Translations under genes and position numbers: made by a program
Source: Selenomonas ruminantium subsp. ruminantium ATCC 12561
Lineage (GTDB): Bacteria > Bacillota > Negativicutes > Selenomonadales > Selenomonadaceae
Assembly (NCBI RefSeq): GCF_000424065.1
Contig: NZ_AUJE01000037.1
Span: forward strand, 1 to 38,379
Reading direction: 5' to 3'
DNA length: 38,379 nt
The notes under the pieces: model-generated
What the model was told of the DNA's origin: nothing
The model's database searches: none
The model's input: only the letters and a program-made list of their open reading frames with translations
Part shown: positions 1-38,379 of the stretch, in pieces
How the letters are laid out: every line of letters starts with the position of its first letter
Position numbering within the stretch: position 1 is the first letter of the stretch

Positions 1-95
1 GTCGTTTAGCGGAATCAGAAAAAGTACTCCCCCGTTCACCCCTGACAACGTATGACCTGGATACCTTTATCACGAACTTGCCGACAAACTGCAAT

Positions 96-130
96 AAAAA
101 GCCCGCTGACCTGTTCATCAGCGGACTCTT
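96..130 (-). terminator. Terminator of lacZ-galA
   Basis: A 7-bp stem (118-124 with 103-109) with an 8-base loop is followed on the minus strand by GC and five T's. It lies just past the galA stop and fits an intrinsic terminator for the lacZ-galA operon. Bases 1-95 hold an open frame on the plus strand (3-138) that I cannot recognise. It may be the end of a neighbouring gene or chance. Confidence 0.75.
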
Positions 131-151
131 GAGATAGCTGTAATAGCTTGT

Positions 152-2401
152 TTATTTTTTTGTCAGTACCCACATATAAGCGGCAAAGTCCGTGTCGATC
201 TTTTCCACGCCCAGTCCGTTATACATGAGCTCATCCCCATAGAACACCTGTCCCGTCATCTGCAGGGATTTTTCCCCGCCAAAGTCCATACTCAAACGCT
301 GGGCAGGCAGGTAATCGGTCACTTCATATTCGGCGTCAGCCTCCAATGCCGTCAGCTGCAATTTGCGAATCGGCGTAGCCGGTTCCGCCAGGGTCTTGAA
401 GTAGAGCACGACCACTTCTTTGCCATCTTCGCTGACAAACTGCCATGCCGTTTCATTCTTCGTCCCAGCAAAGGGCGTCAGCAGGCGATAGAACTTGCCC
501 AGCTGCAGGGTCGGACGCAGTTTCTTGTACAGGGCAACATGCTTTTTGACCTGTTCCTTTTCTTCGGCGCTCATACGGGTAATATCGAGCTCGTAGCCAA
601 AATCCCCACCAAAGGCGCAGAGGGTTCTCGTCTGCAGGCTCGTAACGCGGCCTACCTGATGGTTTGGCGTCACCGATACATGTGCGCCCATCGTCAGCGG
701 TGGGAATACCAGGCTCGTGCCACTCTGAATGGCAAGGCGGCAGACGGCATCGGTATTGTCGCTGGTCCAGGTCTGCGGCATATAGTAGAGCATGCCCGCA
801 TCGAAACGGCCACCACCGCCGGAGCAGCTTTCAAAGAGCACCTGCGGGAACTGTGCCGTCAGTCGTTCCAACACATCATAAAGCCCCAGTACAAAGCGGG
901 TCTTCGTTTCCCCCTGCTGCTGGGCCGGCAAAGCTGCCGAAAAGGCTTCGGACAGATGGCGGTTGAAGTCCCATTTTACATAGTCAATCTCAGCTGAAGA
1001 CAGTACATCACCGACGGATTTGACGATATAGTCACAAACTTCCGGACGGGACAAATCCAATACCAACTGATTGCGGCTGTAGCTGTTCTTGTAGTCCGGC
1101 ACATGCAAAGTCCAGTCCGGATGGGCACGGAAAAGCTCCGAATCCTCGGAAATCATCTCCGGCTCGAACCACAAGCCAAATTTCAACCCGCGCTTATGGG
1201 CAGAAGCCGACACGCCCTTGAGGCCCTGTTTCAGCTTGTCCGTATTGACAAACCAGTCGCCCAGACTGCTGTTGTCATCATTGCGCTTGCCGAACCAGCC
1301 ATCATCAAGGACTAAGAGTTCCAAGCCCAAATCAGCAGCAGACTGCGCCAGATTGTCGATTTTTTCCTCATCAAAGTCAAAGTAGGTAGCTTCCCAGTTG
1401 TTGACGAGAATCGGACGCAGTTCATGCTGATATTTGCCACGCACGATATGTTCCCGCACCGTCTGATGGAACGTCTGACTCATACCGTTAAGGCCTTTAT
1501 CGCTGTATACGAGCATGGCTTCCGGTGTCTGGAAGCTTTCACCTGCACCCAAGTGCCATTTGAATTCAAAGGGATTGATGCCGCCGATAACTCTGGTCGT
1601 ACCAAACTGCTCCACTTCGGTGACAAAGGAGGCTTCGCCGCTCCAAATCAGGCTGAAGCCATAGACTTCCCCGCTCGTTTCGCCAGCGTCCTTGCGAGCT
1701 AGGGCCAGGAACGGCGACTGCTGATGAGAGCTGGCGCCACGGCGGCTGCCCGTTTCCTGCACGCCGCGCATAAGGGACACGCGTTCCAGACTGCGTTCAG
1801 CGGCATGGCCGCCATAGAGACTCAGGCGGTCAAAATCATGGTCGGCAAAGTCGAGCGCAAAGCTGGCAGCACCGGTTAAATCCAGTGCCTCTTTGCCACA
1901 GTTGGAAATCTTGGCACTGCGGGTCAGCATGGCCGAATCATTCAGCAAAGTGTAGAGAAGTTCCACGGCCAGTTTGCCCTGACTGTCCTGCAGGTAAATA
2001 TGCAGAGTTTCGGCTTCGTTTTCCTCAGCATACACAGCGGGGAGACCTTTAAGTTTTGGTTTGCCTGCCGTGATTTCGTAATGGTCATAGAAGAGTTCCG
2101 TTACCGTCGTACCGTTTGCCAGCCGCACTTCATAAGCGGGCAGACGGTAATCCCCATGGCCATAAGCAGGGTATTCCTGCGGCAGAACATCGAGCGAGAA
2201 GGTACGCTCATTGGGATATGCAGCCGGCTGCGGCGAAAAGGCTCGGTCGATGGACTGCATGGGTGCCGTATCGCGGAATTTCTTCAGGGGACGGCCCCAA
2301 TAACGATGCAGCAGATAACGGTCACGCACCACCTGCAGCACATAGCTTACCTTATCATTATGCAGGTGGAATACACCTGTTGCCTGGTCAAAATCAATCA
2401 T
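152..2401 (-). CDS. galA: Alpha-galactosidase, GH36
   Basis: This enzyme removes terminal alpha-1,6-galactose from melibiose, raffinose and similar sugars. The 749-residue length is usual for bacterial GH36 enzymes. An N-terminal beta-sandwich (about 1-320) is followed by a TIM barrel (about 325-650) and a C-terminal beta domain. The catalytic nucleophile is D478 in YVKWDFN and the acid/base is D548 in WTSDNTD; both fall at the same numbers as in the Geobacillus enzyme AgaA. The substrate-pocket motifs LDDGWFG (365-371) and CSGGG (526-530) are intact. There is no signal peptide, so it should act in the cytoplasm. AGGAGG lies 7 bases before the ATG. It follows lacZ by 31 bases and should share its mRNA. 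The gap holds a 10-bp tandem repeat (2415-2434). Its galactose would feed GalK, encoded 25 kb away. Confidence 0.96.
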   Translation of the reverse strand: MIDFDQATGVFHLHNDKVSYVLQVVRDRYLLHRYWGRPLKKFRDTAPMQSIDRAFSPQPAAYPNERTFSLDVLPQEYPAYGHGDYRLPAYEVRLANGTTVTELFYDHYEITAGKPKLKGLPAVYAEENEAETLHIYLQDSQGKLAVELLYTLLNDSAMLTRSAKISNCGKEALDLTGAASFALDFADHDFDRLSLYGGHAAERSLERVSLMRGVQETGSRRGASSHQQSPFLALARKDAGETSGEVYGFSLIWSGEASFVTEVEQFGTTRVIGGINPFEFKWHLGAGESFQTPEAMLVYSDKGLNGMSQTFHQTVREHIVRGKYQHELRPILVNNWEATYFDFDEEKIDNLAQSAADLGLELLVLDDGWFGKRNDDNSSLGDWFVNTDKLKQGLKGVSASAHKRGLKFGLWFEPEMISEDSELFRAHPDWTLHVPDYKNSYSRNQLVLDLSRPEVCDYIVKSVGDVLSSAEIDYVKWDFNRHLSEAFSAALPAQQQGETKTRFVLGLYDVLERLTAQFPQVLFESCSGGGGRFDAGMLYYMPQTWTSDNTDAVCRLAIQSGTSLVFPPLTMGAHVSVTPNHQVGRVTSLQTRTLCAFGGDFGYELDITRMSAEEKEQVKKHVALYKKLRPTLQLGKFYRLLTPFAGTKNETAWQFVSEDGKEVVVLYFKTLAEPATPIRKLQLTALEADAEYEVTDYLPAQRLSMDFGGEKSLQMTGQVFYGDELMYNGLGVEKIDTDFAAYMWVLTKK

Positions 2402-2432
2402 TTCTGCGCCTCCTAAGCGATATTAAGCGATA

Positions 2433-5400
2433 TTAAATCCCCTGAAAATAGAATTCCAGATGCATATTCTCATTCTTCATGCGGTATTCTTCGAGTACCG
2501 GTGCGCCCCAGGTATCGTCACCGCCTACGCCACACTGGCCGGCAGATACCCGCAGGAAGGTATGATGTACCTGCGGCAGGTCGTAGCTGTGGCGGGCGTT
2601 TTCAAGTTCATGAGCGCTGTACGGCAGTGCCGAAGCAGCGAGCGGCATATCGCCGCTAATCCGCACGCCCCTGCCCCGCTTGTCGGTAACTTCCAGCCAG
2701 CGGACGCCATTGTGATTGCCACATTCCTGCGGCAGAAGGTAATCTTCCATCTCTCCGGCAACAGTGCCAGAGAAGATACCCAACTTTGCCCCCTCCTGCC
2801 GGTCGATGTAGTTAGCCGCCGGGCCATAGCCATAGTAACGCAGCTGGTCATAATCAGCTGACAGGGTAAAGAGCATGGCAAAGTCGGGAACCTCCGGCAG
2901 ACCTTCGACTTTTTCGTAGTCGAGTTCCGTCTTCAAGCTGCCATCTGCGCAGACCGTATAGGTAATCGTGCAGGCAGATACCGGCTGGGTAGCCAGTTCA
3001 TAGGTAAAGCGCACCTGCACTTCAGCTGCCGCATATTCCTTGATGCCCAGCTGGCCGAGCCAGTTGAATTCCTGCCATTTACCATCGACCAGCAGTTCCT
3101 TCTTCACACAGCGGCGGTAAAGGCTGGCCAGTTTCCACTGCGCCACAGCAAAGTCGCGGCGGCAGCCGTAATCGTTGTCCACCGGTGCCCGCCAGAAGGA
3201 CGGTTTGGGCATTTCTTCCAACAGTTCCACACCGTTGAGCTTATAGGATACCAGACTGCCCTGCGCGCTGGAGAACAAAATCTCACCGCCCGCAAACTGC
3301 ACGCCCAGATTGATATCGCCCTGCACCACATGCAGCGGCGTTTCGCCACAATCCGTAAGCGGCAGATGGGCTGTATAATGCGCAGGTTCTTCCACCTCTG
3401 CTGCCTCTGCGGCTTCAGCAGGGCTTGTGACTTCCACTTCTTCCACCTGCCATACGCCCTGACCGAAGGCCACTTCATAGCCCTTCTTGGCCCAGACCGT
3501 ATCCTCTTTCAACAATAGCGAAACCGTAAGACTTTCTTCACCGGCATCGGTTACGGGCAGGAAGTCCAGTTCCAAGCGCTGTTTTTCACCAGGCTTGACG
3601 CTCGGCGCAGCCTCCGTCTTTTCCCAGATTTTTTGGCCATCGAGCAGCAGTTCATAATGCAGGTCATATTCACTGGCATCGGTGAACAGGCTGATATTTT
3701 CCAGCGTTACGCCATCGGCTTCCACGTTAATATGGAAGTTCTGATAGTTGAACTTCACGTCCTGCAATTTGGCCGTAAGTTTCCTGTCTGCATAGAGAAT
3801 GCCGTCACCGCTGAAATTGTAATCGCTGGAGCGGTCGCCGAAATCGCCGCCATAAGCGAGGAATTCCTTGCCATAACGGTCTTTTTTCGCAATGGCTTGG
3901 TCGACAAAATCCCAGATAAAGCCGCCCTGATAGCGCGGTTCGCGTTCCGTCAGTTCCGTATACTTGTGCATACCGCCGTTGCTGTTGCCCATGCTATGCG
4001 TGTATTCGCAACAGAGGAACGGCTTTTCGGGATGCTCAGCCAGGAACTTTTCAATGTCGGCGACCTTGGTATACATCTGGCTTTCCATATCGCTGGTAGC
4101 ATTGTAGCGTCTATCCCAGAAAATGCTCTCATAATGCACAAGGCGGGTCGGGTCGGTCTTGCGGAAATACTCGCTCATGGCGAAGATATCCTTACCGCCG
4201 CAGGACTCATTGCCGCAGGACCAGATGATGATGGCCGCATGATTCTTGTCCCGTTCGAGCATGGATTTGGCGCGGTCTAAGATAACCGCCTGCCATTCAT
4301 CATGGTCGTTGGGAATGGTATGTTCATCGCGGGCCAGCACGCCGTTTTTCTGCCAGGTGCCATGCGTTTCGAGATTTGTTTCGTCAATCACATAGAGACC
4401 ATAACGGTCGCAGAGTTCATAGATATAGCTGGAATTAGGATAATGCGAGCAGCGCAGAGCGTTGATATTCTGCCGTTTCATCGTGATGATGTCCTGCTCA
4501 AATTCCGCCGGATTCATCGCCCGCCCGCGATAGCAGTCAAACTCATGGCGGTTCACACCCTTGAACACAATGCGCTGGCCGTTGATTTTCATCAGGCCAT
4601 CTTCGAGTTTGAACTCACGGAAGCCCACGTTATAGGGAATGACTTCCTGCAAATTGTCCGCATCATCATAGACAGCCAAAAGGAGTTTATACAGATGCGG
4701 ATGCTCGGCACTCCAAAGTTTCGCGCCTTTCACCGACAGGATAAATTCATCCTGCCCTGCTGCCCCGCTGATATCCTCCTCAGCAAGAAGCTCACCTTCC
4801 GGCGTAAACAGGCTGACCTTGACCTTCTTGGTATGTGCTCCCGACCAACGGATTTCACCCGTCAGTTCACCATCATGGTAATCGTTTACTGGAAGCGCCG
4901 TAAGCTTCAAATCCTCCACATGGATACGCGGCTTGGTATAGAGCAGCACCTCGCGGAAAATCCCGCCAAAGCGCCAGAAATCCTGGTCCTCAATCCAGCT
5001 GCCCGAGGAAAAACGGAACACGCGCAGAGCAAGTTTATTCTCGCCCTTCACCAGATACGGCGTCAGGTCAAAATCAGCCGGCGTAAAGCTGTCCTCGCTA
5101 TAGCCCACATAATGACCATTCAGGTACACCGCCACCGCCGATTCCACACCAGCCAGCGACAGACAGAGATTATCCCAGCCGGCAGGCAACTGGAAATATT
5201 TCACATAAGAACCCGTGGGATTGAAATGCTGCGGCACCTGACCGGGAACTACGGCTTCATGGCCGTCCCAGGGATAGGTCTGATTGGTGTACTGCGGTAC
5301 GCCATAACCTTCCATCTGGAAATGTGCCGGCACACGGATGGTCTCCCAATCCCGGCAATCAAACTCCAACGCTTCAAATCCCTGCGGCGCCAAACGCGGA

Positions 5401-5576
5401 TTCTTGGCATAATGGAAATACCACAGCCCGTCCAGCGTGCGTACATACGAGGACTCACCGCGATTTAATTCCGCCATATCCCGGTAATAGTGATGGTCAC
5501 TATGTGCCGGCAGACGATTCTCCTGGAAAAATTCTGGATTGGCCAACTGGGCCAGGGAAAATTGCGACTCAGACAT
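2433..5576 (-). CDS. lacZ: Beta-galactosidase, GH2 (LacZ)
   Basis: LacZ hydrolyses lactose to glucose and galactose in the cytoplasm. The 1047-residue chain has the full five-domain LacZ plan: sugar-binding jelly roll (about 45-215), immunoglobulin-like domain, TIM barrel (about 320-620), and the C-terminal small-chain sandwich (about 755-1035). The acid/base is E457 in WSCGNESCGG and the nucleophile is E524 in CCEYTHSMGN. E403 and H405 in NLETHG match the magnesium ligands of the E. coli enzyme. A GAGG-type ribosome site precedes the ATG. It is the first gene of an operon with galA. A free-sugar LacZ next to a phospho-beta-galactosidase pathway (LacG, same window) means the cell can use lactose or galactosides in both free and phosphorylated form. 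Confidence 0.97.
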   Translation of the reverse strand: MSESQFSLAQLANPEFFQENRLPAHSDHHYYRDMAELNRGESSYVRTLDGLWYFHYAKNPRLAPQGFEALEFDCRDWETIRVPAHFQMEGYGVPQYTNQTYPWDGHEAVVPGQVPQHFNPTGSYVKYFQLPAGWDNLCLSLAGVESAVAVYLNGHYVGYSEDSFTPADFDLTPYLVKGENKLALRVFRFSSGSWIEDQDFWRFGGIFREVLLYTKPRIHVEDLKLTALPVNDYHDGELTGEIRWSGAHTKKVKVSLFTPEGELLAEEDISGAAGQDEFILSVKGAKLWSAEHPHLYKLLLAVYDDADNLQEVIPYNVGFREFKLEDGLMKINGQRIVFKGVNRHEFDCYRGRAMNPAEFEQDIITMKRQNINALRCSHYPNSSYIYELCDRYGLYVIDETNLETHGTWQKNGVLARDEHTIPNDHDEWQAVILDRAKSMLERDKNHAAIIIWSCGNESCGGKDIFAMSEYFRKTDPTRLVHYESIFWDRRYNATSDMESQMYTKVADIEKFLAEHPEKPFLCCEYTHSMGNSNGGMHKYTELTEREPRYQGGFIWDFVDQAIAKKDRYGKEFLAYGGDFGDRSSDYNFSGDGILYADRKLTAKLQDVKFNYQNFHINVEADGVTLENISLFTDASEYDLHYELLLDGQKIWEKTEAAPSVKPGEKQRLELDFLPVTDAGEESLTVSLLLKEDTVWAKKGYEVAFGQGVWQVEEVEVTSPAEAAEAAEVEEPAHYTAHLPLTDCGETPLHVVQGDINLGVQFAGGEILFSSAQGSLVSYKLNGVELLEEMPKPSFWRAPVDNDYGCRRDFAVAQWKLASLYRRCVKKELLVDGKWQEFNWLGQLGIKEYAAAEVQVRFTYELATQPVSACTITYTVCADGSLKTELDYEKVEGLPEVPDFAMLFTLSADYDQLRYYGYGPAANYIDRQEGAKLGIFSGTVAGEMEDYLLPQECGNHNGVRWLEVTDKRGRGVRISGDMPLAASALPYSAHELENARHSYDLPQVHHTFLRVSAGQCGVGGDDTWGAPVLEEYRMKNENMHLEFYFQGI

Positions 5577-5600
5577 GGAATTTCCTCCCTCAACACCTAT

Positions 5601-5659
5601 AGTAAACGATTTCTTTTTTATCTACTCCCCATTATACACGCACAAATAAGAAAAAACAA
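5601..5659 (-). promoter_or_regulatory. lacZ promoter and LacI-type operator
   Basis: On the minus strand, TTGTTT (5654-5659) and a perfect TATAAT (5631-5636) are 17 bases apart. AGTAAACGATTTCT (5601-5614) lies about 11-24 bases after the expected start of transcription. It is a near palindrome with a central CG, typical of LacI-family operators and also close to the CcpA cre consensus. Related sites stand before galK, galE and lacA. The position downstream of the promoter suggests repression. Confidence 0.75.
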
Positions 5660-5690
5660 GCGATTTTTCCGATTTAATCGCTTGTTTTTA
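5651..5690. terminator. Bidirectional terminator
   Basis: An 11-bp perfect stem (5655-5665 with 5676-5686) is flanked by A and T runs on both sides. On the minus strand it ends transcription of the gene at 5753-6534. Its last T's overlap the -35 box of the lacZ promoter. Confidence 0.8.
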
Positions 5691-5752
5691 CAGCATTTCT
5701 GATATCCGTAATCTTCTAATGCAGGATGAAGATGAAAGAGCGAAGAATATAA

Positions 5753-6534
5753 TCATGAACTATAGATATCCGGCGCCAGAATCACCAGCACCGGCAGATT
5801 AGATGCTCCCGGCGGTGAATATTGCAAAGCGAAGTTCCGATTGGGCTTATAGCTGCCCATATGGGATAGTTCAAAATCGGACGTCAAAATGACGTTTTTC
5901 CCCAGATGCAGCTCTAAATTCGCGGGAGTAACATCGCCGAAGAACAAACGGCCTGTCTGATTGTGTACCACTTTGGCCAACTGTCTGTCTTCCTCCACTC
6001 TTACCGCACCGGCATAAACACCGCCTAATGGCGTCAGCATTACCTGAACAGGCTGACTGCCCATAGTAGGCAGTTCCAGCCGATACATCACGCCGTAATT
6101 GCCATAATTTACCGCCTGACTGCCATCGGTAGCATCTACACCTTGCTTGTAGCGGTCATATTCATCATCCCCCAAGGGAATATAGACCAAGCCATCTCTC
6201 TGCGGGTCATAGGCGCTCTTAGCGCTGATGGTGCGATTCATTCCCTTAAAGGTTCCGCGCAGGGCAACTTTGTCTTTGGGTAAAACCCGGGCATCCCCCT
6301 TTATCACATCGCTGTACAGGATTCCATACTCAGCCAGATACTCGGGGCTGTCAGCACACCGCCGGAATCCCTGCTCTCCACTGGCCAAGGCTTCATCAAC
6401 CGGGCCAACGTCTGCGCCGGCTTTTACGCCTGTTCCTGCTGCTGTGCGTGTACAGGCCTGACAGCAGCCACACCGGTAAAGGCAGTCCCGATAAAAAATG
6501 CCATGACCAGCACAACCAAGCTTCGCATATTCAT
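5753..6534 (-). pseudogene. Secreted protein of unknown function, frame-interrupted
   Basis: I do not recognise this protein. A start at 6534, or better at 6528 with GGGGA 7 bases before it, opens a classic signal peptide, MRSLVVLVMAFFIGTAF and on to PVHA-QQ, but this frame stops at TAA (6426-6424). The rest of the protein, about 220 residues beginning near KAGADVGPVDEA and ending at 5753, is in another frame, and read upstream that frame has no plausible start or leader. Joining them needs one extra base, or a -1 slip, somewhere around 6424-6450. The body is hydrophilic with no motif I can name; FFGDVTPANLELHLGKNVIL suggests beta structure. The promoter is TTGTCT (6627-6632), 18 bases, TATAAT (6603-6608). 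The cause may be a recent mutation, a sequencing error, or recoding. No standard slippery heptamer is visible. Confidence 0.6.
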
Positions 6535-6602
6535 TTCCCCACATCCTTCCTATACCCTTTCCATAAGCAAACACTTCCATACACGTTCGCGTATACAAAA
6601 AT

Positions 6603-6632
6603 ATTATACACCGCAGTAGAAAAAGCAGACAA
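6603..6632 (-). promoter_or_regulatory. Promoter of the frame-interrupted secreted protein
   Basis: TTGTCT (6627-6632) and TATAAT (6603-6608) are 18 bases apart on the minus strand, about 70 bases before the signal-peptide start. Confidence 0.55.
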
Positions 6633-6804
6633 TGGTAATGTTGCTGAAGTGACTATTTTAGCGCAACACGGGAATCGTCAAAAGTTCCTTAGGTGTCGAT
6701 TCTCAGGAGGAATTATGGCGTTTGCAGCGAAGGTATAAGCAGCAAATACAATACTGCAAAGCAGTCAACACACCCTAAGAAAGAAGAATGAAAGGATGAT
6801 ACTT

Positions 6805-8334
6805 ATGAATGTTCGTCATTGCGTATTGATGCTGGTAATAGGTATTATCATATGGCTGCCCCAACCTTCAGAAGCCATACAAACCTCTGAAGGCGTGCGC
6901 ATCACCATCGTTCACACCAATGATACACACACGCGCATAAAACCGGAAGACAACTCCGGCAAATCAATGGGGTGGGCGACGCTGGCTGCCGCCATAAAAA
7001 AAGAACGCGAACTAAATCCCGATACCCTGGTCTTGGATGCCGGCGATACTTTCCACGGACTGCCGCTGGCCACGCTGAGCAATGGCGAAATCATGGTGCC
7101 GCTGCTCAATCTGACAGGCTATGATGCCATGTGTTTGGGCAATCAGGATTTTAATTACGGCGTTCCGCATTTGCTGGAATTGTCGAAGAGATTAAATTTC
7201 CCCATTCTGGTCGCCAATGTAGCCTATAAGGATTCGGGACAGCTCCCCTTTGCGCCTTACAAAGAGTTTAACCTCTCAGGCGTAAAGATTGCCGTCTTTG
7301 GTTTGGTTACGCCGGAAACCAAGCTGAAAATATCCCCCTTATTGACGAAAAATCTCTCCTTCCTCGACCCGGTACAGCAGGCGCAACTGATGGTAGACAA
7401 GCTTCGCTCCAACAACGATCTGGTCATCGCCGTGACGCACTTGGGGATAGACCCGGTCTGCGCCGATAAGTCCACCATAGTAGCCCAGAAAGTAAAGGGC
7501 ATTGATATCATTATCGACGGGCATAGCCACACCGTCCTGCCCCATGGAATCAAGGAAGGCGACACGCTCATTTGTCAAACCGGGTGCTATGATAGCTACT
7601 TGGGCGAAGTAAACGTGACGATCAAGAATCACCGTGTGGTGGATAAATCCGCTAAACTCCTGGGTCTTGAGGAAGTGAACCGGCTAGCGCCAACACCGGA
7701 TCAGGAGGTCTTGCGGGAAATCGAGCGCAGCACAAAATCCGCTCAGCCGATGCTTGAGAAGGTCATCGGCCAATCCAGCCGCAAATTCCAGTACAACCGG
7801 GAGCAGATCCGCACGGGAGAAACAGAACTTGGCGACTATGCGGCAGACGCTTATCGCGGCATAAGCGGAGCGGATATTGCCATAGTGAACGCGGGTACTT
7901 TCAGAGCTGACATACCCCAAGGCAAAATCACCAGAGGAGATACCATAAAAGTATTTCCCTTTGGCAATGTAGTGCAAAAAATTCAAGTGACCGGAGCGCA
8001 AGTGAAAGAAGCTCTGGAGCATGGCGTATCCAGATATCCCGCAGACGTGGGAATATTCCCCCAGATAAGCGGCATTTCCTTCACCCTTGACAGCTCGGCA
8101 CAGGCGGGAAAACGTGTTGTAAGCGTTGAAGTGAATGGCAAGCCCCTTGACCTCATGCAAAAATACTCTTTGGCTGTTACGAATTTCATGCACATGGGCG
8201 GTGACGGGTACAGTATGCTGGTCAATGCGCCTCTTCTCGGCGAATATGGTCTGGCAGATGATGTGCTGGCGGCCTGGATCAGCCACGGGGAAAATCTGCA
8301 CAGCTTCGGCAAGCGTATCCGCATCGACAAATAA
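6805..8334 (+). CDS. Secreted 5'-nucleotidase / cyclic phosphodiesterase-like protein
   Basis: It belongs to the UshA/CpdB family, which hydrolyses nucleotides outside the cytoplasm. I choose the ATG at 6805, with AAGGA 8 bases before it, over the in-frame ATG at 6796. This gives 509 residues. A signal peptide covers residues 1-24 (cut after PSEA). The metallophosphatase domain (about 30-300) has D40 and H42 (HTNDTHTR), D81 (DAGDTFHG), N113 (LGNQDFNYG), a His in THLG and GHSH. The C-terminal nucleotide-binding domain (about 340-500) has VNAGTFRADI and HMGGDGY. The oddity is the GNHEFD motif: the His that forms the catalytic dyad in UshA (H117) is Gln114, and its Asp partner (D120) is Asn117. 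The Asn also occurs in CpdB-type enzymes, but the Gln is unusual. It stands alone between a divergent and a convergent gene and has its own terminator. Confidence 0.88.
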   Translation: MNVRHCVLMLVIGIIIWLPQPSEAIQTSEGVRITIVHTNDTHTRIKPEDNSGKSMGWATLAAAIKKERELNPDTLVLDAGDTFHGLPLATLSNGEIMVPLLNLTGYDAMCLGNQDFNYGVPHLLELSKRLNFPILVANVAYKDSGQLPFAPYKEFNLSGVKIAVFGLVTPETKLKISPLLTKNLSFLDPVQQAQLMVDKLRSNNDLVIAVTHLGIDPVCADKSTIVAQKVKGIDIIIDGHSHTVLPHGIKEGDTLICQTGCYDSYLGEVNVTIKNHRVVDKSAKLLGLEEVNRLAPTPDQEVLREIERSTKSAQPMLEKVIGQSSRKFQYNREQIRTGETELGDYAADAYRGISGADIAIVNAGTFRADIPQGKITRGDTIKVFPFGNVVQKIQVTGAQVKEALEHGVSRYPADVGIFPQISGISFTLDSSAQAGKRVVSVEVNGKPLDLMQKYSLAVTNFMHMGGDGYSMLVNAPLLGEYGLADDVLAAWISHGENLHSFGKRIRIDK

Positions 8335-8409
8335 CGCTGATAAAGGCCGTACGCTCGTGTACGTTGTTATTACCATCTTGGCGGCAGGAGCTTGTCAACT
8401 TTCTAACAA

Positions 8410-8455
8410 AAAAACCGTCAAGCAAGCATATCCACTTGCCTGACGGGCTTTTTTC
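8410..8455 (+). terminator. Terminator of the 5'-nucleotidase gene
   Basis: A 12-bp stem with one mismatch (8415-8426 with 8435-8446) is followed by GC and six T's on the plus strand. Confidence 0.85.
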
Positions 8456-8456
8456 A

Positions 8457-8636
8457 TTCCCGAACTTCCCATTCTTCAAGACTTCGTTTCTCACCATAAT
8501 ACAGGATATGGCTGCCATGCTTCCGCATTGTTCTTCTCCAGTTCGGCAACGGCACCCTTACCACGCACTACATAAGGTGGATATCTTAATATATCGTTGT
8601 AATACAAACATTAAACTCCCTTCTAATTGTAGGTAC
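8457..8636. other. Intergenic stretch without recognised features
   Basis: I see no gene, terminator or promoter that I can support here. It separates the 5'-nucleotidase terminator from the hairpin repeat. An open frame on the minus strand that starts inside the repeat has no ribosome site and looks accidental. Confidence 0.5.
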
Positions 8637-8728
8637 TAAGCCCGCAGGGGCTGGTGGTGTTTTTCCGCAGCTTTTGGCAAGCCTGTCTATGGCGTAGGAA
8701 AAATACCACCAGCCCCTGCGGGCGCCTT
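8637..8728. repeat. Long hairpin repeat, copy 1
   Basis: A perfect 19-bp outer stem (8640-8658 with 8705-8723) encloses a 7-bp TTTTTCC/GGAAAAA stem (8660-8666 with 8697-8703) and a 30-base loop. The inner 46 bases (8659-8704) match copy 2 at 23813-23858 in 44 positions, while the outer arms differ in sequence yet still pair. Both copies are bounded by TAAGCCCG and CGGGCGCCTT and lie between convergent genes. There is no T run on either side, so it is not an ordinary terminator. Confidence 0.9.
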
Positions 8729-8742
8729 GCAGCCACAATGTA

Positions 8743-8783
8743 AAGAAAAAGCAGGCGATTTTCCGCAATCACCTGCTTTTTTC
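8743..8783. terminator. Terminator of the flavodoxin operon
   Basis: A 14-bp stem with one mismatch (8747-8760 with 8767-8780) has A's before it and T's after it, so it can act on both strands. It lies 32 bases past the flavodoxin stop. Confidence 0.8.
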
Positions 8784-8814
8784 ATGGCTTACAAAATTGT
8801 TTTTTAGAGCTATG

Positions 8815-9246
8815 TTACAATGACTTTACAAAGTCCTCTCCCAGTTTGCGGCAATCGGCAAGTTCCGCATCACCGGGAGCGTTTTCAACGATAAGGCCGT
8901 CAGAAAAGAGTTTGGCTCCGTCACCTTTGGTGCGCTCGACCCAGCTTTCCATCCAGGCACCGCCGCCCCAGCCATAGGAACCGAACAGGGCTACCGGCTT
9001 GCCGGACAGATGCTTTTCCGCATCCGTAAATACGGGTTCAAAGGAACCTTCCTCCAGCACTTCATCGCCCATGGCAGGACAGCCAAAAATCAGGCCATCA
9101 TAATCCGGCGCACTTGCCGCCTTAAAGGATTCCACTTCCAAAAGACTGACTTCCGCACCAGCACCTTTGGCCCCTTCGGCAATAGCCTGCGCCATAGCTT
9201 CGGTGTTTCCCGTACCAGACCAATAAACAACAGCAACTTTACTCAC
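8815..9246 (-). CDS. Short-chain flavodoxin
   Basis: This small FMN electron carrier can replace ferredoxin when iron is scarce. The 143 residues are the usual length for short-chain flavodoxins. The FMN phosphate loop is WSGTGNTEA (9-17). FGCPAMGDE (about 54-62) and GSYGWGGGAWM (about 89-99) are the two loops that pack on the isoalloxazine ring. The start is GTG, with AGGAGG 7 bases upstream. It follows a DUF3793 gene by 12 bases and shares a promoter covered by a Fur box, so it should be induced in low iron. Confidence 0.95.
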   Translation of the reverse strand: MSKVAVVYWSGTGNTEAMAQAIAEGAKGAGAEVSLLEVESFKAASAPDYDGLIFGCPAMGDEVLEEGSFEPVFTDAEKHLSGKPVALFGSYGWGGGAWMESWVERTKGDGAKLFSDGLIVENAPGDAELADCRKLGEDFVKSL

Positions 9247-9258
9247 GAAAATTCCTCC

Positions 9259-9825
9259 TCACACAGCCTTGACCAAATCGGGAAGGCGTTCCCCCGCCTC
9301 CAGCCGCAGACAAAAATCATGGGTGCAATCGGCATACAAATCAAACAGAGCACGTGTCTCACGCTCATTGACGTAGACCTTCCAGTACCCGCTATAGGCA
9401 AAATCCTGCCCCTTGTGCCGGATAAAGCCCGCCACATCTTCCGGCGGATACCCCAAAAACAGGCCTACCTCGTGAGGGAAGGACTTTTTCAGCTGCATCC
9501 GCATTTTCAGATACTCCAACTTCCCCATCAGCGTATCTTCGTCCAGATACCCGAGCTTTTTAAGTATCTTCTTCGCCGCCGGCTGCGCCAAATCCTTTAT
9601 GAGCGCCCCCTTGCGGTAAAACAGCAGCAGCACATATTCCTCTCCCTCTGACAAGCGGAAAACCGATATGCCCTTGCAATAAAAGCACTGCATATAAGAA
9701 GCCAACAATCCCTCAAAGTCCTCAAAACGGCTCTTTTGAAAAGACAACAGGCTGGCCGTCTTGAGCCCCATCAGCATCGGCGCTGCATGAACCCCCAGCA
9801 GCTGCTCAAATCCCTCACGCCCCAA
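9259..9825 (-). CDS. DUF3793 family protein
   Basis: The sequence has the DUF3793 pattern FPHEVGLFLGYPPEDVAGFI (about 116-135) followed by GYWKVY. The function of the family is not known to me. It is often found beside flavodoxin or iron-uptake genes in Clostridia and Negativicutes, as here. The 188-residue protein has no signal peptide or membrane segment. C48 and C51 (CFYC) and a later pair of single cysteines are visible, but I would not assign a metal site. The start is TTG, with GAGGTGG close upstream. It is the first gene of the Fur-controlled pair, and the same mRNA encodes the flavodoxin. Confidence 0.85.
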   Translation of the reverse strand: MGREGFEQLLGVHAAPMLMGLKTASLLSFQKSRFEDFEGLLASYMQCFYCKGISVFRLSEGEEYVLLLFYRKGALIKDLAQPAAKKILKKLGYLDEDTLMGKLEYLKMRMQLKKSFPHEVGLFLGYPPEDVAGFIRHKGQDFAYSGYWKVYVNERETRALFDLYADCTHDFCLRLEAGERLPDLVKAV

Positions 9826-9865
9826 TTACACCACCTCGCAAATGATAACATTTATCTTTTATCAC

Positions 9866-9901
9866 AGGAGTTATTATAATATAAATGATAATCATTTGCA
9901 A
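9866..9901 (-). promoter_or_regulatory. Promoter with overlapping Fur box
   Basis: TTGCAA (9896-9901) and TATAAT (9873-9878) are 17 bases apart on the minus strand. The spacer carries AAATGATAATCATTT (9883-9897), a perfect palindrome matching the core of the Fur box. A weaker copy, AAATGATAACATTTATC (9840-9856), lies in the leader. Iron-bound Fur would block this promoter. Confidence 0.85.
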
Positions 9902-9911
9902 GTCGTATTTG

Positions 9912-9968
9912 GAAAAAAGGCCTTAAAAGTCAACTGTCTGAGCAGAGCGAGTTTTGACTTTTAAGGCC
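9912..9968 (-). terminator. Terminator of the yaaR-nagZ operon
   Basis: A perfect 15-bp stem (9919-9933 with 9954-9968) is followed by six T's on the minus strand. It lies about 100 bases past the nagZ stop. No gene is seen in between. Confidence 0.85.
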
Positions 9969-10066
9969 GCTTCCATGAAAAGCAAAAAATATTTTTAGTC
10001 CAGCGGATTAGCGAATGACAGACCTCCACTGCTCCGCGCCTTCCGCCACGAACAAATTCTGCGAAC

Positions 10067-11185
10067 CTATTGCTGATGCAACATCTTCATCTTCACAATC
10101 CGTTTCACGGATTCATTGATTCGTTCTTCACTGATAACGCCTTTTTCCACCGCATCCAATAACCCCAGATAAACTGCTGTTTCCCGCGGATATTCATGGC
10201 ACACGAGCGCGATATCTGCCCCGGCCTGAATGGCCTGCACACCCAAATCGCGGAAGTCGCCGTACTTCGACACCGCGCCCATTTCCAGCGAGTCGGTGAC
10301 GATTACGCCGTTAAAGCCCAGTTCCTGCCGCAAAAGTTTCGTCTGCACCGCTGCCGACAGGCTGGCCGTATGGTCTTTATCGAGTGCCGGATAGACAAGA
10401 TGCGACACCATGATCATAAAGTTTTCCGGGCTGTGATTCGCGATGATTTCCTTAAACGGCACTAAATCCTGTGCCATGAGCTCGTCCTTTGTGGCGGAGA
10501 TTTCCGAACGGTCGATATGGGAATCCACCAGCCCGCGGCCAATGCCGGGGAAATGCTTCAAGGCATAGATGACATGCGCCGATTCATATCCCTGCGCAGC
10601 GGCAGCGACAAATTTTGCCGCAGTCTGGCCGTCCGTGGAATACTCCCGTGGATTAGGTCCCACATCAGCTACTGGCGCAAAATTCACATTGATGCCCAAA
10701 TCCTTGAGGCGGCTGCCGGTTTTCTGCGCCCATGCTTCTGCCTGCGTGTTGTCACCGCTCTGTCCAATGCTCTGCGCAGCTGGCGGCGGTTCGATAAAAT
10801 CCTTGCCCCGCGCCACAGGGCCGCCTTCTTCGTCAATGGCGATAAACAAGGGAACTTTAGCAGCCTGCGCCTGCAAATCTGCCGTGAGCTTTTTGGTCTG
10901 CTCCGCCGATTGCAGATTCCGGTCAAAGAAAATCACGCCGCCGATATGATATTGATTGAGCATATAACGGCTGTCGTCATTGATTTCCGTGCCATGAATA
11001 CCAATCATGACCATCTGTCCTACCTTTTCTGGCAGAGTCATATCCGCAACGATAGCATTTACTTTATCATCCAATGTCTGTGGCTTGTCGTCCGTTTTAT
11101 CAGCCTCCGATACCTTGCCACAGCCAACCATCAGCGTCACTGAAATTACCAGCACAAGCGCCCAAAACCGTTTGCCAATCCTCAT
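10067..11185 (-). CDS. nagZ: Lipoprotein GH3 beta-N-acetylhexosaminidase (NagZ-like)
   Basis: NagZ-type GH3 enzymes remove N-acetylglucosamine from muropeptides during cell-wall recycling. I choose the ATG at 11185, with AAGGGGGA 5 bases before it, giving 372 residues. A lipoprotein signal (RFWALVLVISVTLMVGC) puts the lipid on Cys22, so the enzyme should sit outside the cytoplasmic membrane. The GH3 barrel contains KHFPGIGRG (about 210-218) and the NagZ-specific D221-S-H223, whose His is the acid/base. The nucleophile is D298 in VTDSLEMGA. The two-domain GH3 extension is absent, as expected for NagZ. Its TTG-start alternative overlaps the rsmI stop. It is the last gene of the housekeeping operon and ends in a strong terminator. 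Confidence 0.92.
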   Translation of the reverse strand: MRIGKRFWALVLVISVTLMVGCGKVSEADKTDDKPQTLDDKVNAIVADMTLPEKVGQMVMIGIHGTEINDDSRYMLNQYHIGGVIFFDRNLQSAEQTKKLTADLQAQAAKVPLFIAIDEEGGPVARGKDFIEPPPAAQSIGQSGDNTQAEAWAQKTGSRLKDLGINVNFAPVADVGPNPREYSTDGQTAAKFVAAAAQGYESAHVIYALKHFPGIGRGLVDSHIDRSEISATKDELMAQDLVPFKEIIANHSPENFMIMVSHLVYPALDKDHTASLSAAVQTKLLRQELGFNGVIVTDSLEMGAVSKYGDFRDLGVQAIQAGADIALVCHEYPRETAVYLGLLDAVEKGVISEERINESVKRIVKMKMLHQQ

Positions 11186-11199
11186 GCGTATCCCCCTTG

Positions 11200-12042
11200 T
11201 CAATCATCCAGCATGGCCTGATAGACCTCCCGGCGGGAAATGCCCAACGCCTTGGCGGCCTCCCGCATAGCGGCCTTCTTATCCAGCCCCTGGGTCATAA
11301 AATGCTCACAGCACGCTTTGGGGTCAGCAGGCAGTTCATTTTCATCTGCCGCAACTTGCCCGTCAAAACCTGCCACAACAATCACATATTCTCCGCGTGG
11401 GTCGTTTTCCTCGTAATGGGCCATGATTTCTGTAAGACTGCCGCGCTGGAATTCCTCGAATTTCTTGGTAAGCTCACGGCCCAAAGCCACCTGCCGATCC
11501 CCCATCGCCCCATACAGAGCTTTGAGCGTGGCCTTCAGATGGTGCGGCGCTTCGTAGAAAATCAGCGTATCGGGATAGTGCTGAACGCTTGCCAGTACCT
11601 CCTGCTGTTTTTTCGCTGTCTTGGGCAGAAAGCCGATAAATGTAAAGCGGGTCGTATCAAGTCCCGAACAGATAAGCGCCGACAGGCCTGCATTGGCACC
11701 GGGCAGGGGCGTTACCTTGAATCCTGCTTCTATGGCCAGCTGTGCCAAATGGCTGCCGGGGTCGCAAATACCGGGCAAACCAGCGTCGCTGACACAGATA
11801 AGGTCATGGCCTTCCTGCATATAGGCGATAAGTTCCGGCCCCTTGGTGAGTTTGTTGTGCTCATGGTAGCTGGTCAGCTTCGTATGAATATCAAAATGCG
11901 TCAGCAACTGTCGGGTATGGCGGGTATCCTCAGCGGCGATAAGCCCTACCTCACCGAGCATCCGCACTGCCCGATAGGTCATATCCTCCAGATTGCCAAT
12001 CGGCGTGGCACAAAGGTATAAAGTTGGTATTTTTTCGTTCAT
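11200..12042 (-). CDS. rsmI: 16S rRNA (cytidine1402-2'-O)-methyltransferase
   Basis: RsmI methylates the ribose of C1402 in the ribosomal P site. The 280-residue protein opens with LYLCATPIGNLEDMTYRAV and AAEDTRHTRQLL, the signature of the family, followed by the glycine-rich VSDAGLPGICDPG (about 105-117) and LPGANAGLSAL, which bind S-adenosylmethionine. The C-terminal extension (about 235-280) is the small helical domain seen in many RsmI proteins. It starts 3 bases after the trmN6 stop and is followed at once by nagZ, which suggests translational coupling. The order trmN6-rsmI is the same as yabB-yabC in Bacillus. Confidence 0.96.
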   Translation of the reverse strand: MNEKIPTLYLCATPIGNLEDMTYRAVRMLGEVGLIAAEDTRHTRQLLTHFDIHTKLTSYHEHNKLTKGPELIAYMQEGHDLICVSDAGLPGICDPGSHLAQLAIEAGFKVTPLPGANAGLSALICSGLDTTRFTFIGFLPKTAKKQQEVLASVQHYPDTLIFYEAPHHLKATLKALYGAMGDRQVALGRELTKKFEEFQRGSLTEIMAHYEENDPRGEYVIVVAGFDGQVAADENELPADPKACCEHFMTQGLDKKAAMREAAKALGISRREVYQAMLDD

Positions 12043-12045
12043 TCT

Positions 12046-12783
12046 TCACATTCCATATATCTGTAAAATCTCATCGGTATAGGAGCCGTCCTCTTTATGG
12101 ACAATCAACGGCGGCAGAACCTTCAGCCCGCCGGGACTTGCTCCCACTACGGCCTCTATGAGCATCATATTCGGCGCTTTGCCCTCTTTGGGCTGCACCA
12201 TCTGCAGACGCTTGACCTCCATCTGCTTTTCATGAAGAGCCACGATGATTTCGCCTAGCCGTTCCGGCAGATGGACCATGCCAAAATGACCGCCGAAGCG
12301 CAGGGCAAAACGCGCCGCGCTAACCACATCATGGAGTGTTGCCGTAAACTCATGGCGGGCCCGCGCCACGCCGGAAAGTTTATTGGCCTGCCCCTCACCC
12401 ACAGGGCGATAGGGCGGGTTGGCCAGCACCACATCAAAGGATTCGGGTTTATAAAGTTCCCTAATCGAACGATAATCCCCCTCCCGGACGAAAATCTTAT
12501 CTTCCAGTTCATTGAGCCAGACATTGCGGGCAGCCAGCTCGGCCATAACCGGATTTAACTCCACGGCATCGACTCGCGCTACCTCATCCGCAACAATGAG
12601 GGGAATCACCCCCGTGCCAGTGCCCAGCTCCAATACCTTCTGCCGGGACTTCAACGATAAAAAATGAGCCAGCAGCACGGCATCCAGAGAAAAGCAGAAT
12701 TCCTGCGTATTCTGGATGATATGCCGCCCGCTCTTCATCAAATCGTCCAGCCGTTCATGTTCGCCTAAACGTACGTCCCGCAT
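12046..12783 (-). CDS. trmN6: tRNA1(Val) (adenine37-N6)-methyltransferase-like protein
   Basis: This is a class I S-adenosylmethionine-dependent N6-adenine methyltransferase of the TrmN6/YabB family. The AdoMet motif is ELGTGTGVIPL (about 54-64) and the catalytic motif is VVLANPPY (about 119-126), the NPPY box of amino-group methyltransferases. The ATG at 12783 overlaps the ricT stop by one base (TGATG) and has AAGGAG 8 bases upstream. It gives 245 residues. The neighbours ricT and rsmI support the YabB assignment. The tRNA target is inferred from the family. Confidence 0.9.
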   Translation of the reverse strand: MRDVRLGEHERLDDLMKSGRHIIQNTQEFCFSLDAVLLAHFLSLKSRQKVLELGTGTGVIPLIVADEVARVDAVELNPVMAELAARNVWLNELEDKIFVREGDYRSIRELYKPESFDVVLANPPYRPVGEGQANKLSGVARARHEFTATLHDVVSAARFALRFGGHFGMVHLPERLGEIIVALHEKQMEVKRLQMVQPKEGKAPNMMLIEAVVGASPGGLKVLPPLIVHKEDGSYTDEILQIYGM

Positions 12784-13904
12784 CAATGGCGCTCCTTGTT
12801 TTCCCGGCTTCGCTTATCGCGCTTGCTGTTCTTGCCGCGGTTATCCTGCGGATTGCGGCGATGATTTGTCTCGCGGTTATCACGGCTGCGGTTATGCCCG
12901 TGATTCTTACGCTGGCTGCCCTCGCGGCGGCTCTCCCGATTCTCCCGTGACCGCCGTTCACGGCGTTCGCGGGGCTGTGCATTCTGATCTCCTTCAGCAA
13001 ACTCACCGGCAATAATATCGCTGCCGTCTATTTCCTGCTCTTCATAAGCAGCCATCAGAGAAGACGCCAAACTGGTTTCCTCCTCGTCCTTTTCGATGAC
13101 ATCCTCCCAGGAGGCCACGATTGTGCGTCCGGAATCCAACAAAATGGTAGCTGAACGGCGCTGCTGATTGAGCGAAATAACCTTTCCTTCGCCTTCCACA
13201 GATACCACGCGCGCACCTTGCGAGGGCGGCAGGATTTTTTTCTGTTGATGGAGACAATTTTCCCCACAGTAACAGTCATTTTCGTATTTCAGACAGCACA
13301 TCAGGCGACCGCAAATACCGGATATTTTCGTGGGATTAAGCGACAGATTCTGATCCTTGGCCATGCGGATGGATACCGGCTCAAAATCTCCCAAGAACGT
13401 CGCACAGCAAAGCGGCCGCCCGCAGCAGCCAATCCCGCCCATAAATTTGGCCTCGTCCCGGACACCGATCTGGCGCAGTTCTATACGCGTACGGAAAACA
13501 GCCGCTAAATCCTTGACGAGTTCCCGGAAGTCAATACGCCCATCAGCAGTGAAATAGAAGATAATCTTATTCATGTCAAAGGTGTATTCCACCTCCACCA
13601 GCTTCATAGGCAGGCCATGCGCTGCGATTTTCTCCTCACAGATGCCAAAGGCTTCCTTTTCCTTCGCCTTGTTCTCCGCGATACGGCGGATATCCGATTC
13701 GTTGGCAATGCGGTGTACCACTTTTAAGGGCGGAATAATCTTGTCCTCCGACTCCTCCCGTGGGCCAATGACCGTTTCACCGCATTCCATGCCGCGAGCC
13801 GTTTCCACAATAACCCTGTCGCCCAGCTTGATTTCCAGATTGCCCGGCGCAAAATAATAAATCTTGCCCGCCTTCTTAAAGCGGACACCGATAATCGTCT
13901 GCAT
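12783..13904 (-). CDS. ricT: PSP1-domain protein RicT with long basic tail
   Basis: RicT (YaaT) is part of the Y-complex that, in Bacillus, guides RNase Y and affects sporulation and biofilm control. Residues 1 to about 270 hold the PSP1 domain, with cysteine clusters CCGRPLCC (about 164-171) and ICGRLMCCLKYENDCYCGENC, which bind a 4Fe-4S cluster in the Bacillus complex. From about residue 305 a tail of some 65 residues is rich in Arg, Glu, Asn and Ser repeats (for example RERRERRSRENRESRR). It is disordered by appearance and is not part of the usual protein of about 275 residues. The ATG has AGGAG 6 bases upstream. It lies between holB and trmN6, as in Bacillus. Confidence 0.93.
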   Translation of the reverse strand: MQTIIGVRFKKAGKIYYFAPGNLEIKLGDRVIVETARGMECGETVIGPREESEDKIIPPLKVVHRIANESDIRRIAENKAKEKEAFGICEEKIAAHGLPMKLVEVEYTFDMNKIIFYFTADGRIDFRELVKDLAAVFRTRIELRQIGVRDEAKFMGGIGCCGRPLCCATFLGDFEPVSIRMAKDQNLSLNPTKISGICGRLMCCLKYENDCYCGENCLHQQKKILPPSQGARVVSVEGEGKVISLNQQRRSATILLDSGRTIVASWEDVIEKDEEETSLASSLMAAYEEQEIDGSDIIAGEFAEGDQNAQPRERRERRSRENRESRREGSQRKNHGHNRSRDNRETNHRRNPQDNRGKNSKRDKRSRENKERH

Positions 13905-13935
13905 AAAAATCTCCTAAATCTATTGTAAATCTGCC

Positions 13936-14943
13936 TTAATGGCAGTCCATTAACCGAATAAAATATCCTTCCAGCTGCAGGCGCAAATTCACATTAGCCT
14001 GCAGGCGGTGAGTAAACGTTCTTGTTTCTGCCAGCATAGCAAAGAGCCTGCCTTTGGAAAACTTCGGCAGCATTTCACCCAGCCTTCCCCGCAGGTCACT
14101 GTTATATATCAATGTACTTGCTCCATCCTCATAGAGAAGCAGCATATCCCGCAGCAGCATATTGATATACATCACCCACTCATTGAGGCGCTCTCTATCC
14201 AGTTCGCTCCGGGCTGCTGCCTCCGTCCAAAGCTTATTCATCGTAAGTTCCGGCAAGCTGGCCAAAAAATTCATGGCCTCTGCCCGCAATTCCAGACCAC
14301 CATGCTGACTGAGTTTTAACGCCTGCCCCAGGCTGCCATCAGCCAGGCAGGCAAGTTTTTCCGCCTCCAGCGCAGGAATCTGCCGCCGCATAAGTTCACC
14401 CTGCATTTCTTCAGGCGAAAGCATACCAAAAGACAAGGGCATACACCGGGACACGATAGTGGGCAAAAGCCTGCTTCTGTCCTGTGCAATCAAAATGAAG
14501 GTCACCTGCCCCTCCGGTTCCTCCAATGTCTTTAACAAGCTATTGGCTGCGGGTTCATTCATGGTGTCTGCGTCATCAATGAGTACCACCCGCCGCCCGG
14601 CACGAATTGCCGAGCGGGATACCACCGTCTGCATTTCCCGAATGGCTTCTATACGGATAATGCGCGTGGATTTCCCCCTTATCTCCGGGGTTAATTCATA
14701 GTAATCCGGATGCGCTTCTGCCGCAAAACTGCGGCAGTTTTCACACTGACCACAAGGGGCATTATCCTTGCCGCAAAGAATTGCTCCTGCCAGGATTTGG
14801 CCGCAGAGCTTCTTGCCAATGCCTGCTGCTCCCGTAAAAAGCAAAGCATGCGGAAGCCGCCCCTCTTGCAGCAGGGTACTAAGCTCCCTTATCTGAGCCT
14901 TATGCCCCACCAAGCTGTCCCAACGAATTTCCACGATATCCAT
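13936..14943 (-). CDS. holB: DNA polymerase III subunit delta prime
   Basis: HolB is part of the clamp loader that places the sliding clamp on DNA. The AAA+ domain has a P-loop GAAGIGKK (about 38-45) and a zinc module CGKDNAPCGQCENC (about 56-69), followed by VVLIDDADTMNEPAANSLLKTLEEP and the SRC motif (IVSRCMPL). Delta prime usually cannot hydrolyse ATP; here the P-loop looks intact, as in many Firmicutes. I prefer the ATG at 14943 to the TTG at 14949. Neither has a strong ribosome site, so translation may be coupled to yaaR, whose stop is 9 bases upstream. Length is about 335 residues, the normal size. Confidence 0.93.
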   Translation of the reverse strand: MDIVEIRWDSLVGHKAQIRELSTLLQEGRLPHALLFTGAAGIGKKLCGQILAGAILCGKDNAPCGQCENCRSFAAEAHPDYYELTPEIRGKSTRIIRIEAIREMQTVVSRSAIRAGRRVVLIDDADTMNEPAANSLLKTLEEPEGQVTFILIAQDRSRLLPTIVSRCMPLSFGMLSPEEMQGELMRRQIPALEAEKLACLADGSLGQALKLSQHGGLELRAEAMNFLASLPELTMNKLWTEAAARSELDRERLNEWVMYINMLLRDMLLLYEDGASTLIYNSDLRGRLGEMLPKFSKGRLFAMLAETRTFTHRLQANVNLRLQLEGYFIRLMDCH

Positions 14944-14952
14944 CACCAAAAA

Positions 14953-15405
14953 TTACATATACAAATCCACGAGCATCCCCCGAATGGCATCATGACTGGC
15001 AATAATGTCCAGCTGTTCAGACTGGCCCAGCCGAATCTTTTCGGCCATTTCCTCCAGCTTCCGGTCAATCTTCCGCACAGTGGTATAAACCTTCTGCCGT
15101 CCCATGCGGTCCCAGCCGGCCTGACTGTGCAGTTCATACATGCGATTTACCGCTTCCCCGACAAAATTCTTTATCAAGGTGCGGTAAGATTTCAGCTCAT
15201 CATAAGTAGGGGTCTTGGAAAGCCGGGCGCCCTGTTCATCAATCTGTTTTAAGAGCTTATCCAGCTGTTCCGTGGAGAGGCTGTCTTCCTGCTCCATAAG
15301 TTCCAGGGAAAATTCCGTATCTCCACCTTCAACCCGCCCTTCCCGGCCTAACCCCCGGGTAAAAGCAGTTTCCTGTGCAGCACGGCTATCAACTTTCAGC
15401 GGCAT
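14953..15405 (-). CDS. yaaR: YaaR family protein (DUF327)
   Basis: This small, mostly helical cytoplasmic protein belongs to the YaaR/DUF327 family, of unknown function. Its typical C-terminal block runs LKSYRTLIKNFVGEAVNRMY then VYTTVRKIDRKLEEMAE and LDIIASHDAIRGMLVDLYM. I prefer the ATG at 15405 (MPLKVDSRAAQ), which has GGGTGA about 6 bases upstream, over the GTG at 15423. It opens the operon yaaR-holB-ricT-trmN6-rsmI-nagZ, and the position next to holB is the same as in Bacillus. Confidence 0.88.
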   Translation of the reverse strand: MPLKVDSRAAQETAFTRGLGREGRVEGGDTEFSLELMEQEDSLSTEQLDKLLKQIDEQGARLSKTPTYDELKSYRTLIKNFVGEAVNRMYELHSQAGWDRMGRQKVYTTVRKIDRKLEEMAEKIRLGQSEQLDIIASHDAIRGMLVDLYM

Positions 15406-15452
15406 CTCAATCACCCACTTCACCTAGAATAATCACACTTTCTCTATGTTAA

Positions 15453-15481
15453 ATTATAGCGGCTTGAGTGATTTTATGCAA
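15453..15481 (-). promoter_or_regulatory. Promoter of the yaaR-nagZ operon
   Basis: TTGCAT (15476-15481) and TATAAT (15453-15458) are 17 bases apart on the minus strand, about 50 bases before the yaaR start. Confidence 0.7.
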
Positions 15482-15508
15482 CAAAAAACCGCCCCGAACG
15501 GGACGGTC
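15481..15508 (-). terminator. Terminator of the 3D-domain gene
   Basis: An 8-bp GC-rich stem with one mismatch (15488-15495 with 15500-15507) and a 4-base loop is followed by six T's on the minus strand. Confidence 0.85.
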
Positions 15509-15523
15509 TTAAGCACGAAAATA

Positions 15524-16162
15524 TCAGTCAATGATGACGATTTCCAAATCGCGGCGGCCAAAGGACAAGGCTTCCTCATGTGTATCAAAAGCCACATCAA
15601 TACGGTGACCACGGATAGAACTGCCAATATCCTCGGCCACAGCCTCACCATAGCCGGGAATGAACACATGTGTTCCCAAAGGTATGACATCAGGGTCAAC
15701 GGCAATCACACCATGACGCACCGGCGTCCCACTGGCAGTACGCTTGCCATTGCCCGGATCATAGGCACTGTAACCAGTAGCGGATACATACATAGCCTGG
15801 CCAGTGGGAATGGCAGCAGCTTCGTGATGCGAAGACGACGTCCTTGAAGGCGGCTCTTCCTCAGCACTGCCCTCATAAGTCCCACCATCGGAAAGAAAAT
15901 AGTATGTGCCATCACCGCACACCCCATCTTCCGTGAGTCCACGGGATTTTTGGAATTTCTTTATGGCTTCCACCGTACGCGGGCCGCAATCACCATCGGC
16001 CTCACCTTCCAAAAATCCCTGTTCAATCAAAAGCTCCTGCACACGCTGCACGGCCTCGCCCTTGGAACCCTCTTTCACCAATATCGACGCAGCTGCCGTA
16101 GCTGCTGTAAAACACATAAATACCAGAGTAACCAAAACTAAAAGGAACATTTGCTTACGCAA
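15524..16162 (-). CDS. Secreted 3D-domain cell-wall protein with PG-binding domain
   Basis: It is probably a peptidoglycan-cleaving or remodelling enzyme outside the membrane. I choose the TTG at 16162, 5 bases after GAGGTGG; a GTG at 16171 and an ATG further in are alternatives. The signal peptide is MFLLVLVTLVFMCFTAATAAA. Next come a PG_binding_1 domain (VKEGSKGEAVQRVQELLIEQ to KKFQKSRGLTEDG), a Ser/Glu/His-rich linker, and a 3D domain (YVSATGYSAYDPG, VIAVDPDVIPLGTHVFIPGY, AEDIGSSIRGHRIDVAFD). The three aspartates that name the domain are present (VDPD, AEDIG, IDVAFD). The domain order resembles lytic transglycosylase-like and germination-type proteins of Firmicutes. It is a single-gene unit with its own promoter and terminator. 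Confidence 0.9.
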   Translation of the reverse strand: MRKQMFLLVLVTLVFMCFTAATAAASILVKEGSKGEAVQRVQELLIEQGFLEGEADGDCGPRTVEAIKKFQKSRGLTEDGVCGDGTYYFLSDGGTYEGSAEEEPPSRTSSSHHEAAAIPTGQAMYVSATGYSAYDPGNGKRTASGTPVRHGVIAVDPDVIPLGTHVFIPGYGEAVAEDIGSSIRGHRIDVAFDTHEEALSFGRRDLEIVIID

Positions 16163-16216
16163 TAAAACCACCTCACTAGCTTCTCTATCCGAAGATTATT
16201 TATGTACTCTTAGAAT

Positions 16217-16246
16217 ATTTTAACAAAAATGAATTGTATTCGTCAA
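16217..16246 (-). promoter_or_regulatory. Promoter of the 3D-domain gene
   Basis: TTGACG (16241-16246) and TAAAAT (16217-16222) are 18 bases apart on the minus strand. Confidence 0.65.
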
Positions 16247-16290
16247 ACGAAAGGCAAATATTTCGTTTTCTGTAATATATTGCGCAAAAC

Positions 16291-16315
16291 TAAAAAGCGC
16301 CGCTTTCGCGACGCT
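16291..16315 (-). terminator. Terminator of the tRNA operon
   Basis: An 8-bp stem (16296-16303 with 16308-16315, one mismatch) with a 4-base GAAA loop is followed by four T's on the minus strand, just after tRNA-Tyr. Confidence 0.85.
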
Positions 16316-16327
16316 GTTCTTTGCAAG

Positions 16328-16413
16328 TGGTGGGCAGGGATGGATTCGAACCATCGTAATCCGAAGATGACAGATTTACAGTCTGTTGCCTTTAACCACT
16401 CGGCCACCTACCC
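16328..16413 (-). tRNA. tRNA-Tyr (GTA)
   Basis: The minus strand folds as a class II tRNA: acceptor GGGTAGG/CCTGCCC, anticodon GTA in loop ACTGTAAAT, a long variable arm, TTCGAAT in the T loop, and an encoded CCA end. It is the last gene of the four-tRNA operon. Confidence 0.97.
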
Positions 16414-16420
16414 ATAAAAA

Positions 16421-16498
16421 TGGTGACCCAGGAGGGACTCGAACCCCCGACCCTTTGATTCGTAGTCAAATACTCTAATCCAACTGAGCTACTGAGTC
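16421..16498 (-). tRNA. tRNA-Arg (ACG)
   Basis: The cloverleaf on the minus strand has acceptor GACTCAG/CTGGGTC, anticodon stem TTTGA/TCAAA with loop CTACGAA, T arm GGGGGTTCGAGTCCCTC, and an encoded CCA end. The A at the wobble position should be edited to inosine. Confidence 0.97.
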
Positions 16499-16524
16499 AT
16501 TTATATATTGAAGTTTTTTGTAAT

Positions 16525-16601
16525 TGGTGGGCCCACTTGGACTCGAACCAAGGACCGACCGGTTATGAGCCGGTTGCTCTAACCAACTGAGCTATAGGCC
16601 C
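16525..16601 (-). tRNA. tRNA-Met (CAT), possibly tRNA-Ile2
   Basis: The cloverleaf has acceptor GGGCCTA/TGGGCCC, anticodon stem ACCGG/CCGGT with loop CTCATAA, and an encoded CCA end. The first pair G1-C72 rules out an initiator. A CAT anticodon can be elongator Met or, after lysidine modification, Ile2. The sequence alone does not settle this. Confidence 0.93.
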
Positions 16602-16628
16602 AAGTTTACATAAAACTTACAAACAATA

Positions 16629-16704
16629 TGGAGCGGAAAACGAGACTCGAACTCGCGACCCCCACCTTGGCAAGGTGATGCTCTACCAACTGAGCTATTT
16701 CCGC
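16629..16704 (-). tRNA. tRNA-Gly (GCC)
   Basis: The cloverleaf has acceptor GCGGAAA/TTTCCGC, anticodon loop TTGCCAA, T arm GCGAGTTCGAGTCTCGT, and an encoded CCA end. It is the first gene after the promoter. Confidence 0.97.
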
Positions 16705-16763
16705 ATTTTGTCTGACGCTTGACTTCAGAAGTTTTTTCTGTGTCTCGCTGACTGACAAAATCT

Positions 16764-16792
16764 ATTATAGCCACATCGTTATCATATGTCAA
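16764..16792 (-). promoter_or_regulatory. Strong promoter of the tRNA operon
   Basis: A perfect TTGACA (16787-16792) and a perfect TATAAT (16764-16769) are 17 bases apart on the minus strand, about 55 bases before tRNA-Gly. Confidence 0.92.
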
Positions 16793-16877
16793 CACCTTTT
16801 TTCAATTTTTTTCAAAGTTTTTTTAGTGGCGGAGATTTCCGCTAGTGATTCGCGGTGAAAGGGCACGGCAGACGCTT

Positions 16878-17050
16878 GGCGCAGGTGCTTGCTTTTTGGC
16901 CACAGCGCGTTGCCGCAGGCTGGCTCGCAAGAGAAAAATACTGGGCACTGCGCTGAGAGCCACGCCGTGGTGACCGGCGCATGTAATGAAAGTAACAGCA
17001 CCCTCATGCGAGACATTTAGCACGAAGGCCAAAAAGCAAGTACCTACGCC
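16878..17050. repeat. Nested inverted repeat, possible structured RNA
   Basis: Arms of 24 bases (16878-16901 with 17027-17050) pair with two wobble positions. Inside, three more stems are nested in order: 16924-16929 with 17007-17012, 16943-16950 with 16996-17003 (two wobbles), and 16963-16967 with 16975-16979. Together they fold into one rod. The right arm begins at the helicase stop codon, so the rod would form at the 3' end of that mRNA. No T run follows. The short open frames across it lack ribosome sites. A further small palindrome, GCGGAGATTTCCGC, lies at 16830-16843. Confidence 0.75.
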
Positions 17051-20000
17051 TAGACTGCAGTTTCTTCTTTATGCCAACCTGCCAATATCTGCTCTGCCCG
17101 CTGCTGCACATAGCGTGCCTGTTGCTGGCGAACAGCGTTAGCAGTATCGTCCTGTGCATCTCCCGGTGTAATGCCCAGTTCTGCCAGTTCAGCTTTCAGC
17201 TTTTGCAAGGCACTTTCGGGCTCCAAATACCACTTACTGCCCCGCACGCGAATAAAGTGCCAGCCAAGCCGTTCCAGCACAGCCTGACAATAGCGCTGAT
17301 TCGCAGCTTCCTTGATACTATCCATCCAATGCTCCCCATTGCAAGAAATGATAACTCTATGCCCATTGCCCGTCACGGCTACCGGTACGCGCAGACTGCC
17401 CACAGACATATTCTGCAGGATTTGGTACCCTTCCCCCTGTAAGCTGCGGGTAACGGTGAGTTCCAGCGATGTAGGCTGCTTACTCTCTGTCTCTTCAACG
17501 TCCTGCGGCGGATTTTCCGCATATTCAATAAGCCCCCGCCGCAAATCGCCCTCTTTCAGGCTGCCTGCCGCCATGGAGTGAATAACCCACAGCTGATCAC
17601 GGGCGCGGCTGGCTGCCACGTTGTAGCGTTTAAGTGTATCACCGGCATGACCTTCGCCGACCAGGCGCAGCATTTTGTCCTCCTCGGCATTCGGGGCGCT
17701 GTCCACCAGCGACAGGAAGATAACATCTCTTTCGTCCCCCTGAAAATCTGCAGGGTTGCCACAGAGAAAACCGCAAGTTTCCAAGGTGCTGATGCCCAGC
17801 CGTTCTGCAGCCAAGGAACGGATAAGCTTTCCCTGTTCCTCCCCCAGCATGGAAATAGCCCCAAAGGTTTTCCCCTGATAAGCCTCATCTTCCAGACAGG
17901 CAGCCAGCGCAGCAACAATATACTCAGCCTCTACAAAATTCTGTTTTTTCCCCTCAAGCCGCCGCCCTGATACCTGCACGGCCACCAATGGCTGCAAGCT
18001 GCTGCCGGACTCCCGCAGCGGCCGAATACGGCCATCATAAGCCAGCTGATTGGAATAGCCGATAATCTCCGGCACACAGCGGAAATGTTCCGTGAGCATA
18101 CGCGCTTCAAAATTCATTTGTGCAACATCGTACAAGGACGTATCCATGGTATACAGAGAAGCATGTTTAATAACGCCCTCGATAGTCGAAGACTGCAGAT
18201 GCGTGATTTCCGCCGCAGTAACGCCTACGGCTGCAGGACTGACCTGTTTATCATCTCCCACGATGATGATTTTCCTGCCAAAGTAAAGCAAAGGCAGAGC
18301 CGTGATATCTGCCTGACTGGCTTCATCGATGAGAATGATATCAAACTTGGGACTTTCCGGATTGAGATTCTGCCAAACCCGGGAAAGCGGCATAATCCAT
18401 GCCGGCACTGCCTGCTGGGCTTCCAGCATACATTCCCTGGCTTCCCGGATATGCCTTGCGGCATAGCGTCCCTTGCCTTTACCCACTTTTTGTACGGCTT
18501 TGCTCCAGCCCACCAGACTGGCCTGCAGACTGGTTCCTTCCACATTTTCCAGCAGTTGCTGCCAGGCACGGGATTCCGCCAGTTCAGCAGTTACCACGGA
18601 AAGCCTTGCCGTAAGTTTTTCCACCTCTGCAGCAACGACCTGGGTATCGTCTTGGGAAAGTGCATGAAGTTCCCGCCTGAACTGAGCAAACAGCCACGCT
18701 TCAGCAATTTTTTCCGGCACTTCCCCCTCACCTTCCCGGCCTTCCTGACGGGAAATTCGCTCTGCCCACTGCGGAGCCAGCACAGCCAGCCTTTGTAAAA
18801 GACTTTGCCGTTCCTGATAAATGGGCAGAAGTTTTTCATATTCAACCAGTTTTTCGTAAGCCTTCGCATAGGCCTCTTCATCACCTGCTGCCAAAGCTTC
18901 ACCAAACTGCCGGGCAACGGCACCATCGGCCTCCGCGACAGCGGCTCTGGTTTCCCGCAGCCAGTCAGCCGAATGCTGCCCTTCAGCCTGCATGATGAAA
19001 AGTTCCTGCCAGCAAGGAAAATCCTCCTGCAGCCAACGCAGCTGCTCTTTCAATTCCCCATGAGGCGTGGCAAAAACTGCCGGCTGATAGACGATGTTCA
19101 GATTTACGCCAGCCTGCCGCCACAAGAGCATCAATTCCTGCCATACATCTTCCTGCCAGCGCAGATACTCTTCTACTTCCCGCCAGCGGGCACTGAGCAA
19201 ATCGTCACAATCGTCTCCGGCAGCAGTCACGTCTTCGTAGGAAATCATGCCATACGGCTCCAAAAGCTGCCGCCACTTCACCTTTGCTTCATTCCGCGCC
19301 TGCTGAAGCGCTACATACTGCATGGCCAGCTGGCAGTCCCGACGGCTTTCCAAACCATGTCCGTCAATGACAAACTCCTGCTGTAACACCAGCCAATCCC
19401 TATGACGAAAACGTATCCACCAGGAAAATCCACCATCGTCAAACGCCTCTGCCATTTCCGATAACATCTGAATCAAGGCCTGATTCGGTTCCCGCTTTCC
19501 TTTATACTGGAATTCCAAACCAAAGAATTGCGTCATGCTCTGCTGTTTGAGCTGCTGAACTTTATCCAGAGCCCGGCCCAGCATGCGCCACATTTCCAAA
19601 CGGGCCCCCTTTTGCTTTCCAGCCAGCAAAGCTTCCTGCGCCCATTTCTCCTGCAGACGGTCAAAATCTATCTTACTATAGAGGGCAGCTGCTTCCTGAA
19701 GTCTTTCCATAGACAGGTCCCCTGCTGCCAGCTGTCCTTTTTGGCATAACAACCCCTCATCGTCCAAAGACGCATCTGCCAGACGAGCTAAGAGCTCCTC
19801 CTGCCGATTCTGTTCGGCCACAGCCAGACCGATATATCGTTTGGCCGTTTCCGGAGGCAGCATTCTTTCCCTGTCCGGCAGAACTTCCACAATTTCCCGC
19901 AAAGATTCCGGTGTGAACTTCTTATTGCTCTGGTAAAGGACTGCCAGTTCACGGTCATCTAAAGGCAAAGCCCCTTCTCCCACTTCACCAGGTATCACAT

Positions 20001-21537
20001 CTGCCAATTCCTGATGATCATGAATAAACGCTGCCATACGGGAAAGCGACCACGCCTTGCCCCCCAGCACAAAATAGTCCCGCTTGGCCTCAAAGCGCTG
20101 CATATCCTCTAATTTCTGGCGATTTTCCCGAATCACAGTCAACAACTGCAGCCGCTCTTCCGTAAGACTTTGTACTCTCCGTCCCAGTTCTGCCGTATCA
20201 CTATGCGCCAGCCGTTCACAAATCCCCTGTACAGAGCGTTCCATATCCCCTTTGGCGCCATCGATCAGGGAAACACATAAATTCCTTATGCCCTCAGGTA
20301 ATTTATCCTTAAGAACCGACAATGCTTTATTGGTTGCGCTGGTCACCAGCACATGCTGACCTTGTGACAGAAAATGTCCCAACAAATTGGCAATGGTATG
20401 GGTTTTCCCTGTTCCCGGAGGCCCCTGCACCACCACAGCGGGGGAGGACTCGATTTTTCGGGCAATCCCCAACTGTTCAGCATTAGCGGCTTTCGTCAGT
20501 AGAATATCCGCAGCCTCGCCGCGGATATCCGCCAGATTCATCGTAAATGGTTCTGCCTGTTCCTGCGGGCTGTCGGGGTCCACAATGCGCAAAAGCGCCT
20601 CCGGCACATCGCCAGCCTGCTCTATCCGCGCCATGATGGCCGCAATGGAGCGTTCTGTCCCCGGCTGTACACGGCGCAGGAATAACACCTGCCGGTCATA
20701 GGTAAGATACCAGTCTGTCGGCAGTACATCAAAGCGGTTATCCACAAAGCGGCAGTTAGGCGTAAGCGCGCCTGCAGCTTCCGCCAGAAAAGCCGTTATC
20801 TTCCCGCCCCAAGGATGCAAATCCGCTTCGTCCATTGCCTCAGCAAAAGCGCGGATTCCCTCAGGTTCCACCCCCGGCATATCCTGGAACATATCCACAT
20901 AAAGTTCCGTGGGATATTCTGCGGACAAAAGCTGCATCTTGCCCTTGTTATCGTAATGCAGGCGCACCCGTTTCAATATGACAGGGTGGTTGATTGCCGA
21001 ATCCAGACCGCTCAAAAAAAAGCCATTGCCTGCCACGAGTTCCAACCGTTCCGGGTCCTTGCGCAGTTTGTCGTAAAGCTCATACAGCTGCATAAAGAGC
21101 TCCTGCGTGCGGCTCTTGACCATTTCCCCGGCCCGCCAGAGCGTGCGCTGCCGCTTCCACTTTTCCAAAGCTGCAAGACGCACCCCGGAATCCACAAAAC
21201 GCTCCGTCACATCGCCCAAACGGTCATCATGGCGCAAGCGCTCCTCCCGCACCTCGATATCCGTCACCGCAAAATCCCGCCAGTTGGGCGTACGAATCCA
21301 GCCTACGAGGTCAAAGGGCAGTTCCGGGCAGGGAATAAACTCCGGCTTTTCCACCTCCAGCAGCACATCTTCCCCGGCACCTTCCGGCTGCACCCGAATC
21401 CGCTTCGGGTCCACCGGCAGCTCGTCCAGATAGAGCGTCCACTCCTCATCCTTAATGCTGCGCACCAACTTCTGCCGCAAGGAAACCACCTTGCGGATAT
21501 AATCCAGTAACTTTAGAACCTTTTTCTGGTTATCCAT
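17050..21537 (-). CDS. Large SF1 helicase with possible Vsr-like C-terminus
   Basis: I choose the ATG at 21537 (MDNQKKVLKLL), 4 bases after GAGGT, over a start 96 bases upstream that would run through a DnaA-box cluster. This gives 1495 residues. The N-terminal 350 residues have no motif I recognise. The Walker A motif GPPGTGKTHT is at about 372-381. A long coiled or helical insert follows, then Walker B IILIDEASQAD (about 1065), VGDDKQVSP, FQGDERDVIFLSLV and RYNVAASRARDQLWV (the AAA_12 part of superfamily 1). The last 100 residues (VIISCNGEHWMDSIKEAANQ, then VLERLGWHFIRVRGSKWY) resemble the Vsr/MTES_1575 nuclease fold often fused to such helicases, but the usual acidic residues are not clear. 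It could be a nuclease-helicase defence protein of the Hhe type, or a housekeeping helicase. No partner gene is adjacent. Confidence 0.85.
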   Translation of the reverse strand: MDNQKKVLKLLDYIRKVVSLRQKLVRSIKDEEWTLYLDELPVDPKRIRVQPEGAGEDVLLEVEKPEFIPCPELPFDLVGWIRTPNWRDFAVTDIEVREERLRHDDRLGDVTERFVDSGVRLAALEKWKRQRTLWRAGEMVKSRTQELFMQLYELYDKLRKDPERLELVAGNGFFLSGLDSAINHPVILKRVRLHYDNKGKMQLLSAEYPTELYVDMFQDMPGVEPEGIRAFAEAMDEADLHPWGGKITAFLAEAAGALTPNCRFVDNRFDVLPTDWYLTYDRQVLFLRRVQPGTERSIAAIMARIEQAGDVPEALLRIVDPDSPQEQAEPFTMNLADIRGEAADILLTKAANAEQLGIARKIESSPAVVVQGPPGTGKTHTIANLLGHFLSQGQHVLVTSATNKALSVLKDKLPEGIRNLCVSLIDGAKGDMERSVQGICERLAHSDTAELGRRVQSLTEERLQLLTVIRENRQKLEDMQRFEAKRDYFVLGGKAWSLSRMAAFIHDHQELADVIPGEVGEGALPLDDRELAVLYQSNKKFTPESLREIVEVLPDRERMLPPETAKRYIGLAVAEQNRQEELLARLADASLDDEGLLCQKGQLAAGDLSMERLQEAAALYSKIDFDRLQEKWAQEALLAGKQKGARLEMWRMLGRALDKVQQLKQQSMTQFFGLEFQYKGKREPNQALIQMLSEMAEAFDDGGFSWWIRFRHRDWLVLQQEFVIDGHGLESRRDCQLAMQYVALQQARNEAKVKWRQLLEPYGMISYEDVTAAGDDCDDLLSARWREVEEYLRWQEDVWQELMLLWRQAGVNLNIVYQPAVFATPHGELKEQLRWLQEDFPCWQELFIMQAEGQHSADWLRETRAAVAEADGAVARQFGEALAAGDEEAYAKAYEKLVEYEKLLPIYQERQSLLQRLAVLAPQWAERISRQEGREGEGEVPEKIAEAWLFAQFRRELHALSQDDTQVVAAEVEKLTARLSVVTAELAESRAWQQLLENVEGTSLQASLVGWSKAVQKVGKGKGRYAARHIREARECMLEAQQAVPAWIMPLSRVWQNLNPESPKFDIILIDEASQADITALPLLYFGRKIIIVGDDKQVSPAAVGVTAAEITHLQSSTIEGVIKHASLYTMDTSLYDVAQMNFEARMLTEHFRCVPEIIGYSNQLAYDGRIRPLRESGSSLQPLVAVQVSGRRLEGKKQNFVEAEYIVAALAACLEDEAYQGKTFGAISMLGEEQGKLIRSLAAERLGISTLETCGFLCGNPADFQGDERDVIFLSLVDSAPNAEEDKMLRLVGEGHAGDTLKRYNVAASRARDQLWVIHSMAAGSLKEGDLRRGLIEYAENPPQDVEETESKQPTSLELTVTRSLQGEGYQILQNMSVGSLRVPVAVTGNGHRVIISCNGEHWMDSIKEAANQRYCQAVLERLGWHFIRVRGSKWYLEPESALQKLKAELAELGITPGDAQDDTANAVRQQQARYVQQRAEQILAGWHKEETAV

Positions 21538-21571
21538 AAAAACCTCAGAACCATTCACATTATCACCATAG

Positions 21572-21625
21572 TTATCCACAAAATTATCCACTAATCCACA
21601 ATTCTGGGGATAAACCTGTGGATAA
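21572..21625. promoter_or_regulatory. DnaA-box cluster
   Basis: Five DnaA-box-like 9-mers lie within 54 bases. TTATCCACA is perfect at 21572-21580 (plus) and 21617-21625 (minus). One-mismatch versions are TTATCCACT (21584-21592), TAATCCACA (21592-21600) and TTATCCCCA on the minus strand (21605-21613). They lie between the likely promoter and the start of the helicase gene. Confidence 0.75.
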
Positions 21626-21655
21626 CTCACCATTATTTGTAGACCTTCTTAGAAT

Positions 21656-21683
21656 ATTCTACCCCATCCGCCCAGTTCCTGCA
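21656..21683 (-). promoter_or_regulatory. Possible helicase promoter
   Basis: TTGCAG and TAGAAT (21656-21661) are 17 bases apart on the minus strand. The -10 box is half of a perfect 12-bp palindrome, TAGAATATTCTA (21650-21661), which could be an operator. Confidence 0.4.
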
Positions 21684-21706
21684 AAAGATTCGTCTCCCCG
21701 GTCAGG

Positions 21707-21752
21707 AAAATCCACCAGGTCACGCAATGCATGCGTTTCCAGGTGGACTTTT
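21707..21752. terminator. Nested hairpin with T runs on both sides
   Basis: TCCACC (21711-21716) pairs with GGTGGA (21742-21747) around an inner ACGCA/TGCGT stem (21722-21726 with 21732-21736). It is followed by CTTTTTG on the plus strand and ATTTTCC on the minus strand. It lies between two divergent genes, where a terminator is unexpected. It may be an attenuator in the helicase leader. An open frame at 21649-21858 (minus, 69 codons) crosses it and is not convincing. Confidence 0.4.
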
Positions 21753-21920
21753 TGATGGATTGATAAAATTGTCTTTCAACTTCTTTTCTTTTAATGAATT
21801 TATCCAAATAAAAATAGCTCATTATCCTAAAACATATGCAGGTACAAAGAACCTCCATGTGGAATTAAGATATTAATCGAATCATCAGCTTACCTAAAAG
21901 TAAAAAGGAGTGAGAGAACC

Positions 21921-23696
21921 ATGCTTCAAAAAAAATATGTATTCCACACATTTGATGAATTAGAAAGCATTGCCGCCGAAATAACTTCCAGCAATGCTTA
22001 TAGAAATGCATCCGGTATTCTTTTACAGCTCTATAATCCCAAGATTGACACTGCTGATGAGGAAATTATCGCGTACCTTCATGCAGCCTGTGAAAAGGCC
22101 TGTCTCGTAGGGCTTACCTGCGCTAATATTGCGGACCAGGAGTTTGATATCAAGGATGAGCCCATTGAACTGAATGTCACTTATTTTCAAACCACCAGGC
22201 TACTGGCCTTTGACTTTGATATGAACCATGAAACCGGGTTCGTGGCGGGGCGTATCCTGAATAATGAGCTGGAGGATATCTATGATGCCAGATGTATGTT
22301 GGTCTGCTATTCCTGTGGCAGTGCCGTCATAAATGCTTTTACCAACGAATTCAGCCATCATAAGCTTCCCCTCTTCGGTGCCAAGGCCGGACGCAGCATA
22401 AGGGCCTTGAATACGGCGCTGGTATATGGCAGAAGCACCCACGCCAATGGCATTGTGGCCATCGTCTTTGCCGGGGAAGATTTGCATCTCTATATGGACA
22501 ACTGCCTTGGCTTCAAGGAAATTGGCTTGAAGATGCGAATAACCAAAACAGAAGGCGACCACATCATAACCGAGATTGACCACAAACCGGCAACGGAGGT
22601 TTACTCCAAGTACCTGAACGTAAAGCCCAACAAGTACTTTGTCCATAATGTATGTGAATTTCCTTTGATATTTTCGCATAATGACTGCATCTTTGCCCGC
22701 GTTCCCTTTGCCTGTGGTGAGGATGGCTCTATCCATTTTACCGCCGGTGTGGAAAAAGGTGCGAAATTCCGGCTTTCCTATGGAAATCCAGACAACCTGT
22801 TCAACATCATTGACCAATCGGTTCAGAACCTGAAAAAATTCAACCCCGAGGCTGTATTCTTATTTGAATGTGGGAATCGGGTTCGTTTTCTCAAAGACCA
22901 GGCAAGACACGAGCCCGACAAATTCCGGAAGTATTCGCCGGAATTATCTGTGGCGGTGGGCTATGCTGAGCTATTCTTTGCCCCTATTGGCGGCAATGTC
23001 TTAAACAGTGCCTTAGTCGCTGTGGGCCTCACCGAAAACGCTTCTTCCCGGGACGAGATTCGTACCTGTATAAAGATAACAGATGAAAAAACATACCCGG
23101 AGGAACAGGAAAATGAAGTTATTCCTTTTGTGGATAGGATTCTGCATTTTCTTGAGAAAACATCGCTGGAACTGGACCAGCTCAACAGGGAATTGGGAAA
23201 AATTGCTTATACCGACCGCCTTACGCGAATCTATAATCGCTGGGAGCTGGAGCACAAAATAAATGAGGCAATAGTACTCAGCGAAGATGACCATAGACCG
23301 ATTTCGTTGATTTTTATGGATATCGACCATTTTAAGCACGTCAATGACACCTACGGCCATGACGTTGGGGATATGGTTTTGCGGACGACTGTGGATTTAA
23401 TCAAGGATAATTTACAGCCCCAGCACGTTTTCGGACGCTGGGGCGGAGAGGAATTCTTATATTTACTTCCGGACACGGATCTGGAAAAAGCCAAGGAATT
23501 TGCGGAAAAGCTGCGCCTGCAGGTGGAAGCCAACTGCTATGTGGTGGTGCGGCACGTGACCATGAGTTTTGGCGTCACCAGCATCATGGAGGGCGATGAT
23601 ATGAATTCCTTTGTGAAACGGGCTGACGAAGCGCTTTATATCGCAAAGGAAAGCGGCCGAAATCGCGTGGTTACAAAGTCCAGCATCCGCAACTAA
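21921..23696 (+). CDS. FIST-GGDEF diguanylate cyclase
   Basis: This protein should make cyclic di-GMP in response to a small ligand. Residues 1 to about 390 hold FIST_N and FIST_C sensory domains (for example GLTCANIADQEFD, LFGAKAGRS, FAPIGGNVLNSALVAVGLTE), thought to bind amino acids or similar molecules in the cytoplasm. A short helical linker (about 400-430) joins a GGDEF domain (about 430-588) with the active-site loop RWGGEEF (G508-F512) and the metal-binding FMDIDHFKHVND. The inhibitory RxxD site is missing before GGEEF, so product inhibition by this route is unlikely. There is no membrane segment. AAGGAG stands 10 bases before the ATG. It is transcribed alone. Confidence 0.93.
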   Translation: MLQKKYVFHTFDELESIAAEITSSNAYRNASGILLQLYNPKIDTADEEIIAYLHAACEKACLVGLTCANIADQEFDIKDEPIELNVTYFQTTRLLAFDFDMNHETGFVAGRILNNELEDIYDARCMLVCYSCGSAVINAFTNEFSHHKLPLFGAKAGRSIRALNTALVYGRSTHANGIVAIVFAGEDLHLYMDNCLGFKEIGLKMRITKTEGDHIITEIDHKPATEVYSKYLNVKPNKYFVHNVCEFPLIFSHNDCIFARVPFACGEDGSIHFTAGVEKGAKFRLSYGNPDNLFNIIDQSVQNLKKFNPEAVFLFECGNRVRFLKDQARHEPDKFRKYSPELSVAVGYAELFFAPIGGNVLNSALVAVGLTENASSRDEIRTCIKITDEKTYPEEQENEVIPFVDRILHFLEKTSLELDQLNRELGKIAYTDRLTRIYNRWELEHKINEAIVLSEDDHRPISLIFMDIDHFKHVNDTYGHDVGDMVLRTTVDLIKDNLQPQHVFGRWGGEEFLYLLPDTDLEKAKEFAEKLRLQVEANCYVVVRHVTMSFGVTSIMEGDDMNSFVKRADEALYIAKESGRNRVVTKSSIRN

Positions 23697-23791
23697 AAGA
23701 CGTGGGAAGGGCGGCAGTAACTTTCGCCTTAGTATCTACCATACCTATCTCCTCTACGGGATGCCTTAGCACATCTTTGTAATATACGCAA

Positions 23792-23881
23792 TAAGCCCGT
23801 GGTGCCGGTGATGTTTTTCCGCAGCTTTTGACAAGCCTGTCTATGGCGAAGGAAAAATATTACCGGCCCCACGGGCGCCTT
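23792..23881. repeat. Long hairpin repeat, copy 2
   Basis: The outer arms 23795-23812 and 23859-23876 pair over 18 positions with one mismatch and one wobble. The inner TTTTTCC/GGAAAAA stem (23814-23820 with 23851-23857) and the 30-base loop are almost identical to copy 1. It lies between the convergent cyclase and galR genes. Apart from this repeat, I see no terminator or gene in 23697-23907. Confidence 0.9.
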
Positions 23882-23907
23882 ATCTCTATGATGTTATCCT
23901 AACGCAA

Positions 23908-24930
23908 CTACCGGGAAGCCCCTGTCGTCTCCCTCTCAATCAGCACATTATCCAGCATAATCCGCTTGCTCTGTCCGCCATGAATATTTTCAATCAGCAG
24001 TTTAGCGGCATTGCTGCCCAGCTGGAACATATTCTGGTCCATGGTGGTGATTTTCGGTTCCACGAGCCGGGACAGGGAGATATTATCGTACCCCATGATG
24101 GAAATATCCTGCGGTACAGATAACCCCAAACGCTTGCAAGCGTTCAGCGCACCTACGGCCATCAAATCGTTGCAGCAGCAAATCGCCGTCGGCTTTAAGC
24201 GGGGAATCAGCCCCTGCAAAGCATTCATGGCTGAATCTACCGTTTCCACACCGTTGCCTTCACCGATGTTGAGGATATAGTCTTCCCGCAGCGAGCCGTT
24301 TTCTTCCATAAACTGACGATAGGCTTCTTCCTTGATATCGTAGGAGTCGGAATTGGCCCCGCGGACGAACATAATATCCTTATGTCCCAGCCCGGACAGA
24401 TATTCCAGCGCCATCTGCGAGCCCAGCTTTTCATCATTGCCCACATAGGAAACGCCCTTGATGCGGTGATAACCGTTGATAAACACGAGCGGCACCCGTG
24501 CCACCAGTTCTTCATAAAAGCGCTCACTGATATTCTTCGTGTTGGGACTGATGACGATAATCCCCGACACATTGCGGGCTACCAAAGCATTAATGGCATT
24601 CATTTCCTGCATCGGGTCATTCTTGGCACAGTTCAGCAGGAAGGAAAACCCATCCTGACGAACAGCATCTTCGATGCCGTCAATAACTTCGGCAAAGAAC
24701 ATATTGTGCAGCCCCGGCACCACCACGCCAATCGTGGAGGATTTGCGGGTATTGAGCTCTCTGGCCTGAACATTGGGCACATAGTTAAGGCTGCTGATGG
24801 CCTCCTTAACCCGTTCCTTCGTGTCCTGTTTCACCGGATAATTACCATTCACCACCCGCGAAACCGTGGCAACCGACACCCCCGCTTTCTTCGCCACATC
24901 CACAATGGTGGCCTGTTTTTTCACGTCCAT
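23908..24930 (-). CDS. galR: LacI/GalR family transcriptional regulator
   Basis: It is probably the repressor of the galactose genes. The 340-residue protein has a LacI-type helix-turn-helix (TIVDVAKKAGVSVATVSRVV, 8-27) with a hinge helix near VPNVQARELNTRK, and a periplasmic-binding-like sensor domain (IGVVVPGLHNMFFAEVIDGIE to the end). The inducer may be galactose or an allied sugar; this is inferred from position. It is the last gene of galK-galE-galT-galR, 20 bases after galT. Five matching operators with a central CG lie at lacZ, galE, galK (two) and lacA. They also fit the CcpA cre consensus, so the pairing with this protein needs testing. The gene symbol is positional. Confidence 0.85.
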   Translation of the reverse strand: MDVKKQATIVDVAKKAGVSVATVSRVVNGNYPVKQDTKERVKEAISSLNYVPNVQARELNTRKSSTIGVVVPGLHNMFFAEVIDGIEDAVRQDGFSFLLNCAKNDPMQEMNAINALVARNVSGIIVISPNTKNISERFYEELVARVPLVFINGYHRIKGVSYVGNDEKLGSQMALEYLSGLGHKDIMFVRGANSDSYDIKEEAYRQFMEENGSLREDYILNIGEGNGVETVDSAMNALQGLIPRLKPTAICCCNDLMAVGALNACKRLGLSVPQDISIMGYDNISLSRLVEPKITTMDQNMFQLGSNAAKLLIENIHGGQSKRIMLDNVLIERETTGASR

Positions 24931-24950
24931 GAAAACCTGCTTTCTGTCGA

Positions 24951-26459
24951 TTATTCGTCTTCAGAAACAACTTGCATAAACTTATCGAAAGCGGCCAATC
25001 CCTGCTCATTGCGCTTGTAAACACCGGCATGAACCAGTACCGTCTTAAAGACCTCACCGATTTCTGCCTGCAAAATGCCAGCGACTTTATCCTCCGTTAC
25101 CGTCGGATATTTTTCCCGCAGCATCTTATACCAGTCAGCATGCTTCTGGAGTTCCTCAATGCCGGAAACATCTGCTGTGCCACGAACCAATTCCTGTCCC
25201 AAATGGTGCATTTCCTGTTTCAGACGTGCAGGCAATACCGCCAGCCCCATGACTTCGATAAGACCGATGTTTTCCTTCTTGATATGATGAACTTCTGCAT
25301 GCGGATGGAAAATGCCCAGCGGATGCTCGTCACTCGTGCGGTTATTGCGCAGAACCAAGTCGAGTTCATAGGCATTGCCACGGCGGCGGGCAATCGGCGT
25401 AATGGTATTATGGGGCTGACCATCGCTTTCGGCCAGAATTCCCACGCTTTCATCACTGTAAGCGCGCCATTTGTTCAGGATTTTTTCCGCCAAATCCGTA
25501 AGTTCTTCCCGATCCTCACCCGTCAAGCGAATAGTGGACATCGGCCATTTTACGCGGCCAATCTTCACCTGTTCGTAGCCCTTCACGCTGTAGGTGCGTT
25601 CCACCGGCGCCTTGGCCATGGCAAAGTCATAGCGGCCGCCCTGATAGTGGTCATGGGACAGAATCGAGCCGCCTACAATCGGTAAATCCGCATTGGAACC
25701 CAAGAAATAATGCGGGAAGATGGTCACAAAATCCAACAGGTTTTCAAAGCTCTTGCGGTTTACCTTCATGGGAATATGCTTGCGGTTCAGCACAATGCAA
25801 TGCTCATTGTAATAGGTATACGGGGAGTATTGCATAAACCAGCGATGGGATGCCAGCCGCAAGGGAATCAGGCGGTGTGTCTGCCGCGCCGGATGACCGG
25901 CATGACCGGCAAAGCCTTCGTTTTCCCGGCAAAGGAGGCACTGCGGATAGGAGCTGGATTTTACAAGTTTTGCCTTGGCAATATCCCGCGGGTCCTTTTC
26001 CGGCTTGGACAGATTAATGGTAATATCCAAATCGCCAAATTCCGTAGCTGTCTGCCAAACGATGTTCTTGTCAATCCTGTCCTTGCGGATGTAATTGGAG
26101 GCAATGCTCATCTTGTAGAAATTGTCCGTAGCCGCTTTCGGCGCGCGGGCATAGTCGCTCTGAAATCTGCGCACCACTTCCGAAGGACGAGGCATAACGC
26201 AGTTCATCAGACGGGTATCGAATAAATCCCGCTCGCTGACCGTATCTTCGATAAGTTTTTCCTGCACCGCAAAATCCAGCAGATTGGCCAGAATGGGTGC
26301 AGCCGTTTCTAAATTTTCTTCTATATCTTCCGGCACAAACTCCCCGACGTGTAAAACGTCAATGAGGAGATTGGCACTGTAATAATAATCGTCTTCGCTT
26401 ATTAGACCGCGCTGCTTAGCGAAGTTCAGCAGACGGTTGATTTCTGTGTTGATGTTCAT
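24951..26459 (-). CDS. galT: UDP-glucose--hexose-1-phosphate uridylyltransferase, class II
   Basis: GalT exchanges UMP between UDP-glucose and galactose-1-phosphate in the Leloir pathway. The 502-residue length and the motifs SHDHYQGG (about 277-284), NEHCIVLN and HPHAEVHHIKKENIGLIEVMGLAVLPARL mark the Gram-positive type II family, which differs from the shorter E. coli GalT. It begins 14 bases after the galE stop and is followed by galR. Confidence 0.96.
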   Translation of the reverse strand: MNINTEINRLLNFAKQRGLISEDDYYYSANLLIDVLHVGEFVPEDIEENLETAAPILANLLDFAVQEKLIEDTVSERDLFDTRLMNCVMPRPSEVVRRFQSDYARAPKAATDNFYKMSIASNYIRKDRIDKNIVWQTATEFGDLDITINLSKPEKDPRDIAKAKLVKSSSYPQCLLCRENEGFAGHAGHPARQTHRLIPLRLASHRWFMQYSPYTYYNEHCIVLNRKHIPMKVNRKSFENLLDFVTIFPHYFLGSNADLPIVGGSILSHDHYQGGRYDFAMAKAPVERTYSVKGYEQVKIGRVKWPMSTIRLTGEDREELTDLAEKILNKWRAYSDESVGILAESDGQPHNTITPIARRRGNAYELDLVLRNNRTSDEHPLGIFHPHAEVHHIKKENIGLIEVMGLAVLPARLKQEMHHLGQELVRGTADVSGIEELQKHADWYKMLREKYPTVTEDKVAGILQAEIGEVFKTVLVHAGVYKRNEQGLAAFDKFMQVVSEDE

Positions 26460-26473
26460 TTCTACTTCACCGC

Positions 26474-27463
26474 TTATTTTTCATATCCATTGGGATGTTT
26501 CTGATGCCAGTTCCAGGCTGTACCGATAACCTGCTTTACATCCGTATAGCGGGGATTCCAGCCTAAGATTTTTCTGGCCTTTTCACTCGAAGCAATAAGC
26601 TGTGCGGGGTCGCCGGCACGGCGGGCGCCCATTTCCACCTTGATGTCCTTGCCCGTGGCTTCCTTTGCGGCTTCAATCATTTCCTTAACGGAGAAGCCCT
26701 GACCATTGCCGAGGTTGAAGATATTGCTGTCGCCGCCCTTGCGCAGGTATTCGAGTGCCAGCACATGCGCATCGGCGAGGTCGATTACATGGATGTAATC
26801 GCGCAGGCAGGTGCCGTCCGGCGTAGCGTAGTCGTCACCAAAGACCGTGATATGGTCGCGCTTGCCCAGAGGAACCTGCAGGATAAGCGGAATCAGATGC
26901 GTTTCCGGATGATGGTCTTCACCGATGGAACCATCGTCCAGAGCGCCTGCGGCATTGAAGTAACGCAGGGACACATAGCGGATGCCATCTGCACGGCTGA
27001 CCCATTTCATCATCTTTTCCATCGTGAGCTTGCTTTCGCCATAGGTGTTGGTCGGGCAGGTTTCATCGTCTTCCATGATGGGGATTTTCTTCGGCTCGCC
27101 GTATACGGCAGCCGTGGAGGAGAACACAATCTTGTCCACATGATGGCGAACCATTGCTTCCAAGAGCACCTGCATACCATAGACGTTGTTGTTAAAGTAT
27201 TTCAGCGGTTTCTCCATGCTTTCGCCGACCAGCGAATTGGCAGCGAAATGGATAACGGCTTCAATTTTGTTTTCCGTGAAGATTTTGTCGAGCACAGATG
27301 CTTCGCGGATATCCCCTTCGTAAAATTTAGCCTTGGGGTTCAGGGCATCCCGATGACCGGTCTGCAGATTATCCACGATAACAACGTCTTCGCCCTTTTC
27401 CACTAACTGATGAACGGCATGGGAACCGATATAGCCGGCGCCGCCGCAAACAAGAATCGACAT
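26474..27463 (-). CDS. galE: UDP-glucose 4-epimerase
   Basis: GalE interconverts UDP-galactose and UDP-glucose, closing the Leloir cycle and also supplying cell-envelope galactose. I choose the ATG at 27463 (MSILVCGGAGYIGSH), with AAGGAG 9 bases before it. This gives 329 residues, the normal size. The NAD-binding GGAGYIG is at 7-13. The catalytic set is S115-S-T117 and Y141xxxK145. DNLQTG and GDIRE are also typical. It follows galK by 95 bases, a gap that holds a LacI-type operator and a possible -10 box, so it may be partly independent of galK. Confidence 0.96.
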   Translation of the reverse strand: MSILVCGGAGYIGSHAVHQLVEKGEDVVIVDNLQTGHRDALNPKAKFYEGDIREASVLDKIFTENKIEAVIHFAANSLVGESMEKPLKYFNNNVYGMQVLLEAMVRHHVDKIVFSSTAAVYGEPKKIPIMEDDETCPTNTYGESKLTMEKMMKWVSRADGIRYVSLRYFNAAGALDDGSIGEDHHPETHLIPLILQVPLGKRDHITVFGDDYATPDGTCLRDYIHVIDLADAHVLALEYLRKGGDSNIFNLGNGQGFSVKEMIEAAKEATGKDIKVEMGARRAGDPAQLIASSEKARKILGWNPRYTDVKQVIGTAWNWHQKHPNGYEK

Positions 27464-27503
27464 GAGTCTACGCTCCTTTTCTCTATTCCACACAGTATCA
27501 CAC

Positions 27504-27523
27504 AGAAATCGCTTTCTATTTTA
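27504..27523 (-). promoter_or_regulatory. galE -10 box and LacI-type operator
   Basis: AGAAATCGCTTTCT (27504-27517) directly follows a TAAAAT box (27518-27523) on the minus strand. No good -35 box is visible. A perfect TTTTCTAGAAAA palindrome lies just upstream at 27540-27551. Confidence 0.55.
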
Positions 27524-27558
27524 GCATGCTTTCCGTCTGTTTTCTAGAAAATGTTTTC

Positions 27559-28743
27559 TTACTTAATTCGATGCGTACCATCGGCAATGTTGGCCACATA
27601 GAAGCTCGGTGCATAGCCAATCTTCTCCGTATAAGCCTTGCCCACTTTTTCCTTGAACGCTTCGATGGCTTCATTCTTCACGAGGCTTACCGTACAGCCG
27701 CCAAAGCCTGCGCCCGTCATACGGGAACCGATAACCCCATCAATCTGCCAGGCAAGCTCTGCCAAAGTATCGAGTTCCTTGCCCGTCACATCGTAATCAT
27801 CGCGCAGAGAGTAATGGGATTCATTCATCAGCTTGCCGAATTTAACCACATCGTCGCCTTCCAATGCTTCTACAGCTTCAAGTGTACGGTTGTTTTCGAG
27901 CACTGCATGACGCGCACGCTGACGTTCCAGCGGTTCGCTGATGGCACCGGCCAGCTGATTGAACGCTTCATTGGAAAGCTCGCCCAAAGCATTCAGTTCC
28001 GGCTTTACTTCCTTCAATTCGTTCAGCGCGTGTTCACACTGTGCACGGCGTACATTATAAGCGCTGGAGGCCAGGCTGTGCGGCTTATTGGTATTGGAAA
28101 TCACAATGCTGGCACCTTCCAAGGCAATTTTGCTGTAACGATAGGAAAGCGTATTGCAGTCCAAAAGGATTGCGCAGTCCTTCTTGCCCATACCAACGGC
28201 GAACTGGTCCATAATGCCGCAGTTTACGCCCACAAAGGTGTTTTCTGCTTTCTGAGAAAGTTTTACCATTTCTACCATATCCAGACCGAAACCGAAAGCG
28301 TCATTGAGGATAAGCGCCGTCAGCACTTCGATGGATGCCGAGGAGGAAAGGCCGGAACCATTGGGCAGCGTGCCGTAAACCAGAATATCAAAGCCATGGG
28401 AAGCCTTATGACCGGCATCTTCAAAGACTTTAACTACGCCCATGGGATAGTTGGCCCAATTCTTTTCCTTATCATAGCTGAGGCCTGACATAGCAAATTC
28501 AATGACACCCTTGTCCGCAAGGTTCATGGAGTAAATCCGCGTCTTGTTATCGGCACGGTCAGCCACCAGCGCATAAGTGCCCAGCGAAATGGCACAGGGG
28601 AACACATGGCCGCCATTGTAATCGGTGTGTTCACCAATCAGATTAACACGTCCCGGAGAAAAATAAGCCCGCGTTTCCTGCGCACCAAACTTCGCAGCGA
28701 ACTCCTCTTCCATCTTTGCCAGAATTTCATTTTCCTTTTCCAT
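27559..28743 (-). CDS. galK: Galactokinase
   Basis: GalK phosphorylates galactose at C1, the first Leloir step. The 394-residue GHMP kinase has the galactokinase signature GRVNLIGEHTDYN (31-43), the ATP loop GSGLSSSAS (129-137), the catalytic-region motif CGIMDQFAVGMGKKD (about 175-189) and GAGFGGCTVSL (about 337-347). AGGAGG lies 7 bases before the ATG. It has its own promoter flanked by two operators and leads galK-galE-galT-galR. Galactose should come from LacZ and GalA. Confidence 0.97.
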   Translation of the reverse strand: MEKENEILAKMEEEFAAKFGAQETRAYFSPGRVNLIGEHTDYNGGHVFPCAISLGTYALVADRADNKTRIYSMNLADKGVIEFAMSGLSYDKEKNWANYPMGVVKVFEDAGHKASHGFDILVYGTLPNGSGLSSSASIEVLTALILNDAFGFGLDMVEMVKLSQKAENTFVGVNCGIMDQFAVGMGKKDCAILLDCNTLSYRYSKIALEGASIVISNTNKPHSLASSAYNVRRAQCEHALNELKEVKPELNALGELSNEAFNQLAGAISEPLERQRARHAVLENNRTLEAVEALEGDDVVKFGKLMNESHYSLRDDYDVTGKELDTLAELAWQIDGVIGSRMTGAGFGGCTVSLVKNEAIEAFKEKVGKAYTEKIGYAPSFYVANIADGTHRIK

Positions 28744-28764
28744 GTCATAGCCTCCTATATTATA

Positions 28765-28778
28765 TGTAAACGTTTTCC
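28765..28778. promoter_or_regulatory. galK downstream operator
   Basis: TGTAAACGTTTTCC is a LacI/cre-type site. Its centre is about 77 bases after the predicted start of transcription and 127 bases from a second operator upstream of the promoter. A TATAAT overlaps its edge but sits against the ribosome site, so I do not read it as a promoter. Confidence 0.7.
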
Positions 28779-28790
28779 ATTTTCTTTTCT

Positions 28791-28840
28791 GAAATGCGGT
28801 GCAAGTTCATCGTTTTGCGGACCAACTCGCACCGCATTTC
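28791..28840. other. Long hairpin in the galK leader
   Basis: Arms of 17 bases (28791-28807 with 28824-28840) pair with one mismatch around a 16-base loop. It lies in the galK 5' leader. There is no T run on the minus strand, so it is unlikely to be a plain terminator of lacG. It could protect the mRNA or slow transcription. Confidence 0.6.
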
Positions 28841-28854
28841 CTTTTGTTATTTCT

Positions 28855-28905
28855 AGTTTACGCTTGTGTTAAGGGAATGTCAAGTGTTTTTTGTAAACGT
28901 TTTCT
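28855..28905 (-). promoter_or_regulatory. galK promoter and upstream operator
   Basis: A perfect TTGACA (28878-28883) and TAAACT (28855-28860) are 17 bases apart on the minus strand. The operator TGTAAACGTTTTCT (28892-28905) lies just upstream, centred about 50 bases before the start of transcription. The lacG stop is 16 bases beyond the operator. Confidence 0.8.
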
Positions 28906-28920
28906 TATTTTTTTCTATAC

Positions 28921-30351
28921 TTAATCGGCAATGTCATCTGCACCAACAATTTCGCCCCGCCGGCTCATGGCCTTATACCAATAAGCGCTTTTCTTGGGAT
29001 AACGCTTCTGTGTGGCATAATCGACATAGAATAAGCCGTAGCGCTTGCTATAGCCATTACTCCAGGACAGCACATCCATCAAGCTCCAGATATAATAACC
29101 GCCCACATGTACGCCTTCGCTAATGGCCTTCAATACAGCTTCCAAATGCCGGGTAACATATTCTATACGGGGTGTATCATCGATTTTTCCATCCACGAAA
29201 TCATCTTTATACCCCATACCATTTTCCGAAATGAAGATTTCTTTATAATTGGGATAATCACGCGCTATACGCTTCAGCTGCTTATACATCCCTTCCGGAT
29301 AAATCGGCCAATCCCAATCGGTAGTCGGAACTGCAGAGTTGCTGACCCGCGCGCCAATGCTTTTCAGGCAAAAGACGCTGGTGCCCTTTTCCCCGGTACT
29401 GTTGTTGACCACCTGGCTTTCGCCCTCATAAGCCTGCAGGAAATGGCTGGAATAATAATTCATGCCCAAAAAGTCAATCTGTGCTGCAGCCTTGGCAAAT
29501 TCCACAAAGTCCTGTTCTTCGGTAAGCAGGCTGCCACCATTCTTCTGCAGGATTTCATTGATGAAGCCCATCGTAGTTTCCGAATAGCGGCCTAAATAAC
29601 AGGCATCCAGCATGAAACGGTTGGAAATGGCATCATCCAAATCACGGGCGTGGTTGTTTTTCGGCGTATCGGTGATGGCTTCCTTGCCCTCCAACGTATG
29701 AACAATACCTATTCTTCCCGGCAAATTCATGCTCTTGTAAAGATTCAACGCCTTTGCATGGGCTACCATCAAATTATGCTCAATTTGAATAGCTTTTTCA
29801 ATCTGGAAGGTTTCATGCGGGGGAAAATTGCCTGCCAGATAGCCATTCTGGGCAATCGACCACGGCTCATTGAAGGTAGCCCATTTCATCACCCGGTCGC
29901 CAAAGGCTTCAAAACAGATTTTGGCATATGCCACGAATTTATCAATCAAATCCCGGTTCAGCCAATGCCCGTTTTGAAAAAAGGGTAACGGTGTATCAAA
30001 ATGATGAAGGGTTACAAACGGCTCTACGCCCTGCCGGATGCATTCGTCAATAAGCTTGTTATAGTAATCGATACCTGCCTGATTGACCTTTCCCTCACCA
30101 TCGGGAAGAATGCGTGTCCAGGACAGCGATATGCGAATGCCGTTTATATGAAAATCATGAGCCAATTGCAAATCCTGCTTATATTGATGATAGAAGTCAC
30201 TGGCCGGGTCAGCATTGAAGCGCGCTCCGGGACGATTCATATATTCATCCCAGACACAAGGGCCGCGCCCATCTTCACGGGTTGCGCCCTCTACCTGATA
30301 AGCTGCCGTAGCGCCGCCAAAGATAAACCCATCGGGAAATTTCTGTGCCAT
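28921..30351 (-). CDS. lacG: 6-phospho-beta-galactosidase, GH1
   Basis: LacG splits lactose-6-phosphate, delivered by the lactose PTS, into glucose and galactose-6-phosphate. The 476-residue GH1 barrel has acid/base E162 (TFNEP) and nucleophile E376 (ISENG). S429, K436 and Y438 in LSWSNGYSKRYG match the phosphate-binding Ser, Lys and Tyr of the Lactococcus enzyme, shifted by one residue. This supports a phospho-substrate over a plain beta-glucosidase. 6-phospho-beta-glucoside activity cannot be excluded. It follows lacF by 9 bases and closes the lacA-lacB-lacF-lacG operon. Confidence 0.93.
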   Translation of the reverse strand: MAQKFPDGFIFGGATAAYQVEGATREDGRGPCVWDEYMNRPGARFNADPASDFYHQYKQDLQLAHDFHINGIRISLSWTRILPDGEGKVNQAGIDYYNKLIDECIRQGVEPFVTLHHFDTPLPFFQNGHWLNRDLIDKFVAYAKICFEAFGDRVMKWATFNEPWSIAQNGYLAGNFPPHETFQIEKAIQIEHNLMVAHAKALNLYKSMNLPGRIGIVHTLEGKEAITDTPKNNHARDLDDAISNRFMLDACYLGRYSETTMGFINEILQKNGGSLLTEEQDFVEFAKAAAQIDFLGMNYYSSHFLQAYEGESQVVNNSTGEKGTSVFCLKSIGARVSNSAVPTTDWDWPIYPEGMYKQLKRIARDYPNYKEIFISENGMGYKDDFVDGKIDDTPRIEYVTRHLEAVLKAISEGVHVGGYYIWSLMDVLSWSNGYSKRYGLFYVDYATQKRYPKKSAYWYKAMSRRGEIVGADDIAD

Positions 30352-30360
30352 GTCTACACC

Positions 30361-30678
30361 TCATTTCTCCTTGAACATCTTGATAAAGCGTTTATCCATA
30401 TCCGAAAGCAGCATCGCCGTCATCAAATGATCCTGAGCATGGACAGTGAGGAAACCAATTTCGATTTCTTCCCCTGCTGCCTCCTTGGTGATGAGTTCTG
30501 TCTGCTGATTATGCGCATTAAGAATCAAGTCATCACCTTCCTTGATTAAAGCTTCTGCCTTAGCAAAATCCTTCTCACTGATTGCATCCATCGCCGCAAG
30601 GAACTTAGTCCGGGCATCGCCTGCATAAGCCACAATCTCCATTGCAATCATAGCCATTTCATCTTTCGTCATAGCCAT
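30361..30678 (-). CDS. lacF: PTS lactose-type EIIA
   Basis: EIIA passes phosphate from HPr to the EIIB domain of LacE. The 105-residue protein has the all-helical lactose/chitobiose EIIA fold. The phosphorylated His is H80 in TVHAQDHLM, with D83 as the likely metal ligand of the trimer (H78 and D81 in Lactococcus). It lies between lacB and lacG, whereas its membrane partner lacE is in a separate operon about 4 kb away. Confidence 0.95.
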   Translation of the reverse strand: MAMTKDEMAMIAMEIVAYAGDARTKFLAAMDAISEKDFAKAEALIKEGDDLILNAHNQQTELITKEAAGEEIEIGFLTVHAQDHLMTAMLLSDMDKRFIKMFKEK

Positions 30679-30718
30679 AAAATATCACTCCCGTTTTTTC
30701 CTTTAATTATACCACTTA

Positions 30719-31234
30719 TCAATCATGGTAGTAACCTTCATCCCACTTTTGCAGGTACTCATCAAACAAATGGTCATTTTCGATGCAGTCATTTTCGCCA
30801 ATCAAGCCATCAATCTTGGCAATCAGAGCCTCCTTTTCCGGAGTAGGCTTGTACTCGGCTTTCAAAAAGGCTTCCAAAATATATTCAATGCTGCCGATGC
30901 CGATAACACGGCCGCCACAGCCGATAACATTGGCATTCAGGTTTTCCTTAGCGGCAACAGCAGTCTGTACATCAGCCACACAAGCAGCCCGTACGCCTTT
31001 CACCTTTTGGGCCGCATTATTGATGCCAATACCGGTACCACAGATACATACGCCTAAATCCACTTCACCTGTGGCCACCAGTTTCCCCACTTTCCGGCCA
31101 TAGATGGGATAATGCGTGCGGATAAAATCATAAGTACCCACATCGATAACTTCATGCCCCTGTTTCTTTAAGAATTCCGCCGCCTTGATTTTAATATCGG
31201 TCACAATATGGTCACAGCCAATGGCAATTTTCAT
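30719..31234 (-). CDS. lacB: Galactose-6-phosphate isomerase subunit LacB
   Basis: With LacA, LacB converts galactose-6-phosphate to tagatose-6-phosphate. The 171-residue length and the opening [18 protein letters not shown] are typical of LacB. The RpiB-like fold has [20 protein letters not shown] (about 61-80), which carries the catalytic Cys region, and [13 protein letters not shown]. It follows lacA by 27 bases. Confidence 0.96.
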
Positions 31235-31261
31235 CGTGTTTTCCTCCTCAAAAGTCGTCTG

Positions 31262-31681
31262 TCAGCATTCACGGTTCAGCATATCGATACGAATCTGATG
31301 CCGCCCGCCATCGTATTCCGTCTTAACAAAATTCTCAGCCAGCTGGCAGGAGAGCTTTTCAGCCGTCACATTGGCCCCCAGCGTAATAATCTGCGTGCTG
31401 TTATGATGGCGCGTCATCGAAGAGGTATAATCTTCATAGGTGGGTGCACACACAATGCCATGATGCTTGGCCGCAATCATAAAGGGAGCCACACCATAAT
31501 CATCCACAATTATGCCGCGGGTAATTCCCTTCTCCTGAATGGCCGTCACCACATTTTCCGTAGCCGTAAAAATATCCTGATTCGAAAAGTCCTCTATCTC
31601 ATAGCCTTTGCTCTCCAGGTACTCCTTAATGGTGTTCTTGAGTTTTTCACCGTCCGTATTCGCAGCTAATGCAACTTTCAT
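31262..31681 (-). CDS. lacA: Galactose-6-phosphate isomerase subunit LacA
   Basis: LacA is the partner subunit of LacB. I choose the ATG at 31681 (MKVALAANTDGEKLKN), 8 bases after AAAGGAAG, which gives 139 residues. It has the RpiB-like fold, with GIIVDDYGVAPFMIAAK and HHNSTQIITLGANV. It is the first gene of lacA-lacB-lacF-lacG. Its promoter carries both a LacI-type operator and the 29-bp motif described under findings, so it may answer to two regulators. Confidence 0.95.
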   Translation of the reverse strand: MKVALAANTDGEKLKNTIKEYLESKGYEIEDFSNQDIFTATENVVTAIQEKGITRGIIVDDYGVAPFMIAAKHHGIVCAPTYEDYTSSMTRHHNSTQIITLGANVTAEKLSCQLAENFVKTEYDGGRHQIRIDMLNREC

Positions 31682-31715
31682 AATCACAGCTTCCTTTCTC
31701 ACTAAATGTTTAAGG

Positions 31716-31791
31716 GGATAACGTTTACTATGCTTTTATTATAGCCGTCAGAGAACCTGTTTGGTTTTCATCATTTGAAAGGATTTTCGCC
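31716..31791 (-). promoter_or_regulatory. lacA promoter with two regulatory sites
   Basis: TATAAT lies at 31738-31743 on the minus strand, with no -35 match. A LacI-type operator, AGTAAACGTTATCC on the minus strand (31716-31729), follows it directly. The first copy of the 29-bp motif (31763-31791) ends 19 bases upstream of the -10 box. The same spacing recurs at the aldolase gene and lacE. Confidence 0.75.
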
Positions 31792-31816
31792 TATGGCAAA
31801 ACCGGAACAACGGCGT

Positions 31817-31822
31817 TATAAT
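31817..31822 (+). promoter_or_regulatory. -10 box of the rpiR-type gene
   Basis: A perfect TATAAT lies 34 bases before the ATG of the RpiR-family gene. A -35 match is weak (TGGCAA, 31794-31799). The 29-bp motif ends 25 bases upstream, a different distance from the three lac promoters. Confidence 0.55.
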
Positions 31823-31855
31823 AAAAGATAATGAATTTCAAGGAGTTGATGAATT

Positions 31856-32662
31856 ATGTTAATTAAAATTGACCACGATTTTCATGAACATTTGACCGAG
31901 ACCGAACAAAAAGTCATTGGCTTCATCAATATGAATGCGGAGAAAATATCCTCCATGTCCATCAGCGATGTGGCAGAGGCCACCTATTCCTCACCGGCAA
32001 CGGTCAGCCGAACCATCAAAAAATGTGGGATTTCCGGCTTTGCCGAGTTGCGCTATATCATCACCCAAAAGACCACCGTGCACAAGGACAATATCGCCGT
32101 TAATGAAATTTTCAACAAAAGTCTGACCGAAGTAACCCAGACCATCGAACAACTAAACATAGAAACCATTCTCGCCGTAGTCCGGGAAATCCGACAGGCA
32201 AAGCGCATTTATCTTCTGTCTCGTGGGCTTACCGAACACGTTGCGGATGAATTTGCCTTGAAGCTCCAGCTGCAGGGCTTTAATGTCTTTGCCAATTCCG
32301 ACCCATCCATTATGCAGGATGTAACCCGCCGCATGAAAAATCAGGAGCTGGTCATTATTTTCAGTCTGTCCGGAAAGACCCCGGAATTGCTCACTGCCGC
32401 TGAAAATGCCGCCTCCTTGGGCGCACGAATTGTAACCATTACCTGTGGGGCACCGGATACACCACTCGCCCGTATCGCCCATCTTGCCATATACGGTTTT
32501 AAACACAGCCATGTATCCATCAAAAATGTTGATGCCACCTCCCGATTGCCCATCTACGTCATCAGTCGTATCATCATCGATTATCTGACCAAGCAGCAGG
32601 AAGAAGAACGGGAAAAAGCCGCCCACAAAGAGGCGGCCTATCGCAGGGAACATTACTTTTAA
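31856..32662 (+). CDS. RpiR-family transcriptional regulator
   Basis: It probably controls the tagatose-6-phosphate pathway genes around it. The 268-residue protein has an N-terminal RpiR helix-turn-helix (about 1-75, including ISDVAEATYSSPATVSRTIKK) and a sugar-isomerase (SIS) domain (about 105-240, with RIYLLSRGLTEHVADEFALK and IIFSLSGKTPELLTAAENAA), which binds phosphosugars. A galactose- or tagatose-phosphate ligand is inferred. AGGAG stands before the ATG. It is divergent from lacA and convergent with lacC. In classical Gram-positive lac operons this role belongs to the DeoR-type LacR, which is not seen in this window. Confidence 0.92.
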   Translation: MLIKIDHDFHEHLTETEQKVIGFINMNAEKISSMSISDVAEATYSSPATVSRTIKKCGISGFAELRYIITQKTTVHKDNIAVNEIFNKSLTEVTQTIEQLNIETILAVVREIRQAKRIYLLSRGLTEHVADEFALKLQLQGFNVFANSDPSIMQDVTRRMKNQELVIIFSLSGKTPELLTAAENAASLGARIVTITCGAPDTPLARIAHLAIYGFKHSHVSIKNVDATSRLPIYVISRIIIDYLTKQQEEEREKAAHKEAAYRREHYF

Positions 32663-32690
32663 GAATACTTTGCTCACGCTATCTAATCAA

Positions 32691-33620
32691 TCAGGCAATT
32701 TTTTCTATAGCAATCCGGGGCAGCAAATCCTCAACAATCTGCTTTTGCACATATCCGCTTTCTGCCTCCAGCGCATTGGCTGTTCCACAGGCGGCACCCA
32801 GCCGCAAAATTTCTTCAACCGGCAGTTTGCGCTGAAGTCCTGCAGCAATCCCCGCAACGTAAGAGTCTCCTGACCCTACAGGGTTCTGACAGTCAATTTC
32901 CGGTACGGTAACCCGATAGATACCGCCTTCAACGCCAACCAGCGACCCCTGACTTCCCAGAGAAATTGCTGCCATTTCAATCCCTTCATCCAAAAAGTGA
33001 CGTATTTCCCGCACCACATCTGCCTCACTATGCAGACGATAACCGCGCAAAGCCTCAATCTCATCCCGGTTGGGCTTGATGAAATCCGGTTTTGCCGATA
33101 TTCCCCGCGCCAGCAAATCGCCGCTGGTGTCCAACAGGAATTTCTTCCCGGCTGCATGAGCATCCTCGATTAACTCAGCATAAAAATCTACCGGCACGCC
33201 TTGCGGCACACTGCCAGAGGCCACCACGATATCCGCTTTGTCCAGAAGTTCCGCATATTTTTTGCGGAACTTTTTTAATTCCTCCAGACTGACTTCCGGC
33301 CCCGGCTCCAAAATCTCTGTCTGCGCGCCATCCTCGGTAAGAATCGCCAAACAGGAACGGGTTTCTCCTGCCACATCCACAAAATCTCCGTTTATTCCAT
33401 AATCCTCAAGTTTTCCTGCTATCAATTCGCCGGTCTTGCCTCCCAAAAAGCCGGTTACCACCGTCTCTTCTCCTAAGATGGTATCTACGTTTGCCACATG
33501 AATGCCCTTCCCGCCCGGCGTATTATCCACGGATTTTGCCCGCACGATTTTTCCCTTGGCAAAATCGACCAGTTCATAGCGTTTATCCAATGATGCATTC
33601 AGGTTTATTACCAGTATCAT
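32691..33620 (-). CDS. lacC: Tagatose-6-phosphate kinase (PfkB family)
   Basis: LacC phosphorylates tagatose-6-phosphate to the 1,6-bisphosphate. The 309-residue PfkB protein has PGGKGIHVA (35-43) and the anion hole with catalytic base D252 in NPVGSGDSYVAG. The family cannot be told apart from 1-phosphofructokinase by motif alone, so the assignment leans on lacAB and the aldolase nearby. It follows the aldolase gene by 25 bases in the same operon. Confidence 0.92.
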   Translation of the reverse strand: MILVINLNASLDKRYELVDFAKGKIVRAKSVDNTPGGKGIHVANVDTILGEETVVTGFLGGKTGELIAGKLEDYGINGDFVDVAGETRSCLAILTEDGAQTEILEPGPEVSLEELKKFRKKYAELLDKADIVVASGSVPQGVPVDFYAELIEDAHAAGKKFLLDTSGDLLARGISAKPDFIKPNRDEIEALRGYRLHSEADVVREIRHFLDEGIEMAAISLGSQGSLVGVEGGIYRVTVPEIDCQNPVGSGDSYVAGIAAGLQRKLPVEEILRLGAACGTANALEAESGYVQKQIVEDLLPRIAIEKIA

Positions 33621-33645
33621 ATCCTTTACCCTTCCTCAGTTTTTC

Positions 33646-34521
<876 letters not shown>

Positions 34522-34542
34522 TCAGCTTAAAACCTTGATTTC

Positions 34543-34596
34543 ATTATAAGAAAATGCCCTCGCCCTTTGTTTTCACCTTTTGGAAAGGTTTTCACA
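34543..34596 (-). promoter_or_regulatory. gatY promoter with 29-bp motif
   Basis: TATAAT lies at 34543-34548 on the minus strand, with no -35 match. The second copy of the motif (34568-34596) ends 19 bases upstream of it. Confidence 0.75.
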
Positions 34597-34608
34597 TTTT
34601 TGGGGTAT

Positions 34609-34661
34609 AAAAATACTCCTGCTGCCACTGTTACCGTATCAGTTGGCAGCAGGAGTTTATT
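34609..34661 (-). terminator. Terminator of lacE
   Basis: A perfect 13-bp stem (34615-34627 with 34644-34656) is followed by ATTTTTA on the minus strand, 16 bases past the lacE stop. Confidence 0.88.
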
Positions 34662-34671
34662 CCTACTTAAA

Positions 34672-36339
34672 TTAATGTGCCATCAACGCGAGGGCAAAAT
34701 CCAGAGCCTTTTCCGGGTCACGGGTAAGCCCTACATATTCCCGGCCGCTGGTCGTTGCACTCTTGACCCCTTTGGCTTCGCAGTCCGTCTTCAGCTCATC
34801 ATACATAGATGCCATCTGCGGTGCTAACACGACAAGGTCAAAATCCGTGATAATATCTTTATGCTGACCGTAAGCCATAGCAATGGATTCCACCGGAGCA
34901 TGACGCTCTTCCGCGCCTTTAGTGATTGCCTTGGCCAGCATGGAACTGGTTGCACCGGATGCGCAGAGTACCAGTACCCGCTTTTCTTCCTGTGGCAGCT
35001 CAGCTGCAGCTACGGCCGGAGCGCCGACATTTTCCACTGCTTCTGTAACCGTCTCCTCCTCTGTCTCAATACCGGCTTTTTCCTTCTCCACCAGCTGGGC
35101 ATCATAAACCCGGAAGAACGGATAATAAAGCACGGCATCTACCAGGAGGAGCAAGGGAGCCAGTACAAAGGCTAATTTAGCAAAGCCCGTACCGATGATG
35201 AGACCGATGGGGGCCGGAGTTGTCCAGGGCAGAATATAGGTAAAGGAGTTCATGCCCAGTGTATCAACAAAAAACTTGAAAATCCATACATTGAAAATCG
35301 GTGCCAGGATAAAGGGGAAGAACAGTACCGGATTCAAAACGATGGGCGCACCAAACAGAATCGGTTCGTTCACGGCAAAGGTAACCGGAATAATGGAAGC
35401 CCGTCCAACAGCTCTAAGCTGTTTGGATTTGGCGATAAACGCACACATCGCACAGAACATCAGCGTTGCGCCCGTGCCGCCAATGGTTGCGACAAAATAC
35501 GAGGTCGGATGCGTAAGGATATTCACTGCGTGACCGCCGTTGCTTACGATTTGCAGATTCGCTTCGATATTGGCAATATAAATTGCCGTTACTGCCGGTT
35601 CTACGATAGACGGGCCATGAATACCCATGAACCAGAACATCGCCATAGCTCCATAGATGATGGCAACACCGATATAACCATCTGCTGCCACAAAGAGCGG
35701 CTTGAACACTTCCAGTACCCAGGCACCAAACATCATGCCCGTAGTTTCCTTAAAGACGATACCAAAAATCCAGTAAACCAGTACGGCTACCGACAAGGGG
35801 ATAAGGTCAGCAAAAGTCTGTGCAATATAATGGGGAACTTCATCGGGCAGCTTGATGGTGATATTGCGCTTTACGAAGAATTTGTAAATGTTTGGCACCG
35901 TAAACGCTACCACAAAAGCGGATAAGAGCCCCTTCGTTCCCATGAACTCCGTGGAAATGCCCCCCTCCACAGGAGCTACCGCCAACAAGAGCAAGCAGAT
36001 AATGGATACGATCATGACCGAGACATCATTAATCTGCCGGAGTTTCGGCATCTTCGTATTAATGCTGTCCGTCAGGCTTTTGGCAATGGTTGCCACCATG
36101 AGAATGCCCAGCATACCCATGCTGTAGTTATAAGCCTGCCAAAGCACGCTGCTGATGGATTCCGGCCACTTGTAGTCGAAGATCTCCGGCACACAGGCCA
36201 CCAGAATGAATAAGGACGAAAACAGGATTACCGGTATGCAGCTTACAAAGCCATCCCGGATAGCCCGCAGGTAGATGTTGTTGGAAACCTTTTCAAACAT
36301 CGGTTTCAAGGTCTCTACCATCTTGATCAGTTTTTCCAT
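34672..36339 (-). CDS. lacE: PTS lactose-type EIICB
   Basis: LacE imports lactose or a related disaccharide and phosphorylates it on the way in. I choose the ATG at 36339 (MEKLIKMVETLKPMF), 6 bases after AAAGGGA, giving 555 residues. Residues 1 to about 420 are the membrane EIIC domain of the lactose/cellobiose class, with about ten hydrophobic segments and the sugar-pocket region MFWFMGIHGPSIVEP. A Glu-rich linker leads to the EIIB domain (about 454-555) with the phosphorylated C459 in VLVLCASGATSSMLAKA. It is a one-gene operon with its own motif-bearing promoter and terminator. Cellobiose is an alternative substrate. Confidence 0.94.
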   Translation of the reverse strand: MEKLIKMVETLKPMFEKVSNNIYLRAIRDGFVSCIPVILFSSLFILVACVPEIFDYKWPESISSVLWQAYNYSMGMLGILMVATIAKSLTDSINTKMPKLRQINDVSVMIVSIICLLLLAVAPVEGGISTEFMGTKGLLSAFVVAFTVPNIYKFFVKRNITIKLPDEVPHYIAQTFADLIPLSVAVLVYWIFGIVFKETTGMMFGAWVLEVFKPLFVAADGYIGVAIIYGAMAMFWFMGIHGPSIVEPAVTAIYIANIEANLQIVSNGGHAVNILTHPTSYFVATIGGTGATLMFCAMCAFIAKSKQLRAVGRASIIPVTFAVNEPILFGAPIVLNPVLFFPFILAPIFNVWIFKFFVDTLGMNSFTYILPWTTPAPIGLIIGTGFAKLAFVLAPLLLLVDAVLYYPFFRVYDAQLVEKEKAGIETEEETVTEAVENVGAPAVAAAELPQEEKRVLVLCASGATSSMLAKAITKGAEERHAPVESIAMAYGQHKDIITDFDLVVLAPQMASMYDELKTDCEAKGVKSATTSGREYVGLTRDPEKALDFALALMAH

Positions 36340-36404
36340 GATGATTCCCTTTCTTTCTTTGAACTTCGAGAGCTCATCAACCAGCTCTCCCCTGCTATGG
36401 TTAC

Positions 36405-36458
36405 AGTATAAGGCAAAATTGTTTCCGCGTGTTTTCACGTTTTGAAAATTTTTTCAAC
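36405..36458 (-). promoter_or_regulatory. lacE promoter with 29-bp motif
   Basis: TATACT lies at 36405-36410 on the minus strand, with no -35 match. The third motif copy (36430-36458) ends 19 bases upstream. A 7-bp hairpin (36368-36374 with 36383-36389) lies in the leader. Confidence 0.75.
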
Positions 36459-36536
36459 AACATAAAAAAAATGACCACACTTATTTATCTTAACAGAATA
36501 TCGCTTTAACGCAAATAGACTTTGTCCTATTCTGCC

Positions 36537-36565
36537 TTGACAAAGCCTTTTCTGCGTGCTATTAT
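36537..36565 (+). promoter_or_regulatory. trpS promoter
   Basis: A perfect TTGACA (36537-36542) and TATTAT (36560-36565) are 17 bases apart on the plus strand, just before the T-box leader. Confidence 0.85.
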
Positions 36566-36589
36566 TTTCTCGTATTTTATAGAAAACCG

Positions 36590-36850
36590 TTGAAGCGGAA
36601 AAAACAGCCGTTATGCTCTCCCAGAGAGTCCGGGATGCTGAAAACCGGATAGAACACAGACTGCTGCATGGGCCGCTGAGGGCGCACCGAACATTACCAT
36701 TAGGCATATCAGTAGGCTGCGACGTAAGACATACGTCAGTTGTCAGAGGTATGTTCGTACCTCGTTAAGGGCATGGCACAGCCATGAAACAGGGTGGCAC
36801 CGCGAGAATTTCGTCCCTGACAGAAACTATTTTCTGTCGGGGACTTTTTG
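36590..36850 (+). ncRNA. T-box leader of trpS
   Basis: The leader has the highly conserved AGGGTGGCACCGCG (36791-36804), which binds the uncharged tRNA acceptor end. It is followed by a terminator with a 14-bp stem (36813-36826 with 36831-36844) and five T's. Stem I begins near AGAGAGTCCGGGATGCTGAA. TGG at 36669-36671, within GCATGGGCC, is the likely tryptophan specifier codon. Low charging of tRNA-Trp would allow read-through into trpS. Confidence 0.93.
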
Positions 36851-36881
36851 GTTCCTGACAGGCCAAAAGGAGCAAACGCAT

Positions 36882-37883
36882 ATGGAAAACAAAAAAATCA
36901 TTCTCTCGGGCATTCAGCCCACAGGCACCTTTACCCTGGGCAACTATCTGGGCGCGGTGAAGAACTGGCAGAAAATGCAGGAGGACTACAACTGCTACTA
37001 CTTTATCGCCGACCTGCACTCCCTGACGATTCACATCGACCCGTCCCAGCGTAAAAAGCAGACCCTCGAAGCCTTTGCCCTGCTGCTGGCCTGCGGCATT
37101 GACCCGCAAAAGAGCCTGGTTTTCGTCCAGAGCCATGTCCGCAGCCATGCGGAAATGGGCTGGCTCATGAGCTGCTGCGCCCAGTTCGGTGAACTCAGCC
37201 GCATGACCCAGTTCAAGGATAAATCCAGCAAACATCCGGAAAACATCAACGCCGGTCTCTTTACCTATCCGGCACTGATGGCCGGCGACATCCTGCTGTA
37301 TCAGGCCGACTATGTCCCCGTAGGCGCTGACCAGACCCAGCATTTGGAATTCACCCGTGATATTGCCACCCGCATCAACCATAACTACGGCGAAATCTTC
37401 AAGCTGCCGGAAGGCTACTTCCCAAAAGCCGGTGCCCGCGTCATGAGCCTGCAGGACCCCACCAGCAAGATGAGCAAGTCCGACACCAATCCCAAAGCCA
37501 CGATTTCCATTCTCGATGAAGAAAATGTCATTCTCAAGAAATTCAAGAGCGCTGTCACCGACAGCGAAGCCAAGGTATGCTTCCGCGAGGACAAGCCTGG
37601 CGTCAGCAACCTCATGACCATCTATTCGGCCATCACCGGAAAAACCATGGAGGAAATCGAAGCCGAATTCGACGGCAAGGGCTATGGCGACTTCAAGACC
37701 GTTGTCGGCCAGACCGTAGCCGATGAATTAAAGCCCATCCGCGAAAAATACAAGGAACTTATGGCCGATAGAAAAGCCCTCGAAGTCCTCATGAAGGAAG
37801 GCGCCGACAAAGCCGAGTACATCGCCCGCAAGACCCTCTCCAAAACGAAGAAAAAATTAGGCCTGCTGCCGGAAATCCGCTAA
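36882..37883 (+). CDS. trpS: Tryptophanyl-tRNA synthetase
   Basis: TrpS charges tRNA-Trp. The 333-residue class I synthetase has PTGTFTLGN (13-21, the HIGH-like signature) and KMSKS (196-200), with the TrpRS-specific GDILLYQADYVPVGADQTQH (about 133-152). AAAGGAG stands 9 bases before the ATG. The T-box leader makes it responsive to tryptophan supply. It is a single-gene unit. A hairpin overlapping its stop codon (about 37863-37901) lacks a T run, so its terminator is unclear. I see nothing else I can assign in 37902-38007. Confidence 0.97.
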   Translation: MENKKIILSGIQPTGTFTLGNYLGAVKNWQKMQEDYNCYYFIADLHSLTIHIDPSQRKKQTLEAFALLLACGIDPQKSLVFVQSHVRSHAEMGWLMSCCAQFGELSRMTQFKDKSSKHPENINAGLFTYPALMAGDILLYQADYVPVGADQTQHLEFTRDIATRINHNYGEIFKLPEGYFPKAGARVMSLQDPTSKMSKSDTNPKATISILDEENVILKKFKSAVTDSEAKVCFREDKPGVSNLMTIYSAITGKTMEEIEAEFDGKGYGDFKTVVGQTVADELKPIREKYKELMADRKALEVLMKEGADKAEYIARKTLSKTKKKLGLLPEIR

Positions 37884-38007
37884 GCGATTTCCCGGCAGCA
37901 AGCCGTAAAAATAAGCACCCAGTCAACATGCGCAAAGTACATTATAACAAACCTTAAGCGTAGGAATTGTGTATAGATTTCGTAACAACTGACAATCCTG
38001 TCTAAGT

Positions 38008-38200
38008 CACGTTGAACCTCCCCCACTTATAGAAGTGGGGAATTCTTGAGAAGTTTGATACACGGACTAACGCCCGACAGACATATCCCAAAGGAGTTAG
38101 CTGTCAGGATACCCTTATTCTCAATGGGCTGTCCAAAAGCCCTCTACACAGTTCTTCGAAATCGAAGTTCTGCTTACTTTTGCGAAGTATGTTTGCCGCC
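38008..38200 (-). ncRNA. Putative omega RNA and right end of an IS605-type element
   Basis: TnpB-associated guide RNAs cover the 3' end of tnpB and the right end of the element. On the minus strand the tnpB stop is followed by an H-type pseudoknot: GACAG (38105-38101) with CTGTC (38080-38076), and CTAAC (38100-38096) with GTTAG (38071-38067). Next comes a perfect 8-bp hairpin (38033-38040 with 38021-38028) typical of IS200/IS605 right ends. The element probably ends near GGTTCAAC (about 38011). The following bases would be the guide. The 5' limit is a guess. Confidence 0.55.
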
Positions 38201-38379
38201 CCGTTGACATCGGCATTTGCAGTTCTGCCATCGGCAAACCGATACAGTCCACGCTGGACACGCTTGCCACTGAATATACCAGTATACGGATTTTCGGCAT
38301 TGTAGACAGGAATATCGTCCAGGTCAAGGCAGCTTGCCTTTGAAGTATAGGATTCTTCCTGCTCTATGTACTTAATCCC
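38104..38379 (-). CDS. tnpB: TnpB (IS200/IS605 family), C-terminal part
   Basis: The frame is open to the window edge and encodes the last 91 residues of a TnpB RNA-guided nuclease. It has EQEESYTSKASCLDLDDIP, then FSGKRVQRGLYRFADGRTAN, and NADVNGAANILRKSKQN, where the Asp of ADVNGA is the third RuvC catalytic acid. The four-Cys zinc finger of many TnpB proteins is replaced by the ESYTSKAS type. The N-terminus lies outside the window. No tnpA is visible. Confidence 0.92.
   Translation of the reverse strand, partial: GIKYIEQEESYTSKASCLDLDDIPVYNAENPYTGIFSGKRVQRGLYRFADGRTANADVNGAANILRKSKQNFDFEELCRGLLDSPLRIRVS

Follow-up and report, generated by a model that had tools for sequence, protein, structure and literature searches.

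Within the window, by which we mean the whole stretch of DNA analysed here (38,379 bases, one contig), lie genes of the lactose/tagatose-6-phosphate pathway, a gene for an RpiR-family regulator and three copies of a three-half-site motif (Table 1). The regulator has the domains of the MurR/RpiR family, with an N-terminal HTH_6 domain (Pfam, residues 10-71; 47.7 bits, cut-off 28.3) and a C-terminal SIS phosphosugar domain (Pfam, residues 111-227; 68.3 bits, cut-off 25). The lacC-like kinase also matched the tagatose-6-phosphate kinase model, below its cut-off, and the start of lacE was placed at the ATG at 36339 to agree with the beginning of the EIIC match (the mechanically called open reading frame starts at 36438).

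Table 1 Positions of genes, motif copies and predicted promoter elements in the window
Feature	Position	Strand	Remark
lacG, GH1 6-phospho-beta-galactosidase	28921..30351	-	passes curated NCBIfam cut-off
lacF, lactose/cellobiose-type PTS EIIA	30361..30678	-	lactose-type EIIA best match, below strictest cut-off
lacB, galactose-6-phosphate isomerase subunit	30719..31234	-	passes curated NCBIfam cut-off
lacA, galactose-6-phosphate isomerase subunit	31262..31681	-	best family match, below strictest cut-off
GATAACGTTTAC, LacI/GalR-type operator-like box	31717..31728	+	just 3' of predicted lacA transcription start
lacA predicted transcription start, A	31731	-	predicted from conserved CA 3' of hexamer
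lacA promoter -10 box TATAAT	31738..31743	-	20 bases after ...TGAAAAC
Copy 1, three-half-site motif	31763..31791	-	in front of lacABFG
RpiR-family regulator gene, 268 aa	31856..32662	+	HTH_6 + SIS; divergent from lacA; proposed site owner
lacC-like PfkB hexose kinase	32691..33620	-	best match is general hexose-kinase model
gatY, tagatose-bisphosphate-type class II aldolase	33646..34500	-	passes curated NCBIfam cut-off
gatY predicted transcription start, A	34536	-	predicted
gatY promoter -10 box TATAAT	34543..34548	-	hexamer read in sequence
Copy 2, three-half-site motif	34568..34596	-	in front of gatY-lacC
lacE, lactose-type PTS EIICB	34672..36339	-	best family match, below strictest cut-off
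lacE predicted transcription start, A	36398	-	predicted
lacE promoter -10 box TATACT	36405..36410	-	hexamer read in sequence
Copy 3, three-half-site motif	36430..36458	-	in front of lactose EIICB gene

The three 29-mers are all present where the initial annotation had placed them. Their core, GTTTTCANNNTTTGRAANNNTTTTC, has only three exact matches in the genome (3,386,012 bases), all inside the window, rather than the random scatter that had been named beforehand as counting against a regulon. The same genome holds one match at two mismatches and four at three mismatches, a reversed control pattern gave two matches at up to three mismatches, and no exact core match appeared when the window was shuffled 200 times with its dinucleotides preserved. 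On the coding strand, the consensus across the family reads TGAAAA-N2-TTTTCA-N5-TGAAAAC, followed by 20 bases and then TATAAT. The third block, TTTTC when read on the plus strand, forms the outer arm of a palindrome, and we therefore read the motif as three alternating half-sites. Copy 1 fits the palindrome less well (2/12 mismatches) and was absent from a scan allowing one mismatch; since it differs from the full 52-letter consensus at four positions, it was also missed when that consensus was run over the whole genome at up to three mismatches, a scan that recovered the other two of the three window copies and no additional site. A one-mismatch palindrome also lies within the lacE coding sequence, at 36282-36295, for which we have no explanation.

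Each 29-mer is separated from its -10 box by 19 bases, as the initial annotation had counted, and the gap is 20 bases when measured from the conserved ...GAAAAC (N20 below). The absence of a -35 box, also claimed there, held for all three window promoters, where the best matches to TTGACA at spacers of 15-19 bases were 2/6, 3/6 and 3/6; none of the three was listed by a consensus promoter scan. With the hexamer set at -12 to -7, the predicted site spans about -58 to -33 and its proximal inverted repeat, TTTCA-N5-TGAAA, is centred at -42. As at class II promoters, the site lies beside or overlaps the -35 region at a fixed distance from the -10 box, and a -35 box is missing from the window promoters themselves. 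The computations thus support the proposed class-II-like geometry and single regulon, as predictions made from sequence.

Among 189 genomes of the family, the core was found at up to one mismatch 92 times in 38 genomes, and the reversed control five times. Of 88 sites read, drawn from six genera, 86 carry, exactly at N20, a -10 hexamer with at least 5/6 bases of TATAAT, which is complete in 66; in 69 of 71 distinct 60-base sequences (many of them from close relatives) no other offset scored better than N20. Sequence and spacing are therefore both kept within the family, where their loss had been put forward as evidence against the motif. In some relatives the sites precede genes outside the tagatose pathway. 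Two core sites, in G171 and G181, have no -10 box, and five core matches in genus g11 (G058, G062, G070, G076 and G094) are taken as chance because all of them lack a -10 box at that distance.

The presence of the sites follows that of the regulator gene. All 27 genomes that carry an RpiR orthologue (above 320 bits, 58-100% identity) have a site whose -10 box lies at N20, as do 4 of the 162 others (Fisher p ~8e-29, relatedness ignored); in the window's own genus (n=22), 15 genomes have orthologue and site, five have neither and two have the site alone. The recognition region is invariant among nine aligned orthologues. Among the four genomes in which an N20 site was found without the orthologue, G163 is 82% complete, the contig of G183 stops within lacC, which adjoins rpiR in relatives, and the sole RpiR match in G170 is 55 residues long; G161 is 99% complete and has a single site before galK, which we read as a possible deletion scar. 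The initial annotation had named the RpiR protein as activator of the pathway: the counts above make it the likely regulator, and activation itself we infer. Co-occurrence with a gene of that locus is no proof of ownership; the presence of the lac genes also varies with that of the sites.

Two other owners were weighed. DeoR-type LacR regulates in staphylococci and streptococci, the genome has eight HTH_DeoR matches, and G161 carries a site with no RpiR orthologue, so that LacR or some other unlinked regulator might bind here. None of the eight matches lies on the 38,379-base window contig, however, which led us to reject a DeoR-type LacR encoded there; moreover, site presence follows the RpiR gene across genomes and the half-sites are similar to published RpiR-family sequences, which makes ownership by a DeoR-type or other unlinked regulator most improbable. 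We also judge it very unlikely that the sites belong to a LacI-family protein (gene 23908-24930) or a CcpA-like protein, a reading suggested by the cre-like left palindrome, by the position of the LacI gene within the same galactose cluster, and by the occurrence of sites in 28 of 73 LacI genomes, more than chance. A central CG is a feature of LacI/CcpA (cre) operators; it is present in 6 of 71 distinct sites and missing from 65. Furthermore, every one of the 22 genus members has the LacI gene, even the five that lack sites, and a search at E 1e-90 did not find it in the site-bearing G007, G012 and G018, while CG-bearing LacI-type boxes occur elsewhere, two at galK and one after the lacA start. 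LacI/CcpA was rejected as site owner on this mismatch in occurrence, the CG missing from most sites and the separate boxes. The box after the lacA start, GATAACGTTTAC, resembles the two at galK, and through it the LacI-family protein may possibly exert a second control.

Turning to genomes beyond the family, we scanned 398 genomes sampled from across the phylum for the core followed by N20 and TATAMT with no mismatches, and one genome, that of the window itself, had it; so strict a scan would miss imperfect sites such as those in Lucifera and Pelosinus. A chance origin of the motif was rejected, the genome, shuffle, family and phylum scans all speaking against it. Loci with RpiR relatives numbered 33, of which 24 sit on contigs equal in length to ones already covered in the family set; 12 (L152-L163) were scanned, nine of them new. 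At the eight that lie outside the family (L156-L163, RpiR relative 47-59%), the geometry is kept in two. Lucifera (RpiR 56%) has an imperfect site, with 4/26 mismatches and TATAAT at N20, that was detected by script and precedes a kinase gene and gatY, with no lacAB; its second site, located in front of rpiR, lacks a -10 box at N20. The N20 site in Pelosinus was seen by eye only, its half-sites being one base wider apart, and was missed by the scan. The scan found no N20 site at a Eubacteriaceae locus or at five Clostridium loci. The paralogue loci (10 of 12; 43-47% identity, beside other gatY-kinase genes) have the palindrome [CT]GAAAA-N2-TTTTCA in 10/10, with a -10-like hexamer 13 bases on, as against 20 in the lac-type sites, and the paralogue RpiR recognition region is nearly identical in the three aligned.

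These different distances at the paralogue loci would suit a repressor, and so would the overlap of the site with the -35 box position. In such a reading the same RpiR protein would cover the -35 region and be released by a phosphosugar, like MurR or AlsR, and several RpiR-family proteins are repressors (PMC6528599). However, a -35 box that could be blocked is missing from the window promoters, which should for that reason be weak unaided. An activator that touches polymerase needs fixed phasing, which a simple repressor does not, so the fixed -10 distance favours activation; a roadblock needs no constancy of the kind kept at 86 of 88 sites in six genera. Repression by the RpiR protein consequently appears unlikely. 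We consider it probable that the adjacent RpiR-family protein uses the three sites as its operators and acts on three half-sites as a phosphosugar-responsive activator in class II style.

For this activator we propose the following course. Lactose or a galactoside would be imported by the lactose PTS as the 6-phosphate, and a pathway phosphosugar, presumably galactose-6-P, tagatose-6-P or tagatose-1,6-bisphosphate, would bind the SIS domain. An RpiR dimer would occupy the palindrome TGAAAA-N2-TTTTCA, centred at about -51.5, and the third half-site, TGAAAAC at -39 to -33, would be taken by an extra DNA-binding domain, contributed either by the tetramer to which this dimer belongs or by another dimer. 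This half-site would extend into the -35 box position. The protein would in this way recruit or position RNA polymerase at promoters whose -10 box is consensus-like and which lack a -35 box. With a predicted RpiR site at each of the three promoters, the whole lactose/tagatose-6-phosphate pathway would be induced together.

Little is known of how activators of the RpiR family work on RNA polymerase, and a preprint on NanR describes the molecular basis of activation in the family as unknown beforehand and offers a half-site hypothesis (PMC12713135). Here, dozens of natural promoters share one geometry, in which a predicted activator half-site enters the -35 position. Because that geometry is fixed across so many promoters, a few spacing and half-site mutants should suffice to put the question of activation. 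The sites also give a firm prediction of the regulator of lactose/galactoside use in rumen Selenomonas and relatives.

The statement in the initial annotation that no motif of this form had been described was mistaken, as NanR systems have close published sequences, GAAAAATATTTTC and TCTGAAACTACTTTCAAA; set against these by eye, logo positions 0-13 of the 71 distinct sequences resemble the RpiR-family operator TGAAA-N4-TTTCA. In Streptococcus pneumoniae, NanR is an RpiR-family activator that binds a sugar 6-phosphate and whose sequence TCTGAAACTACTTTCAAA contains the near-palindrome TGAAA-N4-TTTCA common to the sites here (PMC12713135). In the authors' proposal a tetramer is engaged near polymerase by an additional half-site, which is degenerate and lies about 23 bases off, whereas the one here is near-invariant, 5 bases off and 20 before the -10 box (PMC12713135). 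The two systems also differ in that NanR controls sialic acid genes rather than lactose/tagatose-6-phosphate genes, in that the two central palindrome bases vary here, and in that Arg67 of NanR, which enters the minor groove and is essential there, aligns with Ala63 here, if the PDB chain is NanR as its numbering suggests (PMC12713135). Clostridium perfringens NanR, also of the RpiR family, bound the nanI and nanE promoters, and a conserved promoter element, GAAAAATATTTTC, matches GAAAA-N3-TTTTC, the form of the left palindrome in our sites, although the authors leave NanR binding to that element undecided (PMC4509764). The genes concerned are sialidase genes, and the available text of that report describes neither a three-half-site array nor a fixed -10 distance (PMC4509764). 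Closer in function is GlaR (YugA) of Lactococcus lactis, an RpiR-family activator of the gal-lac operon whose gene adjoins the operon and whose target, the lacS promoter, has a full -10 box and no -35 consensus, as here (PMC6528599). GlaR acts on Leloir genes and a permease rather than PTS and tagatose-6-phosphate genes, and bound a single promoter among those tested; the available text of that study gives no binding motif for it (PMC6528599). Five RpiR carbohydrate regulons are described in lactic acid bacteria (PMC3616900).

Half of the motif, and activators of the RpiR family such as GlaR and NanR, have thus been published before. In the open-licence literature we found no report of RpiR control of the tagatose-6-phosphate pathway, of a three-half-site array locked to a -10 box, of a class II RpiR activator or RpiR with galactan and tagatose, or of RpiR in Selenomonas or Negativicutes. 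The lac operons of Gram-positive cocci comprise lacA, lacB, lacC, lacE, lacF and lacG, with the DeoR-type repressor LacR and the LacD aldolase. The same pathway enzymes are found here with an RpiR protein, a GatY-type aldolase and three promoters. It seems to us an even question whether these features together represent a distinct mode of RpiR activation in Negativicutes, in which a tetramer on a palindrome plus a third half-site replacing the -35 box would itself provide polymerase with its upstream contact, in which this arrangement has come to cover a galactan-to-tagatose regulon (galactanase, porin-like protein, PTS, phospho-beta-galactosidase, LacAB, LacC and GatY), and in which this RpiR architecture would stand in place of the DeoR-type LacR.

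Gene calls and family profile matches place a lactose/tagatose-6-phosphate locus in the window (see table). The initial annotation had drawn attention there to three 29-mers, lying before lacA, gatY and lacE, and all three were confirmed. Searching the 3.39 Mb genome for the 25-base core of this motif gave three exact matches, every one of them inside the window; 200 shuffled versions of the window, made with dinucleotides preserved, gave none. The fixed distance to the -10 box held up as well: on the coding strand, TATAAT, TATAAT and TATACT each stand exactly 20 bases past the core (a spacing termed N20 here). So did the lack of a -35 box, the best TTGACA match at the three window promoters covering at most 3 of 6 positions at spacers of 15-19. 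The copy before lacA is the least regular of the three, with two mismatches in the distal palindrome. Elsewhere in the window, a T-box leader (Rfam RF00230, 94.2 bits against a gathering score of 93) lies upstream of a tRNA synthetase gene, and a fragment at the window edge, perhaps a transposon-encoded TnpB-type protein, gives a weak, below-cut-off match to the Cas12f1-like TNB domain.

Features of the window, and of three related stretches (L107, L080, L082)
Feature	Positions	Strand	Remarks
lacA-lacB-lacF-lacG	31681 to 28921	minus	
gatY-lacC	34500 to 32691	minus	
Lactose-type EIICB gene (lacE)	36339 to 34672	minus	
RpiR-family gene	31856-32662	plus	268 residues; HTH_6 and SIS domains; divergent from lacA
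Motif copies	31763-31791; 34568-34596; 36430-36458		before lacA; gatY; lacE
galK, galE, galT			left of lac genes; named from sequence alone
LacI-family gene	23908-24930		left of lac genes; family profile match
GH2 and GH36 glycosidase genes			left of lac genes
galK promoter	28735-28930	minus	TTGACA-17-TAAACT
Two GAAAACGTTTAC boxes	28893-28904; 28766-28777		at galK promoter
Third LacI-type box, GATAACGTTTAC	31717-31728		just past predicted lacA start
T-box leader	36581-36821	plus	
Tryptophanyl/tyrosyl-type tRNA synthetase gene	36882-37883		downstream of T-box leader
Window-edge fragment	38104-38379	minus	
SLH porin-like segments	L107 3585-5193; L080 1606-3366; L082 2235-4035		

When 189 genomes of the family were scanned with up to one mismatch, the core matched 92 times in 38 genomes, compared with five matches for the reversed control pattern. 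We examined 87 of the 92 in surrounding stretches or the window, and the remaining five, from a single genus (g11), at the scan loci, where N20 lacks a -10 box in every case. The stretches hold 88 sites (52 with zero, 35 with one and 1 with two mismatches). At 86 of these the N20 hexamer has at least 5 of the 6 TATAAT bases, and at 66 all six, so that sequence and spacing are kept in relatives; the two sites without a -10 box at N20, one each in G171 and G181, were left out of the logo. Once duplicates are removed, the 86 N20 sites leave 71 distinct 60-base sequences, and many of these come from close relatives. Since these had been pre-selected for a -10 box at N20, the -10 offset was also floated over 10-33, and N20 came out as sole best in 64 of the 71 and shared first place in 5; in the remaining 2 it ranked second, and both still carry TATACT at N20. 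A strict pattern (core, N20 and TATAMT) was found in one of 398 genomes sampled across the phylum, namely the window's own.

The logo of the 71 sequences reads T-GAAAA-NN-T-TTTCAAA-N3-TGAAAAC-A, followed by about 19 free bases, TATAAT, an A-rich stretch and CA at the expected start. The motif thus comprises three alternating half-sites, TGAAA, TTTCA and TGAAA (logo positions 0-4, 9-13 and 19-23). The distal pair, TGAAAA-N2-TTTTCA, is centred at about -51.5, and the proximal pair, TTTCA-N5-TGAAA, at -42, close to the -41.5 on which the sites of textbook class II activators are centred. TGAAAAC occupies -39 to -33, extending into the usual -35 box position.

The neighbouring RpiR-family protein, proposed as activator in the initial annotation, is the likely regulator: counted over related genomes, at least one N20 site is present in 27 of 27 genomes with a close orthologue (above 320 bits) versus 4 of 162 others, a contrast with a Fisher p of about 8e-29 when relatedness is left out of account. 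Among these four, G163 is 82% complete, the G183 contig ends inside lacC, and the RpiR match in G170 spans only 55 residues; the single site of G161, before galK, stays an exception unless it is a deletion scar. The LacI-family protein is a poor fit as reader of the sites: every one of the 22 genus members has its gene, even the five that lack sites, and a search at E 1e-90 did not detect it in G007, G012 and G018, all of which have sites and RpiR. The LacI-type boxes, with a central CG, also sit elsewhere in the window; the two at galK are probably operators of this LacI-family protein, while the position of the third after the predicted lacA start means that lacABFG may be under double control. 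As for a DeoR-type regulator, there are eight HTH_DeoR matches in the genome and none on the window's contig. For the RpiR protein, the fixed -10 phasing and the lack of a -35 box favour activation by polymerase contact, in which the protein would touch polymerase from the half-site that stands where the -35 box would be. The phasing also argues against a repressor, which could work from various positions. Given the SIS domain, a phosphosugar is the predicted signal.

In family relatives, N20 sites also precede a second GH1 gene (one assigned by Pfam and NCBIfam, others by 37-47% identity to lacG), galK clusters, and secreted GH53 endo-galactanase genes (one first-in-line gene tested, others assigned by sequence likeness). 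At three loci (L069, L087, L092) the first gene between motif and galK encodes a small protein of 171-174 residues with a signal-peptide-like start; the two tested gave no Pfam match. In the Anaerovibrio slackiae genus, an N20 site lies before an SLH-domain porin-like gene and then a GH53 gene. Judging by the genes behind N20 sites, the natural substrates may include plant galactan and galacto-oligosaccharides besides lactose. In the Anaerovibrio group, 21-bp inverted repeats (95%) bracket the porin-like gene in G007, G018 and G012, and in G012 the segment between them, gene included, is inverted relative to the other two, with blastn breakpoints coinciding with the repeats. The arrangement suggests phase variation by inversion of an outer-membrane gene whose promoter RpiR would control, although it may be an assembly artefact.

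Named genomes yielded 33 loci with an RpiR relative, nine of them on contigs beyond those already examined. At L152, one N20 site stands before galK and another before lacF-lacG; the other eight loci are outside the family, and only two show N20 geometry, which slightly tempers the case for the RpiR activator against its rivals. In Lucifera butyrica (RpiR 56%), a kinase gene and gatY, without lacAB, follow an imperfect site that has TATAAT at N20. In Pelosinus propionicus (RpiR 59%), TGAAAACTGTTCCA is followed by TGGAAAC and TATAAT at N20, before lacA; this site, with half-sites one base wider apart, was found by eye and not picked up by the scripted scan, which gave no N20 site at the Eubacteriaceae locus or five Clostridium loci. 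Ten of twelve RpiR paralogue loci were examined (43-47% identity for those ten), the genes adjoining other gatY-kinase genes. All ten have the palindrome [CT]GAAAA-N2-TTTTCA, which in nine of them reads [CT]GAAAAGATTTTCA along the operon's strand, and in six of the nine a -10-like hexamer (at least 5/6) lies 13 bases past the palindrome, not 20, possibly reflecting a different control mode within the same protein family. Several paralogue loci (among L118-L127) carry an extra TTTTC-like half-site upstream. The helix-turn-helix stretch SSPATVSRTIKKCGISGFAELRY is invariant across nine aligned orthologues, and three aligned paralogues have SSPSTVSRAIRKCGINGFNELR there. Taken together, the palindrome and helix-turn-helix comparisons indicate that the half-sites go with the RpiR clade, with N20 geometry belonging chiefly to the close orthologues.

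GlaR is a known RpiR-family activator of Lactococcus gal-lac genes (PMC6528599), as is pneumococcal NanR of its own targets, for which a ligand-stabilised tetramer is proposed to use an additional half-site near polymerase (PMC12713135). The initial annotation knew of no described motif of this form, yet its left half is already present in GAAAAATATTTTC, common to Clostridium perfringens nan promoters (PMC4509764), and in the pneumococcal NanR sites, TCTGAAACTACTTTCAAA (PMC12713135). In the literature searched, with most subscription journals outside it, we found neither RpiR control of the tagatose-6-phosphate pathway, nor an RpiR regulon in Negativicutes, nor a three-half-site array locked to a -10 box, and to that extent these three appear new. 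In NanR, a change in the TA centre of the site abolished binding (PMC12713135), whereas the two central palindrome bases vary here; NanR's essential Arg67 aligns, in what we infer to be the NanR chain, with Ala63 of the window's RpiR protein, which would fit these variable central bases.
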